Shown in pieces: positions 1 to 48,086 of a DNA stretch of 48,086 nt (position 1 is the stretch's first letter; each line of letters starts with the position of its first letter). The notes under the pieces are model-generated. The model searched no databases. It saw only the letters and a list, made by a program, of their open reading frames with translations, and was not told the DNA's origin. This DNA is from Candidatus Nomurabacteria bacterium. GTDB lineage: Bacteria; Patescibacteriota; Minisyncoccia; Phycocordibacterales; UBA9973. The DNA lies in contig JACPLQ010000004.1 of assembly GCA_016186435.1 (NCBI GenBank), positions 1 through 48,086 on the forward strand, given 5' to 3'. A program made the position numbers and the translations under genes.

Positions 1-225
1 ACGGTGGAGAACCGGAACAAAGCTATACGGCGCTATGTGAAAAAGAGAACGGATCTTTCGAAATATCCGCCAGAGTATTTTAAAATGGTCGAGACTAAAT
101 TGCGCAATCGATTCATGAAGTGTTTGAATTTCAAAACCCCGAAGGAAGCATTTCAAAAAGAGCTTTTGAAAACAAAAAAACCACTCTCCTGTGGTATGAT
201 GAATGAAGCATTAACAACCAATTAG
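1..225 (+). CDS. IS30-family transposase, C-terminal fragment cut by the window edge
   Basis: The frame is open from base 1 to a TAG at 223-225. It encodes the end of a DDE transposase. The stretch T-V-E-N-R-N near the start and 'VETKLRNRFMKCLNFKTPKEAF' in shorter form (LRNRFMKCLNFKTP, then EAF) match the tail of IS30 transposases, where the last catalytic Glu lies in an 'E-N-x-N' context followed by 'LNxRPRKxLxxxTPxE'. The first catalytic Asps lie outside the window. Just after the stop, 'TGTTGGAATTCG' is a plausible inner part of the right terminal repeat, but the partner end cannot be seen. The rest of the element lies to the left. Confidence 0.75.
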   Translation, partial: TVENRNKAIRRYVKKRTDLSKYPPEYFKMVETKLRNRFMKCLNFKTPKEAFQKELLKTKKPLSCGMMNEALTTN

Positions 226-300
226 TGTTGGAATTCGGGGGTTCGCGTAGGCGGCCTTTTCAAAAAAAATAATAACATATATTTAAAATTTTGCAAGCAT

Positions 301-1299
301 TTAAATTTTTCTTTGCAAAACTTTTTTCACAGCCTCTTTTATAGCATTTTTACCCATACCGTAACGCTCTATGAGCTCGTTTGGTGTGCCGGATTGGCCG
401 AATTGGTCGCGCACGCCGATAAATTCTATCGGTACCGGAAAATTCTGCGCCAGAAATTCCGCAACTGCGCTCCCCATTCCTCCGGCTATCTGGTGTTCTT
501 CTGCTGTGACGATAGCTTTGCATTCTTTGGCTAAAGCTAAAACTTCTTTTTCATCCAGCGGTTTAACCGCTGATAGATTTAGCACTTTAGTTTTTATACC
601 CTCTGCTTCCAGTTCTTTCGCGGCAAAAAGTGCTCGTGACATGAGTCCTCCAGTAACAATTATTCCGACTTGCGCAAATCCAGTATCCGGCATCCAATAA
701 ATTTCTGCCTTGCCTATACTAAATGGAGTTTCTTCGGTGGTAATGATTGGGGTTTTTTCGCGCACTAATCGCAAATATGCGGGCTTGCCGGACTTTGCAA
801 GCTCAAGCGTCGCTTTCTTGGCTTCAATAGCATCACATGGAGAGATGACATCAACGTTCGGCATTACCCGCATGAGCGCAATATCTTCCAAAGCTTGATG
901 CGTTCCCCCGTCTGGCCCGACAGAAATACCGGAATGCGAGCCAACAATTTTTACCGGTCTATCATTATACGTTATCGTAGTTCTGATTTGTTCCCAATTT
1001 CTGCCCGGAGAAAACATGGCATATGAAGAACAAAAAGGAATTTTTCCCATCGCCGCCATGCCGGAGGCAACTGTTACTAGGTTTTGCTCAGCAACTCCTA
1101 CTTGGATAAACCTCTCTGGAAATTTATCCGCAAATAAATTCATGGCCGTACTCTCTGTCAGATCAGCGCAAAGCCCGATCACATTTTCATTTTTTTCTCC
1201 GGCGAGCATTAATCCCTGCCCAAAACCTCTGCGTATCGGCGCTTGCTCGCAATCTTGATTAAATATCTTTGGATTAAGTTTTAACTTCGGGTTTAGCAT
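301..1299 (-). CDS. tktB: Transketolase, C-terminal subunit (pyrimidine-binding and C-terminal domains)
   Basis: 332 aa. This is the second half of a split transketolase, which moves two-carbon units in the non-oxidative pentose phosphate pathway. Residues about 20-180 form the pyrimidine-binding domain with the cofactor-activating Glu71 in 'VGVAEQNL', the 'MFSPGRNWEQIR' segment near 95-106 and 'GGTHQALED' with His134. Residues about 195-320 form the C-terminal domain. The start codon lies 12 nt after the stop of the N-terminal subunit gene, so the two are co-transcribed and should form one enzyme. No strong ribosome site is seen, so translational coupling is likely. Split transketolases are common in archaea and CPR bacteria. 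The alternative, a DXP synthase-like protein, is unlikely because the partner is a clear transketolase. Confidence 0.9.
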   Translation of the reverse strand: MLNPKLKLNPKIFNQDCEQAPIRRGFGQGLMLAGEKNENVIGLCADLTESTAMNLFADKFPERFIQVGVAEQNLVTVASGMAAMGKIPFCSSYAMFSPGRNWEQIRTTITYNDRPVKIVGSHSGISVGPDGGTHQALEDIALMRVMPNVDVISPCDAIEAKKATLELAKSGKPAYLRLVREKTPIITTEETPFSIGKAEIYWMPDTGFAQVGIIVTGGLMSRALFAAKELEAEGIKTKVLNLSAVKPLDEKEVLALAKECKAIVTAEEHQIAGGMGSAVAEFLAQNFPVPIEFIGVRDQFGQSGTPNELIERYGMGKNAIKEAVKKVLQRKI

Positions 1300-1311
1300 A
1301 ATTTCTGTAAT

Positions 1312-2154
1312 TTAAAATCTTACATTCCTTAACTCTGCGAGCGCCATTTTACCTTCTTCCTCGCTTGGCGCTTTGCCATGCCATTTATAATCTCTTTCAA
1401 ATTCTTTCACGCCTTTGCCGGGAATCGTGTGCGCTATGATCACTGTCGGCTTTCCAGACATTACTTGAGCTTCCTCTATTACTTCATTTAAAAATCTAAA
1501 ATCGTGCCCTGAAACTTCTATCACATGCCAGTTAAAAGCTTTCCACTTGCTATGGAAAGGCTCAAGCGGCATCACGTCTTCAGTTATCCCTTCAATCTGA
1601 ATGTTATTTCTATCTACAATAGCTATCAGGTTATTTAATTTATACTTTCCCGCAAGCATCATTGCTTCCCAAGTATTGCCTTCATCCATTTCTCCGTCGG
1701 ACATAAAACAATAAATAAATCTGTTTTTATCTTTTTTATCCAGCTTGTCTGCGAGCGCCATTCCGATTGCCTGCGAAAGCCCGGAGCCAAGAGGCCCGGA
1801 TGAGTTCTCAAGCCAAGGCATGTACTCGCGATGCGGATGCCCCTGCAGCCTAGTTCCCAGTTTGCGCAAAGTTTTTAATTCTTCTACCGGAAAATATCCT
1901 GCATGAGCCATGGTCGCATACAGCACTGGGCAAATGTGACCATTGGAAAGCACCACACGATCCCGCTCTTCCCAATCTGGACGCTTCGGATCATGTTTCA
2001 AAATATGAAAATAAAAAAGCGTAAAAATATCCGCCATGCCCAGGGGTCCTGCGGTGTGCCCGCTTTTCGCCTCTATCAGCATCTCAATAATAGACATGCG
2101 GATCTCATTCGCCTTCTTTGTAAGCTCTTTTATTTTTTCTTCTGGTAGAAACAT
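1312..2154 (-). CDS. tktA: Transketolase, N-terminal subunit (thiamine diphosphate-binding domain)
   Basis: 280 aa. This half binds the diphosphate end of thiamine diphosphate. Visible motifs are 'SGHTAG' (His33), 'SNGH' (70-73), 'GHPHRE' (105-110), 'GPLGSGLSQAIG' (120-131) and the cofactor motif 'SDGEMDEGNTWEA' (152-163), followed by the metal-binding Asn in 'DRNNIQ' (181-186). The first motif residue is Ser rather than the usual Gly, which is seen in split transketolases. It is the first gene of a two-gene operon with the C-terminal subunit. A -10 box (TATACT, 2162-2167) lies 7 nt before the ATG, so the mRNA is probably leaderless. The rest of the pentose phosphate genes lie upstream beyond the RAYT insertion. 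Confidence 0.92.
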   Translation of the reverse strand: MFLPEEKIKELTKKANEIRMSIIEMLIEAKSGHTAGPLGMADIFTLFYFHILKHDPKRPDWEERDRVVLSNGHICPVLYATMAHAGYFPVEELKTLRKLGTRLQGHPHREYMPWLENSSGPLGSGLSQAIGMALADKLDKKDKNRFIYCFMSDGEMDEGNTWEAMMLAGKYKLNNLIAIVDRNNIQIEGITEDVMPLEPFHSKWKAFNWHVIEVSGHDFRFLNEVIEEAQVMSGKPTVIIAHTIPGKGVKEFERDYKWHGKAPSEEEGKMALAELRNVRF

Positions 2155-2161
2155 TCTGTTA

Positions 2162-2189
2162 AGTATACCTTATAATAAGATATTCACAA
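2162..2189 (-). promoter_or_regulatory. Promoter of the split transketolase operon
   Basis: On the minus strand TTGTGA (2184-2189) and TATACT (2162-2167) are separated by 16 nt. The -10 box ends 7 nt before the tktA start codon, so transcription would begin at or next to the ATG. Confidence 0.5.
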
Positions 2190-2215
2190 TAAGATAACCA
2201 GAAAATCGTTAGGTT

Positions 2216-2238
2216 ATCGTTAGGTCTTGCCTAACGAT
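2216..2238. repeat. REP palindrome, left side of the RAYT gene
   Basis: Perfect 9-bp arms ATCGTTAGG / CCTAACGAT enclose TCTTG. The sequence is the exact reverse complement of the palindrome at 2923-2945, so the two copies flank the transposase gene as inverted repeats. A partial extra copy (ATCGTTAGGTT) lies just to its left at about 2205-2215. Confidence 0.85.
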
Positions 2239-2261
2239 TTTTTATTTAATATAATTTAACT

Positions 2262-2921
2262 ATGTCTATAAGAAAAACAGCTTTTGCGCCTGGAGAATAC
2301 TATCATATTTACAATAGGGGTAATAGTAAACAAAAAATTTTTCTTTCTAAAAGGGACTATGAGCGTTTTGTTGCCCTACTTTATGGCGTAAACACCAATG
2401 AAAGATTTAACTTTTTTGATTCACAAAAAGGTGGCGGAATATTTTCGAAAGAAGTAGATAATCCACTTGTATCAATAGGTGCGTATTGCCTTATGCCAAA
2501 TCATTTTCATCTTTTAATTACTCCCCTTTCAGAAGACGGCCTTAGTAAATTTATGCAAAAATTATCTACAGCTTATTCCATGTATTTCAATGAGGTAAAT
2601 AAAAGGACTGGTGGACTTTTTGAAGGAAAATTTAAGTCCCAGCACATGGAAAGCGATAGGCAATTAAAATATATTTTTTCATATATACATTTAAACCCAG
2701 TAAAGTTAATTGATACTAAGTGGAAAGAAAATGGTATAAAAAATCTAACAAAAACTTTCGAGTATCTTAATTCATATCCGTATTCCAGTTTTTTAGATTA
2801 TGTTGGAATTAATCGACTAGAAAAAAAGATCCTGAAAATCTCAGATTTCCCAAATTATTTTCCTTCTAAGAATTCTTTCAAAAAAGAGATCATTGAGTGG
2901 CTAAATTATAAAGAAATTTAA
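2262..2921 (+). CDS. REP-associated tyrosine transposase (RAYT, Y1 HUH family)
   Basis: 219 aa. Single-strand DNA transposase of the IS200/IS605-related Y1 family. The HUH metal motif is 'HFH' (81-83, in 'MPNHFHLLI'), and the catalytic tyrosine is Tyr141 in 'YIHLNPVK'. The N-terminal 'GEYYHIYNRG' (11-20) is typical of RAYT proteins. It lies between two mutually inverted REP palindromes (2216-2238 and 2923-2945), the expected arrangement for a RAYT and its substrate. TATAAT (2250-2255) lies 6 nt before the ATG, indicating its own leaderless promoter. It is opposite in direction to the pentose phosphate genes and separates rpe from the transketolase pair. A third similar palindrome sits inside dapF, which suggests the system has been active. 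Confidence 0.9.
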   Translation: MSIRKTAFAPGEYYHIYNRGNSKQKIFLSKRDYERFVALLYGVNTNERFNFFDSQKGGGIFSKEVDNPLVSIGAYCLMPNHFHLLITPLSEDGLSKFMQKLSTAYSMYFNEVNKRTGGLFEGKFKSQHMESDRQLKYIFSYIHLNPVKLIDTKWKENGIKNLTKTFEYLNSYPYSSFLDYVGINRLEKKILKISDFPNYFPSKNSFKKEIIEWLNYKEI

Positions 2922-2922
2922 T

Positions 2923-2945
2923 ATCGTTAGGCAAGACCTAACGAT
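2923..2945. repeat. REP palindrome, right side of the RAYT gene
   Basis: Arms ATCGTTAGG / CCTAACGAT enclose CAAGA. It begins right after the RAYT stop codon and ends 7 bases before the rpe stop. It is the exact reverse complement of the left copy and could also act as a stem-loop between the convergent RAYT and rpe genes. Confidence 0.85.
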
Positions 2946-2952
2946 TGTATTT

Positions 2953-3669
2953 TTATAAACTTTTAAACTGCTCTATAGTATCAATTATATCATCAGTACT
3001 GAAAATTGCCGAACCGGCGGCGAGCCTCTCTGCGCCGACGTCAACTAACCTAGCTCCTGTTTCTAAATTTACCCCGCCGTCTACAGAAATTATCAGATCA
3101 GGGAACTTTTCTTTCAATGTTTTTATGTGAGAAATACATCTCTCGTCAAATGGCTCTCCCTGATAGCCGATTCGCGCGATGGCCATACATTGCACAAAAT
3201 CTATATTATTTATAACCGGAAAAATTTGTTCTACAGGAGTTTGCGGATTTATAGCCACACCTATTTCCATGCTGTCTCGCACATATGAATCAATTCCCTC
3301 TAAAAAATCTCTGAAATTTTCTATATCGCCGACAGCTTCAATGTGAAAAATTATTCTTTTAGCGCCTAACTTAGTGTAAATATCAAAATTTTCCACCGCA
3401 TCGGATACCATCAGATCAAGTTCAAAATCTATATCTTCCCAAAAAGGCATACCTTCTTGTTCATTCAAAATATTCTGGAAATGTAGATCAAGGCCGTTTG
3501 TCGCCACCCCCTCATTGCTCGGAGACTGAAAAGGCCAGGTCATACTTTTGACAAAAATCCCATCGCAAATATCCACCTGTACTAAAGACACTATTCCTTT
3601 TACTAAAGAAATTTTATTTTTTAAGTCATCATAATTTTTTGGCAACACTGCCGGAATTATTTCTGCCAT
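2953..3669 (-). CDS. rpe: Ribulose-phosphate 3-epimerase-like protein (divergent)
   Basis: 238 aa TIM barrel. The family interconverts ribulose 5-phosphate and xylulose 5-phosphate. Both catalytic Asp positions remain: Asp33 in 'VQVDICDG' and Asp197 in 'ISVDGGVN'. The metal-binding His positions appear changed. The His of the usual 'HxDxMDG' is Gln31, and the His of 'VHLM' is Asp85 in 'FELDLM'. The usual 'NPGFGGQ' phosphate loop is 'ARIGYQGE' (165-172). Its place downstream of rpiB and the IMPase-like gene, with spacings of 21 and 14 nt along the operon, supports a sugar-phosphate role. The metal use or exact substrate may differ from standard Rpe. Confidence 0.72.
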   Translation of the reverse strand: MAEIIPAVLPKNYDDLKNKISLVKGIVSLVQVDICDGIFVKSMTWPFQSPSNEGVATNGLDLHFQNILNEQEGMPFWEDIDFELDLMVSDAVENFDIYTKLGAKRIIFHIEAVGDIENFRDFLEGIDSYVRDSMEIGVAINPQTPVEQIFPVINNIDFVQCMAIARIGYQGEPFDERCISHIKTLKEKFPDLIISVDGGVNLETGARLVDVGAERLAAGSAIFSTDDIIDTIEQFKSL

Positions 3670-3683
3670 ATTTTTATTCCAAT

Positions 3684-4481
3684 TTAATTTATACCTAATT
3701 TTTCTTTTTGTTTTTTAATTTCTTCAATAAGCTTATCGTGAAACACCCCGTTTGATGCAATGAATTTATTATCTGGAAAAAACCATGGGCTCCCGTCGTG
3801 TTTGGTAATTTTCCCTCCAGCTTCTAAAACCAGTAAAGCTCCTGCCGCAAAATCGTAAGTTTGCAAACCAAGTTGAATGTTTGCTTCTAATCCACCGCGA
3901 GCTACATAAGCCAAATGCACTGCGGTTGAACCTAAATCCCTAATTGATCGAAATGTAGCGGGTAGAGTTTTGTAAAGTTCTCTGCGTAATTGTTTCTCTT
4001 CTTCTTTTTTCCCGGGGTCTATAGTTACCATGGAGTGATTTTCATCATCTTTAGAAACAAGTATTTTTTTATCATTTAAAAACGCGCCTTTATTTTTCTC
4101 TGCATAAAAGAGTGAGCGGGTAACAGGGTTGTATATTACACCCACAGAAAGCTCATTATTCTTTATTAGAGCTATTGAAACTCCAAAAAACGGAATACCG
4201 TTTGCGAAATTCCTAGTACCGTTGAGAGGATCTACGTGCCAGACATATTCGCTGTTATTTTCTGTCATTCCTGTCTCTTCACCTAAAATAGAATGGCCTG
4301 GAAAAACTTCTGATATTATTTTTTTTATTACATCTTCTGCTTCCCTGTCAGCCAAAGTAACAGGCGTGTTGTCTTCTTTGAATTCTTTTAGTATTTCCGT
4401 CTCAAAATACTTTTCCAGAACTTTACCTGCTTCCAGCGCCGCTTTGATTGCTACTTCAAGTTCTTTGGATTTGTTTTCCAT
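3684..4481 (-). CDS. Inositol monophosphatase-family phosphatase
   Basis: 265 aa, the usual size for the family, which removes phosphate from inositol phosphates, sugar phosphates or nucleotide bisphosphates with Mg2+. Metal-site motifs are 'GEETG' (67-71), 'WHVDPLNGTRNFANG' (81-95) and 'YDFAAGALLVLEAGG' near the C-terminus. The standard 'DPLDGT' motif reads DPLNGT here: Asp84 is kept, but the second metal ligand is Asn87 (codon AAC read directly). This may change metal use or lower activity. It sits between rpiB and rpe in the same direction, 21 nt from rpiB and 14 nt from rpe, so its substrate may be a pentose or hexose phosphate. The exact substrate cannot be told from sequence. Confidence 0.8.
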   Translation of the reverse strand: MENKSKELEVAIKAALEAGKVLEKYFETEILKEFKEDNTPVTLADREAEDVIKKIISEVFPGHSILGEETGMTENNSEYVWHVDPLNGTRNFANGIPFFGVSIALIKNNELSVGVIYNPVTRSLFYAEKNKGAFLNDKKILVSKDDENHSMVTIDPGKKEEEKQLRRELYKTLPATFRSIRDLGSTAVHLAYVARGGLEANIQLGLQTYDFAAGALLVLEAGGKITKHDGSPWFFPDNKFIASNGVFHDKLIEEIKKQKEKLGIN

Positions 4482-4502
4482 ACCAAAATTAGGTTCTAGT
4501 GA

Positions 4503-4997
4503 CTAGGTTCTAGTTTCTAGCTTTTTAATACGACGCAGATGCCGCTCCTCGTTTAGGAACGGAGTTTTGACAAAAAGCTCAACGGCGAATTTAATCTGAT
4601 CTTCGGACAAAAATCTCGAGGCGACCGACAAAATGTTGGCGTTATTGTGAACCCGCGCCAGTTTGATTATTTCGTAGGGGTCTTGGCTTTTTTCTCCCTT
4701 TATATCTATTACTCCCGGCGGAACTGCCTCTGCGTAAAAAAGCGCCGCCCTGGCCCCCGGCACGCGGTTTGCGCACATAGCCTCGCCCTGACCGGAACTG
4801 CCCAGGATTACTCCGAAACCACTAGGGTCGTTCGCTACCGCTTCGGCTACGGGTTTTATAAAATCCGGATAGTCATCGTCCGGGTCATAACTAAACGCCC
4901 CTTTGTCTTCTACTTGGTGTCCTAATTCTTTAAAATAAGTTTTTAGTTTTTCTTTTAGTTCGTAACCCGCGTGGTCAGTGCCAATGTAGATTTTCAT
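4503..4997 (-). CDS. rpiB: Ribose 5-phosphate isomerase B
   Basis: 164 aa. It interconverts ribose 5-phosphate and ribulose 5-phosphate. The N-terminal 'IGTDHAGYELK' (5-15) holds the Asp8-His9 pair of the family. The active-site loop is 'GSSGQGEAMCANR' (66-78), with Glu72 where actinobacterial-type RpiB uses Glu as the base in place of the Cys of the E. coli type. 'RVHNNANILSVASRFL' later in the protein supplies the conserved His and Asn. It is the first gene of the minus-strand rpiB-phosphatase-rpe operon. A large imperfect hairpin (5012-5093) lies immediately upstream. Confidence 0.92.
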   Translation of the reverse strand: MKIYIGTDHAGYELKEKLKTYFKELGHQVEDKGAFSYDPDDDYPDFIKPVAEAVANDPSGFGVILGSSGQGEAMCANRVPGARAALFYAEAVPPGVIDIKGEKSQDPYEIIKLARVHNNANILSVASRFLSEDQIKFAVELFVKTPFLNEERHLRRIKKLETRT

Positions 4998-5011
4998 GTT
5001 TGCAGTATATC

Positions 5012-5093
5012 ACCCCGTAGTGAATTTTAGCAACGCACTCGAGGTGTGCCGCTCCGACCATGGTCGGAGCATTGCCAAAATCTACTACGGGGT
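5012..5093. repeat. Long imperfect palindrome between rpiB and the ACT-domain gene
   Basis: Outer arms ACCCCGTAGT.. (5012-5033) and ..ACTACGGGGT (5072-5093) match at about 19 of 22 positions. Inside is a perfect 20-bp palindrome at 5051-5070 (GCTCCGACCATGGTCGGAGC), related to the repeat inside fmt (16278-16297). It has no T-tract, so it looks more like a small mobile palindrome than a standard terminator, though it could block transcription from the upstream gene. Confidence 0.7.
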
Positions 5094-5749
5094 CACTGAT
5101 TAACCTGTCTATGCAATTCGGAAAACAAAGCCACGGTTTTGCCGAAATCCCGCTCGGCAATGATGAAAATTAGCTCGGTCGGCGTGGACACCAACTCCTC
5201 AATATTGATGCGGGCGCGAGCGGTGACGGACAGAAGCGAAAAGAAAACATTTGGCGTCCCAAAAACTTCCGGGCCGTAGGAAATGCCGACCGCGGCGAAA
5301 TTGCGGTTTATAATTTTCGGCTTGGTTTTGAAATGTTTCCGGATTTTACTTTCCAAATTTGCCGAACAGATGATATCCACCTCCGCCGTGCCCGCCGTTA
5401 CGGTAAAAAAATCGTCCGAAGATATTTTGACATTTTTATGCAGCGATTCAAGTTCACGTAGAAAAGCATTGCTCGACTCATAGCCGAGTTCCGAAAGCGG
5501 CAGTTTGGTGGTGATGTTGGTTATTTTCACATCATGTATCAGAGGCTTTTGTTTTTTGAATTCTTTTTTGAGCCGCGACAGAGAAACGACCAAGCTGGTG
5601 ATGGTAACCTTTTTCTTGGCAAGCTCCTCCACCTGCGACCGGATGCGGTAAGCGTAACTAGTCATATTCATATAGTCATACGTCAACGCAAAGTACGCCT
5701 CGAATTCCTTTTTGATTATTTCCCGCACTATTGGCTGAATTTTTATCAT
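5093..5749 (-). CDS. ACT-domain protein, possible regulator
   Basis: 218 aa. I do not recognise a named family. The C-terminal third (about 150-215: 'AAVGISYGPEVFGTPNVFFSLLSV', broken here at 20 residues or fewer: 'VFGTPNVFFSLLSVTARARI', then 'NIEELVSTPTELIFIIAERD') resembles the regulatory ACT domain of aspartate kinases, which bind amino acids. The N-terminal 60-70 residues are helical and could hold a winged-helix fold ('ITSLVVSLSRLKKEF'). There is no kinase domain, so it is not an aspartate kinase. Its ATG directly abuts a 73-bp repeat (5750-5822) that also abuts pth, so the two genes may share a control element. The stop codon lies at the edge of the large hairpin at 5012-5093. Confidence 0.65.
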   Translation of the reverse strand: MIKIQPIVREIIKKEFEAYFALTYDYMNMTSYAYRIRSQVEELAKKKVTITSLVVSLSRLKKEFKKQKPLIHDVKITNITTKLPLSELGYESSNAFLRELESLHKNVKISSDDFFTVTAGTAEVDIICSANLESKIRKHFKTKPKIINRNFAAVGISYGPEVFGTPNVFFSLLSVTARARINIEELVSTPTELIFIIAERDFGKTVALFSELHRQVNQ

Positions 5750-5822
5750 CCCAGTACTAAAATTTTAAATAATAATTTCTATCTTTATGTCCCGTAATCA
5801 AAAATTTAGTACGGGACAGGTA
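5750..5822 (-). repeat. Repeat element A, directly before an ATG
   Basis: Nearly identical to 13016-13089 apart from about nine central bases and one further substitution. Both copies have the same orientation and end exactly at the start codon of a minus-strand gene. Read on the minus strand the element has a stem GTCCCGTA / TACGGGAC and then an AT-rich stretch with TATTATTTAAAAT, a possible -10 region, before ACTGGG-ATG. It may be a mobile palindrome that supplies a promoter or leader. Confidence 0.7.
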
Positions 5823-5924
5823 TTAATATTCTAACAGATTTTACAAAAAGTCAAAATTATAATACGAATGTTAAAAAAATTAACAACTCATCGATTTGCC
5901 TTTAAAATTTAATCGGAGGATCTT

Positions 5925-6182
5925 ATGTGCGGAAAAGACGGCAACCAAGTGGACAGGGAAGTCAGGAGAGAACGGGACAGAGAGTACAAAGTCATCCTCG
6001 TCGAGGATACTACTCGTTTCTTCTTTGTTCCCGATAAACCCTATTACGAAGTAGAACCGTCGTACTTTTTGCCGAGGAAACTGCACTCGGCGTGGCAATC
6101 AGACGCAGTAGAAGAGGCAAGGAGAACCTACGGCTCCGGCACAGTGCTTAAGGCCGTGGCGACCATCGAAAGAAGCGAGTAA
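5925..6182 (+). CDS. Small GC-rich orphan protein with a strong ribosome binding site
   Basis: 85 aa, highly charged ('REVRRERDREYKVILVED' at 11-28). I do not recognise the family. It begins after a consensus ribosome binding site (CGGAGGATCTT-ATG), which is unlike most genes here. A TATAAT box lies at 5858-5863, giving a leader of about 55 nt. Its base composition and codon use (many C/G third positions) differ sharply from neighbouring AT-rich genes, which points to transfer or to a special expression class. The 208-aa gene at 24475-25101 shares both traits. A stem-loop (6192-6224) follows the stop codon. Confidence 0.6.
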   Translation: MCGKDGNQVDREVRRERDREYKVILVEDTTRFFFVPDKPYYEVEPSYFLPRKLHSAWQSDAVEEARRTYGSGTVLKAVATIERSE

Positions 6183-6191
6183 CATCGTCGA

Positions 6192-6224
6192 GCCGGACAT
6201 CATATGCTAGGTGCTCTGTCCGGC
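6192..6224 (+). terminator. Stem-loop after the small GC-rich gene
   Basis: Perfect 8-bp stem GCCGGACA / TGTCCGGC with a 17-nt loop, starting 9 bases after the stop. No T-tract follows, so termination by it is uncertain. It ends 12 bases before the dapF start. Confidence 0.45.
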
Positions 6225-6236
6225 ATCACAAACATT

Positions 6237-7031
6237 ATGCTCAAATTTTACAAATATCACGGCGCGGGAAATGATTTCATAATGATAGATAATCGGAAAA
6301 AGGTTTTTGATATAAGTGACAAAGAAAAAATTAAACTTTTGTGCCACAGGCGTTTCGGTGTCGGCGCAGATGGCATAATATTGGTGGAAAAGGAAGCTGG
6401 GTATGATTTTAAAATGGTATTTGCAAACAATGACGGCAGTATCGGCTCAATGTGCGGAAACGGCGGGCGATGTATCGTACATTTTGCTCATAATATTTTA
6501 AAAATTGTAAAAAATTCTAAGAAAGTAAAATTTATTGCAGTAGACGGTGAACACCAAGCTGAAATTATTTCCGCTAGGCAAGGCCTAGCGGAGCAGATAA
6601 AATTAAAAATGCAGGATGTGAAAGATATTGGTACAAGAAACAATCTGCCTTTTATCTGCCAGGGCACTACTCCGCACAATATTTTATTCGTGAATGATCT
6701 CAAAAATTTCCCTGTAGTAGAAACAGGCAGAAAAATCAGAAATTCCAATCCGGATGGCGTAAATACAAACTTTGTGGAAATTATTGATGGAATATTTCAT
6801 GTCCGCACCTATGAGCGCGGAGTGGAAGATGAAACTCTTGCCTGCGGCACCGGAGCGGTATCGGTTGCTATCGCTTCACACCATCTAGGAAAATTAAAAG
6901 AAAACATCTGTCATATAAAAATGCCCGGCGGGGATTTGACCGTAGAATTTAAAAAAAATGGCGAAGGAGAGTACGAAAATATCTGGCTCACAGGTCCGGC
7001 TGTTTGCGTATTTGAAGGAGAGACTAAATAA
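6237..7031 (+). CDS. dapF: Diaminopimelate epimerase
   Basis: 264 aa from the start at 6237. An upstream ATG at 6204 lies in the loop of a hairpin and would add 11 unconserved residues. The enzyme converts LL- to meso-diaminopimelate for peptidoglycan and lysine. Motifs are 'HGAGNDF' (8-14), the first catalytic Cys73 in 'MCGNGGRC' and the second Cys203 in 'LACGTGA'. Residues 112-120 (SARQGLAEQ) are an insertion encoded by a REP-like palindrome (6571-6591) in frame at the bend between the two halves. Both catalytic Cys are intact and the frame is open, so the insertion is tolerated. No ribosome site is obvious. Confidence 0.93.
   Translation: MLKFYKYHGAGNDFIMIDNRKKVFDISDKEKIKLLCHRRFGVGADGIILVEKEAGYDFKMVFANNDGSIGSMCGNGGRCIVHFAHNILKIVKNSKKVKFIAVDGEHQAEIISARQGLAEQIKLKMQDVKDIGTRNNLPFICQGTTPHNILFVNDLKNFPVVETGRKIRNSNPDGVNTNFVEIIDGIFHVRTYERGVEDETLACGTGAVSVAIASHHLGKLKENICHIKMPGGDLTVEFKKNGEGEYENIWLTGPAVCVFEGETK
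6571..6591. repeat. REP-like palindrome inside dapF
   Basis: CCGCTAGG-CAAGG-CCTAGCGG, with perfect 8-bp arms. Its core (CTAGGCAAGRCCTAG) closely matches the palindromes flanking the RAYT gene (TTAGGCAAGACCTAA). It is read in frame as part of the DapF protein. Confidence 0.8.
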
Positions 7032-7104
7032 GTATAATACTTATTACGATGTTTAACATATGTAAAAGATAGTAAGAAAATAATGGTCACACGAATAAAT
7101 TTTT

Positions 7105-8142
7105 TTATTGTATTGTATTACCTGTCTTGATAACATGATCAACGAGCGTGTATGTGTATCCCATTTCGTTATCATACCAGCCCATGACTTTGACAAGGTT
7201 GCCGCCCACTACGCGGGTCATTTTGAGGTCGGCGATGGAGCCATAGTGACTTCCTAAAATATCGCTAGACACAAGCGGCTCTTCTGTAACCGCAAAAAGT
7301 TTTTCCCAACGCTTGTCCTTTGCCGCCTTTTTCAAAATCTCATTTACTTCTTCCGCAGTCGTCTCGCGCTTGGCAATAAATGTGATGTCAACAATCGACC
7401 CCGCTGGCACGGGCACACGTACGGATATGCCATCAAAGAGACCGGAAAGCTCCGGGAATGCTTTGGTCACGGCGATAGCCGCGCCGGTAGAAGATGGCAC
7501 TATATTTTGTGCTGCTGCGCGTCCTTCGCGCATATCCTTTTTGCTTGGTCCATCTACGAGAGCTTGCGACGCGGTGTATCCATGCACAGTATTAAGCACA
7601 GCTTTTTCTATACCGATAGCTTCATGTAAAATTGCAATCAAGGGAGACGCGGCGTTTGTCGTGCAAGATGCGTTTGAAGTAATATCACAGGTGCCGAATT
7701 TTTCTTCGTTGACACCGAGCAATATTGTTTCGCCCTGCACAGTTCCATCGCTTCCCTTCGCTGGCGCAGAGATTACGACTTTTTTAGCTCCTGCATCAAC
7801 ATGAACTTTTGCTTTTTCATAATTAGTGAAAAGTCCGGTGGACTCCACAACTACATCCACTTCCAAATCTTTCCAGGGAAGCATGCTTGGGTCTTTTTGC
7901 GCAAAAAGCTTAACTCTCTTTTCATCAATTATAATTTCACTTGTCCCGTTAGAAGTTTCAGTTCTAATGGGATGGTTCCAGTTTCTGTAAACTGTATCGT
8001 ATTTTAAAAGGTATGCCATATTGGCGATGTCACCAAGGTCATTTACTGCTACCACTTCTATCTCTTCTCTATCCCATGCCACTTTCAAAAATGCCCTGCC
8101 GATCCTGCCAAAACCGTTAATCCCCACGCGTATTTTTTTCAT
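7105..8142 (-). CDS. gap: Glyceraldehyde-3-phosphate dehydrogenase
   Basis: 345 aa from the ATG at 8142. Six in-frame codons upstream fall in the promoter and are not conserved. It oxidises glyceraldehyde 3-phosphate to 1,3-bisphosphoglycerate with NAD(P)+. The N-terminal 'INGFGRIGR' (8-16) is the dinucleotide-binding motif. Catalytic Cys160 lies in 'SNASCTTN', and His188 in 'VHGYTASQ' is the base. The length is typical. It is a single-gene unit convergent with dapF. The -10 box TACAAT (8149-8154) lies only 6 nt before the ATG, so the mRNA is likely leaderless. Confidence 0.96.
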   Translation of the reverse strand: MKKIRVGINGFGRIGRAFLKVAWDREEIEVVAVNDLGDIANMAYLLKYDTVYRNWNHPIRTETSNGTSEIIIDEKRVKLFAQKDPSMLPWKDLEVDVVVESTGLFTNYEKAKVHVDAGAKKVVISAPAKGSDGTVQGETILLGVNEEKFGTCDITSNASCTTNAASPLIAILHEAIGIEKAVLNTVHGYTASQALVDGPSKKDMREGRAAAQNIVPSSTGAAIAVTKAFPELSGLFDGISVRVPVPAGSIVDITFIAKRETTAEEVNEILKKAAKDKRWEKLFAVTEEPLVSSDILGSHYGSIADLKMTRVVGGNLVKVMGWYDNEMGYTYTLVDHVIKTGNTIQ

Positions 8143-8148
8143 AATAAC

Positions 8149-8177
8149 ATTGTAGCACAATCAGAACCTCTCCCCAA
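8149..8177 (-). promoter_or_regulatory. gap promoter, leaderless geometry
   Basis: Minus strand: TTGGGG (8172-8177), 17-nt spacer, TACAAT (8149-8154), then 6 nt to the ATG. The -35 half lies inside the palindromic repeat at 8167-8218. Confidence 0.5.
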
Positions 8178-8218
8178 CCCTCTCCTTATTAAGGAGAGGG
8201 TGCCGAAGACGGGAGAGG
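8167..8218. repeat. Palindromic repeat between gap and dnaE
   Basis: CCTCTCCC..(outer) and an inner stem CCCTCTCCTT / AAGGAGAGGG are followed by GGGAGAGG. The end GGGAGAGGTG sits about 8 nt before the dnaE ATG and can serve as its ribosome binding site, so the repeat contributes control sequences to both divergent genes. Confidence 0.65.
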
Positions 8219-8227
8219 TGTGTTATT

Positions 8228-11200
8228 ATGCACTATATGGCAGAAAACCAGTTTATTCACCTCCATACTCATTCGCATTACTCGCTACTAGACGGGCTTT
8301 CTAAGCTTGAGGACTTGGTAGATTTGGCAAAAAAATTTAACATGCCGGCCATGGCTATCACAGACCATGGCAACATGTACGGAGCTATTGAATTCTATAA
8401 ATTGGCTAAGGCAGCAGGCATTAAACCCATAATCGGAGTGGAAGCTTATATATCAAACAGAGGCAGACTTGATAAAGATCCGGGCATAGACAATAAAAGA
8501 TACCATCTCATATTGCTTGCGAAAAATCTGCAGGGGTATAAAAATTTAATGAGATTGGTAACTTTGTCCCATATTGAGGGATTTTATTACAAGCCTCGAA
8601 TGGATAAAGAAATTTTGCGAAAATACTCTGAAGGCATTATCGCCCTGTCGGGATGTCTCGGCGGAGAGCTCGCCCGCGCACTTGCTGGGAAAAATGAAGA
8701 GAAGGCCGAAAATATAGTAAAAGAATATCAGGAAATTTTTGGAAAAGAAAATTATTTTTTGGAGATCCAGGATTATGGAAAAATTGAAGGCGGAGAAGAG
8801 GTTAAGACGGGCTTAATAAAACTAGGTAAAAAATTAAATATTCCCCTTGTCGGCACTATAGATTCGCATTATTGTTCTCCTGACGACTCGAGAGCGCATG
8901 ATACATTGCTTTCTATTCAGACAAATTCTGACGTTAAAGATGAAAATAAATTCTCTTTCGGCGATGGCGATTATTCTTTTGTTGATGCAAAAAGAGCTGA
9001 AGAAGTTTTTAAAGATACACCGGAAGCTGTCACTAATACACTAAAGATCGCGTATATGTGCAATCTGGAGCTTGAGCTCGGACGCTGGGTATTTCCTGAT
9101 TTCAAAGTTGAAGACGGAAAAAATTACGACGAAAAATTGCGCGAGCTTTGTTATGCGGGCTTTGAGACTCTGAGTATAGAAAAAACGGCGCCTGTCCTGG
9201 AGCGCGTAGAATACGAGCTGAAAATTATTTTTGATAAAGGATACTCGCCATACTTCCTAGTGGTCGGAGATTTGCTTCGCCACGCAAAAGAAAATGGAAT
9301 ATTAAGCGCGATCAGAGGCTCTGTGGCTGGATCTATGGTCACGTATCTTTTGGGTATTACAAACATAGACCCATTAGCATACAAGCTCCCCTTTGAAAGA
9401 TTTTTGAATCCATACCGCCCTTCGGCGCCGGATATAGATATGGACTTCGCGGACAACCGCCGAGATGAGATGATTGAATATGTAAAACGAAAATACGGCG
9501 AAGACAAAGTGGCGCAAATAGGTACTTTTGGAACCATGATGGCTAAGGGCGCTGTGCGGGATGTAGCTCGGGCGCTTGCTCATCCTTACACTATCGGAGA
9601 CAGAATTTCAAAAATGATCCCGATGGGCTCGCAAGGCATGCCGATGACCATAGACCATGCCATGGAGATTGTACCGGAATTAAAAGAAGCATATGAAAAA
9701 GAAAAAGACACCAGAGAAATTATAGATCTCGCAAAAAAATTGGAAGGATGCGTCCGGCATGTTTCTGTTCACGCAGCAGGTGTTGTGATTACACCGGAAC
9801 CTCTGGTAAATTACACCCCTTTGCAATACGACCCAAAAGGAGAAGCGATAATAACTCAATATGATATGTATTCATTGGACCCAAGCGCTGGCGGAGAAAT
9901 GGTAGTTGGTCTTCTTAAATTTGATTTCTTGGGAATCAGGAACCTGGCAATCCTGGCTGATGCCATAAGATTGGTGAAAAATTTTTACAATATAGATATT
10001 GATATAGACAGAATTCCGCTTGACGATAAAAAAACTTTTGAGCTCTTGGCAAATGGGCAGACAGAAGGATTGTTCCAATTGAACGGCTCGGGCATGACGC
10101 GATATTTAAAAGAACTGAAACCTACATCCATTCACGATATCAATGCTATGGTGGCGCTGTATCGCCCGGGACCAATGGAATCCATACCCGAATATATCAA
10201 GCGCAAGCACAATCCTCGGCTTGTAAAATATCTTGATCCTAGGATGAAAAGGTTTCTCGGCGAATCGTACGGGCTCATAGTTTACCAAGACGACCTTTTG
10301 TTCTGCGCTATAGAACTCGCCGGCTACAACTGGGAAGAAGCCGATAAATTCCGCAAAGCTGTAGGCAAGAAAATTCCAAAAGAAATGGCGGCCCAGAGAG
10401 AAAAATTCACCAAGGGAATAATAAATAACGGCCAGACCCCCGAATTTGCGGAAAAACTATGGAAGCTTTTTGAGCCATTTCAAGCTTATGGTTTCAACAA
10501 GGCGCACGCGGCCTCGTACGGAAAAGTCGCTTATCAGACAGCTTATATGAAAGCGCACTACCCCGTAGAATACATGACAGCAATATTAACGGCGGAATCC
10601 GGCGATGTAGAAAAAATCTCAGAAATTATAGAAGAATGCAAAAATATGAAAATTGCGGTTCTGCCTCCGCATATAAACGAAAGTTTTGGAGGATTCACAT
10701 GTCTGCCTAAAGAGAAAGATACGAAAATCACATGCGAAAATAAAAGCGATAAAATAAGATTCGGATTTTATACTATTAAAAATTTAGGAACCGATATTTC
10801 AGATGCAATTATTAGAGAGCGAAAATTGAATGGCAAATTCACATCAGTCACCAACTTTTTAGACAGAATAAAACATAAAAATTTAAATAAAAAATCCATG
10901 GAAGCCTTGATAAAATCCGGCTGTATGGATGACTGGGGAGATCGCGGAATACTGCTCGCCAATTTAGAGGCAATGCTTGAATACAATCACGAAGGCTCAA
11001 AGCAAAATGAGAACCAGACTTCTCTTTTTGGAGAATCTGCAGAAATAAAAGCTCCAGAATTTAAAATGCAGCTGGGGAAAGAGGCGAATCAGGCAGAAAA
11101 ACTGCTTTGGGAAAAAGAACTGCTTGGACTTTACATTTCCGGACATCCGCTTGACCGCATACGCGATAAATTGGAAAAAAGAACAGTAAATATTAAAAAA

Positions 11201-11479
11201 ATAAAAGAAGACAAAGAACATAATTTGGGGAACGGCATGCCGGTCACAATAGCCGGCATAATTGAAACTTGCAGACAAGTCGTGACAAAAAATAACGAGC
11301 GCATGGCTTTCTTAAAGATAGCAGACCTGACTGACTCCATAGAAGCCGTAGTTTTCCCTTCAATATTTCAAGTATCTGCAGAATTTCTTGTACCTGAAAA
11401 ATGCATAGCCTTTTCCGGCAAAGTCTCAAACCGCAACGGCGAAAAAAGTATAATCATTGAAGCGGTGAAAGAGATCTAG
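8228..11479 (+). CDS. dnaE: DNA polymerase III alpha subunit
   Basis: 1083 aa, slightly shorter than the E. coli enzyme. It is the main replicative polymerase. An N-terminal PHP domain starts with '[13 protein letters not shown]' (11-23) and 'DHGNM' (46-50). The palm has the catalytic Asp triplet context 'PDIDMDF' near residues 400-406. 'FDFLGIRNL' lies near 565, and further polymerase motifs include 'YRPGPME' and '[11 protein letters not shown]'. A helix-hairpin-helix region and an OB fold (about 990-1065) complete the C-terminus. The ATG at 8228 follows GAGAGGTG at good spacing; a second ATG lies 3 codons on. It is followed by a palindrome (11494-11520) and an intrinsic terminator (11523-11550). 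No intein is present. Confidence 0.96.
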
Positions 11480-11493
11480 AAGGAATATAATTC

Positions 11494-11520
11494 AAACCCC
11501 CTAACCCCCTTGTCAGGGGA
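11494..11520 (+). repeat. G/C-block repeat, copy 1 (after dnaE)
   Basis: AACCCCCTAACCCCCTTGTC followed by AGGGG. A second copy in the same direction lies at 11996-12021, so the two direct copies bracket the structured RNA gene. Related inverted forms lie at both ends of the DUF559 gene. Confidence 0.75.
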
Positions 11521-11522
11521 AT

Positions 11523-11550
11523 AAAAAAACCGCCGAATGGCGATTTTTTT
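11523..11550. terminator. Bidirectional intrinsic terminator between dnaE and the structured RNA
   Basis: Stem CGCC-GAAT-GGCG flanked by an A-tract (11523-11529) and a T-tract (11544-11550). It can stop dnaE transcripts on the plus strand and the structured RNA on the minus strand. Confidence 0.8.
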
Positions 11551-11558
11551 ATTTTATT

Positions 11559-11611
11559 TTTCATTTCGTCCTTTTGGACTCATCAGACAAGACACACATC
11601 TTGTAATAAAA
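11559..11611 (-). ncRNA. Type III hammerhead ribozyme
   Basis: Read on the minus strand, all conserved core parts are present: CUGAUGA (11580-11586), stem II GUCC-AAAA-GGAC (11568-11579), then GAAA (11564-11567). Stem I is ACAAGA-UGUGUG-UCUUGU (11587-11604). Stem III pairs UUUUAU (11606-11611) with AUGAAA (11559-11564), with one G-U pair. The residue before stem I is U (11605), which fits the NUH rule, so cleavage would fall between 11605 and 11604. G10.1-C11.1 and A15.1-U16.1 pairs are kept. The ribozyme lies at the 3' end of the structured RNA, after a terminator-like hairpin and before the final terminator. Confidence 0.85.
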
Positions 11612-11912
11612 GGGGGAGATGCGAAGCGCAGAGCTCCCCCGAGATGTCCGCCGGCTTCGCCGACGGAATGGTGGGTGAGGATTTGTCAGCGCTTCTCCCG
11701 CTCTATCTCGCCGCCTTTGTGCGGACAAGAATCCTCGTGGTGGTACCAGTAGGAGATCGTCTGGTTTCCCAGTGTCTCCCAAACTTAGATCAAATTGAGA
11801 TGAGAAGACCTCAATCCGACCCACAGGCGTTTCAGCCCATGTTGACTTACGATGGAGGCCACCTCAGTGGCCAAACTCAGGCAACAAAGGCCTGTCGTAA
11901 CGTCATGAGGGT

Positions 11913-11940
11913 AGTATAGCATATTCATAAATTTTGTCAA
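11913..11940 (-). promoter_or_regulatory. Strong sigma70-type promoter of the structured RNA
   Basis: Minus strand: consensus TTGACA (11935-11940), 16-nt spacer ending in TGC (extended -10), then TATACT (11913-11918). It is among the best promoter matches in the window. Confidence 0.8.
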
Positions 11941-11995
11941 GTTTTTATGCACTTTAAATTACTAACTCCGAAATAACCTTATTAAATAAGGATTA

Positions 11996-12069
11996 AACCC
12001 CCTAACCCCCTTGTCAGGGGGAACTAGGAATTCTCGCCTACCCTGACAAGGGGAGGTCGGGAGGGGTTA
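11996..12069. repeat. G/C-block repeats, copy 2 plus an inverted relative, at the 3' end of the DUF559 gene
   Basis: 11996-12021 repeats the unit at 11494-11520 (CCCCCTAACCCCCTTGTCAG.. form). 12039-12069 holds the related CCCTGACAAGGGGAGGTCGG block, which encodes the last residues of the DUF559 protein. An inverted partner lies at 12445-12476. Confidence 0.7.
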
Positions 12070-12437
12070 AGTAATCTTATTTTAGAAATCAAATCCTCTA
12101 ACACTTTCAGAGTATCATTTATTACATCCTGATTTTTGTATCTAATAATTTTGAGTCCGAATTCCTGTCCTAATGAATTATCTCTTTCCGAATCTCGTAC
12201 GGATTGAAATTTATGAATATCGCCATCAATTTCTATCGCGAGTTTAAATTGAGCGCAATAGAAGTCAACAATAAAATTTCCAACTGGTTTTTGACTAGTA
12301 AACTTGAGATTCGCAAATCTTTTGTCTTTTAAAATTTCAAACCAAAATATTTTTTCAGCGTTTGTTTGAGTTTTTCTTAATTCTCTAGCTTTTGAAACTA
12401 AATTCTTATCGTAAGGAAGAAATTTGTATAATTTCAT
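12024..12437 (-). CDS. DUF559 protein, Vsr-like PD-(D/E)XK nuclease fold
   Basis: 137 aa from the ATG at 12437. Seven in-frame codons upstream come from the repeat. The domain is related to very-short-patch repair endonucleases. Visible are 'LRKTQTNAEKIFW' near 21-33, 'KFTSQKPVGNFIVDFYCA' with the Asp of the nuclease core, and 'LAIEIDGDIH', whose E-x-D supplies further metal ligands. The role of free-standing DUF559 proteins is not settled; DNA repair or mobile-element functions are both proposed by homology only. The gene is bracketed by inverted G/C-block repeats at 12039-12069 and 12445-12476, and its last dozen residues (RPPLVRVGENS) are encoded by the repeat. This suggests a small mobile unit. 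Confidence 0.8.
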   Translation of the reverse strand: MKLYKFLPYDKNLVSKARELRKTQTNAEKIFWFEILKDKRFANLKFTSQKPVGNFIVDFYCAQFKLAIEIDGDIHKFQSVRDSERDNSLGQEFGLKIIRYKNQDVINDTLKVLEDLISKIRLLNPSRPPLVRVGENS

Positions 12438-12444
12438 GTATTTT

Positions 12445-12476
12445 AGTCCCCCTGACAAGGGGGATTTAGGGGGTTG
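12445..12476. repeat. G/C-block repeat at the 5' side of the DUF559 gene
   Basis: TCCCCCTGACAAGGGGGATT followed by TAGGGGG, with a palindromic core CCCCCTGACAAGGGGG. It is an inverted relative of the copies at 11494 and 11996, and it separates DUF559 from the pth stop by 2 bases. Confidence 0.75.
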
Positions 12477-12478
12477 TA

Positions 12479-13015
12479 TTAGTTATAAAGCGACATCGCC
12501 TTGTCTTTGCTTTCGGTAAAAATGCACTCAATCGCTTCTGCGACTTTTTTGGAAAGTTTTTTTATGGTTTCAAGCTCGGATTTTTTGAACTCGCCTAAAA
12601 TAAATTTAATTACATCTTTTTCGCCGGATGGTTTTCTTATTTTACCGGACGGAGCTACAGGCGCGATGCCTATTCTGATGCGCAAGAATTCTTCAGACTT
12701 AAGAGCCTTGATTATAGAGCCGAGGCCATTGTGGCCGCCCGAGGAGCGATTGAAAGAAATTTTCATTTTGCCGATTGGCAGATCAATATCGTCGTAAATT
12801 ACTACCAAATCTTTAAGATCTTTTTTGCTTTTTACCAAAGGCGCGACAGCCTTGCCGGAATTGTTCATAAAAGTGTCTGGCGTCAAAAATTTTATCGACT
12901 TGGTGGCCTTGCCTCCAAGTTTCTTCTCAACTAAGCCGACTAAAATGCGCCCAGTGTTATGGCGTGTGTTCTCATATTCTTTGCCCGGGTTTCCTAACCC
13001 TACAACTAATTTCAT
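12479..13015 (-). CDS. pth: Peptidyl-tRNA hydrolase
   Basis: 178 aa, slightly short for the family. It releases peptides from stalled peptidyl-tRNA. The signature 'GLGNPGKEYENTRHN' (6-20) contains catalytic His19. 'TFMNNSG' (47-53) supplies substrate-binding Asn, 'YDDIDLP' (73-79) the Asp partner, and 'SGGHNGL' (91-97) the next conserved Asn. The stop codon lies next to the G/C-block repeat at 12445-12476. The start codon is directly adjacent to repeat element B (13016-13089), the same element found before the ACT-domain gene, and no SD site is seen. Function is secure. Confidence 0.94.
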   Translation of the reverse strand: MKLVVGLGNPGKEYENTRHNTGRILVGLVEKKLGGKATKSIKFLTPDTFMNNSGKAVAPLVKSKKDLKDLVVIYDDIDLPIGKMKISFNRSSGGHNGLGSIIKALKSEEFLRIRIGIAPVAPSGKIRKPSGEKDVIKFILGEFKKSELETIKKLSKKVAEAIECIFTESKDKAMSLYN

Positions 13016-13089
13016 CCCAGTACTAAAATTTTAAATAATAATCTAATGTGGTTATGTCTCGTAATCAAAAATTTAGTACGGGACAGGTA
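13016..13089 (-). repeat. Repeat element B, directly before the pth ATG
   Basis: Second copy of the element at 5750-5822. The end sequences CCCAGTACTAAAATTTTAAA and AAAATTTAGTACGGGACAGG are the same in both copies, while about nine central bases differ. Both copies abut a start codon in the same orientation, which is more than chance placement would predict. Confidence 0.7.
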
Positions 13090-13149
13090 AATTCATTATA
13101 AAACAAAACCATAGATGACGTCAATGATTTTTTGTGGTATATTGTTACG

Positions 13150-13752
13150 ATGGAACTCGAAAAAATTGAAGAGGAAGCAGAGGAGAAGGTACGAGAAAAA
13201 ACCGGGGCACAGTCTTTTTGGGAGCTGGTACGTTTTGGAATCATCGCTCTCCTCGTAGTCGTATCTATTCGCATATTGGTAGCAGAGCCGTTTATAGTTT
13301 CCGGCTCATCCATGGTGCCTACATTTGAAAACGGAGATTATCTTATCGTAGATAAAATATCTTACAAGCTAACAGATCCAAAAAGAGACGATATAGTTGT
13401 TTTTAGATACCCCAGAGACACAACTAAATTTTTCATCAAAAGAATCATCGGCCTGCCGAATGAAACAGTAGATATAAAAGGCGCCAAAATAACTATAACA
13501 AACAGCGATTACAAAAATGGCTTTGTGCTTGACCAGCCTTTTATAAAATCCCCTTCCAATAACAACATCCATTTTGAATTAAAAGATGATGAATACTTTG
13601 TGATGGGCGACAACAGAAACGCGAGCTCTGATTCCAGATACTGGGGCGCAGTAAATAAAAATCTTCTGTCGGGCAGAGCCTTTTTGCGGCTGCTGCCAAT
13701 AGATAAAATAGAGGCATTGCCTGGCGATTATCAGCAAACAGAACCCCAGTAG
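13150..13752 (+). CDS. lepB: Signal peptidase I
   Basis: 200 aa from the ATG at 13150. It is a membrane protease that removes signal peptides from secreted proteins. One membrane segment spans about 27-47. Catalytic Ser54 lies in 'SGSSMVPTF' and the general base Lys97 in 'KFFIKRIIGLPNE'. 'GDNRNASSDSRYWG' (about 155-170) is the conserved box E. The start at 13150 is preferred over one six codons earlier because TATATT (13138-13143) lies 6 nt before it, the same geometry as other genes here. The TAG stop falls inside a palindrome (13744-13774) shared with the hisS leader. Confidence 0.94.
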   Translation: MELEKIEEEAEEKVREKTGAQSFWELVRFGIIALLVVVSIRILVAEPFIVSGSSMVPTFENGDYLIVDKISYKLTDPKRDDIVVFRYPRDTTKFFIKRIIGLPNETVDIKGAKITITNSDYKNGFVLDQPFIKSPSNNNIHFELKDDEYFVMGDNRNASSDSRYWGAVNKNLLSGRAFLRLLPIDKIEALPGDYQQTEPQ

Positions 13753-13774
13753 CACGACGAAGCTCGCTACGGGG
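13744..13774. repeat. CCCC..GTAGC palindrome between lepB and hisS
   Basis: CCCCAGTAGC / GCTACGGGG arms with an inner loop of about 12 nt. A relative lies at 39742-39769 (CCCCGTAGC..GTTACGGG). It covers the lepB stop codon. Confidence 0.6.
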
Positions 13775-13790
13775 CAGATAAAAAGAAAAC

Positions 13791-15110
13791 ATGAAAAAAA
13801 CAACATCTGGAGGCAAAGCAAAGACAGCAGAAGTCTCATCTCCCAAGGGCATGAGGGATTTGATGAACGAAGAATATTACGCCTTTCAGGGTTTCTTTGA
13901 AAAAGCACAGGAAGTCGCTGTGTATTATGGTTTCAAGCCGATTGAAACTCCGATTATGGAGCACGAAGAACTTATCACCGGCGGAATAGGAGAAGGCACT
14001 GACATCGTAGACAAAGAAATCTACAATCTTAAAACAAAAGGCGGAGACCACTTGGCGCTCAGGCCGGAACACACTGCTCCCCTCGTGCGGGCTTACATAG
14101 AGCACGGCATGAACAATATGCCTCAGCCGGTAATGTTTTATCAATACGGGCCTGTGTTCAGGCACGATAAGCCCCAGCGTGGACGTTACAGGCAGTTTTG
14201 GCAGTTTGATTTGGATTGTTTGGGCAATGACAAAAGCATCATGGATGCCTTAGTGGTAAAAGCCGGCATAACTATCCTAGAAGAAGCAGGGGCTAAAGAT
14301 TTAACAATTGATATAAATTCTATAGGAGACAAGGAGTGCCGAAATGGATATTTGAGAGAACTAACCAATTATTATAAAAAACATTTGAGCAGTTTGCCGG
14401 GAGTAGACCGCGAACGCTTAAAGACTAATCCTCTGCGCATTCTGGATTCTAAAGAGGAAAAGACAAAGGAGATAAATGAAGGAGCTCCGGATTCAGTTTC
14501 TTTTTTGTGCCCGTCATGCAAAAAACATTTCAAAGAAGTCCTAGAATATCTGGAAGAAATGGGAATCGCTTACAATATAAATAAAAATCTAGTGCGCGGG
14601 CTTTCTTATTACACTCGGACGGTTTTTGAGATTATTGAACACATAGAAGAAGGACAGAGCGGAGAAGACGGCACTTCTCTAACTTTGGCAGGCGGGGGAC
14701 GTTATGATTACCTTGCTCGTCAGATAGGAAGCAAACGCGATGTGCCTGCAGTAGGGATCTCTATCGGCGTAGACAGGATAATAGCTTCCCCTTGGTACAA
14801 GAAGCTTGCTCCTCGCATCTTAAAAAAACCAAAAATTTATTTCATCCAACTAGGCACGGAAGCAAAATTGAAAAGTTTAAATATAATTGAGATATTGCGT
14901 AAAGCGCATGTTCCGATAGCTCAATCTCTTTCAAAAGACAGCTTGGGATCACAGCTCGCAATTGCGGAAAAATTATCTATCCCCTACGCAATCATTTTCG
15001 GAGTGAAGGAGGCAATAGACAATTCCGTCATTGTCCGCGATATGTCTAATCGTTCTCAAGATACTGTAAAATTAAGCAAATTGCTGGAATATCTGAAAGA
15101 GCTAAAATAA
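13791..15110 (+). CDS. hisS: Histidine--tRNA ligase
   Basis: 439 aa class II aminoacyl-tRNA synthetase. Motif 2 lies around residues 118-135 ('VFRHDKPQRGRYRQFWQFD'). The histidine-binding signature 'LVRGLSYYTRTVFE' is at about 264-277, and motif 3 'AVGISIGVDRI' at about 318-328. The C-terminal anticodon-binding domain covers about 340-435. It is the first of three close plus-strand genes (hisS, def, fmt; gaps of 6 and 1 nt), which groups tRNA charging with protein N-terminal processing. Its upstream region is a palindrome with no clear ribosome site. Confidence 0.95.
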   Translation: MKKTTSGGKAKTAEVSSPKGMRDLMNEEYYAFQGFFEKAQEVAVYYGFKPIETPIMEHEELITGGIGEGTDIVDKEIYNLKTKGGDHLALRPEHTAPLVRAYIEHGMNNMPQPVMFYQYGPVFRHDKPQRGRYRQFWQFDLDCLGNDKSIMDALVVKAGITILEEAGAKDLTIDINSIGDKECRNGYLRELTNYYKKHLSSLPGVDRERLKTNPLRILDSKEEKTKEINEGAPDSVSFLCPSCKKHFKEVLEYLEEMGIAYNINKNLVRGLSYYTRTVFEIIEHIEEGQSGEDGTSLTLAGGGRYDYLARQIGSKRDVPAVGISIGVDRIIASPWYKKLAPRILKKPKIYFIQLGTEAKLKSLNIIEILRKAHVPIAQSLSKDSLGSQLAIAEKLSIPYAIIFGVKEAIDNSVIVRDMSNRSQDTVKLSKLLEYLKELK

Positions 15111-15116
15111 AGAACC

Positions 15117-15716
15117 ATGAGAAAAATCTTGCAAGCGAATCAAACACCTGCCCGCAATGCTTCGCAAAGCGACGCAGGCGGGGAAACAGTGCTGCGCAAG
15201 ATTGCAGAAGAAATACCCGTAGAAGATATAAAAACAAAAAAAATACAGAAAGTATTAAAAGAAATGTCTTCAGTTTTAAAAAGCCAGGATGACGGTGTAG
15301 CTATCGCCGCGCCTCAGATAGGCTACTCGCTTCGAATCTTTGTGGTGTCCGGAAAAATATTTCAGGCAGAATTTCTGAAAAACAGAAAAGAAAGATTTTC
15401 CGGCGAACGGCCGGTGAATGATGTTAAAGAAGGAAAAGAAAAGACTAAAGATTTAATTTTTATCAATCCCAAAATCTCAAGGCTTTCTAAAGACAAAGAA
15501 TGGCTGCCCGAGGGCTGTCTGTCTGTGAGATGGCTCTATGGGAAAACTTTCCGCTCTAAAAAAGCTATGATAACCGCTTACGACGAAAATGGAAAAAAAT
15601 TCACCAGAGGCGCATCGGGATTGCTTGCGCAAATTTTCCAGCACGAAACTGATCACCTAAACGGAGTGCTTTTCATAGACAACGCCAAGGACATAAAAGA
15701 AGAATTACCTAAATAG
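15117..15716 (+). CDS. def: Peptide deformylase
   Basis: 199 aa, longer than usual. It removes the formyl group from nascent proteins. Metal and active-site motifs are 'GVAIAAPQIG' (60-69), 'EGCLS' with metal ligand Cys134, and 'QHETDH' with His176, Glu177 and His180. Two insertions explain the length. Residues about 11-21 (PARNASQSDAG) are encoded by a palindromic repeat at 15147-15183 that interrupts the first strand, normally 'ILQxPDPVLRK'. A charged loop lies at about 82-112. Both keep the frame. The gene is coupled to fmt, which adds the formyl group this enzyme removes. Confidence 0.94.
   Translation: MRKILQANQTPARNASQSDAGGETVLRKIAEEIPVEDIKTKKIQKVLKEMSSVLKSQDDGVAIAAPQIGYSLRIFVVSGKIFQAEFLKNRKERFSGERPVNDVKEGKEKTKDLIFINPKISRLSKDKEWLPEGCLSVRWLYGKTFRSKKAMITAYDENGKKFTRGASGLLAQIFQHETDHLNGVLFIDNAKDIKEELPK
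15147..15183. repeat. Palindromic repeat inside def
   Basis: Outer arms CCCGC / GCGGG and inner GCTT-CGCA-AAGC form an imperfect palindrome of about 37 nt. It is read in frame as PARNASQSDAG near the N-terminus of peptide deformylase. Confidence 0.75.
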
Positions 15717-15717
15717 C

Positions 15718-16581
15718 ATGGAAGAAAATAAATCTAAAAAACTAAACTTTGCCTTTTTTGGCACACCAGATGTAGCTAGCGAGACTCTCGAGATTTTAAA
15801 ACAAGGAGGATATTTGCCGTCGTTGATTATTACCTCGCCTGATAAGCCTCAGGGACGCAAAATGATTGTAACTCCCCCGCCGGTAAAAGTATGGGCAAAA
15901 GAGAATAATATTCTATATATTCAACCGGAAAAATTGACTAAAGAAGAAATAAGAAAAGATTTTGATTTATTTATCGTGGTTGCTTATGGAAAAATAATTC
16001 CGGAAAATATTTTAAATATGCCCAAGTGGGGCTCAATAAATATCCACTACTCCCTGCTGCCAAAATATCGCGGCGCCTCGCCGGTAGAGTCCGCTATCTT
16101 AAACGGTGAAACGGAAACCGGGGTTACCATCCAGGAAATGGTGTATAAAATGGATGCCGGGCCCATTATCGCGCAAGAAAAAATAACGATTACACCCGAT
16201 GAAAAAGCGCCGGAGTTGCGGAAGCGGTTCATAAAAATCGGCGGGGGGCTTTTGGTAAAAACATTAGAGACCCCCTCGCTCCGACCCGGATCGGAGCACT
16301 CCCCCTTCGCAGGGGGAGAAAAACAGGATGAATCTCAAGCAACTTATTGCCAGAAAATCAAAAAAGAAGACGGGCTTCTCAACTTGGTGGCAGAGTCACC
16401 AAGTGCGTTATACAACAAATTCCGCGCCTACGCGCACTGGCCCCGAACTTTCTTTTTTAAAAATGGCAAGCGGATTATCGTCACCGACGCGGCATTGGAA
16501 AACGGGCGGTTTGTAATAAAAAAGGTTTTACCAGAAGGCAAAAAAGAAACCACTTGGGATAATTTTCAATCTACGCTATAG
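15718..16581 (+). CDS. fmt: Methionyl-tRNA formyltransferase
   Basis: 287 aa. It formylates initiator Met-tRNA with 10-formyl-tetrahydrofolate. Catalytic Asn108, His110 (in 'SINIHYSLLPKYRGASPVE') and Asp146 (in 'YKMDAGPI') all sit at the E. coli numbering positions. The C-terminal domain begins after 'ATYCQKIKKEDG'. The linker between domains contains a repeat-encoded insertion, roughly 'PSLRPGSEHSPFAGGE', from two adjacent hairpins at 16270-16318. The ATG lies 1 nt after the def stop, so the pair is coupled. The C-terminus ends within another palindrome (16571-16586). The whole is slightly shorter than typical Fmt. Confidence 0.94.
   Translation: MEENKSKKLNFAFFGTPDVASETLEILKQGGYLPSLIITSPDKPQGRKMIVTPPPVKVWAKENNILYIQPEKLTKEEIRKDFDLFIVVAYGKIIPENILNMPKWGSINIHYSLLPKYRGASPVESAILNGETETGVTIQEMVYKMDAGPIIAQEKITITPDEKAPELRKRFIKIGGGLLVKTLETPSLRPGSEHSPFAGGEKQDESQATYCQKIKKEDGLLNLVAESPSALYNKFRAYAHWPRTFFFKNGKRIIVTDAALENGRFVIKKVLPEGKKETTWDNFQSTL
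16270..16318. repeat. Two palindromes inside fmt
   Basis: GCTCCGA-CCCGGA-TCGGAGC (16278-16297) is followed by CTCCCCC-TTCGCA-GGGGGAG (16299-16318). The first is a relative of the palindrome at 5051-5070. Both are read in frame in the interdomain linker. Confidence 0.8.
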
Positions 16582-16629
16582 CGTAGATGCAGATTTAGCA
16601 ATAACGCGCGACCGTTTCTTATTGCTAAA
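16571..16629. terminator. Inverted repeats at the convergent fmt / NUDIX ends
   Basis: CTACGCTATAGCGTAG (16571-16586) is a perfect 16-bp palindrome covering the fmt stop. TTTAGCAATAA (16594-16604) pairs with TTATTGCTAAA (16619-16629). No strong T-tract is present, but the position suits a two-way transcription stop. Confidence 0.5.
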
Positions 16630-17196
16630 TTAACAAACTTCCTGCTGATAGCTTAATTTGTTTGCTAGAAAATCAGAGATTTGTTCAAAATTTTCTCTGC
16701 TTCCTGACCATTGTTTGGGATTTTGATTCATTGAATTTATTATTTCGCCCACGGAAAGCCACTTAACTTCCTGAACTTCCCCATCATTAAAAGTCAGGTC
16801 TTGCAAAGAACTGTTGTATTCCAAGTAATAAATTTTTGTAAATTCGCAGTTGGGATAATTATTTCTTTTTCGCCATTTTCCCCCTATTAATTTAGAAATG
16901 TCCAAAATTACTCCTAGCTCTTCTTTAACTTCATTAAAAATAGCTTCTTCCACACTTTCTCCTGACTTAATATGTCCACCAAATCTAGTATCCCAACAAT
17001 TTGGATGCAAGTCCTTGTTTCTGGAGCGTAAATGAACCAAAAAATCAATTTTATTACTTGTTTTTCTGAATAAATAAATATGAACAGTTCTATGCCAAAG
17101 ACCAGTTGAGTGAACTACCGATCGTAACTCAGTTTGGCCAGTCGGTCGGTTTTTGTCGTCCACTAAATCCAATTGTTCGCTGGGCATATTTTTCAT
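16630..17196 (-). CDS. NUDIX hydrolase, IPP-isomerase/YfcD-like subgroup
   Basis: 188 aa. NUDIX enzymes cleave nucleoside diphosphates linked to other groups. The Nudix box runs from Gly74 to Val96 ('GGHIKSGE..NEVKEELG'). The catalytic Glu residues 89, 92 and 93 are present, but the usual Arg of 'RExxEE' is Asn88. The N-terminal 'EQLDLVDDKNRPTGQ' and 'GLWHRTVHIYLF' (32-43) are typical of the YfcD/Idi-like group, whose substrates are mostly unknown. It lies 30 nt downstream of hpf and could be the last gene of the mannoside operon. A second start at 17187 is possible. Confidence 0.8.
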   Translation of the reverse strand: MKNMPSEQLDLVDDKNRPTGQTELRSVVHSTGLWHRTVHIYLFRKTSNKIDFLVHLRSRNKDLHPNCWDTRFGGHIKSGESVEEAIFNEVKEELGVILDISKLIGGKWRKRNNYPNCEFTKIYYLEYNSSLQDLTFNDGEVQEVKWLSVGEIINSMNQNPKQWSGSRENFEQISDFLANKLSYQQEVC

Positions 17197-17226
17197 TCTA
17201 ACATTCTATAGAACATTGGAATAACA

Positions 17227-17628
17227 TTAGTACTTGGAAGTGAAAGGATTCCTTTTAGAGAGGCCTTTGAGCATTTTTTTGACGCTAGATGCTCCCCGCC
17301 TGAATAATGTCTGCTTCTTATCTTTATCCTTGCTGATTTCGTTAAAAAGCTTTTCTTTTACTTCATCTATAGCGCTCATCAGATCTTCATTATCGCTTCC
17401 AGCATAGAAATTCTTGCCATCTATAATTATAGAACAGTCCGAATGAAATACTTCTCCCGCTTTATGATGATTTGTTGTTTTTGATATTTCAAAAGAGACT
17501 TTTACTTCTCCCCCTTTTTCTTCTTTAATATTAGAAAGCAACTTTTCAAGATTTGTAACTCTTTTTAGGGCATAGTCTCTGATCTCTTCTGTTAATTCTA
17601 TGTTTTTACTCTGTATATTTATTTGCAT
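17227..17628 (-). CDS. hpf: Ribosome hibernation promoting factor, short form (HPF/RaiA family)
   Basis: 133 aa. The family binds the 30S decoding region and silences ribosomes in stress or stationary phase. The beta-alpha fold begins 'MQINIQSKNIELTEEIRDYA' and includes 'FHSDCSIIIDGKNFYAG' and 'DLMSAIDEVKEKL', both typical. The C-terminal 30 residues are basic ('RRGASSVKKMLKGLSKRN') and replace the dimerising domain of long HPF. TACAAT (17637-17642) lies 8 nt before the ATG, so it has its own leaderless promoter in addition to possible read-through from the GH130 gene. Confidence 0.85.
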   Translation of the reverse strand: MQINIQSKNIELTEEIRDYALKRVTNLEKLLSNIKEEKGGEVKVSFEISKTTNHHKAGEVFHSDCSIIIDGKNFYAGSDNEDLMSAIDEVKEKLFNEISKDKDKKQTLFRRGASSVKKMLKGLSKRNPFTSKY

Positions 17629-17677
17629 ATAGTTCCATTGTAACAGTAGACGGTGATATAATCAAAACATGACAGAA

Positions 17678-19651
17678 CTACTTTTTGCTTTGCAAAAACT
17701 TTATATCTCGGGTGAGAGCTTTGAGTAAAATATTGAGTTCTATGGTAGCAACTCCGACAACGGTATCTGCTCCCCCATAGTATATATAAAGCAAACCGTC
17801 CTTGTCTGCCATTCCGCACGGAAAAACAACGTTATTGATAACTCCAACTTTTTCATACTGCTCTTCCGGCTCAAATATAGGGTCCTGTGTACGAGCTAAA
17901 ACAATAGCCGGATCTTTAGGGTCAAGAAGTACGGCGCCTATACGGTAAGTGTTATGGCTTTTGGAAATGCCGTGGTAAAGAAGAAGCCAGCCGTATTTTG
18001 TTTTAAGCGGCGGCGCAGAAATACCTACTTTTAAACTGTCCCAGGTATTTATCCTAGGTCCTATTATCCTGACGCATTTATTAACTGTTTCTTTTTTGAA
18101 ATTAAGCGTTTTTATATAATCTCCGCATATTTCATCTCCCACTCTGTGTAAAATAAAATACTTGCCATTTGTTTTTTCAGGAAAAATACAGGCATCTTTG
18201 TCATCTACTCCCGGAGGAGTAATTATTATGGGTTTCTCCCACTGCCAATTTTTATTCAAAAAATTTTTCTCCGTTATGGAAGTAATAGCCACGCGCGGAG
18301 GACCAATGCCGTCAAACGCCGTATAGCACATGTATATGTTTTTCCCTATCTTGGTAAGCCTTGGATCTTCGCATCCGGAATTTCCCCCTGCAATTTTCTT
18401 TAGCTCAAAATCCTCTTTTGGGATATATGCCGGCAGAGTTTCTCTTTCACTAATAGAAATACCGTCTTCAGAGGACGCGTAGCCGACAGAAGAAGTGTTG
18501 TCATTTGAAAGCGCCCGATATAATATGTGAGTTGTTTTTTTTATTCGCAAAGCGGCAGGATTGAAAGTCGCCTGCGCTTCCCATGGATTGTTTTTATTCG
18601 GGGTAATGATAGGATTTTTGAGATAACGCTTAAAATGCCACCGTGAACTGGTTTCCGGACGAATAGTTCCCAAGAGATCAGCCATATTTACACGAGCCAT
18701 ACAGCTTGTGGTATCTGCCGCTCCGTAGTATATAAAAAGCGTGTCCCCGCCCGAACGGCCATTTGGTCGGGCAGGTTTTTCTAGGACAGCGCCGGAAGGA
18801 AACACTATATCGGGAACATGACCCGATAATTCATATGATTCCTGCGGCGCCAGAATAGGCCCTTTGGTGCGGCCAGTAATTTTTAGAGGATTGTTTAAAT
18901 CAAGCAATACTGCTTCAATTCCAAACACGCGCGGACCATTCCCTCCGGAAAAATAATTTTGGATATGTGAGTACAAAAAAAGCCACCCATGGGAAGTTTT
19001 GACAGGAGTAGCGCCGACTTCTGTGTGGTCAGAAGGAGCTCTTTTTAAATCAATAGCATTTTTATCTATATCGGCGTACCATTTTCCCCAGAAATCTTGG
19101 TCCCATAATTCATCTATATCGTCTACTTGCGCTATCGCAATTTTTGACGGGGGCATGTCTGTATTTACGGTTAAAATTACGGTAATTTTTCCATTTATAC
19201 GCTCGGGAAAAAGAGTCATTGCTTTGGCATTGAAAGGAGTAACCAGATAGCGCGCATCTATTTTTTTTAAATCTTTTGAAATTGCTACGGCAACTTTTAT
19301 CCCGCTCGCCTCAAAAGGATACTTGGAAAGCGCGGTGTAAAAGGTGTAATATTTGCCTTCAAAATAAGTAATGCGCGGGTCTTCACATCCGTATTGTTCC
19401 CAATCTTCCTGGGGCATTATAAATGACGCCCGTTCCTCAAAATGCCTGCCGTCTTTTGACTTGCCTATGCCTATTATTGAAATTTGATGCGGTGTGCGTA
19501 GCTTGTCTTCTGATCCGATAGCGCGATATACGCCGTAAAAAGTTTTACCTTTCTTCAGGACGCTCAAATTAAACGTTGCGAAAGTTTCCCAATAATGATC
19601 TTTGTCTGGAACTAAAATCGGGTTATGATGGGATCTTTTGACTACGAACAT
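17678..19651 (-). CDS. Tandem GH130 protein (mannoside phosphorylase family, two domains)
   Basis: 657 aa with two complete five-bladed GH130 propellers, about 1-330 and 335-645. GH130 enzymes split beta-mannosides with phosphate to give mannose 1-phosphate, though some members hydrolyse. Each half has the signature 'GCEDPR' (88-93 and 426-431), whose Asp is the catalytic acid, plus a second 'FPE(R/K)xNGK' block. There is no signal peptide, so it acts in the cytoplasm. A palindrome-derived insertion (KPARPNGRSGGD, about 292-303) lies in the last blade of the first domain. It is the last sugar gene in the operon, 4 nt after the Bro-N gene. Whether both halves are active is unknown. Confidence 0.85.
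   Translation of the reverse strand: MFVVKRSHHNPILVPDKDHYWETFATFNLSVLKKGKTFYGVYRAIGSEDKLRTPHQISIIGIGKSKDGRHFEERASFIMPQEDWEQYGCEDPRITYFEGKYYTFYTALSKYPFEASGIKVAVAISKDLKKIDARYLVTPFNAKAMTLFPERINGKITVILTVNTDMPPSKIAIAQVDDIDELWDQDFWGKWYADIDKNAIDLKRAPSDHTEVGATPVKTSHGWLFLYSHIQNYFSGGNGPRVFGIEAVLLDLNNPLKITGRTKGPILAPQESYELSGHVPDIVFPSGAVLEKPARPNGRSGGDTLFIYYGAADTTSCMARVNMADLLGTIRPETSSRWHFKRYLKNPIITPNKNNPWEAQATFNPAALRIKKTTHILYRALSNDNTSSVGYASSEDGISISERETLPAYIPKEDFELKKIAGGNSGCEDPRLTKIGKNIYMCYTAFDGIGPPRVAITSITEKNFLNKNWQWEKPIIITPPGVDDKDACIFPEKTNGKYFILHRVGDEICGDYIKTLNFKKETVNKCVRIIGPRINTWDSLKVGISAPPLKTKYGWLLLYHGISKSHNTYRIGAVLLDPKDPAIVLARTQDPIFEPEEQYEKVGVINNVVFPCGMADKDGLLYIYYGGADTVVGVATIELNILLKALTRDIKFLQSKK
18746..18775. 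repeat. Palindromic repeat inside the tandem GH130 gene
   Basis: CCCGCCCGA-ACGGCCATTTGG-TCGGGCAGG has near-perfect 9-bp arms. It is read in frame within the first propeller and is absent from the matching position of the second. Confidence 0.75.
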
Positions 19652-19655
19652 AAAA

Positions 19656-20489
19656 TTATTTTAATTTTTTATTTTGAGTATTATCTAAATAATTTTCTTT
19701 TCTTAAAACTTTTTGTTTTGTCTTGTTTTCAATTTGTTTTCTGGTATTGCCCGCAATTTTACCACCCGCTTTTGCATCTTTTTTTAAAGATTGAAAATTG
19801 CTAGAATTTTTATTTTGAGAAATTCTAGTCGTCGTCGCCTCACCAAGCATTGTGAGTATTAATTCCATTTCATCCATATGATCACGCAAATTATCCGGAT
19901 TGTTTAAATTTTTGTAATTTTTAATCTGTTTTGCATTCAGCTCGAAAGTGCCTTTGTAAATTTCATTTGTTAAAATTGCGAAATCAATTCCCTCTCTAGC
20001 TCCTCGGTCTTTCCACTCATTCGTCAGCGTATTTCTAATATTTATTCCACGCATTCTCTTTGCTATCCACTCATCACCATAACCTTTTTGCTCATAAATA
20101 TTTTTTGCGCGGAAAATTGCCCGTTCCGGGTCTTGAATTTCTTCTATTCTATCTTGTCCAACTTTTGCCAGCCATTGTTTAAATGGTTCTGCTTTAGGAG
20201 ATGGAATTGATTGAATAATGCGGAAAATGCCTTCCAAATTAGCTACATCTGTAAGATAAAATTTTTCATCAGATGCTTGTAATTTCAGTTGTCCGATTTT
20301 TTCGGACAACTCACTTCCTTCTTCTTTTAATTTTCTTTTCAAGTCATCCCAATACTTTCTAGGTCTTTCGCTTTCCGACAATACTGCGATAATATCAATA
20401 ACAGAAAAATACCACTGGTCATTATACCAAGTCCTTCGAACTTCAGATTTTTCAAACAAAATAATATTTTTTAACGTCTTTTTTTTCAT
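19656..20489 (-). CDS. Bro-N domain protein (DinD/antirepressor-like)
   Basis: 277 aa. The N-terminal 120 residues match the BRO N-terminal domain seen in phage antirepressors and DinD-like proteins: 'EVRRTWYNDQWYFSVIDIIAVL' split as 'WYNDQWYFSVIDIIAVL' (21-37), 'RPRKYWDDLKRKLKEEG' and 'DVANLEGIFRIIQSIPSPKA'. The middle part ('AEPFKQWLAKVGQDRIEEIQ', 'GYGDEWIAKRMRGI') follows the DinD pattern. The C-terminus is Lys/Asn-rich. It sits in the mannoside operon with gaps of 6 and 4 nt. This is odd for a phage-type gene and may reflect insertion or recruitment as a regulator. DNA binding is inferred only from the family. Confidence 0.75.
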   Translation of the reverse strand: MKKKTLKNIILFEKSEVRRTWYNDQWYFSVIDIIAVLSESERPRKYWDDLKRKLKEEGSELSEKIGQLKLQASDEKFYLTDVANLEGIFRIIQSIPSPKAEPFKQWLAKVGQDRIEEIQDPERAIFRAKNIYEQKGYGDEWIAKRMRGINIRNTLTNEWKDRGAREGIDFAILTNEIYKGTFELNAKQIKNYKNLNNPDNLRDHMDEMELILTMLGEATTTRISQNKNSSNFQSLKKDAKAGGKIAGNTRKQIENKTKQKVLRKENYLDNTQNKKLK

Positions 20490-20495
20490 TAAACT

Positions 20496-21527
20496 TTACA
20501 AAACAAACTTAGCTGGCAATATTGATTTTAATGATTCAGCTTTAAGTGTATAAGCTCGGACAAAAGAATCATCAACGTGAGCATATAAAATCCCCTCACC
20601 TTCGCCTGTCTCCACAAACTGACTGGCAAAGGTAATAATTTTAGCTTCACTATCTCGTATTAAAGGTTCTGGCGAAACCCAATCTATTTTACCATTTTCA
20701 TAGTCATAAATAAAAAGTCCAATTGAAAATATTCCATATTTTATTTTATCGCCCATTTTTTGATTAGCTTCACGGCCATTTATAATACCTAATAATTTTC
20801 CTTCACCAACATCAATAAAACTTTTAGGTAATAAGGGTCCAGGTGAGGCATGCCCGCCAATCCAAGAAATATTATATTCCTTAGAATGAAATCTTATCTC
20901 ACCATATTTCCATGGTTTGCCCATATCTTCAGCAATAGCTACTTTAACAATTGAATAAGTTGTATCAGTTTGGCGATCTCGGGATTCAATAAGGTTATAT
21001 CTAAAACCTTTAGAATTAAGTGGAGCTATGGAAACTTCCTTTGCGCTTAATTGCACTGTGCCCATAAGTACAGGCATTGTCATTTCAAGAGAATCAAGAT
21101 CATGACCAACAGCATGCCCTAAATGTATTTTTATTCTTTCACCGTCGTCACGCATTTTTGCTGATGGTCTTACGGGAATTGTAAAATACAAATGCATTAA
21201 ATCAGTTACAGGGTCAATCCATATGTCCGGATCCTCAAACCCAATAAAATCCCAACCTTCTGGAATAAGGCGGTTTAAAATTTCTTTTTCATTCTTAAAT
21301 TTCAGGCCACCAACAATTTCAAAATGTTCTAGAGAAATTCCTTTTAATTTATACAGTTCACTTCTATCAACATAACCTTTTACAGTTACATCTCCCTCTC
21401 TATTTGTAATACATCTAATTACCCCTTCTTGATATTGAGTCCTTGGATCTAGGGAAATTGCCATAACATGTTCAAACTTATTGCCAGCTTCTACAACTTT
21501 TCCTGAGTGCTCAAAATATTTTTCCAT
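20496..21527 (-). CDS. Five-bladed beta-propeller glycosidase-like protein (GH43/GH130-related)
   Basis: 343 aa. The repeated pattern of short beta strands and 'GFEDPDIWIDPVTDLMHLYF' (near 95-115) resembles the GH130 'EDPR' blade, but with Asp after Pro instead of Arg. Other blade motifs are 'WIGGHASPGPLLP' and 'LYAHVDDSFVRAY'. It is probably a glycoside hydrolase or phosphorylase in the GH43/117/130 superfamily acting on the same mannosides as its neighbours. No signal peptide is present. It lies 15 nt downstream of the cupin-GH130 fusion and 6 nt upstream of Bro-N. The missing Arg means GH130 activity should not be assumed. Confidence 0.6.
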   Translation of the reverse strand: MEKYFEHSGKVVEAGNKFEHVMAISLDPRTQYQEGVIRCITNREGDVTVKGYVDRSELYKLKGISLEHFEIVGGLKFKNEKEILNRLIPEGWDFIGFEDPDIWIDPVTDLMHLYFTIPVRPSAKMRDDGERIKIHLGHAVGHDLDSLEMTMPVLMGTVQLSAKEVSIAPLNSKGFRYNLIESRDRQTDTTYSIVKVAIAEDMGKPWKYGEIRFHSKEYNISWIGGHASPGPLLPKSFIDVGEGKLLGIINGREANQKMGDKIKYGIFSIGLFIYDYENGKIDWVSPEPLIRDSEAKIITFASQFVETGEGEGILYAHVDDSFVRAYTLKAESLKSILPAKFVL

Positions 21528-21542
21528 TTTTTATTTACGCTT

Positions 21543-22913
21543 TTATTTTTTCTTATTAATTTTAGGTACTTTATTAGTTATTAATTCTTTTAGGAATTTA
21601 TCCAGATTGGCTGTGGCTACGCAAGAAACTTTGTCTGCTCCCCCGTAATACACGAACAATTCTCCTTTTTTATTAACAACCGCCCCGCAAGAATATATGA
21701 CCCCGCTTTTGTATCCCTCATTCTCGTACAATTTTTCCGGCTCAAGAATAGGCTCGTTTGAGCGATATAGAACTTTGGCGGGATCTTTTGTGTCTAAAAT
21801 CATTGCGCCTATTCTGTATCTGTCTGGATTTTTATGATCCATAGCATGGTAAATAATTAGCCAGCCGTACTTTGTTTTAATTGGAGAAGGCCCAACTCCG
21901 CGAAACCAGCTGTCCCATGTGCGGGTATTGTCAACCGGCCTGCTGTTGTTGCTCCTGATAAATTTTTTACCGTCAAGCTCGTCCAGACTATTAAAATAAT
22001 CTATTAAAATTTTCGGGGAAAAGCTATGCATAATGGCGTATTTCCCTTTTATTTTTTCCGGAAAAAGAACCCAGTTTTTATGTATTTCCCCCGGCGGAGA
22101 AATGAGCGCAGGCTCTTTCCAGTTGAACCGTTTGTTTATAAAATCATTTAAAGATATTGAAGTCAAAGCTATCCGCAAAGATCCCCAGCCGTCAAATAAA
22201 GTGTAAATCATGTAAACTTTATCTCCTAAAAGCGTAAGGCGCGGATCTTCGCATCCTCCGCCCCATCCTCCGCCGGAAGAATATAAAATTTTTGGATCTA
22301 TTTCTTTTTTTACAGCCTGTTTGCCCTTGCTGTAATAAGCTAATTTCTTTGAGCTTTTGTCAAAATTAAATCCGTCTCGGCTTTCTGTGTATCCAAAAAC
22401 TGAAATATCGCTATCGCCTATGGCCCTGTAAATCACATGCACTTTGCCATCATGATATATCGCGCTAGGATTGAAGACTGCTTTTGACTCCCAATACACA
22501 TTTGCTTCCGGTTTTATAATTGGATTCTTGTTTGATCTTTTGAGGTTTGACAGCGACTTACTTTTCTTAGTAACTTTCGCTTTGCTTTTTTTTATAATTT
22601 TTCCGCCTCTTCGGCGGATCGCTGTTGAGGCCAGAATCTCCGAGTCGGAATCTGTGGAGCTTATGCGGTGATTTATTTTAGGCAGGACTTCAAACTCATC
22701 TCCAGTTTTTGCTATAACTGTTTTTTCTCCTACGGTAACCTCGGGATTCCCCGAAAGTATCCTCCAGAATTCTCTACGATCGTTGTGGTATTGCAGGCTA
22801 AAAGCCTCTCCTTTTTTGACTAAAATAATTTTTACCGTAGAAAGGCTGTTGTACGTAAATTGCCTAAAATTCCCCCAGGGGCGTTCTTCCTGAAAAATTT
22901 TAAATTCTGCCAT
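21543..22913 (-). CDS. Phosphomannose isomerase cupin fused to a GH130 domain
   Basis: 456 aa. Residues 1-95 are a cupin like the isomerase part of type II phosphomannose isomerases: 'RPWGNFRQF' (11-19), 'SLQYHNDRREFWRILSG' (39-55) with His43 and Glu48, and 'LPKINHRI' with His82. The His that usually follows Glu48 is Phe49. A basic linker (99-125) joins it to a GH130 propeller (about 126-445) with 'CEDPR' (221-225). If both parts work, one protein would release Man-1-P and interconvert Man-6-P and Fru-6-P. The missing step is supplied by the phosphomannomutase gene immediately upstream. The cupin could instead only bind sugar phosphates. Confidence 0.8.
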   Translation of the reverse strand: MAEFKIFQEERPWGNFRQFTYNSLSTVKIILVKKGEAFSLQYHNDRREFWRILSGNPEVTVGEKTVIAKTGDEFEVLPKINHRISSTDSDSEILASTAIRRRGGKIIKKSKAKVTKKSKSLSNLKRSNKNPIIKPEANVYWESKAVFNPSAIYHDGKVHVIYRAIGDSDISVFGYTESRDGFNFDKSSKKLAYYSKGKQAVKKEIDPKILYSSGGGWGGGCEDPRLTLLGDKVYMIYTLFDGWGSLRIALTSISLNDFINKRFNWKEPALISPPGEIHKNWVLFPEKIKGKYAIMHSFSPKILIDYFNSLDELDGKKFIRSNNSRPVDNTRTWDSWFRGVGPSPIKTKYGWLIIYHAMDHKNPDRYRIGAMILDTKDPAKVLYRSNEPILEPEKLYENEGYKSGVIYSCGAVVNKKGELFVYYGGADKVSCVATANLDKFLKELITNKVPKINKKK

Positions 22914-22942
22914 ATTCTTCTATTATATAACTAAATGATTTT

Positions 22943-23746
22943 TTAACCAATACACTGTCTTAGGATTTTTTTTGTTTCTTCAGGTTCTTTCACGGACATA
23001 TAATCCACACCTGTTTTGACTATTGCGTAGTCATTACCGCCGGGGAAAATAGCATCACCTATAAAAAACATCTTACTAATAGGTATTTTTAGATGTTTTT
23101 GAATTTGGCTGATACCGTAGGCTTTATCAATTCCTCGCCTCGTAACATCAATGGTGGTAAATCCAGCCGCTTTAACTTCTAGGTTTGGGAGCTTTTGTGC
23201 CACCAGTCTAGCAATTTTCATTTTGGTTTTTAAATTATCTCGGAGCCATTTTTCTTTCATTTTAACTCCCTTGTCTCCCAAAACTTTAACTAAATCCTGT
23301 CCATATACTGAAAAAGAAACTTGCGTTCCTCTATTTTCAATAATTTTTCCATAAGTTTTTTTAGGATGCTCGTATTCTATCTCCCTGAACACATCCTTAA
23401 AAGCTTGTCTGATTTTGGCTATCTCGTCAGTTGTCAAAAGCAGAGAATAAATTTTCTTCCACCCTTTGTTATATTTATAAAAAGCCGTTGAGGTGGTTGG
23501 AAATAAAAAAAGTTTTTTAAGCAGTTCTTTCGGGCATTTGAGTTTGCGAATGAACAACTCATGGAAAATTGTATATTTTCCCCCGCCAATAATTGCAACT
23601 TTCTTAGTCGTGAGAAGCCGAACCAGTAATTGAGACATTTCTCTATCCATCGGTGATTTTGTACGTATTAGTGTTCCATCCAAATCAAAAACAATCAAAT
23701 CCTTTTGTTTAATTTTTTTAAGATTTTTAAGATTTTTAATTTTCAT
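22943..23746 (-). CDS. HAD-family phosphomannomutase (eukaryotic PMM-like)
   Basis: 267 aa from the ATG at 23746. A GTG six codons earlier would overlap the upstream gene. HAD motif I is 'IVFDLDGTLI' with nucleophile Asp21 and Asp23. The late motifs 'TTIDVTRRGIDKAYGI' and 'FFIGDAIFPGGNDYAI' closely follow the alpha-phosphomannomutase group (PMM1/PMM2 type), which interconverts mannose 1-phosphate and mannose 6-phosphate through a phospho-Asp. 'GTQVSFSVYGQ' in the cap matches the substrate region. Between GH130 enzymes (Man-1-P) and a phosphomannose isomerase domain (Man-6-P to Fru-6-P), this role fits well. A general sugar phosphatase is the alternative. Confidence 0.78.
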   Translation of the reverse strand: MKIKNLKNLKKIKQKDLIVFDLDGTLIRTKSPMDREMSQLLVRLLTTKKVAIIGGGKYTIFHELFIRKLKCPKELLKKLFLFPTTSTAFYKYNKGWKKIYSLLLTTDEIAKIRQAFKDVFREIEYEHPKKTYGKIIENRGTQVSFSVYGQDLVKVLGDKGVKMKEKWLRDNLKTKMKIARLVAQKLPNLEVKAAGFTTIDVTRRGIDKAYGISQIQKHLKIPISKMFFIGDAIFPGGNDYAIVKTGVDYMSVKEPEETKKILRQCIG

Positions 23747-23747
23747 T

Positions 23748-24239
23748 TTATTTTTTCCCACCACGGCGGGCGAGCTTTTTATTTTTCTGAACTCGCTTTA
23801 TTAATTCTGAAGAACTCTGGATTTTCCCGCCATGTCCGATTCCATTTACTATTTCACATCCTATTTCATTGCAGACAAACACTTCCGGACTGGGAATATT
23901 CCCCGAATGCCTATCTCCTCCCTTGGCGAAAACATGCGGACGAAGCCTGCGTATGTCTTCACTAACGCTTATATCTTTGGTATTTTTTTTATGACTGCTT
24001 AACAAGACGCGATCTACTGAATGAAAAGCTTCAATAATCTCTTTTCTCTCATGTTCCGGCATAAACGCATAGCCCTTTTTGAGTTTGAGCCAATTGTCAT
24101 TGTTGATTACCACCACAAGCTCATCGCCGAGTTTTTTTGCCTCATTAAACAGCCGCACGTGTCCGACATGCACCGGATCAAATCCGCCGCTCACCATTAC
24201 CACTTTTTTGGGTTTTTTTGATAAGAGTTTTGGGCGCAT
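23748..24239 (-). CDS. HxGH-motif nucleotidyltransferase (cytidylyltransferase-like)
   Basis: 163 aa. The N-terminal 'SGGFDPVHVGHVRLFNEAKK' (17-36) contains the HxGH nucleotide-binding motif (His24, His27) of the glycerol-3-phosphate cytidylyltransferase / HldE-C family. 'VFAKGGDR' and a later 'SSSELIKRV' agree with the second family motif. It would activate an alcohol or sugar phosphate with CTP or ATP; the substrate is not clear. It starts the mannoside operon and lies 1 nt from the phosphomannomutase start, so it may link mannose metabolism to surface glycan building. TATAAT lies 8 nt before its ATG. Confidence 0.82.
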   Translation of the reverse strand: MRPKLLSKKPKKVVMVSGGFDPVHVGHVRLFNEAKKLGDELVVVINNDNWLKLKKGYAFMPEHERKEIIEAFHSVDRVLLSSHKKNTKDISVSEDIRRLRPHVFAKGGDRHSGNIPSPEVFVCNEIGCEIVNGIGHGGKIQSSSELIKRVQKNKKLARRGGKK

Positions 24240-24247
24240 ATTCCAGA

Positions 24248-24253
24248 ATTATA
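24248..24253 (-). promoter_or_regulatory. -10 box of the mannoside operon
   Basis: TGT-TATAAT on the minus strand, an extended -10 box, ends 8 nt before the ATG at 24239. No good -35 box is seen. The transcript would be leaderless. Confidence 0.5.
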
Positions 24254-24293
24254 ACACAAAAAATTTGTTTAGGGGGTCTTTTATTTCGGGTGG

Positions 24294-24378
24294 CAAGCGT
24301 CCTTGAACGCTTGTTTATATTCACCTACTACCATTTTTATTTTAGCAAAAAGAAAACCGTCCTCCAAGCGGTTTTCTT
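24294..24378 (-). terminator. Hairpin and terminator downstream of the GC-rich orphan gene
   Basis: CAAGCGT-CCTTGA-ACGCTTG (24294-24313) is a short palindrome. AAGAAAACCG (24350-24359) pairs with CGGTTTTCTT (24369-24378), and on the minus strand it is followed by a T-rich run, so it should terminate the gene at 24475-25101. Confidence 0.65.
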
Positions 24379-24474
24379 GTCAGACGGTTTCAATATGAAA
24401 AAAAATGCGAATGCAGGACAAAGGTCAAAGTGTCCAAAAGATCACAGTGACCAATGTCCGAAACCTGAGGCCCG

Positions 24475-25101
24475 CTACCTCGTATCGGGCTTCCGGACAC
24501 CAGCAAACCACCAGCTGTCACCCCAGTCATTGTCGCGGTCGCGGCGAAACACGTCGACCCTGCGCTCGCCTAACCAGCGGTAGAACACGGCGCAGAAGTC
24601 CTTGCCCCACTGCACCCCGTTGGGATGCTCGTCGGCAAACTCAGGGTCGTCCCTGTTCACTGCCGCCTGGGCACGCGGATCCGCGACGAGCTCATGCTTC
24701 GCGAGCTCCTGATCGTACTGCGAAACCGGCAGGAACTTCTTGAGCGGAAAGAAGTAGACATCCACCTCCTCCCCCTCGCCCTCCGGAAGCGTGATCAGCA
24801 CGTCGGTGTCGACGTAGCCACGCACGCGTCCGGTCTCCTTGATGACCTGCTCCGAATTGAGCGCGCGGTTTACGCGCACCCGTCGGATGATCATCTCGCT
24901 TTCCGCTTCAGCGCGCCGCCGAAGCGAGGAAATGAACTCGTCGATCAGGGCTTTCCCCTGATGGGCAAGAACGTTCTGCACTCCGTCGCGCGGAAGATTG
25001 CCCTTCCGCAGAGCCGCGTCCAGCAGCTCGTGAATCTTTCCGATCTGCCCAATGCTGATCGGCGCCAAGGATGGGGTCACGATGTTGTTACTCTTACTCA
25101 T
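24475..25101 (-). CDS. GC-rich orphan protein of unknown function
   Basis: 208 aa. I do not recognise a characterised family. The N-terminal half is helical ('IGQIGKIHELLDAALRKGNL', 17-36), the middle has 'TDVLITLPEGEGEEVDVYFF' and the end is rich in Trp and charged residues ('RRDRDNDWGDSWWFAGVRK'). Base composition is far more GC-rich than the surroundings. It has a strong ribosome site (AAAGGAGATGACGCC-ATG) and its own terminator. These are the features of the small gene at 5925-6182 and differ from the leaderless neighbours, so transfer or a distinct expression class is likely. An IS481 element lies just upstream in the divergent direction. Confidence 0.7.
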   Translation of the reverse strand: MSKSNNIVTPSLAPISIGQIGKIHELLDAALRKGNLPRDGVQNVLAHQGKALIDEFISSLRRRAEAESEMIIRRVRVNRALNSEQVIKETGRVRGYVDTDVLITLPEGEGEEVDVYFFPLKKFLPVSQYDQELAKHELVADPRAQAAVNRDDPEFADEHPNGVQWGKDFCAVFYRWLGERRVDVFRRDRDNDWGDSWWFAGVRKPDTR

Positions 25102-25170
25102 GGCGTCATCTCCTTTTTCTTTGCTTATGGCTGTTTGTCGCCATAGCTTTTAACCTACAAAGTTGGTAAT

Positions 25171-26167
25171 GTGCACACACATATGGCGGTTTCTCCTAAA
25201 ATGGAGGAATGAGCATACATATGGTTAAAACAATCAAAGAGGAGAAGTTAAAATGGGTATTACCGATAGCAAAGAAAGAAGCTAGGTTAATGGATGTAGC
25301 AAAGGTATGTCCATATGGTAAACGAAGCCTAGAGCGTTGGCTAGCGCTCTACAAGGAGAAAGGAGAAGCGGGATTAGAACCTAAATCAACAGAACCAAAA
25401 ACCCAAAAAGACGAGACTCCAATTTACATCAAAGAAAGAATCATTGAGATACGAAAGAAAACGAAAAAGTGTGCATTAAAAATACACTGGCAACTAGCAA
25501 AAGAAGGAATATATATTCACGAACGAACCGTTGGAAAGATTTTAAAAAAGGAGGGACTGGTACGAAAATATCGGGTCAGAAAAATTAAATACAAATATAT
25601 CAAAGCTGAAAGAAAAGCTGGAGAGTTAGTCGAGATTGATGTTAAATACGCGCCAGGACGCATTGTGGGTAAACGATATTACCAATATACAGCGATTGAT
25701 ACAGCTTCAAGGTGGAGGCATCTAGCAGTGTACGACGAGCAGACAAATTTTCATTCAATTCTGTTTTTAAAAGAAGTGATTCAAATATTTAAATACAAAA
25801 TCCAAGCGATTAAAACAGACAATGGAAGTATCTTTACAAATTACTACACCAGTATGACTAAACGCAGTGACATGACGGTCAAAACAATTCATGCACTAGA
25901 TATTTTCTGCCATCAGAACAATATCATTCACTACTTGATTGATCCGGGAAAACCGGCTCAAAATGGGACAGTGGAGCGAAGTCACCGGGAAGACCAAGAG
26001 AAATTCTATGAGCAAAACAAATTTAAAAGTTTCAAAGATTTGCAAAAGAAAATTAAAAGGTGGAATATATATTACAACGATTTAGAACATTGCGGCTTAA
26101 ACGGAAAAACACCAAATGAATTTCTTGCCAATTATCAATTAGTTAAACCGCCATATGTCCGTGCCTA
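25171..26167 (+). mobile_element. IS481-family insertion sequence
   Basis: About 1.0 kb. Terminal inverted repeats share the perfect 14-bp core ACATATGGCGGTTT (25179-25192) and AAACCGCCATATGT (26145-26158), with weaker matching to about 22 bp (GCAC outside). The transposase gene fills the element, and its stop codon overlaps the right terminal repeat. No clear target duplication is visible. It looks intact. Confidence 0.85.
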
Positions 26168-26168
26168 A
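25209..26168 (+). CDS. IS481-family DDE transposase
   Basis: 319 aa. An N-terminal helix-turn-helix (about 10-60, 'DVAKVCPYGKRSLERWLALY') binds the terminal repeats. A second HTH region lies at 65-120 ('HERTVGKILKKEGLVRKYR'). The integrase core has the DDE triad: Asp in 'VEIDVKYAPG', Asp in 'IKTDNGSIF' and Glu in 'NGTVERSHRED'. GGAGG lies very near the first ATG, while a second ATG four codons on (25221) has a better spacing. The C-terminal 'KPPYVRA' is encoded by the right terminal repeat. The frame is full, so it may be active. Confidence 0.9.
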   Translation: MSIHMVKTIKEEKLKWVLPIAKKEARLMDVAKVCPYGKRSLERWLALYKEKGEAGLEPKSTEPKTQKDETPIYIKERIIEIRKKTKKCALKIHWQLAKEGIYIHERTVGKILKKEGLVRKYRVRKIKYKYIKAERKAGELVEIDVKYAPGRIVGKRYYQYTAIDTASRWRHLAVYDEQTNFHSILFLKEVIQIFKYKIQAIKTDNGSIFTNYYTSMTKRSDMTVKTIHALDIFCHQNNIIHYLIDPGKPAQNGTVERSHREDQEKFYEQNKFKSFKDLQKKIKRWNIYYNDLEHCGLNGKTPNEFLANYQLVKPPYVRA

Positions 26169-26219
26169 AACACTCAAAAAACCATAAATTATGGCGTTTT
26201 TGCCAAAAATATATGTTTA

Positions 26220-26894
26220 TTACTTCAAAAGAAACCTAAGAGTCGAAACGACTCGGATTTTCTTGTATTCCGGCGAACCCGGATCTTTGTCTGTGATATC
26301 AAATACGCCCTGATTGCCGCGGGATACCTCGCCCAGGCGGGCCCCGGATTCTTTTGCAAACTGCGCTGCAGTAACTTTTGCATTTTTGATGGCTTCAGCC
26401 AGCATTTCAGGTTTTATGCTATTGATGTCTGAAAATTGAAATTCAATGGAGTTTTGATTCAAAGTCACTCCTTTTTTGACTAGCAATAAAGAATCCTTAG
26501 AAGCAGATCTGGCTGAATCTACTTTTTTAGTATACACGGACAGCTGTGACGTAGAATTATATCTAAATAACGCATCTCTATAAGTATCTTGATATATGTT
26601 AACCGGAGCAACATTTATTTCTGAATCTTCAAAACCCTTATCTTTTAGGAATGTCTTAATTGAAGCAATATTTTTTTCTATATCAGAATATAAACTATCA
26701 ATATCGTTTGATTTCACTTCAAAATTTAAAGACCAGATGGCCACATCCGCTTTCACTATTTTTTCCGAAAGGCCTTTTACTTCTACATACTTTCCCTGAT
26801 CTGAAAAACCGCGGGCAGAAACAAGGAATATAATAGAAAAAACCAAAAGTACCCCTCCGACAACCAATACCCAATTATTTTTTATTTTTTCCAT
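26220..26894 (-). CDS. SIMPL-domain (DUF541) membrane-anchored protein
   Basis: 224 aa from the ATG at 26894. A single membrane segment near residues 6-25 ('WVLVVGGVLLVFSIIFLVSA') is followed by an extracytoplasmic SIMPL domain with the typical start 'YVEVKGLSEKIVKADVAIW' and end 'GVFDITD..PEYKKIRVVSTLRF'. SIMPL proteins form large rings or bind partners; their role in bacteria is poorly known and linked to oxidative stress in a few cases. It overlaps the end of a small basic gene (26875-27012) by 20 nt in a different frame, so the two are coupled. Confidence 0.82.
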   Translation of the reverse strand: MEKIKNNWVLVVGGVLLVFSIIFLVSARGFSDQGKYVEVKGLSEKIVKADVAIWSLNFEVKSNDIDSLYSDIEKNIASIKTFLKDKGFEDSEINVAPVNIYQDTYRDALFRYNSTSQLSVYTKKVDSARSASKDSLLLVKKGVTLNQNSIEFQFSDINSIKPEMLAEAIKNAKVTAAQFAKESGARLGEVSRGNQGVFDITDKDPGSPEYKKIRVVSTLRFLLK

Positions 26895-27012
26895 TGATTT
26901 TACGAGCTGCTTTTTTTGCAAGCATTACTCTTTTTGCTTCTAATCGCTTTTTGGTCTTGTGCGAACGCCTGGATTTCTTTTTCGGACTGAGTGTTGTTCC
27001 TCTTTTTGCCAT
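26875..27012 (-). CDS. Very small basic protein overlapping the SIMPL gene
   Basis: 45 aa starting 'MAKRGTTLSPKKKSRRSHKT' and ending 'KKAARKINGKNKK'. About half the residues are Lys or Arg, which resembles small ribosomal or nucleic-acid-binding proteins, but I do not recognise it. The frame is open from a good ATG at 27012 to TAA at 26875, overlapping the SIMPL start. The high Lys/Arg content with a sensible start and the coupled overlap support a real gene. It could also be a chance frame in an AT-rich leader. Confidence 0.5.
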   Translation of the reverse strand: MAKRGTTLSPKKKSRRSHKTKKRLEAKRVMLAKKAARKINGKNKK

Positions 27013-27148
27013 ATGATTGATTTTTAAGGAATGAAATGACTATAAAAATCATCATCCTGAGGAACTACAAAGTAATCCCGAATGGATACATTCCTAATTA
27101 TTAATAAGATATTTTAAGTATACCTCAAAAAAGAAAATAATTCAAATA

Positions 27149-28057
27149 TTAGATTTCGTTGGCATAAGCTTTCTTCAAAGTCTCAATGTCCAATTTGGTC
27201 ATATTTAGCATGGCTTTCATGGTCCTTTCCGCCTTGGCTTTATCCGGATCGGCAAGAAGCTCGTCCAGAATCGTCGGCACCACCTGCCATGCTACGCCAT
27301 ACCTGTCTTCCAGCCATCCGCACTGGGAGGGCTTCCCCGACATGGAAAGCTTGTCCCAAAAATAATTTATATCCTCCTGATTCTGGCACTCTATCATAAA
27401 AGACGTGGCCATCGTAAAATTGAATTTATGATCTTCCCCGCTATCCATGGCCATAAAATCGTACCCTCCGAGAGTAAAAACCCCGTGAACCACTTTATTA
27501 GTCGCATCTTTAACGCCAGCAGAATAATACGAGACATCTTTTATTTTTGTTTCCTTGTCTCTTTCTTTAAAGACACTCACATAGTAATCCATGGCTTCCT
27601 TGGCCTTGCCGTATTTATCTCCGGTAAACATGAGCATAGGCGTAATCTTCTGCGAATAAGGGCTGAGCATGAGCTGCCATGATACTCCGTACTTGTCGTT
27701 AAACCAAGCATATTTTTCGGCAAAAGGATACTTTTGAAATTCCATGAGAACTTTTCCGCCGTCGGATAAATTTTGATACAGCCAGTTTATGTCTTCCTCG
27801 GTATTACATCCGACAAAAAAAGAAACTGCGGGGGTAAATTTAAAAATCGGTCCGCCGTTTAGGGCTAAAAACTTCTGCCCCGCAAGCTCAAACGGCACAG
27901 TGAGCACTGAGCCTTCAGGCATGCCGGATACTTTGGCGCTCGCTTCATCATATTTCGTAGGAGTGCCGACACTGCTGGCCGGAAATAGCGAAGCATAGAA
28001 TTTTGCCGCTTCGAGCGCGTCTTTTTCAAACCATAAGCAAGGAATTATTTTTTGCAT
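27149..28057 (-). CDS. Tandem VOC-superfamily protein (PhnB/3-demethylubiquinone methyltransferase-like)
   Basis: 302 aa from the ATG at 28057. Two VOC (glyoxalase-fold) domains of the PhnB type: 'IIPCLWFEKDALEAAKFYAS' (3-22) to about 135, and 'ITPMLMFTGDKYGKAKEAMD' to about 260. 'EKYAWFNDKYGVSWQLML' and 'CGWLEDRYGVAWQVVP' are the matching C-terminal strands of each. The biochemical role of this family is unknown; names with 'methyltransferase' are a historical label. TATAAT (28064-28069) lies 6 nt before the chosen ATG. A longer reading with two more codons overlaps that box. Confidence 0.82.
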   Translation of the reverse strand: MQKIIPCLWFEKDALEAAKFYASLFPASSVGTPTKYDEASAKVSGMPEGSVLTVPFELAGQKFLALNGGPIFKFTPAVSFFVGCNTEEDINWLYQNLSDGGKVLMEFQKYPFAEKYAWFNDKYGVSWQLMLSPYSQKITPMLMFTGDKYGKAKEAMDYYVSVFKERDKETKIKDVSYYSAGVKDATNKVVHGVFTLGGYDFMAMDSGEDHKFNFTMATSFMIECQNQEDINYFWDKLSMSGKPSQCGWLEDRYGVAWQVVPTILDELLADPDKAKAERTMKAMLNMTKLDIETLKKAYANEI

Positions 28058-28064
28058 TATCATA

Positions 28065-28199
28065 TTATATGTGACGAAAATTATGAAAGACCATTACAAT
28101 TTCAACCACTCGTAAGCTAAATTCACTTTTATATTTATCAAGCAATTCTTTCAGGGCAAAATTGTCTGCATAAAACGTTCCGTCTATAGCAAGGACAGA
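28065..28199 (-). pseudogene. Gene remnant ending at a repeat
   Basis: An open frame without a start begins inside the palindrome at 28186-28225 and reads 'LAIDGTFYADNFALKELLDK' and 'YKSEFSLRVVEIVMVF' before a TAA in the VOC promoter. The protein-like composition suggests the tail of a gene cut by repeat insertion. I do not recognise the family. Confidence 0.3.
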
Positions 28200-28225
28200 G
28201 ACTAGCAAGGACTGTCCTTGCTAGT
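28186..28225. repeat. CTAGCAAGGAC palindrome, copy 1
   Basis: Perfect palindrome 28201-28225: ACTAGCAAGGAC-T-GTCCTTGCTAGT, preceded by a partial copy (TAGCAAGGACAGAG). Other copies lie at 30481, 34033 and 34445. Confidence 0.85.
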
Positions 28226-28235
28226 CTTAAATCTT

Positions 28236-28550
28236 TTAGGCCGCTATTTTTAGCTTCTCTCCTTCCATCGTTTCACCTTTTTTCAACATTTCAACAACAA
28301 TATCCGAAGCCTCTTTATATCTTGCTTTCATAATTGAATCTCTTGTCTTTTTATTTTTTGGATTATCTATTATATCGCTTACTTTTTCTGCGTATTCGTC
28401 AAACCATTTTAGTACTTTTTCGTTCCACTCTTTATCATTTTCAGATATTGGTTTCTCGCCGAGCATTAATTGCATAAGTGAAAGCTGGAAAGTATTTCTT
28501 TCTTTTAATGGAATTCTATCTTTTTCAATCCCCAGAGTTTCTTTGCCCAT
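28236..28550 (-). CDS. Small helical protein of unknown function
   Basis: 104 aa, charged and predicted helical throughout ('NEKVLKWFDEYAEKVSDIID', about 43-62). No signal peptide, membrane segment, Cys motif or known domain is visible. It lies 14 nt downstream of the CAP-domain gene in the same direction, so it may be co-transcribed. Its stop codon is 10 nt from the palindrome at 28201-28225. Confidence 0.55.
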   Translation of the reverse strand: MGKETLGIEKDRIPLKERNTFQLSLMQLMLGEKPISENDKEWNEKVLKWFDEYAEKVSDIIDNPKNKKTRDSIMKARYKEASDIVVEMLKKGETMEGEKLKIAA

Positions 28551-28564
28551 ATATTTATATTCTA

Positions 28565-29524
28565 TTATTTGCTTTCTACTGAATAATCCAAACTCTGGGT
28601 GATGACCATGCTCTGGTAGCTGTACTGGTAGTTCGCGACAAAGATCGCGCCTATTATTGCAATAACTGCAAAGCCATTTGTAACCAGGTCCAGATGATGT
28701 TCTCTTCTTTTTATAATTACATAAAGAAGAAGGGTGAACGCGATGACAGAAAAAATAATTGCAAAAAATATATTTGTTGTATTTCTAGGCGAAGCCCGGA
28801 GTTTCTGCCAAAACGCCGGCTCTTGTAAAACTTTGCTTTCCGCTTCAGCTCCGAGAACATCTGCCGGCTTTGCTGTTGCTACCGGAGCTTTAGGCGCTGG
28901 AACAACTTTCTCTGCCGGAACTTGCGCAACAACAGGAGCTTTCTGCGGTAAAACCACTGGCGCGGGATTCGCATACACTTGAGCAACAAAGACAGTATTT
29001 CTGCCTTTATAAATTCCCTTCGCGATTCCCGTCCCCATCTCTGTATAATTTCCTTTTACAATATTTGCTTTGTGAGTAGGGCTATTGAGCCATGCAATAG
29101 TGACATCTTTGGAATCGCGAAAATTAACGGCAAGATTTTCTCCGGCATATTGATATTCGTAGCCTGCAAGCTCAATCCAATACCATGGAGTAATGCCCTC
29201 GGGGCTCGTGTGCGCGAAATATCCCTTGTCGGCCATATCCTCTGCCTTCATTTCAGCTGCGCGGGTTAAAACCGGATTTACAGAAAGCACAGCGAGATTC
29301 TGCGACTGGCGCTCTTGATTCGTAAGCTCTCCTAATACTGCAGGTAAAATCGCCGCCATGCCTCCGGAAAGATTTATATTTGCGATCGCGGGTATGAGAA
29401 AAGTAAAAATTTCTAAAAAGATAACGACGGCTATGATGTTGCAAGTACTGCGATCGCGCAAGATGTGCGGACGATGATTATTTCCGGCATGCGGGATAAA
29501 ATGTTTTTTAAGCCGAGAAAACAT
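28565..29524 (-). CDS. CAP/SCP-domain (YkwD-like) envelope protein
   Basis: 319 aa from the ATG at 29524. An N-terminal membrane segment (about 28-55, 'NIIAVVIFLEIFTFLIPAIA') is followed by a CAP domain (about 75-195) with 'YFAHTSPEGITPW', 'YAGENLAVNF' and 'NSPTHKANI', the standard CAP signatures. A Pro/Ala/Val-rich linker follows, then two membrane segments (about 245-275 and 285-305). CAP proteins of this kind act outside the membrane in bacteria; their substrates are mostly unknown. TATAAT (29531-29536) lies 6 nt before the chosen ATG. It is downstream of the MltG-like cell-wall gene. Confidence 0.85.
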   Translation of the reverse strand: MFSRLKKHFIPHAGNNHRPHILRDRSTCNIIAVVIFLEIFTFLIPAIANINLSGGMAAILPAVLGELTNQERQSQNLAVLSVNPVLTRAAEMKAEDMADKGYFAHTSPEGITPWYWIELAGYEYQYAGENLAVNFRDSKDVTIAWLNSPTHKANIVKGNYTEMGTGIAKGIYKGRNTVFVAQVYANPAPVVLPQKAPVVAQVPAEKVVPAPKAPVATAKPADVLGAEAESKVLQEPAFWQKLRASPRNTTNIFFAIIFSVIAFTLLLYVIIKRREHHLDLVTNGFAVIAIIGAIFVANYQYSYQSMVITQSLDYSVESK

Positions 29525-29548
29525 TACTGTATTATACACAAATTAGTT

Positions 29549-30331
29549 TTATTTCAAATACATGTTTATATTCTTCTTGTGCTGTTCGTAAGTCTTGGCG
29601 CAGTGAATTTTTCTATTTTTGTCGTGCAGATAAAAAAGGCATTCTGTCTTTTGCGGATTATAAGCGGCTCTGATAGCGTTAATGCCGGGGTTGGCTATGG
29701 CGCCCGGCGGAAGCCCTTCGTACAGATAAGTATTATAAGAAGATTTTATTTTTTTATCCGCGGAATCTACTTCTTCCCACCACCCTTCTTCAACGCTGCC
29801 CTTTGCATACTGCAGAGTCGCGTCTATTTGAAGTTTCATGCCTTTAAAAATTCTATTCCAGATAATGCCTGATATGAGCGCCATGTCCTGCTTGCCAGCC
29901 GCTTCGCGCTGTATAAGAGAAGCGACTTTGAGCGCAGTGTTTTCGTTTATTATTTTTCCCGATTTGGGCTTTTTAATTTTGCTTACTTGGGCCGTAAATT
30001 CCTGCGCCATACTTGCGCCGACAAGCGCCGGATCCGCATCTTTGTATATAAGATAAGTCTTTGGGAAATAATGTCCCTCTACTTTCACGCTGTTCATAAA
30101 TGCCTCTTTCTTGATATTGTCCCAATCTAGCTTGCCGGCCACGACTTCGGCTACTTCTTCTTTGCGCAGTCCCTCTTGCACCCGCACGATGCGCACATAT
30201 GGATTGGCGAGACTTATATAAAAAGATAGCTTGGAGAGTAGAGCCGGATCAAACTTGTAATAGAAAAAAACCGGCAGAATTACAGAAGCCAAAAGAACGA
30301 GAAGTAAAATAATACTTTTAATATATTTCAT
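29549..30331 (-). CDS. mltG: MltG-like endolytic murein transglycosylase
   Basis: 260 aa, short for the family. An N-terminal membrane anchor (about 6-25) precedes a YceG-like domain. Signatures are 'GHYFPKTYLIYKDAD' (86-100), 'ASLIQREAAGKQDM' with the catalytic Glu, 'LQIDATLQYAKGS' and 'SSYNTYLYEGLPPGAIANPG'. The enzyme cuts new glycan strands and sets their length. The N-terminal LysM-like part of larger MltG proteins is much reduced. TATAAT (30349-30354) lies about 17 nt before the ATG. It lies 24 nt upstream of the CAP-domain gene in the same direction. Confidence 0.88.
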   Translation of the reverse strand: MKYIKSIILLLVLLASVILPVFFYYKFDPALLSKLSFYISLANPYVRIVRVQEGLRKEEVAEVVAGKLDWDNIKKEAFMNSVKVEGHYFPKTYLIYKDADPALVGASMAQEFTAQVSKIKKPKSGKIINENTALKVASLIQREAAGKQDMALISGIIWNRIFKGMKLQIDATLQYAKGSVEEGWWEEVDSADKKIKSSYNTYLYEGLPPGAIANPGINAIRAAYNPQKTECLFYLHDKNRKIHCAKTYEQHKKNINMYLK

Positions 30332-30380
30332 AAAAAAATATATGTAATATTATAGCATTTTCCGCGTCATCAATTAAGCC

Positions 30381-30497
30381 ATGAACAAAATAAACGGGTT
30401 AGATCCAAAAACTGAAAAATGCATAGAGGACTGCGGAAAGTGCTATAAGATATGCGCCGCTACTTTCAGGCGCTGGGACAAGCAAGGACAGTCCTAG
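30381..30497 (+). pseudogene. Short Cys-rich frame ended by a repeat
   Basis: 38 codons. 'TEKCIEDCGKCYKICAATFR' has four Cys with the spacing of small metal-binding four-helix proteins. The stop codon is supplied by the palindrome copy at 30481-30505, so a longer gene was probably truncated. A trace of frame continues past the repeat. Confidence 0.35.
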
Positions 30498-30505
30498 CTA
30501 GTCCC
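30481..30505. repeat. CTAGCAAGGAC palindrome, copy 2
   Basis: AGCAAGGACAGTCCTAGCTA followed by GTCCC. It is an imperfect relative of 28201-28225 and the same subtype as 34033-34059. Confidence 0.8.
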
Positions 30506-30540
30506 TACGTAGCCACTCTGGAAAAAACTGAAAGATAGGC

Positions 30541-30687
30541 TTAGTGCGCGAGTTCGAACCTAAGAGTTGAATCTACTAAAAGATTGTCGTAAGCTTTGGT
30601 TATAATACGGTAAGCCAGAACGGAAGATATAATGGTAAATATCAGCAGAAATAACAACGACTGATTATGCGCCGATATTTTTGTCAT
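30541..30687 (-). CDS. Small single-pass membrane protein
   Basis: 48 aa, unknown family. One membrane segment (about 8-30, 'SLLFLLIFTIISSVLAYRII') with a short polar tail. TACAAT (30694-30699) lies 6 nt before the ATG at 30687, exactly the leaderless pattern seen in well-known genes here, which is the main support for it being real. Confidence 0.55.
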   Translation of the reverse strand: MTKISAHNQSLLFLLIFTIISSVLAYRIITKAYDNLLVDSTLRFELAH

Positions 30688-30718
30688 GCATATATTGTAC
30701 CAACATGAAGGCTCTATA

Positions 30719-30994
30719 TCAATGGCTGATGGTAAAATCCCTGAGCTCCCCTGTTGATTTTTGCCACCGTGTTTCCATTTTGGCCACATCGGCAAGTCGA
30801 GGACCCTTTTGGCACCAGTTAGCAAATTCCTCCAGGGAAGCCTTATCCCCTTCAGCTAGGATAAGTACCGTTCCGTCCGGTTCATTTTTTACATATCCCG
30901 AAAGCCCGAGAGCTTGCGCTTTCTGTCGGCTCTCCTGCCGGAAGAACACTCCCTGCACCCGGCCGTAAATTTTTAAGCTCACTCGCTTTTGCAT
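30719..30994 (-). CDS. acyP: Acylphosphatase
   Basis: 91 aa from the ATG at 30994. Earlier in-frame ATGs lie in the promoter region and add no conserved sequence. It hydrolyses acyl phosphates. The signature 'IYGRVQGVFFRQESRQKAQA' (9-28) has the phosphate-binding Arg in 'FFRQ', and 'LSGYVKNEPDGTV' (30-42) has catalytic Asn. Length is typical. A -10-like TATACT lies about 30 nt upstream. It is divergent from the gene at 31086. Confidence 0.92.
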   Translation of the reverse strand: MQKRVSLKIYGRVQGVFFRQESRQKAQALGLSGYVKNEPDGTVLILAEGDKASLEEFANWCQKGPRLADVAKMETRWQKSTGELRDFTISH

Positions 30995-31085
30995 GACTAA
31001 AACGAAAGAATGATTAAAGCTATAGTATAGCATCCTCAACTGACTTGCCCTTTCTTTAATTTGGCATAATCGGTATAATATAGGC

Positions 31086-31277
31086 ATGAGCAAAAAAATT
31101 ACTATCGGTGTGTTGGCAACAGTTATTGTTATTTTGGGTGTCTATTATTATCTCTCGCTTAAAGCCAAGGAGAAAACAATTGGCCAGGAAAGCGCCCCGG
31201 CGGTAACCACGCCGGACTTGAACCCCGCGGACAAGGCAAACCCTTTTAAAGACATTAAAACTAATCCCTTCGAATAA
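31086..31277 (+). CDS. Small membrane-anchored protein
   Basis: 63 aa. A membrane anchor (about 5-24, 'ITIGVLATVIVILGVYYYLS') precedes a Pro/Asn-rich tail ('PDLNPADKANPFKDIKTNPF'). Function unknown. TATAAT (31074-31079) lies 6 nt before the ATG, so the transcript is leaderless. It ends 6 nt before the secreted Cys-rich repeat protein, so the two probably form an operon and may act together at the cell surface. Confidence 0.7.
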   Translation: MSKKITIGVLATVIVILGVYYYLSLKAKEKTIGQESAPAVTTPDLNPADKANPFKDIKTNPFE

Positions 31278-31283
31278 AATAAT

Positions 31284-32105
31284 ATGAATAAAAAATATCT
31301 GTTCGTTTTGTTTCTGCTGGTCGGCCTGGCCGCGGCCGGGTTAGCGGGTGCCGAGCCAGAGGTGCAATTTCCGGTGGCCGAACTCGGCGGATGCCAAAAC
31401 CAGGAGGCCTGCAAATCCTATTGCGACTTGCCCGCAAACGCCGAGCCCTGTCTGGCTTTTGCAGAGGAGCACGGCCTGATGACTAAAGAGGAAATCAATG
31501 TGGCCAGAAAAATACTTGGCGGCGACCAAGGCCCGGGCGGCTGCACCACCAAAGAGACCTGCGAGACCTATTGCAACGACATCAGCAACATTGAGCAATG
31601 TGTGAGCTTCGCGGAAGAAAACAATCTGATGTCGGGCGACGAATTGGCTGAAGCCAGAAAAATAAGGGATGCGCTCCGTCGCGGAGTCAAACCGCCTGCC
31701 TGCGCCAACAAAGAGGCCTGCGACGAATATTGTGGGTCCGGCGATCACATGGAAGAATGCATGAACTTTGCCCTGGCCGCCGGACTCATGGACGAAGGCG
31801 AAAGAGCGGACGCAGAGAAATTTTTGAACGCCGTCAAAAAAGGCGTTAAGCCGCCTGCCTGCCGTGGCAAAGAAGAGTGCGACCAGTATTGCTCGGAAGA
31901 AACCCACTTGGAAGAATGCATCAATTTTGCGACAGCGGCGGGCTTCATGTCAGAAGAGGAGGCAGAGATGGTTAAAAAGACCGGCGGTCAGGGTCCGGGT
32001 GGTTGCCGCGGCAAGGAAGAGTGCGACGCTTTTTGCGGAGATCCTAACAACCAGGAAACTTGCTTAAATTTCGCGGAGGAGCACGGCTTGATTTCCGAAG
32101 AGTAA
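31284..32105 (+). CDS. Secreted Cys-rich repeat protein, N-terminal part
   Basis: 273 aa. A signal peptide (about 1-23) precedes five tandem repeats of about 45 residues, each with four Cys in the pattern C-x5-C-x3-C-x7-9-C, then 'FAEEHGLM' or a close variant and a charged helix. First repeat: 'GGCQNQEACKSYCDLPANAE' (36-55). Disulfide-bonded surface domains of this kind are frequent in CPR genomes, function unknown. The frame ends at TAA (32103-32105), but the same frame continues at once with ATG and further related sequence (32106-32672), so the full protein is probably interrupted. Composition is more GC-rich than its neighbours. Confidence 0.8.
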   Translation: MNKKYLFVLFLLVGLAAAGLAGAEPEVQFPVAELGGCQNQEACKSYCDLPANAEPCLAFAEEHGLMTKEEINVARKILGGDQGPGGCTTKETCETYCNDISNIEQCVSFAEENNLMSGDELAEARKIRDALRRGVKPPACANKEACDEYCGSGDHMEECMNFALAAGLMDEGERADAEKFLNAVKKGVKPPACRGKEECDQYCSEETHLEECINFATAAGFMSEEEAEMVKKTGGQGPGGCRGKEECDAFCGDPNNQETCLNFAEEHGLISEE

Positions 32106-32672
32106 ATGAAGGAAATGGAGGCAGGCCGCCAGGGTTTTGCGGAAGGAATTGAAAATGCTCCGCCGGAAATCAGAGAATGCCTGACCCAGGCCTTTGGAGA
32201 TTTGGAAAATATCACCCCCTCGCCCCAAAACGGCGAAAAAATGAAGGAATGTTTTGAAAAATTCGGCGGTCCAGGAGAGGGGCCCGCGGGGGCGGAAATG
32301 CGCACCGGGCCGGGTGGTTGCCAAAGCCGAGAAGAATGCGAGGCCTACTGCCGTAGCAATCCCGAGGCCTGTGGCTTCGGGCCCCGGGAGGGCCGGGAAG
32401 GCGAACGGCCCATGATGCCGCCTCCGGGCGAAGAAATGGGCCCCCGGCCGGAGATGGGCAACCCGGGTATGGAGGACATAAGATCGGAAATGGAAAATAA
32501 CATGATGGAATTCCGGGAAGAAGGAACGGAGCCAACGGAGGAATTTAATTCAGTCCCCGATTCTCCCGAACCGAACGAGTCCCCGAGCGGCGGCTCCGAA
32601 GAACCGGTATCTCTCCAAACCCCCGGCCGGTTCTTCCTCAACCTGCTGGCCAACATCCTGCTTGCGCGATAG
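32106..32672 (+). CDS. Cys-rich repeat protein, C-terminal part after an in-frame stop
   Basis: 188 aa in the same frame as the preceding gene, starting directly after its TAA (TAA-ATG). It has a helical segment ('IENAPPEIRECLTQAFGDLE'), a partial sixth Cys repeat ('GGCQSREECEAYCRSNPEAC'), a long Pro/Glu/Met-rich region and a short hydrophobic C-terminus ('FFLNLLANILLA'). It has no signal peptide of its own, so if made alone it would stay inside the cell. It is best read as the C-terminal half of one surface protein split by a nonsense change. Stop-start reinitiation or read-through could still produce it. Confidence 0.6.
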   Translation: MKEMEAGRQGFAEGIENAPPEIRECLTQAFGDLENITPSPQNGEKMKECFEKFGGPGEGPAGAEMRTGPGGCQSREECEAYCRSNPEACGFGPREGREGERPMMPPPGEEMGPRPEMGNPGMEDIRSEMENNMMEFREEGTEPTEEFNSVPDSPEPNESPSGGSEEPVSLQTPGRFFLNLLANILLAR

Positions 32673-32686
32673 AAATAAATAGAGTT

Positions 32687-32911
32687 ATGACCGATAGAAG
32701 ACATAAACGTATAAAGTTGAAATTTCCAAAGTTCGTATCTGATTTACTGGCTCCGGGGGTAGGATATCTTTCCTTACAGGAACAGTATACCTTTTGTACT
32801 TTTTTGAAACAAGTTTCCAAAAAGACACAAAAGCTTTTCGCTCCCTACACGAAAGCCAAGCAGTTGGCTTTCTCCCCAGAGCATAAAAAAGTAAAACCCT
32901 TTTGGGGTTAA
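32687..32911 (+). CDS. Doubtful small basic protein
   Basis: 74 aa, Lys-rich, no recognised domain. It starts 14 nt after the Cys-rich gene with no ribosome site, and its last codons lie inside a terminator hairpin (32886-32919). It may be a chance frame. Confidence 0.25.
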   Translation: MTDRRHKRIKLKFPKFVSDLLAPGVGYLSLQEQYTFCTFLKQVSKKTQKLFAPYTKAKQLAFSPEHKKVKPFWG

Positions 32912-32919
32912 ACTTTTAA
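32886..32919 (+). terminator. Terminator after the Cys-rich surface protein operon
   Basis: AAAGTAAAACCC-TTTT-GGGGTTAAACTTTT forms a stem of about 11 bp with a T-rich end. It is near-symmetric and could act in both directions. Confidence 0.55.
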
Positions 32920-32997
32920 AATGCTCCAAACTTGGGATAAAGTTCGAATCGCCATTATTGAATAAAATAAGAATTTTTATGTGATATAATCCACAAG

Positions 32998-33480
32998 ATG
33001 GATAAAGTAAATATTTACATTGATGGAAATAATTTATATAGATCTGCCAAAGAATTAGGATTTGAAATTGATTATAAAAAATTTAGAGGCTGGCTTCGCC
33101 AAAAATATAACCCTGAATTTGTATACTTATTTATCGGCCTTGTGCCGGAAAGAACAAAATTTTATGAACATTTACAAAAATGTGGCTATATCTTAATTTT
33201 CAAACAAACAATATCTGTAGGCGAAAAGATAAAGGGAAACTGCGACGCAGAGCTTGTTTTGAAAACTGTATCGGATTTTTATACTAAATCTTTTGACTCT
33301 TGTATTTTAATTACTGGCGACGGAGATTTTGGGTGCCTTGTTGAATTTCTAAAAGAAAATAAAGTGATAAATTGCATTCTTGCACCAGATGAAAACAAGT
33401 GTTCGTTCCTTTTGAGAAATAAAAATACAGAAATTACATTCTTAAACGATCACTATCATAAATTTTCAAATAAGGTATAA
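32998..33480 (+). CDS. NYN-domain (PIN-like) ribonuclease
   Basis: 160 aa, LabA/DUF88-like. Acidic residues of the PIN-like active site are Asp9 in 'YIDGNNLY', Asp83 in 'KGNCDAELVLK' and Asp108/Asp110 in 'ITGDGDFG'. The family is thought to process RNA; targets are unknown. TATAAT (32985-32990) lies 7 nt before the ATG, again a leaderless start. It is a single-gene unit followed by two stem-loops (33487-33550). Confidence 0.85.
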   Translation: MDKVNIYIDGNNLYRSAKELGFEIDYKKFRGWLRQKYNPEFVYLFIGLVPERTKFYEHLQKCGYILIFKQTISVGEKIKGNCDAELVLKTVSDFYTKSFDSCILITGDGDFGCLVEFLKENKVINCILAPDENKCSFLLRNKNTEITFLNDHYHKFSNKV

Positions 33481-33486
33481 AAGAAA

Positions 33487-33550
33487 AAGCCCCCGATGTA
33501 GACATATCTACACAAGGGTCTTCTCCATAGTGATATGTGTATTATATCAC
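33487..33550 (+). terminator. Two stem-loops after the NYN gene
   Basis: TGTAGA-CATA-TCTACA (33497-33512) lies inside a weaker CCC/GGG stem. A second stem GTGATAT / ATATCAC (33530-33550) follows. Neither has a clean T-tract. Confidence 0.4.
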
Positions 33551-33678
33551 AAACACTTATTTGGATGCAAGCGTAAAAATAACCCCCAAAATATACCTTT
33601 AAAATTGGCTCCGAATTTATCTACCCCGCCTTTGGAGAGATGTTCTTTTGGAGTAAATATTCAGAAATCACACAATAG

Positions 33679-33909
33679 CTATCCTTTCTTTTCCTGATAA
33701 CGCCCCCACAACCATACTACTGCGCCAACTATTATAAGACCCGCAACGATAGGCAGAGCCATACCTATACCAAAAATGGCAAGAAACGCACCCATGTCAC
33801 TGCTATTGAAATTGGTCTGGGTAGCTAAGGCAACGATTAGTGTGAATAAGATAAATAGGGGGATAATACCAACACCAACATACATTAATATTTTCCCTGT
33901 TTTTTTCAT
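33679..33909 (-). CDS. Small two-pass membrane protein
   Basis: 76 aa with two membrane segments (about 7-29 and 43-67) and a short charged end. Unknown family. TATAAT lies about 30 nt upstream (near 33938), leaving a short leader. The neighbourhood holds several small envelope or secreted proteins. Confidence 0.6.
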   Translation of the reverse strand: MKKTGKILMYVGVGIIPLFILFTLIVALATQTNFNSSDMGAFLAIFGIGMALPIVAGLIIVGAVVWLWGRYQEKKG

Positions 33910-33998
33910 GGAAGTAATAGTTAATTTTAATTCTATTATTATAACATAATTAAGAAATTTCTTGGCTCCGAACTTGGGATAATGTTCGTGAAGCTATT

Positions 33999-34145
33999 TT
34001 ACAAGGTTAATCGTCTTTTGATTAGCAAGAGATTAGCAAGGACAGTCCTAGCTAGTCCCGAAGAATCAGTTCTTCCAGAATGAGCAAATGAAAAGGATGG
34101 TAAAAGGAATGCTATTAAGATTAGAACTGAGAGTATCTTTTTCAT
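33999..34145 (-). pseudogene. Secreted protein truncated by a repeat
   Basis: 48 codons. A clean signal peptide ('MKKILSVLILIAFLLPSFSF') is followed by 'AHSGRTDSSG', the usual start of small secreted YHYH-type proteins with His/Cys tails. From there the frame runs into the palindrome at 34033-34059 and then unrelated residues to a stop, so the functional tail is lost. The ATG is 2 nt after the stop of the gene at 34148-34399, so both were one operon. Confidence 0.55.
34033..34059. repeat. CTAGCAAGGAC palindrome, copy 3
   Basis: TTAGCAAGGACAGTCCTAGC followed by TAGTCCC. It is preceded by a partial unit (ATTAGCAAGAG). It interrupts the secreted protein gene at 33999-34145. Confidence 0.8.
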
Positions 34146-34147
34146 TT

Positions 34148-34399
34148 TTACCACTTATACTTATATTTATAGGGGCTTGCGTACCCTTTCTTCCCAGAGT
34201 AAGGATTATAGTTTCCTTTTGTGGAATAGTTATCTAGTTTAGTTTTATTAGGAGAAGTGCGATAAGAAGGGGCTACATACTTCATGGTAGAAGGCTTGTA
34301 ATAACCTTTGACTTTAACAGTTTTTGCCTCAACTGAAGTAAAGGACAATAGACTAAACAAAGATAAAATCAAAACAGACAATACAACAATTTTTTTCAT
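34148..34399 (-). CDS. Small secreted basic protein
   Basis: 83 aa. A signal peptide (about 1-25, 'MKKIVVLSVLILSLFSLLSF') precedes a Lys/Tyr-rich mature part ('GYYKPSTMKYVAPSYRTSPN', ending 'YASPYKYKYKW'). Such Tyr/Lys-rich tails occur in surface or cell-wall-binding proteins, but the function is unknown. It is followed by a truncated second secreted-protein gene. Confidence 0.7.
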   Translation of the reverse strand: MKKIVVLSVLILSLFSLLSFTSVEAKTVKVKGYYKPSTMKYVAPSYRTSPNKTKLDNYSTKGNYNPYSGKKGYASPYKYKYKW

Positions 34400-34444
34400 A
34401 TAATTAAATTAATTATTAATACTTTTATAATACAACTTTTACTT

Positions 34445-34471
34445 ACTAGCAAGGACTGTCCTTGCTAGCCC
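34445..34471. repeat. CTAGCAAGGAC palindrome, copy 4
   Basis: ACTAGCAAGGAC-T-GTCCTTGCTAG followed by CCC. It lies between tRNA-Asn and the small secreted protein gene. Confidence 0.85.
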
Positions 34472-34501
34472 TGGGCGCTAAACTTTTTGTAAAAAACATT
34501 G

Positions 34502-34573
34502 CTCCGGGGGTAGGGATCGAACCTACGACCAATCGCTTAACAGGCGACCGCTCTACCGCTGAGCTACCCCGGA
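34502..34573 (-). tRNA. tRNA-Asn (GTT)
   Basis: 72 nt. The acceptor stem TCCGGGG / CCCCGGA, D-arm GCTCAGCGGTAGAGC, anticodon loop CTGTTAA (anticodon GTT) and T-arm with GGTTCGATCCC all fold normally. The discriminator base is G and CCA is not encoded. Its first 10 bases overlap the end of the GIY-YIG gene. Confidence 0.95.
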
Positions 34574-34809
34574 ATAATTAATTTTTTAGTGAACCTTCTC
34601 CCTGCTGCACTTTTAAAATACTTTTCTCTTTTTCTTGCGTCAATAATATTATTATACTTCTCTTTGTACAGTAACCTCCATGGCATATATCTTTTTGTAT
34701 AATAAGACAATCCAGAATTATGCTCTTTCATCCTTCTTTCTAAATTATCTGTACTACCAACATAGAACTTTTCTTTTATTAAGCTTTTTAATATATACGT
34801 ATAAGACAT
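34564..34809 (-). CDS. GIY-YIG nuclease-domain protein (UPF0213-like)
   Basis: 81 aa, the full length for the small stand-alone GIY-YIG group. The motif reads 'YTYILKS..FYVGSTDNLERRMKEH', with 'YTY' and 'YVG' in place of GIY and YIG, followed by the conserved Arg and His. Most stand-alone members have unknown roles, while related domains are homing or repair nucleases. The last codons and TAG stop are read from the 5' end of tRNA-Asn. A split copy of the same tRNA end lies on the other side of the gene (34819-34868), so it may have inserted at the tRNA. Confidence 0.85.
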   Translation of the reverse strand: MSYTYILKSLIKEKFYVGSTDNLERRMKEHNSGLSYYTKRYMPWRLLYKEKYNNIIDARKREKYFKSAAGRRFTKKLIIPG

Positions 34810-34818
34810 AATATAATG

Positions 34819-34868
34819 TTGAGCTATCCGCCTCGGCTCGCAAGCCGATGCGAGACGGGCCCCGGAAT
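34819..34868. repeat. Split copy of the tRNA-Asn 5' end with a palindrome inserted
   Basis: TTGAGCTAT (34819-34827) and CCCCGGAAT (34860-34868) match TGAGCTACCCCGGAAT of the tRNA end, but they are separated by a 32-nt palindrome (34828-34859: CCGCCTCGGCTCGC.. form). The GIY-YIG gene lies between this copy and the real tRNA. Confidence 0.6.
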
Positions 34869-34999
34869 TTATTTAATTCTCTGAAGAACTTTCATTATCT
34901 TAGCAGAAAACATAGAAAAAACAATGAATAAGCTCGTAATTATTTAAGGCTGGGTATATAATTAAACTATTATTATGATAATTTGTTTTTCATATTTTT

Positions 35000-35365
35000 A
35001 TGACAAATGAAAAAAAGCTTGAGTGGATTTTAAGAATCGGCGTAGCCGGCGAATTTTTGGGCCACGGTGTTTTTGCTGTTTTAGGAAAGGCTGACTGGAT
35101 AAAATGGACACAGCAATTGACGGGGCTGGATTTAGCGACAGCCACCATGTTTATGACAGTGGTAGGGGCAGCAGATATTTTATTGGCTGTGCTGGTACTG
35201 TGGAAGCCTATGAAGCCAATACTTTTATGGATGGCTTTCTGGGGCTTTTGGACAGCGCTCGTCCGCCCGCTCGTAGGCCTGCCAATTTGGGACTTTATTG
35301 AAAGATTCGCAAACTGGGCTGCGCCGCTTGCGCTTTATTATTTTTATAAAAGTAACAACAGATAA
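35000..35365 (+). CDS. DoxX-like small integral membrane protein
   Basis: 121 aa with four likely membrane segments (about 10-30, 46-66, 70-92, 98-116). 'RIGVAGEFLGHGVFAVLGK' (12-30) and 'WKPMKPILLWMAFWGFWTAL' follow the DoxX/DoxD-like pattern. The role is uncertain: redox, metal or lipid-linked functions are known for distant relatives. It is a single gene converging on the MFS transporter gene. Confidence 0.65.
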   Translation: MTNEKKLEWILRIGVAGEFLGHGVFAVLGKADWIKWTQQLTGLDLATATMFMTVVGAADILLAVLVLWKPMKPILLWMAFWGFWTALVRPLVGLPIWDFIERFANWAAPLALYYFYKSNNR

Positions 35366-35408
35366 CAAGGCTTGATCTGGCGACTATATTTTTAAATAAT
35401 AAATTAGT

Positions 35409-36638
35409 CTATTTTTCAGAAAAATCTGACGGTGGTTTTTCTTTGCGCGCCAAGTAAATAAATGGCAGGGCGCCCAGCTGAAAAATAGCTGCGACAAAAT
35501 AAGATGCCGAATAGCTGGAGACATCTGCGACTTTTCCTAAAATTGGCTGAGCGATTATTCCCCCGCTTGAGCCCATAAGCGAATCAAAAGAAAGAACTGT
35601 GGCTCTCTGTTGGGACGGAATGAGCTCATTTAAATATGTCTGGCGTATGGGCATCAGAGCTGCGAAGATCAATCCCCAGAAAAAAATGAGGGCAATTATG
35701 ATGTAAAAGTTGCTTATTATGGAAACTAATACAAGCATAATCCCTGTAAAAAAAGTTCCGGAAAGCATGGCTGTAGTCCGCCTAGTAAATAATTTTCCGA
35801 TATAAGGCGCTGCAAAACCTCCGGCAATCTGAGCGCTGGCCACTAAGGCAGCCACAAGTCCGGCTATGCCGTAAGCTTTTTCATTTCCATAAAGTTTTAA
35901 GAGAAACGGCTGAAGCGCATAAAAAATATAAAAACTCACCCCGACGGTAAACGGCGCCGCCAGCATGACCCACCTTATGGCTGGCTTTTTGAGCCCATTC
36001 TCAATTGAGCTTGAGAAAATTTTCTTCATTTCTAAAAGTGGCTTGTCGGATTTTTTTGGATTAAAACCGAGATCCTTCATCAGGAAAAATGCTACGGCGA
36101 AATTTATTAAGAGCACAGCTGATCGCAAAATGTAGGGAACTCCCAGACTGGTAAATTGCGCGATAACCCCTCCAAGCACAGACCCTAAAAGCATCGCCCC
36201 TCCCCCAAATATTTGTCCTTTGGCAAAAACTCCTTCCAGTTTGCCTTCAAAATTTGTCGCCTTTAAAGCATCCACCAGCCAAGCCTCTACTGCTCCGGAG
36301 AAAAAAGTAAAACCGAGACCGAGTAAAAGAGAAGAAACCGCCCAGCCCCAAAATGGTCCCTCTATTTTCCACATCAAAAGATAAAGCGCGGTTGAGAGCG
36401 CCAGAGTGACTGTTCCCAGAAGATAAGATCTCCTTCTGCCCCACGTGTCTGCAACTATGCCAGTAGGCACTTCAAATATTACCTGCCCTAAAGTAAAAAA
36501 AGCATTTGCGAGAAAGGCCTGAAAATTGGTAAGCCCCGCATCCAGCAAAAAAATAGTGTTGATGCCCCAAATAAAAGAGGCAGCTAAAGTATTTCCGGTA
36601 ACCAGATAAAGATATATATTCTTAATACTTTTAGGCAT
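35409..36638 (-). CDS. Major facilitator superfamily transporter
   Basis: 409 aa with about 12 membrane segments. 'GIVADTWGRRRSYLLG' (60-75) is the family loop 2-3 motif (G-x3-D-x2-G-R-R), and a related loop lies in the second half ('GKLFTRRTTAMLSG'). It is likely a drug or small-molecule exporter; the substrate is unknown. TATAAT (36645-36650) lies 6 nt before the ATG, inside the end of the phospholipase D-family gene, so it has its own leaderless promoter in addition to possible read-through from that gene. Confidence 0.88.
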   Translation of the reverse strand: MPKSIKNIYLYLVTGNTLAASFIWGINTIFLLDAGLTNFQAFLANAFFTLGQVIFEVPTGIVADTWGRRRSYLLGTVTLALSTALYLLMWKIEGPFWGWAVSSLLLGLGFTFFSGAVEAWLVDALKATNFEGKLEGVFAKGQIFGGGAMLLGSVLGGVIAQFTSLGVPYILRSAVLLINFAVAFFLMKDLGFNPKKSDKPLLEMKKIFSSSIENGLKKPAIRWVMLAAPFTVGVSFYIFYALQPFLLKLYGNEKAYGIAGLVAALVASAQIAGGFAAPYIGKLFTRRTTAMLSGTFFTGIMLVLVSIISNFYIIIALIFFWGLIFAALMPIRQTYLNELIPSQQRATVLSFDSLMGSSGGIIAQPILGKVADVSSYSASYFVAAIFQLGALPFIYLARKEKPPSDFSEK

Positions 36639-36650
36639 GCCGCAATTATA

Positions 36651-37682
36651 CTAAATTATTCTGAAGAAAAGGCGAATCACTGGAAAGAAAATATAATCAA
36701 AAAATGTCGGCTTGAATGCGCCATGGTCAAACAATACTGCTCCTTTTTTCCATCCTTCCATTATTTCTTTTAGCTCTTCTACCGCCTTCTTATTTTTAAA
36801 GAAAATTCCAACTTCAGAATTTAATTCAAAAGAAAGAAAATCCAAGTTATGAGAGCCCAATATGGCTTCGCTCCGATCTATGATCATAGCCTTTGCATGA
36901 TTCATGCGGGGCAGGAGGAAAAAATTCACGCCTAGTTTTGAAAGTTTGAACATAAAAAAATACGCGATACGGTCAGGCAGAAAATGATTGCTCTTTTTGG
37001 GCACCAGCACTTCCACTCTCACCCCTCTTAATACAGCTTGATGCAAAGCGCCGATCAACCAATGCTTTGGCATAAAATATGGGGTTATAAAAATAATACT
37101 CTCCTCGGCTTTGCTTATGTTTTTTTTGTAAATTTTCTTCAAAACAAAACTTTTGCTTATGGGAAAATTCTCTATGAGCCAAGTACGCGTCTTCGGCAGA
37201 AAAAATTTTTTATTTTGGGCAAGCACTCGCGGATCCTTGCCCCCGCATTCTGCATACACTCTCGCAAAAGAAGAAATGATAGACAAGACCAGCTTTCCAC
37301 GGACTCGCACAGCAAGATCGTCCCAGCGTCTTGCCACCTGATGAAAATTTACTCCGCCGATAAAAGCTAATTCTTCGTCTACTACCAAAATCTTGCGATG
37401 TATTCTGTGTAAAAACCGACTAAAAAAATACACTTCTGCGCCGCTATTCTTGAGTTCTGTCACAGCATTTTTACTTAGCTCGGAACTTCCAAAAGAGTCC
37501 AGCACTATTCTGACTCGGAGCCCTCTCTTAGCTTTTTCTTTCAACAAATTCAAAAAATCAAAACGGCGCATATCGTCGTTGAAAATATACATTTCCAGAT
37601 AAATAGACTCTTTCGCTCCCTCTATGGCCTCAAACATAGCCTGCCAGGTAGAATATGAACTCGCAAAAAATTTATACCGCAT
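36651..37682 (-). CDS. Phospholipase D-family enzyme, cardiolipin synthase-like
   Basis: 343 aa from the ATG at 37682. A 109-residue upstream extension reads through palindromic repeats and is not conserved. It has two HKD active sites: 'HRKILVVDEELAFIGGVNFH' in the first half, and 'NHAKAMIIDRSEAILGSHNL' in the second. The fold joins or exchanges phosphatidyl groups, most often to make cardiolipin. A hydrophobic C-terminus ('FFDYIFFPVIRLFF') may touch the membrane. TATAAT (37693-37698) lies 10 nt before the ATG. It lies 12 nt upstream of the MFS gene in the same direction. Confidence 0.88.
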   Translation of the reverse strand: MRYKFFASSYSTWQAMFEAIEGAKESIYLEMYIFNDDMRRFDFLNLLKEKAKRGLRVRIVLDSFGSSELSKNAVTELKNSGAEVYFFSRFLHRIHRKILVVDEELAFIGGVNFHQVARRWDDLAVRVRGKLVLSIISSFARVYAECGGKDPRVLAQNKKFFLPKTRTWLIENFPISKSFVLKKIYKKNISKAEESIIFITPYFMPKHWLIGALHQAVLRGVRVEVLVPKKSNHFLPDRIAYFFMFKLSKLGVNFFLLPRMNHAKAMIIDRSEAILGSHNLDFLSFELNSEVGIFFKNKKAVEELKEIMEGWKKGAVLFDHGAFKPTFFDYIFFPVIRLFFRII

Positions 37683-37698
37683 TGTGGTGGTCATTATA

Positions 37699-37915
37699 CC
37701 AAAAAGTTCGGACTCATTTCCAGCGGAACCCTGAATGAGACACGCGCGGAGCGCGTGGTAGCTCTGACCTGAATCGTACGCTCGACGAATCGCCCCGCCA
37801 CCGCCTCGCGGACTCGGTTTTGCCAAAAATATTTTCTGGGGGAAAGGATTTGGCAAAACCTCGGCTGATATTTGTCTTGTATTTTGTCCGCAAGGATTGC
37901 GCCTAAACTGACCGG
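37699..37915. repeat. Intergenic palindrome cluster between tspO and the phospholipase D-family gene
   Basis: This gap contains several different palindromes. CACGCGC-GGA-GCGCGTG lies near 37740, and a perfect 12-bp inverted repeat GGTTTTGCCAAA (37816-37827) / TTTGGCAAAACC (37849-37860) follows. No gene is seen in it. Confidence 0.6.
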
Positions 37916-37933
37916 TTTCTTGCCCACTAGATT

Positions 37934-38509
37934 TTAATTCAGCGACCAAATTGCGTAGTTGAGATACCCAGCAAAGCTCACCCAAAGAATGTATGGCGCG
38001 AGAAGCCACGCGGCTAGTTTACCGTGTCCCGCCGTAGTCCAGATGCTGGACGACCGCGTGCCGCCATAGCTGGCTCCAGCGGTGGCGCAAGGAGGAGATA
38101 TTTTATAAAACGCGATAATCGTAGCGAGAATAGCAAGCCAGAGGAATACGATCTCAATCAATGCACCGCCTGGACTGTGCAGACCGAAAAAGATAATCGA
38201 CCAAAGCGTGTTCAAGACAAGCTGAATGAAAAACGCCGCAATACCGATTTTCCATATCCGCAACATCCTTACATTCTCAAGTATGTAAGGATGTTGTTTC
38301 CAGATTAGGAAAAGTGAAATGCCCATCAAAGCATAGAGCGTCGTCCAGACCGGTCCGAACACCCAAGCCGGAGGGTTGAAAGCCGGCTTTACAATACCTG
38401 CGTACCAATAAGATTGAACCGCGGGCGTCGTGAAAACCGCGCCAATCACTCCTGCCATCTCGGATATCGTAATCGCTATTACTAATTTAAAAAAGTTATT
38501 AAGCGTCAT
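37934..38509 (-). CDS. tspO: TspO/MBR-family membrane protein with repeat insertions
   Basis: 191 aa, about 30-40 longer than usual. Five membrane segments are expected. Signatures are 'WYAGIVKPAFNPPAWVFGPVW' in short form 'KPAFNPPAWVFGPVW' (41-55) and 'YLNYAIWSLN' at the end. TspO binds tetrapyrroles and affects stress responses. Two insertions come from palindromes. One after segment 2 ('QHPYILENVRML', from 38262-38295) lies in a loop. The other before segment 5 ('PPCATAGASYGGTRSSSIWT', from about 38030-38091) is also in a loop. Both keep the frame, so the membrane parts remain intact. Confidence 0.88.
   Translation of the reverse strand: MTLNNFFKLVIAITISEMAGVIGAVFTTPAVQSYWYAGIVKPAFNPPAWVFGPVWTTLYALMGISLFLIWKQHPYILENVRMLRIWKIGIAAFFIQLVLNTLWSIIFFGLHSPGGALIEIVFLWLAILATIIAFYKISPPCATAGASYGGTRSSSIWTTAGHGKLAAWLLAPYILWVSFAGYLNYAIWSLN
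38030..38091. repeat. Composite palindrome inside tspO (loop before the last membrane segment)
   Basis: GTCCAG-ATG-CTGGAC (38037-38051) followed by a longer stem GCCGCC..GCTGG-CT-CCAGC..GGTGGC. It is read in frame. Confidence 0.7.
38262..38295. repeat. ACATCCTTA palindrome, copy 1 (inside tspO)
   Basis: AACATCCTTACATTCT / AGTATGTAAGGATGTT with one mismatch. It is read in frame in the loop after the second membrane segment. Confidence 0.8.
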
Positions 38510-38523
38510 AAATTCTTTAACAC

Positions 38524-38556
38524 CATACCCTTACAAACTCCAGTTTATGAGGATGT
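38524..38556. repeat. ACATCCTTA palindrome, copy 2
   Basis: A degenerate member (CATACCCTTACAAACTCCAG, then TTTATGAGGATGT) between tspO and the ArsR-like gene, touching the latter's stop codon. Confidence 0.65.
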
Positions 38557-38557
38557 T

Positions 38558-38842
38558 TTATATCTTTTGGAACGACTGCAGAAAGCGGACGAATGTTTTG
38601 CCGTATGGCGACAGGGTGTGCTCCACAAATTTACCGCGATATTTTTTATTCACCAACCCCGCCACAGATAATCTCCGTGTATGCTCGCCGAGGGTCTTTT
38701 CGTTCGCATCGAGAGCGGTAACAATATCATCGAGCGTTGCTCCGTCGTTGCCTGCGATAAATAATAAAATTCCAATCCGATGGTGGTTGGCCATCCCCTT
38801 CAGGTGCCGCTCCATTTGTTTCGCTGTCTTCATTTTTGCCAT
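38558..38842 (-). CDS. ArsR/MarR-like winged-helix transcription regulator
   Basis: 94 aa from the ATG at 38842. A winged helix spans about 10-80: 'LKGMANHHRIGILLFIAGND', 'ATLDDIVTALDANEKTLGEH' as recognition helices, and the wing 'LVNKKYRGKFVEHTLSPYG'. There are no Cys ligands, so it is not a classical metal sensor. TACAAT (38849-38854) lies 6 nt before the chosen ATG; an upstream ATG six codons earlier overlaps that box. It could control tspO, which lies downstream in the same direction. Confidence 0.8.
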   Translation of the reverse strand: MAKMKTAKQMERHLKGMANHHRIGILLFIAGNDGATLDDIVTALDANEKTLGEHTRRLSVAGLVNKKYRGKFVEHTLSPYGKTFVRFLQSFQKI

Positions 38843-38858
38843 AGTTTCATTGTACACC

Positions 38859-38890
38859 ACATCCTTACATTCTCAAGTTTATAAGGATGT
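38859..38890. repeat. ACATCCTTA palindrome, copy 3
   Basis: ACATCCTTACATTCTC followed by AAGTTTATAAGGATGT. It provides the last codons and stop of the SWIM gene (AAA ACA TCC TTA TAA) and overlaps the -35 side of the ArsR-like promoter. Confidence 0.8.
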
Positions 38891-39622
38891 TTTATTACGA
38901 ACAATATCCAAAAGCGGTTCTTCCCAACCAAAGCAAGTTTCCTTATTTTTCAGATCATTGAATGCTTTTGCAGAAGAAGGATCAAGTTTTGCGTATTCTT
39001 TGAGGGCTTGCACAGCCTCCTCAATGAATCCTCCGACCGTGCCATCGGAATCATCAACGCCGCCGCGGCATAGTCTATCATCAAGCCGTAAAAGCATATC
39101 AACCAGAACTTTTACCGTTTGCCTGCTTACAGGCAACTCGGAAACAATTTTTGATAAACGATTGCATCCTTCGGAGAGTGAGCTTTGATACGCAAACCAA
39201 GTGCGCGACGGACCCTCATACGATTTGATATACCGCATATCGGCGGTGATTGCTTTCTTCGTTGCTATCAACTCGCTCTTGCTTAATTCCCCCAACCGAC
39301 CACTGCAAAGAGCTTGAGAAACAAGCCGTTTATCTTCGTCGCTTAATTTTTTACCGCCCATCACCGCATAAATTGCCACAGCTACCATGTGTTTGCAGAG
39401 AGTGTCATTCTGGCCAAGATAACATTCACAATGACCATAATCATACCTTCGCGTCTCTACCGAAACACGATATGCTTTTGTGCCCATCACGACGGCCGAA
39501 TAAGCGCCGATCCCTTCTTCAAACTTCGTCACTTTTCCTTTGTCGTACAAATCAACCGCCTTTTCAAAAGTCGGCGCGTCAGTCGCGTATTTAATTTTGT
39601 CCAGATCATATTTGGGTCGCAT
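38879..39622 (-). CDS. SWIM zinc-finger protein
   Basis: 247 aa. The SWIM zinc motif is 'CECYLGQNDTLCKHMVAVAI' (84-103), a C-x-C-x8-C-x-H pattern for one zinc. The N-terminal region ('EEGIGAYSAVVMGTKAYRVS') is the usual beta lead-in. SWIM domains bind DNA or proteins in varied settings; here the partner is unknown. The last residues (KTSL) and stop codon are encoded by a palindrome (38859-38890), so the original C-terminus may have been replaced. Confidence 0.8.
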   Translation of the reverse strand: MRPKYDLDKIKYATDAPTFEKAVDLYDKGKVTKFEEGIGAYSAVVMGTKAYRVSVETRRYDYGHCECYLGQNDTLCKHMVAVAIYAVMGGKKLSDEDKRLVSQALCSGRLGELSKSELIATKKAITADMRYIKSYEGPSRTWFAYQSSLSEGCNRLSKIVSELPVSRQTVKVLVDMLLRLDDRLCRGGVDDSDGTVGGFIEEAVQALKEYAKLDPSSAKAFNDLKNKETCFGWEEPLLDIVRNKTSL

Positions 39623-39633
39623 ATGTTATAAAG

Positions 39634-39665
39634 ACATACTTATAAACTCCAGTTTATAAGTATGT
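39634..39665. repeat. ACATCCTTA palindrome, copy 4
   Basis: Perfect: ACATACTTATAAACT-CC-AGTTTATAAGTATGT. It lies 12 nt upstream of the SWIM start. Confidence 0.85.
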
Positions 39666-39741
39666 TATTTGTTGGTTTGGTGATATCTCAGCAACTTCTC
39701 GGCTGGGGAAATGCCGCCAAGTATCTAGTGCGGAAAGCCTG

Positions 39742-39769
39742 CCCCGTAGCAAGCTTGCTCTGTTACGGG
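39742..39769. repeat. CCCCGTAGC palindrome downstream of res
   Basis: CCCCGTAGCAAGCTTGCTCT followed by GTTACGGG. It is related to 13744-13774 and lies 28 bases beyond the res stop. Confidence 0.55.
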
Positions 39770-39797
39770 TTGTTTCGATTCGATTTGCATAAATTTT

Positions 39798-42488
39798 TTA
39801 CAAATTAAACACTCTCACCACTTCATCAAGGTTTTTGAGTTTATCCTTCTCCCATTCTTCCTGTTTGATATAAAGTGCTTTATAGACGACTCTATTTTGC
39901 CGATTATTCACATCCTCACACCACTGTTGCAGTCTTTCAAACTTGAGCTTGTCGTCATCTTCTTCTCGTCCTTTTGTTTCAACAATATAAACAGTCTTTT
40001 CATTTTTCTTTACAAAGAAATCGGGGTAATAGGTAGCGATAAATCCTTCCGAATTTTTATACTCAATTCTTAGCGCGTTCGCTTCTTTGTTTTGAAAATT
40101 CTTCGCGAATGAAATCACATCATCGCAATTCTCAAGAAAGTCCGAGAATACCAGTTCAAAGTCGCTATCGCCGACAATCTTATTGAAGACTGATTTTTTT
40201 GGTATTAAATACGATTTGTCATTTACGACGAATGGTCTTGCCTCGCTGATTTTTATATAGTTTTTTATCTCCGTATCTCCTTTATCTTCCACAGTGAGAT
40301 CGTTTATGGCTTTTTTGAATGAATCTTTTATGAGCCGTATATACTCCACCTCCGACAAGTTCCGCAAAGTATTGAGGTCTGACAAATTCACAGGGCTGTC
40401 AAACATATTATTCTGCACAAACTCTCTTACTTTGCCGAACAAAATGTCATAGCAACCGAACAATCGCAATTCCCGCATTATTGCCTGCGCAAAAAAGCCG
40501 ACAACACTTTGGTAATCCGGTTCAATGTCGCCAGAAAGTATCGTTGTGTGATGTGTCTTTTCATCAACGACATCCTTAAACACAATTTCTCGCTTCTCCT
40601 CTTCAGAAAAGATTTTTACTTTGACTTTTTTATTCCCAAATTTAGAAACATCCAGCTCGGCAAGATTTTTGTATTCCCTCTGAATCCGAGGGGACATCAC
40701 TGGAATCTCTATATCAAGTTTCTCAATATCCTTTTTCGGATTATCTTTATCAACTTCAATAACCATCGGAGCTATTGGCTTAGCTCCTATTCCCATCGCT
40801 TTCTTTTCGAGAATAACGCCCTCGCCTTTGATTGACTCAACGAAGTCCATAAAAGCGGGGGTTCCAACGACACTCACATATTCCTCAACATCATCTCTGC
40901 CAAAAAACATCCTACGGAGTCCTCGTCCGAGAGTTTGTTCGGGCAGAATTTTTGAATCGGCGGCGTATGGTCGTAGTCCAACGATGGTCGTTACATTTTT
41001 AACATCCCAACCCTCTTTAAGCATCATCACGGAAATGATCACCTTAAACGGACTTTCCCAGCTATCAATTTCATTTGCTTGCTTTCGGAGCAAATCCAAT
41101 TCTTCTTTACTTTTGCCAGATACACTTTCGGAAATTTCTCCGCTTTTATTTGTGTGAATAGTCAGAACCGCGCCTTTCAATTCTTTGAAACTCGTTTCGA
41201 TGTATTCCGCCACTTCATCACAATTCTTTGTATCGTCAGTCATGATGAAAAGAATGGATTTTTTGCCCATCGACTTCAATCTGTCGTAAACCTTTTGCCA
41301 TTCCTCAATACCAAGATTTATATAATCCCTGTATTTCTCGCTAAACAGCGTGCTTTGGTTTTCTTTCAGTTTTCCTCGGCTTGCCGCGTCTGGCACAACC
41401 GGATTTTTAACCACTCTTTGGTGAATTGCCTCAACAAGCGGGTAATCGGAAATTGTTTGCACAAAAATAGAGCCGTCATTCTTTTTTGGCGTAGCCGTAA
41501 GGTCAAGTTGTAAAGATAGCCCCACCCCTTTCTGTTTAAGCCGATTGTCTATGTCGGTAATTGACTTAACCCAAGCCGATTGATCATCGTGTAAATGATG
41601 AGCCTCGTCATTGATTACGATAAGTTCGTCAATATCCCTAACAATCATTCCTAGATCAACAGTAGAGTCGCTTGTTTTCGTAACGGGTTTCTCGCCCAAG
41701 AAGTATCGAGAGGTGTCCTCGTCTTCTGCGCTCGGTTCGAGCACATCACCCTCAAAAACTCTATGGATGTTAGTCAAAAATATATTTCCTGTGTCAGAAA
41801 CATTGCGCAAATCATCCTGTAAATGCAAAGTCATTTGAAAATCGTCCTGCCAGTTTTGCCCATGATAGCCGTTATCCGGCAAAACAGGGTCGCTAAAAAA
41901 TATCTTCAAGCCCTCAAAATCATTCTTTATTCGTTCAAAGACAATGACATTCGGAGTTATCAAAAGAAAGTTTTTTGCCAAACTTGAATCTTCCTCATAT
42001 TTTTTATGAAAATACGCCCATGCGACAACCAAACTCATTACTTTGGTTTTGCCCGCGCCAGTCGCCATTTTGATAACAAAGCGAAGCCACTCCTCGGTAA
42101 ACATTTGCGGACTTAATACGCCGGTATAGTTGTACCGAATAAGATCGTATTTATCTTTTACTTTTGCCACTTCATAAAGCCATACGACTGTTTCCAACGC
42201 CTCTCTTTGCGCGAAATAGTATTTGAAGTGAGAAGATGCTCCGTGTTGGTCATACAAAATATGTTCCTCCTTAAACCACCAGTTCAAAAGCGATTTAGAA
42301 GTATCGCTTGCCCCGTCATAATTTTTATCTCGCCATTCTTTTACTTTTTCACGTAAGCCAGCAACAAGAGGCGGTAAGAGTTTTTGGATGGCTCCTTTTT
42401 CCCGCAAATCCTCATCAGCAGGAAACCACCGAATGTTCGGGTCTAAAATCTCGTATGGGTCTTTTGGAAAATTTTTGTGCAGTGCCAT
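39798..42488 (-). CDS. res: Type III restriction enzyme, restriction-helicase subunit
   Basis: 896 aa. Superfamily 2 helicase plus nuclease. Walker A is 'MATGAGKT' (141-148), the DEAH box 'NDEAHH' (293-298) and motif VI-like 'QTLGRGLRRMF'. The C-terminal nuclease core is 'YYPDFFVKKNEKTVYIVETK' (near 840-860), a D-x(n)-E-x-K site. With Mod it cuts DNA at sites lacking methylation. Normally res follows mod directly. Here mod is followed by two truncated copies of the res start and passenger genes, and the intact res lies about 1.6 kb away behind a terminator (42553-42591). A -35/-10 pair TTGAGA / CATAGT before the ATG could serve it. Confidence 0.92.
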   Translation of the reverse strand: MALHKNFPKDPYEILDPNIRWFPADEDLREKGAIQKLLPPLVAGLREKVKEWRDKNYDGASDTSKSLLNWWFKEEHILYDQHGASSHFKYYFAQREALETVVWLYEVAKVKDKYDLIRYNYTGVLSPQMFTEEWLRFVIKMATGAGKTKVMSLVVAWAYFHKKYEEDSSLAKNFLLITPNVIVFERIKNDFEGLKIFFSDPVLPDNGYHGQNWQDDFQMTLHLQDDLRNVSDTGNIFLTNIHRVFEGDVLEPSAEDEDTSRYFLGEKPVTKTSDSTVDLGMIVRDIDELIVINDEAHHLHDDQSAWVKSITDIDNRLKQKGVGLSLQLDLTATPKKNDGSIFVQTISDYPLVEAIHQRVVKNPVVPDAASRGKLKENQSTLFSEKYRDYINLGIEEWQKVYDRLKSMGKKSILFIMTDDTKNCDEVAEYIETSFKELKGAVLTIHTNKSGEISESVSGKSKEELDLLRKQANEIDSWESPFKVIISVMMLKEGWDVKNVTTIVGLRPYAADSKILPEQTLGRGLRRMFFGRDDVEEYVSVVGTPAFMDFVESIKGEGVILEKKAMGIGAKPIAPMVIEVDKDNPKKDIEKLDIEIPVMSPRIQREYKNLAELDVSKFGNKKVKVKIFSEEEKREIVFKDVVDEKTHHTTILSGDIEPDYQSVVGFFAQAIMRELRLFGCYDILFGKVREFVQNNMFDSPVNLSDLNTLRNLSEVEYIRLIKDSFKKAINDLTVEDKGDTEIKNYIKISEARPFVVNDKSYLIPKKSVFNKIVGDSDFELVFSDFLENCDDVISFAKNFQNKEANALRIEYKNSEGFIATYYPDFFVKKNEKTVYIVETKGREEDDDKLKFERLQQWCEDVNNRQNRVVYKALYIKQEEWEKDKLKNLDEVVRVFNL

Positions 42489-42496
42489 AAAATTAA

Positions 42497-42524
42497 ACTA
42501 TGGATAACTATTGACTTATCTCAA
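42497..42524 (-). promoter_or_regulatory. Candidate promoter of intact res
   Basis: Minus strand TTGAGA (42519-42524), 16-nt spacer, CATAGT (42497-42502), then 8 nt to the ATG. It is needed if the terminator upstream blocks transcription from mod. Confidence 0.4.
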
Positions 42525-42552
42525 CCGCTTGCTATACTAAATATACAGTATT

Positions 42553-42591
42553 GAAAAAGGGCGTCGACCGTTAGGTCGATGGCCCTTTTTC
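42553..42591. terminator. Strong bidirectional terminator containing the DUF3800 stop codon
   Basis: GAAAAAGGGC-GTCGACC (left arm) pairs with GTCGAT-GGCCCTTTTTC (right arm) around a 5-nt loop GTTAG. The stop codon of the DUF3800 gene (42571-42573) lies in the loop, and 'NEKGPST' at its C-terminus is read from the stem. Confidence 0.8.
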
Positions 42592-43353
42592 GTTTTGTAC
42601 AACCCCATTATCTCTCTCAACAAAGATGTTAAAATTGTGGTTTTTGAAGCCTTGTATAAAGGTCAAAACACCTAACTTGTTTTTTAGATGTTTAACAATT
42701 TCTAGTTTATATTTTGAACCGGGTATCAACTTAGTCTCGTATTTTATATCGTAAGTAATACTGCCGATTATAAGATCAACAATTTGCAATAAATCGTTTG
42801 ATTTTGAATCAAATCTACAGACTCCGGACAAAGCAAGTCTCTCTTTTGACGCATTAAAATCCTTCTTAATATTCACCTCAAACTTCACATCTTTTGGTGT
42901 GGTAACATGATCTGCAATCAAAATAAGGATTTCTTTTTCAGACAAAGTCGCGCCAAGTAATTTGAGAGTGATTTTCTCATACGCCGACCAAATGTCCTTT
43001 GCAAAATTATTTTGAAAATACTTGCTGTCTTTGTGGGTGGTGTATGAGTAAAAACTTAAACTTCTAGTGTCAAAAAAACAATCTATTACAAATTTAGCAA
43101 AGTCAATATTATTCTTTGATATTTTATTGAATTTTATCTCATCATGAAAATTTCTCTTGCTCCTTTCATATAAAATCTTACTTTGCAGATAATACGGCAT
43201 GCTCATCTTCAAAAGCCCAACAGTAAAATACGGCTCTGCACGATTCGAAAGACTTCCCGATTCATCAAGAAAGCAAAATTTTGTCCAGATTTGATCGTAA
43301 TCTGAAAGTTTCAAGTCACCTGTCTTTATTTCTTTGTTTGATTTGAAAAACAT
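42571..43353 (-). CDS. DUF3800 protein, passenger in the type III restriction locus
   Basis: 260 aa. The N-terminal 'KFCFLDESGSLSNRAEPYF' (26-44) is the hallmark F-L-D-E-S-G of DUF3800, an RNase H-like fold. Further acidic residues in 'LILIADHVTTPKDV' and 'DSKSNDLLQIVDLIIGS' (the usual C-terminal D) support a nuclease-type site. DUF3800 genes often travel with defence or mobile loci, but no function is proven. It lies between a 13-codon res remnant (43375-43422) and intact res. TATAAA (43361-43366) lies 7 nt before the ATG, so it has its own promoter, and it ends in a strong terminator. Confidence 0.85.
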   Translation of the reverse strand: MFFKSNKEIKTGDLKLSDYDQIWTKFCFLDESGSLSNRAEPYFTVGLLKMSMPYYLQSKILYERSKRNFHDEIKFNKISKNNIDFAKFVIDCFFDTRSLSFYSYTTHKDSKYFQNNFAKDIWSAYEKITLKLLGATLSEKEILILIADHVTTPKDVKFEVNIKKDFNASKERLALSGVCRFDSKSNDLLQIVDLIIGSITYDIKYETKLIPGSKYKLEIVKHLKNKLGVLTFIQGFKNHNFNIFVERDNGVVQNEKGPST

Positions 43354-43374
43354 ATTTGTCTTTATATCTTAACA

Positions 43375-43422
43375 CTAATTATTATAATATGGGTCTTTGG
43401 GGAAGTCTTTATATAATGTCAT
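43375..43422 (-). pseudogene. Truncated copy of the res start, second junction
   Basis: 15 codons. 'MTLYKDFPKDPY' matches the first residues of Res (MALHKNFPKDPY), then a stop follows. It marks the left edge of the DUF3800 passenger unit. Confidence 0.75.
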
Positions 43423-43435
43423 AAAAGTTTTGAAT

Positions 43436-43631
43436 TTAATACTTTATATCCAAAGAATCCTTGTCGGCTTTTAATTTCGTGTCTGAATGTATGGAACGTC
43501 TCATTGCATCCAAAAGATTATGTCTCATTTCTGCGAAATTATTTTGTGGCTTAAATGCGGTTTGTAATAATTTATAATTTTCTTCATTTAAAAAGACAAA
43601 AGCTTTAGCTAAAATCTCGTTTGCAGCATCC
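43436..43631 (-). pseudogene. Open frame following the Zn-ribbon gene, probably frameshifted from it
   Basis: In a frame shifted from the Zn-ribbon gene, about 65 codons past that gene's stop stay open and read as a protein-like helical segment ('NEILAKAFVFLNEENYKLLQ', 'AEMRHNLLDAMRRSIHSDTK'). It has no start of its own and overlaps the end of the Zn-ribbon gene, so one longer ancestral gene with a frameshift is likely. Confidence 0.4.
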
Positions 43632-43946
43632 TTAAAATCTAAAATTTGGCTTGAAAGCTTTGGGTCTTTCTTGGCAATTTATACTTAAACATTTTGCACA
43701 TGTCGGTTCACTGCATTTACACTTAATACCCAACTCCTCTTTTTGTCTTGCCATCTTTGGCAAATCTTCCTTTATATATTTACGACATTTTTCACTACAA
43801 AAACCTTCCAAACTCCAGCAAGTTTCTTTATTTATGTCTGCATAGCAATTTCCACAATGATGTTCTGGCCTATCCGCGCCACAGTAGGGGCAATCTATTA
43901 CCTCCTCTGCGTCATATTGTTTTTCCCATTGTTTTTTATCAGTCAT
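43632..43946 (-). CDS. Zn-ribbon protein, passenger in the type III restriction locus
   Basis: 104 aa with 13 Cys. Pairs of knuckles include 'CPYCGADRPEHHCGNCYADI' (19-38), 'GFCSEKCRKY' and 'CKCSEPTCAKCLSINC', enough for three zinc sites. The family is not recognised; nucleic-acid or protein binding is a guess from the fold. It lies between the first res remnant (43971-44072) and the second (43375-43422). A helical tail in another frame follows (43436-43631), so the gene may be frameshifted and inactive. Confidence 0.6.
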   Translation of the reverse strand: MTDKKQWEKQYDAEEVIDCPYCGADRPEHHCGNCYADINKETCWSLEGFCSEKCRKYIKEDLPKMARQKEELGIKCKCSEPTCAKCLSINCQERPKAFKPNFRF

Positions 43947-43970
43947 ATTTTTATATTTACATTTTGACCT

Positions 43971-44072
43971 TTATCTGAAAATAAGCAAATCTATATTTTC
44001 GGCAGGAAACCACCGAATATTCGGGTCAAGTATCGCGTATGGGTCTTTGGGAAAATCTTTGTGGAGTGCCAT
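43971..44072 (-). pseudogene. Truncated copy of the res start, first junction
   Basis: 33 codons. The first 24 read 'MALHKDFPKDPYAILDPNIR' and 'WFPA', matching the intact Res N-terminus. 44002-44072 differs from 42418-42488 at about 8 of 71 bases. After that the frame runs on to a stop in unrelated sequence. The ATG is only 3 nt from the mod stop, the normal mod-res spacing, so this is the original res position. Confidence 0.9.
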
Positions 44073-44075
44073 ACT

Positions 44076-46283
44076 TTATATAGTTACTTCAATTACCTTT
44101 GTCGTGTCATTCCCGAAAATATCCACGACCTTTACGGCTATTTTGTGTTTGCCTTTCGTTGCCATCTTTGGAGAAGTAACAAGGTCAAGATTTCTGTTCT
44201 TTTTCGTGCGGAAACTTTGCCATTCGTTGTCAAAGATATAATCACCGGTCCACACTTCTTTTTCTTCGCCATCCTCCATTATTTTGATGATTTCTTTTCT
44301 GCTAGAAAAGTCAAAATCTACCGCCCAATAATCAATCCAGTCGCTCCATTTTTTAGTCAAAATTTCCTTTGAGATTTCTTCCGTTTTTTTATCTTTTGAA
44401 ATTTTTACAACTTGACCATCTTCTACCACTACCTTAGATGCGCCTGGGCGTAATGCCTCGGCTATCTCACCAGAATCATCCTGATTATAAAAGACAGAAA
44501 AATCAGTAAGCTCTATTGATATTTCTTTATCATTTCCTCGTCCTTTTACAATCGGCTTTGCTTCAATAAATGCGACATCGTAAAACTTTACTTGTCCTTT
44601 TTCCACTGCTTTTTTATCAAAAACCTCTCGCGGAATTATTCTAAAAGCAATATCAATGCCCTGATCTTTGTATTGTGAAAAATCTAGTCCCATTTCATAA
44701 TCAAACCCAAGCACATCAATTTTAGTGATTCCTTTTTCTTTGCATTCTTTTACAATGTCCCGCACCAGTTTTGAGGAAACGGGAGTATTGATAGGTCCCA
44801 CCGCTACGAGGCGATCTCTTTTCTTACCAATAACATTTACAAAAGATTCCACCGGCTCTGCTTTGTAGGCAGAAAGAATGAGCTTTACAAATTCTTTTTC
44901 TTTTCTTTCAGCTTGTTTTGATTTTTCTTCTGCTCGTAAATCATTATTCGTAGCTAGGAAATTTTCTCTTTCATATCTTCCAACATTCAAAATCTCAAAG
45001 GCTCTGAAATTCTTGTTTTCTTTCTTCATTTCTCTTTGTGTCCCTATCATTCTTTTTCTTGCAGTATGAACAGAAAATTTACCTAAGTCAGATGCAATCC
45101 ACCTTCTATTTAATTTCTCAGCAACAACTGCTGTGGTGCCAGATCCCACAAAAAAATCAGCAACGAGATCACCTTCATCTGAAGAAGCTTTAATAATTCT
45201 TTCAAGAAGTTCCTCGGGCTTTTGTGTTGGATAATCTGCTCTTTCTTGGGCTTGTGAAGAAATAGCCATGAAGTCCGCCCATAGATTTTGAACTTGCTTA
45301 CCCTCAATATTTTCAGAAAACTGTTTATATCGTGGTGTTCCATTTGAAGTAAAGAAAATAATGTTATTTTTAATTGCTTCGTTTATTCTTTCTTGGGACC
45401 ATCTCCAATGAGTTCCTGGTGGTGGGCTAATAAGTCCCTTTTCTCCAAAAATTCTAGGTTCCCCTTGTCCGGCTGCGTTCATAGATACAGATTTATATCT
45501 TTTTCCAGTTAGATTATCGATATTTGAATATTCTTCCTCTGTTTGCTCATCTGTTCTAGGTAAAAAAATCTTATTGTAAATATATTCTTCACTCTTTGAA
45601 TACAGGAAAATAGTATCAGTGATTATTCCAAATTTGTTTCCATCATTATGACTATAAGAACGACGCCATGTTATTTCATTTATAAAATTATCCTTACCAA
45701 ATATTTCGTCTAATACTAGCCTCAGATAGCTATTAACTCTATAATCACAGTGCACATAAATACTTCCATCTTCTGCAAGTAAGTCGTGCATGAGTTTCAA
45801 TCTTTCATACATCATCGCGATAAAACTATCTGCGCCCTTTCCCCAAGTGTCACGAAAAGCAATTTCCTCTATTGAAAAATCAGCACCGACATCAAACGGC
45901 GGGTCGATGTAAATCAATTTCAAACCACCTTGGGCTTCTATTTCTTTGCGAAGCGGTCCATTATTGAGAGAAGAAAGAATAAGTTTATTGTCTCCCCAAA
46001 TCAATTTATTCGTCCATCCGGTTATTTGTCGTCCTGTTGTATCAAAAAGAGAATTTTGATTGCCAAATTTTGCATCGCCCTTATCGTCATGTCTGGGCTC
46101 GTCTATTTGCTCAATAACTTGGAAAGGCAAGACAACATTCGTTACTTCATTTGTCTTTCCATTCCAAAGAAGCTCAACTTCTCTGTCATCATCAAAAAGC
46201 AAGAAACGATACTTTTCCGGAAGCGGTTTCCCCGCTTCCAAATATTTCACTACATCTCTTTTTTCATTATCGGTTAATTTCAT
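44076..46283 (-). CDS. mod: Type III restriction-modification system, DNA methyltransferase subunit
   Basis: 735 aa. N6-adenine methyltransferase of the beta class: motif IV 'IYIDPPFDVGADF' (DPPF at 127-130) comes before the AdoMet motif I 'VADFFVGSGTTAVVAEK' (near 372-388). The target-recognition region lies between (about 160-370). The C-terminal part (about 450-735) is an extra region with 'IDVLGFDYEMG' and 'WSDWIDYWAVDFDFS', often seen with type III Mod and needed for contact with Res. It starts 21 nt after the Fic gene and shares its direction. It should protect host DNA whether or not Res is made. Confidence 0.92.
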   Translation of the reverse strand: MKLTDNEKRDVVKYLEAGKPLPEKYRFLLFDDDREVELLWNGKTNEVTNVVLPFQVIEQIDEPRHDDKGDAKFGNQNSLFDTTGRQITGWTNKLIWGDNKLILSSLNNGPLRKEIEAQGGLKLIYIDPPFDVGADFSIEEIAFRDTWGKGADSFIAMMYERLKLMHDLLAEDGSIYVHCDYRVNSYLRLVLDEIFGKDNFINEITWRRSYSHNDGNKFGIITDTIFLYSKSEEYIYNKIFLPRTDEQTEEEYSNIDNLTGKRYKSVSMNAAGQGEPRIFGEKGLISPPPGTHWRWSQERINEAIKNNIIFFTSNGTPRYKQFSENIEGKQVQNLWADFMAISSQAQERADYPTQKPEELLERIIKASSDEGDLVADFFVGSGTTAVVAEKLNRRWIASDLGKFSVHTARKRMIGTQREMKKENKNFRAFEILNVGRYERENFLATNNDLRAEEKSKQAERKEKEFVKLILSAYKAEPVESFVNVIGKKRDRLVAVGPINTPVSSKLVRDIVKECKEKGITKIDVLGFDYEMGLDFSQYKDQGIDIAFRIIPREVFDKKAVEKGQVKFYDVAFIEAKPIVKGRGNDKEISIELTDFSVFYNQDDSGEIAEALRPGASKVVVEDGQVVKISKDKKTEEISKEILTKKWSDWIDYWAVDFDFSSRKEIIKIMEDGEEKEVWTGDYIFDNEWQSFRTKKNRNLDLVTSPKMATKGKHKIAVKVVDIFGNDTTKVIEVTI

Positions 46284-46304
46284 AAGATTTATTTTGTGAT
46301 CACC

Positions 46305-47465
46305 CTATCTCTTAAAGAGGTCCAGATATTCATGCAGGACAAAAATCCGGTTACGGGAAAAACCGGTTATTTCTTTGAGGATACCGACACGCTCCATCTC
46401 TCCAACAAGAGTGTTAGTTGCCGTATTTGAGGCATTAAGATATTTGGATGCATCAGAAACCTTAAAGGCCGGCATAGAGAACAACTGGAGCAAAAGTCTA
46501 TGAGCCAGTTTTGCCCGGCGGCCAAGCTCCATGATTTGTTTCTCGTAGCGAGCGCGCAGATCAATAATTTTCTCAAATGTATCCTTGCCTTTTTTAGCTG
46601 TCTCAATGACCGCCGAAAGAAAAAAGACAACCCATTGATCCAAGTCGTTGCGTTCGCGCACAAACGTAAGCGCGTCATAATACGCCCCTTTGTTTCTTTC
46701 AAAGAAATCCGAAAGGTAAAGAGTCGGTTTTCGCAGAATTCCAAGTTCAATAAGATGAAGTCCGATGAGCATACGGCCGATTCTTCCGTTGCCGTCATTG
46801 AACGGGTGAATTGTCTCAAATTGATAATGCGAAATAGCCATCTTAATCAGATGAGGCATATTCAATCCTTTGTTGTGCCAAAAAAACTCAAGGTCTTTTA
46901 AGGCTTCCGGCATATCTTCAGGATGAGGCGGAATGAAAGCGGCCGTCTGAATGCTCGTGCCACCAATCCAATTTTGTACGGTGCGAACTTCTCCCGGCTG
47001 TTTGTGTTCACCACGAACACCGGACAATAAAATCTTGTGGGCTTCCTGTAGAAGTCGCATTGAGATCGGGAGCTCATTCAACCGAGCAATGCTTGTGTTC
47101 ATTGCTTTGATATAATTTTGCACTTCAGTCCAATCGTCTCTTTTTTCCGGGGAGATTTCTTCTTCCGGCAGGACGGCTTCATCCATGCCGGTGCGAGTGC
47201 CTTCAATGCGACTTGATTTGACCGCTTCATTACGCACGTGCATTTGAATGAAAAAATCTACATCCGGTACAAGGATGGAGTAAGCGTTCAATTCCCCGAC
47301 AAGCCTGATCGCTTCTTCCAAGAGAACAGGAATTCTTTTGTCCTGCCATTCGTAAGGACGATTGACCGGGGACGGCAAAAAACTCTGGCATTCGTAGTCT
47401 TTGCCCCAGAAGTGCTTCTTGTGGGTTCCTGCTATGAACTGATTTTGCTGTGGTTTGTTTGCCAT
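46305..47465 (-). CDS. Fic-family AMP transferase with winged-helix C-terminus
   Basis: 386 aa. The Fic active site is '[12 protein letters not shown]' (about 218-229), complete with the His and phosphate loop, for moving AMP onto proteins. The N-terminal inhibitory motif 'SSRIEG' (84-89; S/T-x3-E-G/N) shows class II self-inhibition. The last 60 residues ('[20 protein letters not shown]') form a winged helix, suggesting DNA binding or self-regulation. It starts the operon Fic-mod, 21 nt before mod. A perfect palindrome (47481-47510) lies just upstream of its start. Confidence 0.9.
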
Positions 47466-47480
47466 AGTTTTACTTGTTTA

Positions 47481-47510
47481 CCCCGTTAGATAACCTCGTA
47501 TCTAACGGGG
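47481..47510. repeat. Perfect 12-bp palindrome before the Fic gene
   Basis: CCCCGTTAGATA-ACCTCG-TATCTAACGGGG. It lies 15 bases before the Fic ATG, in the leader, where it could be an operator for the Fic winged helix or an mRNA hairpin. Confidence 0.75.
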
Positions 47511-48086
47511 TAAATCTAAGTTGAAATATGTATTCCCATGTTACCAGATATCAACAAAAAGTGCAATAAGAGTATGTGTATTACGACTTGACACAAAAAG
47601 GCGATGTAATAAGGCCTAAAAACTTGAGGCAAAGCCGTCCACGAAGCGGACGGCGACCCTTTCTTCATTTTCCGCCGATGTTTCTTTGGGTGGTGCTTGT
47701 TGGAAAAAGTCAGAACCCATTTTGCGGAAAACCCCCACTAAGGAAGCCAGCCCGCCGCCGCTCGCTACCACTCGCCACCCAGCAAAAAAGTTTTCTCTGC
47801 ATTTCTGATTTTGCGCGCGACCGATTTTTTCTTCTAAAAGGAAAAGAAAACTTTTTTGCTGGGTTCTGCTCTGAACGAGCAGGGCGGCGGGCTTGGCCTC
47901 TATTTTTTGCAAGAACACGGCGGAATTCCCCCCACACCCCCCTTCCGCCGTGTTCTTGCGGGGACGGACGGAATTTTTGGCGACGACTAAATTCTTTTCC
48001 TTGCCCCACCACCCGTGCGCGGAAAAGGTTAAGGAACTCCCTATGAGATTTACTAATTGGTTATTTTTTGATACCATAGTAATATA
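47511..48086. repeat. Non-coding, hairpin-rich right end of the window
   Basis: No convincing gene. Overlapping frames on both strands are GC-rich with no start signals. It contains GCCGTCC-ACGAAGC-GGACGGC (47634-47654); a perfect 19-bp inverted repeat CCCAGCAAAAAAGTTTTCT (47778-47796) / reverse complement (47845-47863), with outer GCC..CGCTCG and CGAGC..GGC arms (47745-47763 / 47876-47897); and a perfect 17-bp repeat GCAAGAACACGGCGGAA (47909-47925) / reverse complement (47943-47959). The unit at 47745-47897 would fold into one long cruciform. Confidence 0.7.

Follow-up and report, generated by a model that had tools for sequence, protein, structure and literature searches.

Integrative elements at tRNA genes, such as phages and genomic islands, duplicate part of the tRNA, and the gene stays whole; they use tyrosine or serine integrases, and usually the 3' end is rebuilt. 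Group I introns with homing endonucleases are found in tRNA anticodon loops, one example being the tRNA-fMet endonuclease (Bonocora and Shub 2001, as listed in PMC3984707). In fungal mitochondria, mobile endonuclease ORFs carry a duplicated 3' gene end (atp6 of Allomyces macrogynus; atp6, atp9, cox2 and nad3 of Glomus), and the ORF in atp9 is of the GIY-YIG type (PMC3630166). No splicing is needed there, because the ORF lies between the displaced gene end and its duplicated replacement (PMC3630166). In CPR bacteria, rRNA genes hold GIY-YIG-encoding insertion sequences that are not introns and that were placed outside the context of homing by their authors (PMC11270868).

The window analysed here is a stretch of 48,086 nt from a Candidatus Nomurabacteria bacterium (contig JACPLQ010000004.1). 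A tRNA-Asn gene in it (34501-34924, minus strand) is probably occupied by a compact mobile element with a GIY-YIG nuclease as its sole gene; this is the explanation that fits best, and its homing part is what we infer. On the minus strand, a putative promoter is followed by a broken 5' end of tRNA-Asn (below, the dead copy), the GIY-YIG gene and an intact tRNA-Asn (34501-34924):

34897..34924, minus strand: putative native promoter of tRNA-Asn (TTGTTTTTTCTATGTTTTCTGCTAAGAT), 58 nt before nt 1 of the broken copy; conserved motif, single match in the window
34860..34866, minus strand: broken copy of the tRNA-Asn 5' end, nt 1-7 (TCCGGGG); sequence match and family-level split-copy test
34827..34859, no strand assigned: 33-nt GC-rich palindromic insert between tRNA nt 7 and 8 (CCCGTCTCGCATCGGCTTGCGAGCCGAGGCGGA, given for the minus strand); fold of -18.2 kcal/mol, MFE hairpin
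34820..34826, minus strand: broken copy of the tRNA-Asn 5' end, nt 8-14 (TAGCTCA); sequence match
34564..34809, minus strand: GIY-YIG nuclease ORF, 81 aa; PF01541, E 2.4e-15; the stop TAG is tRNA nt 8-10
34501..34573, minus strand: intact (rebuilt) tRNA-Asn(GTT); ARAGORN and Rfam RF00005, 70 bits

The description in the initial annotation proved accurate throughout. It had read the GIY-YIG stop codon from the tRNA 5' end: TAG at 34564-34566 is U8-A9-G10 of tRNA-Asn, and the ORF runs into the tRNA without an earlier stop. The copy that it had placed beyond the gene was recovered on the forward strand as TGAGCTA (34820-34826) and CCCCGGAAT (34860-34868), a 7-nt and a 9-nt block (16 nt). The palindrome said to split this copy is the hairpin-forming insert of 33 nt at 34827-34859, which sits precisely between tRNA nt 7 and 8 with zero bases lost. 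Behind the nuclease gene, the complete tRNA-Asn starts exactly at nt 1. The split-copy score of the window (12, see below) ties with that of the best unrelated isotype. Taken alone, the 16-nt copy in the window is weak evidence; relatives were therefore examined, and the case rests on the family. Downstream of the tRNA, two small ORFs in the window are flanked by a 23-nt near-perfect inverted repeat (TAGCAAGGACAGTCCT..., 34034-34056 and 34445-34467).

In the window, Rfam returned no group I ribozyme, the tRNA alone reaching threshold, and membership of the element in the group I introns was rejected on this ground. Around the window ORF no inverted repeats were found. The element was likewise not assigned to the transposons or insertion sequences with terminal inverted repeats, such repeats being absent from the window and from nearly all other members found at tRNA genes (the tRNA class). 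Between the two tRNA copies the GIY-YIG ORF stands alone; no integrase gene lies there, and assignment of the window element to the tRNA-site integrative elements was discarded. From the latter the GIY-YIG/tRNA elements differ in lacking an integrase and in rebuilding the 5' end. They share their target genes with group I introns and, in some members, the site as well (CTGT^TAA of tRNA-Asn, where Rfam introns occur in relatives), but the window is without a ribozyme and its tRNA is restored by 5' rebuilding, not by splicing. With the CPR rRNA insertions they share the phylum, the protein superfamily and a place outside introns; those insertions, however, lie inside rRNA genes, and the main text describing them says nothing of 5' rebuilding and contains neither the word tRNA nor any form of palindrom* (PMC11270868). 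The nearest precedent is the fungal mitochondrial ORFs: a displaced gene end, an endonuclease ORF and a functional replacement end are all present here, mirrored to the 5' end of bacterial tRNA genes. In fungi, the 3' end of a mitochondrial protein gene is replaced, often by one of foreign origin (PMC3630166), whereas here it is the 5' end of a bacterial tRNA that is rebuilt; its two copies are nearly the same and specific to the allele, and a palindrome interrupts the dead one. The literature searched on GIY-YIG genes and tRNAs in CPR bacteria does not describe this arrangement; most subscription journals lay outside the search, so its novelty is provisional.

Relatives were collected by DNA search (60 relatives) and by profile searches against genomes at order, genus and phylum level, among related Patescibacteria. 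All sequences were draft metagenome assemblies. HMM search gave a set of 179 distinct GIY-YIG ORFs. A tRNA lay downstream on the same strand (-70 to +150 nt from the ORF stop) in 59/179, a share of one third that is not an unbiased frequency, since the search profiles were built from tRNA-adjacent members. These tRNAs represented 22 anticodons and were mostly located within -37 to +22 nt of the ORF end; 21 of the 59 ORFs stop inside the tRNA. After removal of loci found through the tRNA-Asn DNA query, 51/169 retained a downstream tRNA. In the control placements (n = 179), tRNAs were counted upstream on the same strand (11), upstream on the opposite strand (1) and downstream on the opposite strand (0). 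Several genes of this GIY-YIG kind occur per genome. The window element belongs to a family that is widespread and in which the hairpin of the dead copy recurs regularly.

For the split-copy test, 50 ORF/tRNA pairs abutting within 30 nt were used, and the stretch upstream of each ORF was searched for the tRNA 5' end with one insert allowed. The score was custom, and 1000 mismatched tRNA/locus pairs served as null. The own isotype gave the strictly best split copy in 38/50 pairs. A score of at least 12 was reached by 37/50 observed and 33/1000 mismatched pairs, a score of at least 15 by 27/50 and 3/1000, respectively; a clear own-isotype copy was not found in 12 of the 50 abutting pairs. Examples are tRNA-Glu (L047: GGCCCTATCGTC [35 nt] TAACGGTTAGGA), tRNA-Leu (L091: GCCGCGGTGGCGGAATTGGTAGA [20 nt] CGCAATAGACTCA) and, in the window's own genome, tRNA-Thr (L003: GCCGGCATAGCTC [39 nt] AGTTGGCAGAG). 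Dead and rebuilt ends differ in 21 of 837 bases. Of 33 testable dead copies, 26 match the allele at their own locus strictly better than any other and 4 tie, so the second copy was either made locally or the whole locus moved together; by the same count, a foreign origin of the replacement end was not supported. Dead copies end anywhere between nt 11 and nt 36, and a single cut site is thus not evident. A scan of control tRNAs produced 11 matches. Seven were duplicate copies of GIY-YIG loci, L153, L195 and L215 carry a GIY-YIG gene, and L026 looks like a decayed element.

At tRNA-Asn, leaders were compared by a motif test, as whole-length alignment is uninformative in AT-rich DNA. The motif taken as the tRNA-Asn promoter in this genus (TTGTTTTTT..TTCTGNTANNAT) lies about 58 nt before nt 1; its promoter function is putative and deduced from conservation. 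In most empty or intron-bearing relatives, it is found at -39 to -60 of the sole tRNA-Asn. At loci with two copies (the window, L012, L016, L019, L030, L034, L203), the motif stands before the dead copy and in no case before the intact one. The dead copy is, on this pattern, the old 5' end with its putative promoter, and the nuclease gene and rebuilt tRNA lie downstream. The motif position and the recurrence in the family both support the earlier proposal of an insertion that rebuilt the tRNA end.

Presence and absence of the element at one site were found among close relatives (tRNA-Asn, within the genus), with empty sites in L010, L011, L013, L015, L017, L018 and L020-L024. The initial annotation had named the same split copy in gene-less relatives as contrary evidence. 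The control scan flagged none of the empty tRNA-Asn loci, with the qualification that L016, L019, L030 and L035 carry other, different 5' pseudo-copies; since no intact GIY-YIG gene accompanies them, insertions of more than one kind use this place. In L016, L019 and L035, a structured stretch of ~120 nt without GIY-YIG lies between the 5' pseudo-copy (TTCCGGGGTAG) and the intact tRNA-Asn, and at its far end it looks like the tRNA 5' end in inverted orientation. Downstream of tRNA-Asn, L014, L015, L025, L027, L028, L033 and L043 carry inverted pseudo-copies of the tRNA 3' end, with a palindrome between acceptor and T-arm and, in several loci, a recurring motif thereafter (e.g. GAAGACC...GGTGTACTGAACCT). 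Further side observations are a LOOT RNA (RF03000, 83 bits) in L012 (1233-1354, minus strand), located downstream of the occupied tRNA-Asn at a distance of about 150 nt, and, downstream of tRNA-Gly in L045 (2-65, minus strand), a second tRNA-Gly(CCC)-like sequence with palindromes replacing the D-arm.

In many congeners, Rfam identifies group I introns in the tRNA-Asn anticodon, at CTGT^TAA (52-88 bits). The dead halves of L012, L014 and L034 end exactly at this intron point, and that of tRNA-Leu in L091 at the equivalent GACTCA. In L034 the dead half, GIY-YIG gene and rebuilt half are followed by a group I intron and the 3' half. L012, with three 5' ends in series, shows serial rounds of insertion. 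The GIY-YIG gene of L014 is frameshifted, and L026 has the look of a decayed copy. Group I introns in the tRNA-Asn(GUU) anticodon were recorded for L029-L037, L039 and L043; an ORF resembling an HNH endonuclease lies upstream of the ribozyme in L029, L030, L031, L037 and L038.

An insert in the dead copy is present in 33 loci (median GC 0.74) and is mostly palindromic. Its commonest palindromic form, the 20-bp CCTGCCTGCCGGCAGGCAGG, has 0-9 copies per genome in the genus and occurs elsewhere in the genomes too. Position (tRNA nt 6-27) and sequence both vary between lineages, so the palindrome was acquired repeatedly, and L014 holds two palindromes in one dead copy. The palindrome may have been retained for abolishing a recognition site or a direct repeat within the dead copy. 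Alternatively, an unrelated mobile repeat would have inserted into the dead copy at a later time and been retained, either for disabling a useless, misfolding tRNA half or for stabilising the insertion. This concerns the hairpin alone and is compatible with the main reading; we weigh it evenly, as the 20-bp form exists elsewhere in these genomes, sequence and position depend on the lineage and L014 holds two, while against it a palindrome this rare (0-9 per genome) is found at most 80 nt upstream of a GIY-YIG start in 5 of the 75 listed CCTGCCTGCCGGCAGGCAGG copies (0.02 expected), with an insert in 33 loci. Chance landing of the palindrome is excluded, and selection for it is possible.

The window protein matches PF01541 with 57 bits (cut-off 22.6; E 2.4e-15). 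Y5, Y16, G18, R26, H30 and E62 are invariant family-wide; the domain with catalytic Tyr, Arg and Glu that defines the GIY-YIG nuclease superfamily is thus present, and the proteins look as expected of an active nuclease. UPF0213, SLX1 and I-TevI were among the matches in a profile search against solved structures. When genome contigs were scanned with the window protein, only 5 distant relatives were found outside the window's group; a 60%-identical relative lies upstream of tRNA-Lys on the viral contig L222. In the protein tree (86 columns, many forks unresolved), the tRNA class and the inverted-repeat class described below each cluster, as do several target isotypes: a Leu group of five and Asn, Gly, Thr and Ser groups. 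The window nuclease and that of L063, from another family, both reside at Asn, and their hairpins occupy almost the same position.

Among 126 GIY-YIG genes that do not abut a tRNA, those bounded by terminal inverted repeats (L001, L002, L007, L053-L076, L114-L146 and others) form a sister class; its members often lie at the start codon of a protein gene, where ATGNN is duplicated and the start rebuilt. With a cut-off for the inverted-repeat score of at least 10, inverted repeats bound 83/126 of the non-abutting genes and 13/400 random placements; examples are ATCCCGTTAGAGAT...ATCTCTAACGGGAT, ACCCTGTTAAAT... and CCCCCACACCTTTTG.... In 36 cases, an ATG-started frame of at least 40 codons was found at the right end (6.5% at random positions). 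In 23 of those 36, a dead ATG (+1-4 nt) lies at the left end, often as a 4-7 nt duplication (e.g. ATGAA, ATGCAAT). In a separate count, inverted repeats were detected in 2/45 members of the tRNA class. L095 (tRNA-Val), L108 and L204 (both tRNA-Ala) are inverted-repeat elements in a tRNA 5' end, with that end duplicated. The repeats of L095 are CCCTCACTTGC...GCAAGTGAGGGG, and one copy with a GIY-YIG gene and a second, gene-less copy are arranged in tandem. Tentatively, and with somewhat more doubt than confidence, the small GIY-YIG proteins of Patescibacteria could be regarded as mobility enzymes of an undescribed superfamily of elements that borrow promoters at gene 5' ends. It would comprise a tRNA class (tRNA rebuilt from its first nucleotide, palindrome within the dead copy) and an inverted-repeat class (often at start codons, ATGNNN duplicated, frame rebuilt).

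For the occupied tRNA-Asn, the following course is proposed. On entry, the element would have cut the 5' half of a tRNA gene, in some members at the anticodon where group I introns also reside, and would have been copied in with the tRNA 5' end duplicated, which would keep the tRNA functional. Nuclease and tRNA would then be made as one transcript from the tRNA promoter, and RNase P would free the tRNA. Spread would follow when the nuclease cuts intact alleles in element-free relatives and the break is repaired (homing). Against this course it counts that the rebuilt tRNA has the sequence of the empty alleles and restores the uncut sequence; a simple recognition site within the tRNA alone would be cut in the resident genome as well. 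The dead copy is split by the palindrome, but protection would need recognition that spans the leader; the palindrome and the new leader before the rebuilt copy may guard against self-cutting or against recombining out. Homing-like behaviour is plausible given the site shared with group I introns in some members and the target-specific lineages in the tree. It is preferred because one and the same tRNA hosts related nucleases in different families, and because they also occupy the group I intron site.

A serious rival is transposition instead of homing, with the GIY-YIG protein acting like a transposase or integrase, the duplicated 5' end as a long target-site duplication, the palindrome as a leftover element end, and the tRNA and inverted-repeat classes as one transposon-like superfamily. 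The terminal inverted repeats of 83/126 non-tRNA relatives (null 13/400) speak for it, together with the 23 dead ATGs on the left and complete genes at the right-hand ATG (36 rebuilt starts, 6.5% at random); dead and rebuilt tRNA ends are near-identical and allele-specific like a target duplication, and both forms meet at tRNA-Val and tRNA-Ala (L095, L108, L204). We nevertheless think it unlikely: nearly all tRNA-class members, the window included, lack inverted repeats, transposases do not usually leave variable-ended duplications of 11-36 nt, and related members target the same tRNA isotype even across families, as under homing.

Domestication is much less probable still. A nuclease retained by the host behind the tRNA promoter for some benefit, e.g. 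repair or defence, would account for the conserved catalytic residues and for a profile resembling UPF0213/SLX1-like nucleases, but hardly for scattered presence at one locus among congeners, for the many different tRNAs or for decayed copies (frameshifted L014; L026). Long-term vertical conservation at a fixed site was not seen at tRNA-Asn in this genus. Finally, a generic GIY-YIG gene might stand beside a tRNA by chance, the copy being coincidence or a remnant of a tandem tRNA duplication. The window would allow this, its 16-nt copy scoring no better than the best unrelated tRNA, but the family data already contradict it: the excess is specific for strand and side, the copies match their own isotype and own allele, and the dead copies detected extend no further than about the anticodon, which sets them apart from tandem duplicates. 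We give this explanation almost no weight.

Tiny GIY-YIG nuclease genes have entered tRNA genes again and again in this group of ultra-small CPR bacteria, which points to a little-noticed kind of mobile element, one that occupies essential genes and leaves them functional. For annotation, it is a warning that hairpin-bearing 5' tRNA pseudo-halves in CPR genomes can be element scars. The target of each nuclease should be predictable from the neighbouring gene, and the family yields a testable set of very small (about 80 aa) candidate site-specific nucleases. It is a possible reason why GIY-YIG genes are common in CPR bacteria. It also suggests how, with no intron involved, a selfish gene can live inside tRNA genes that a very small genome needs: the promoter is taken, and the host gene is given a new start.
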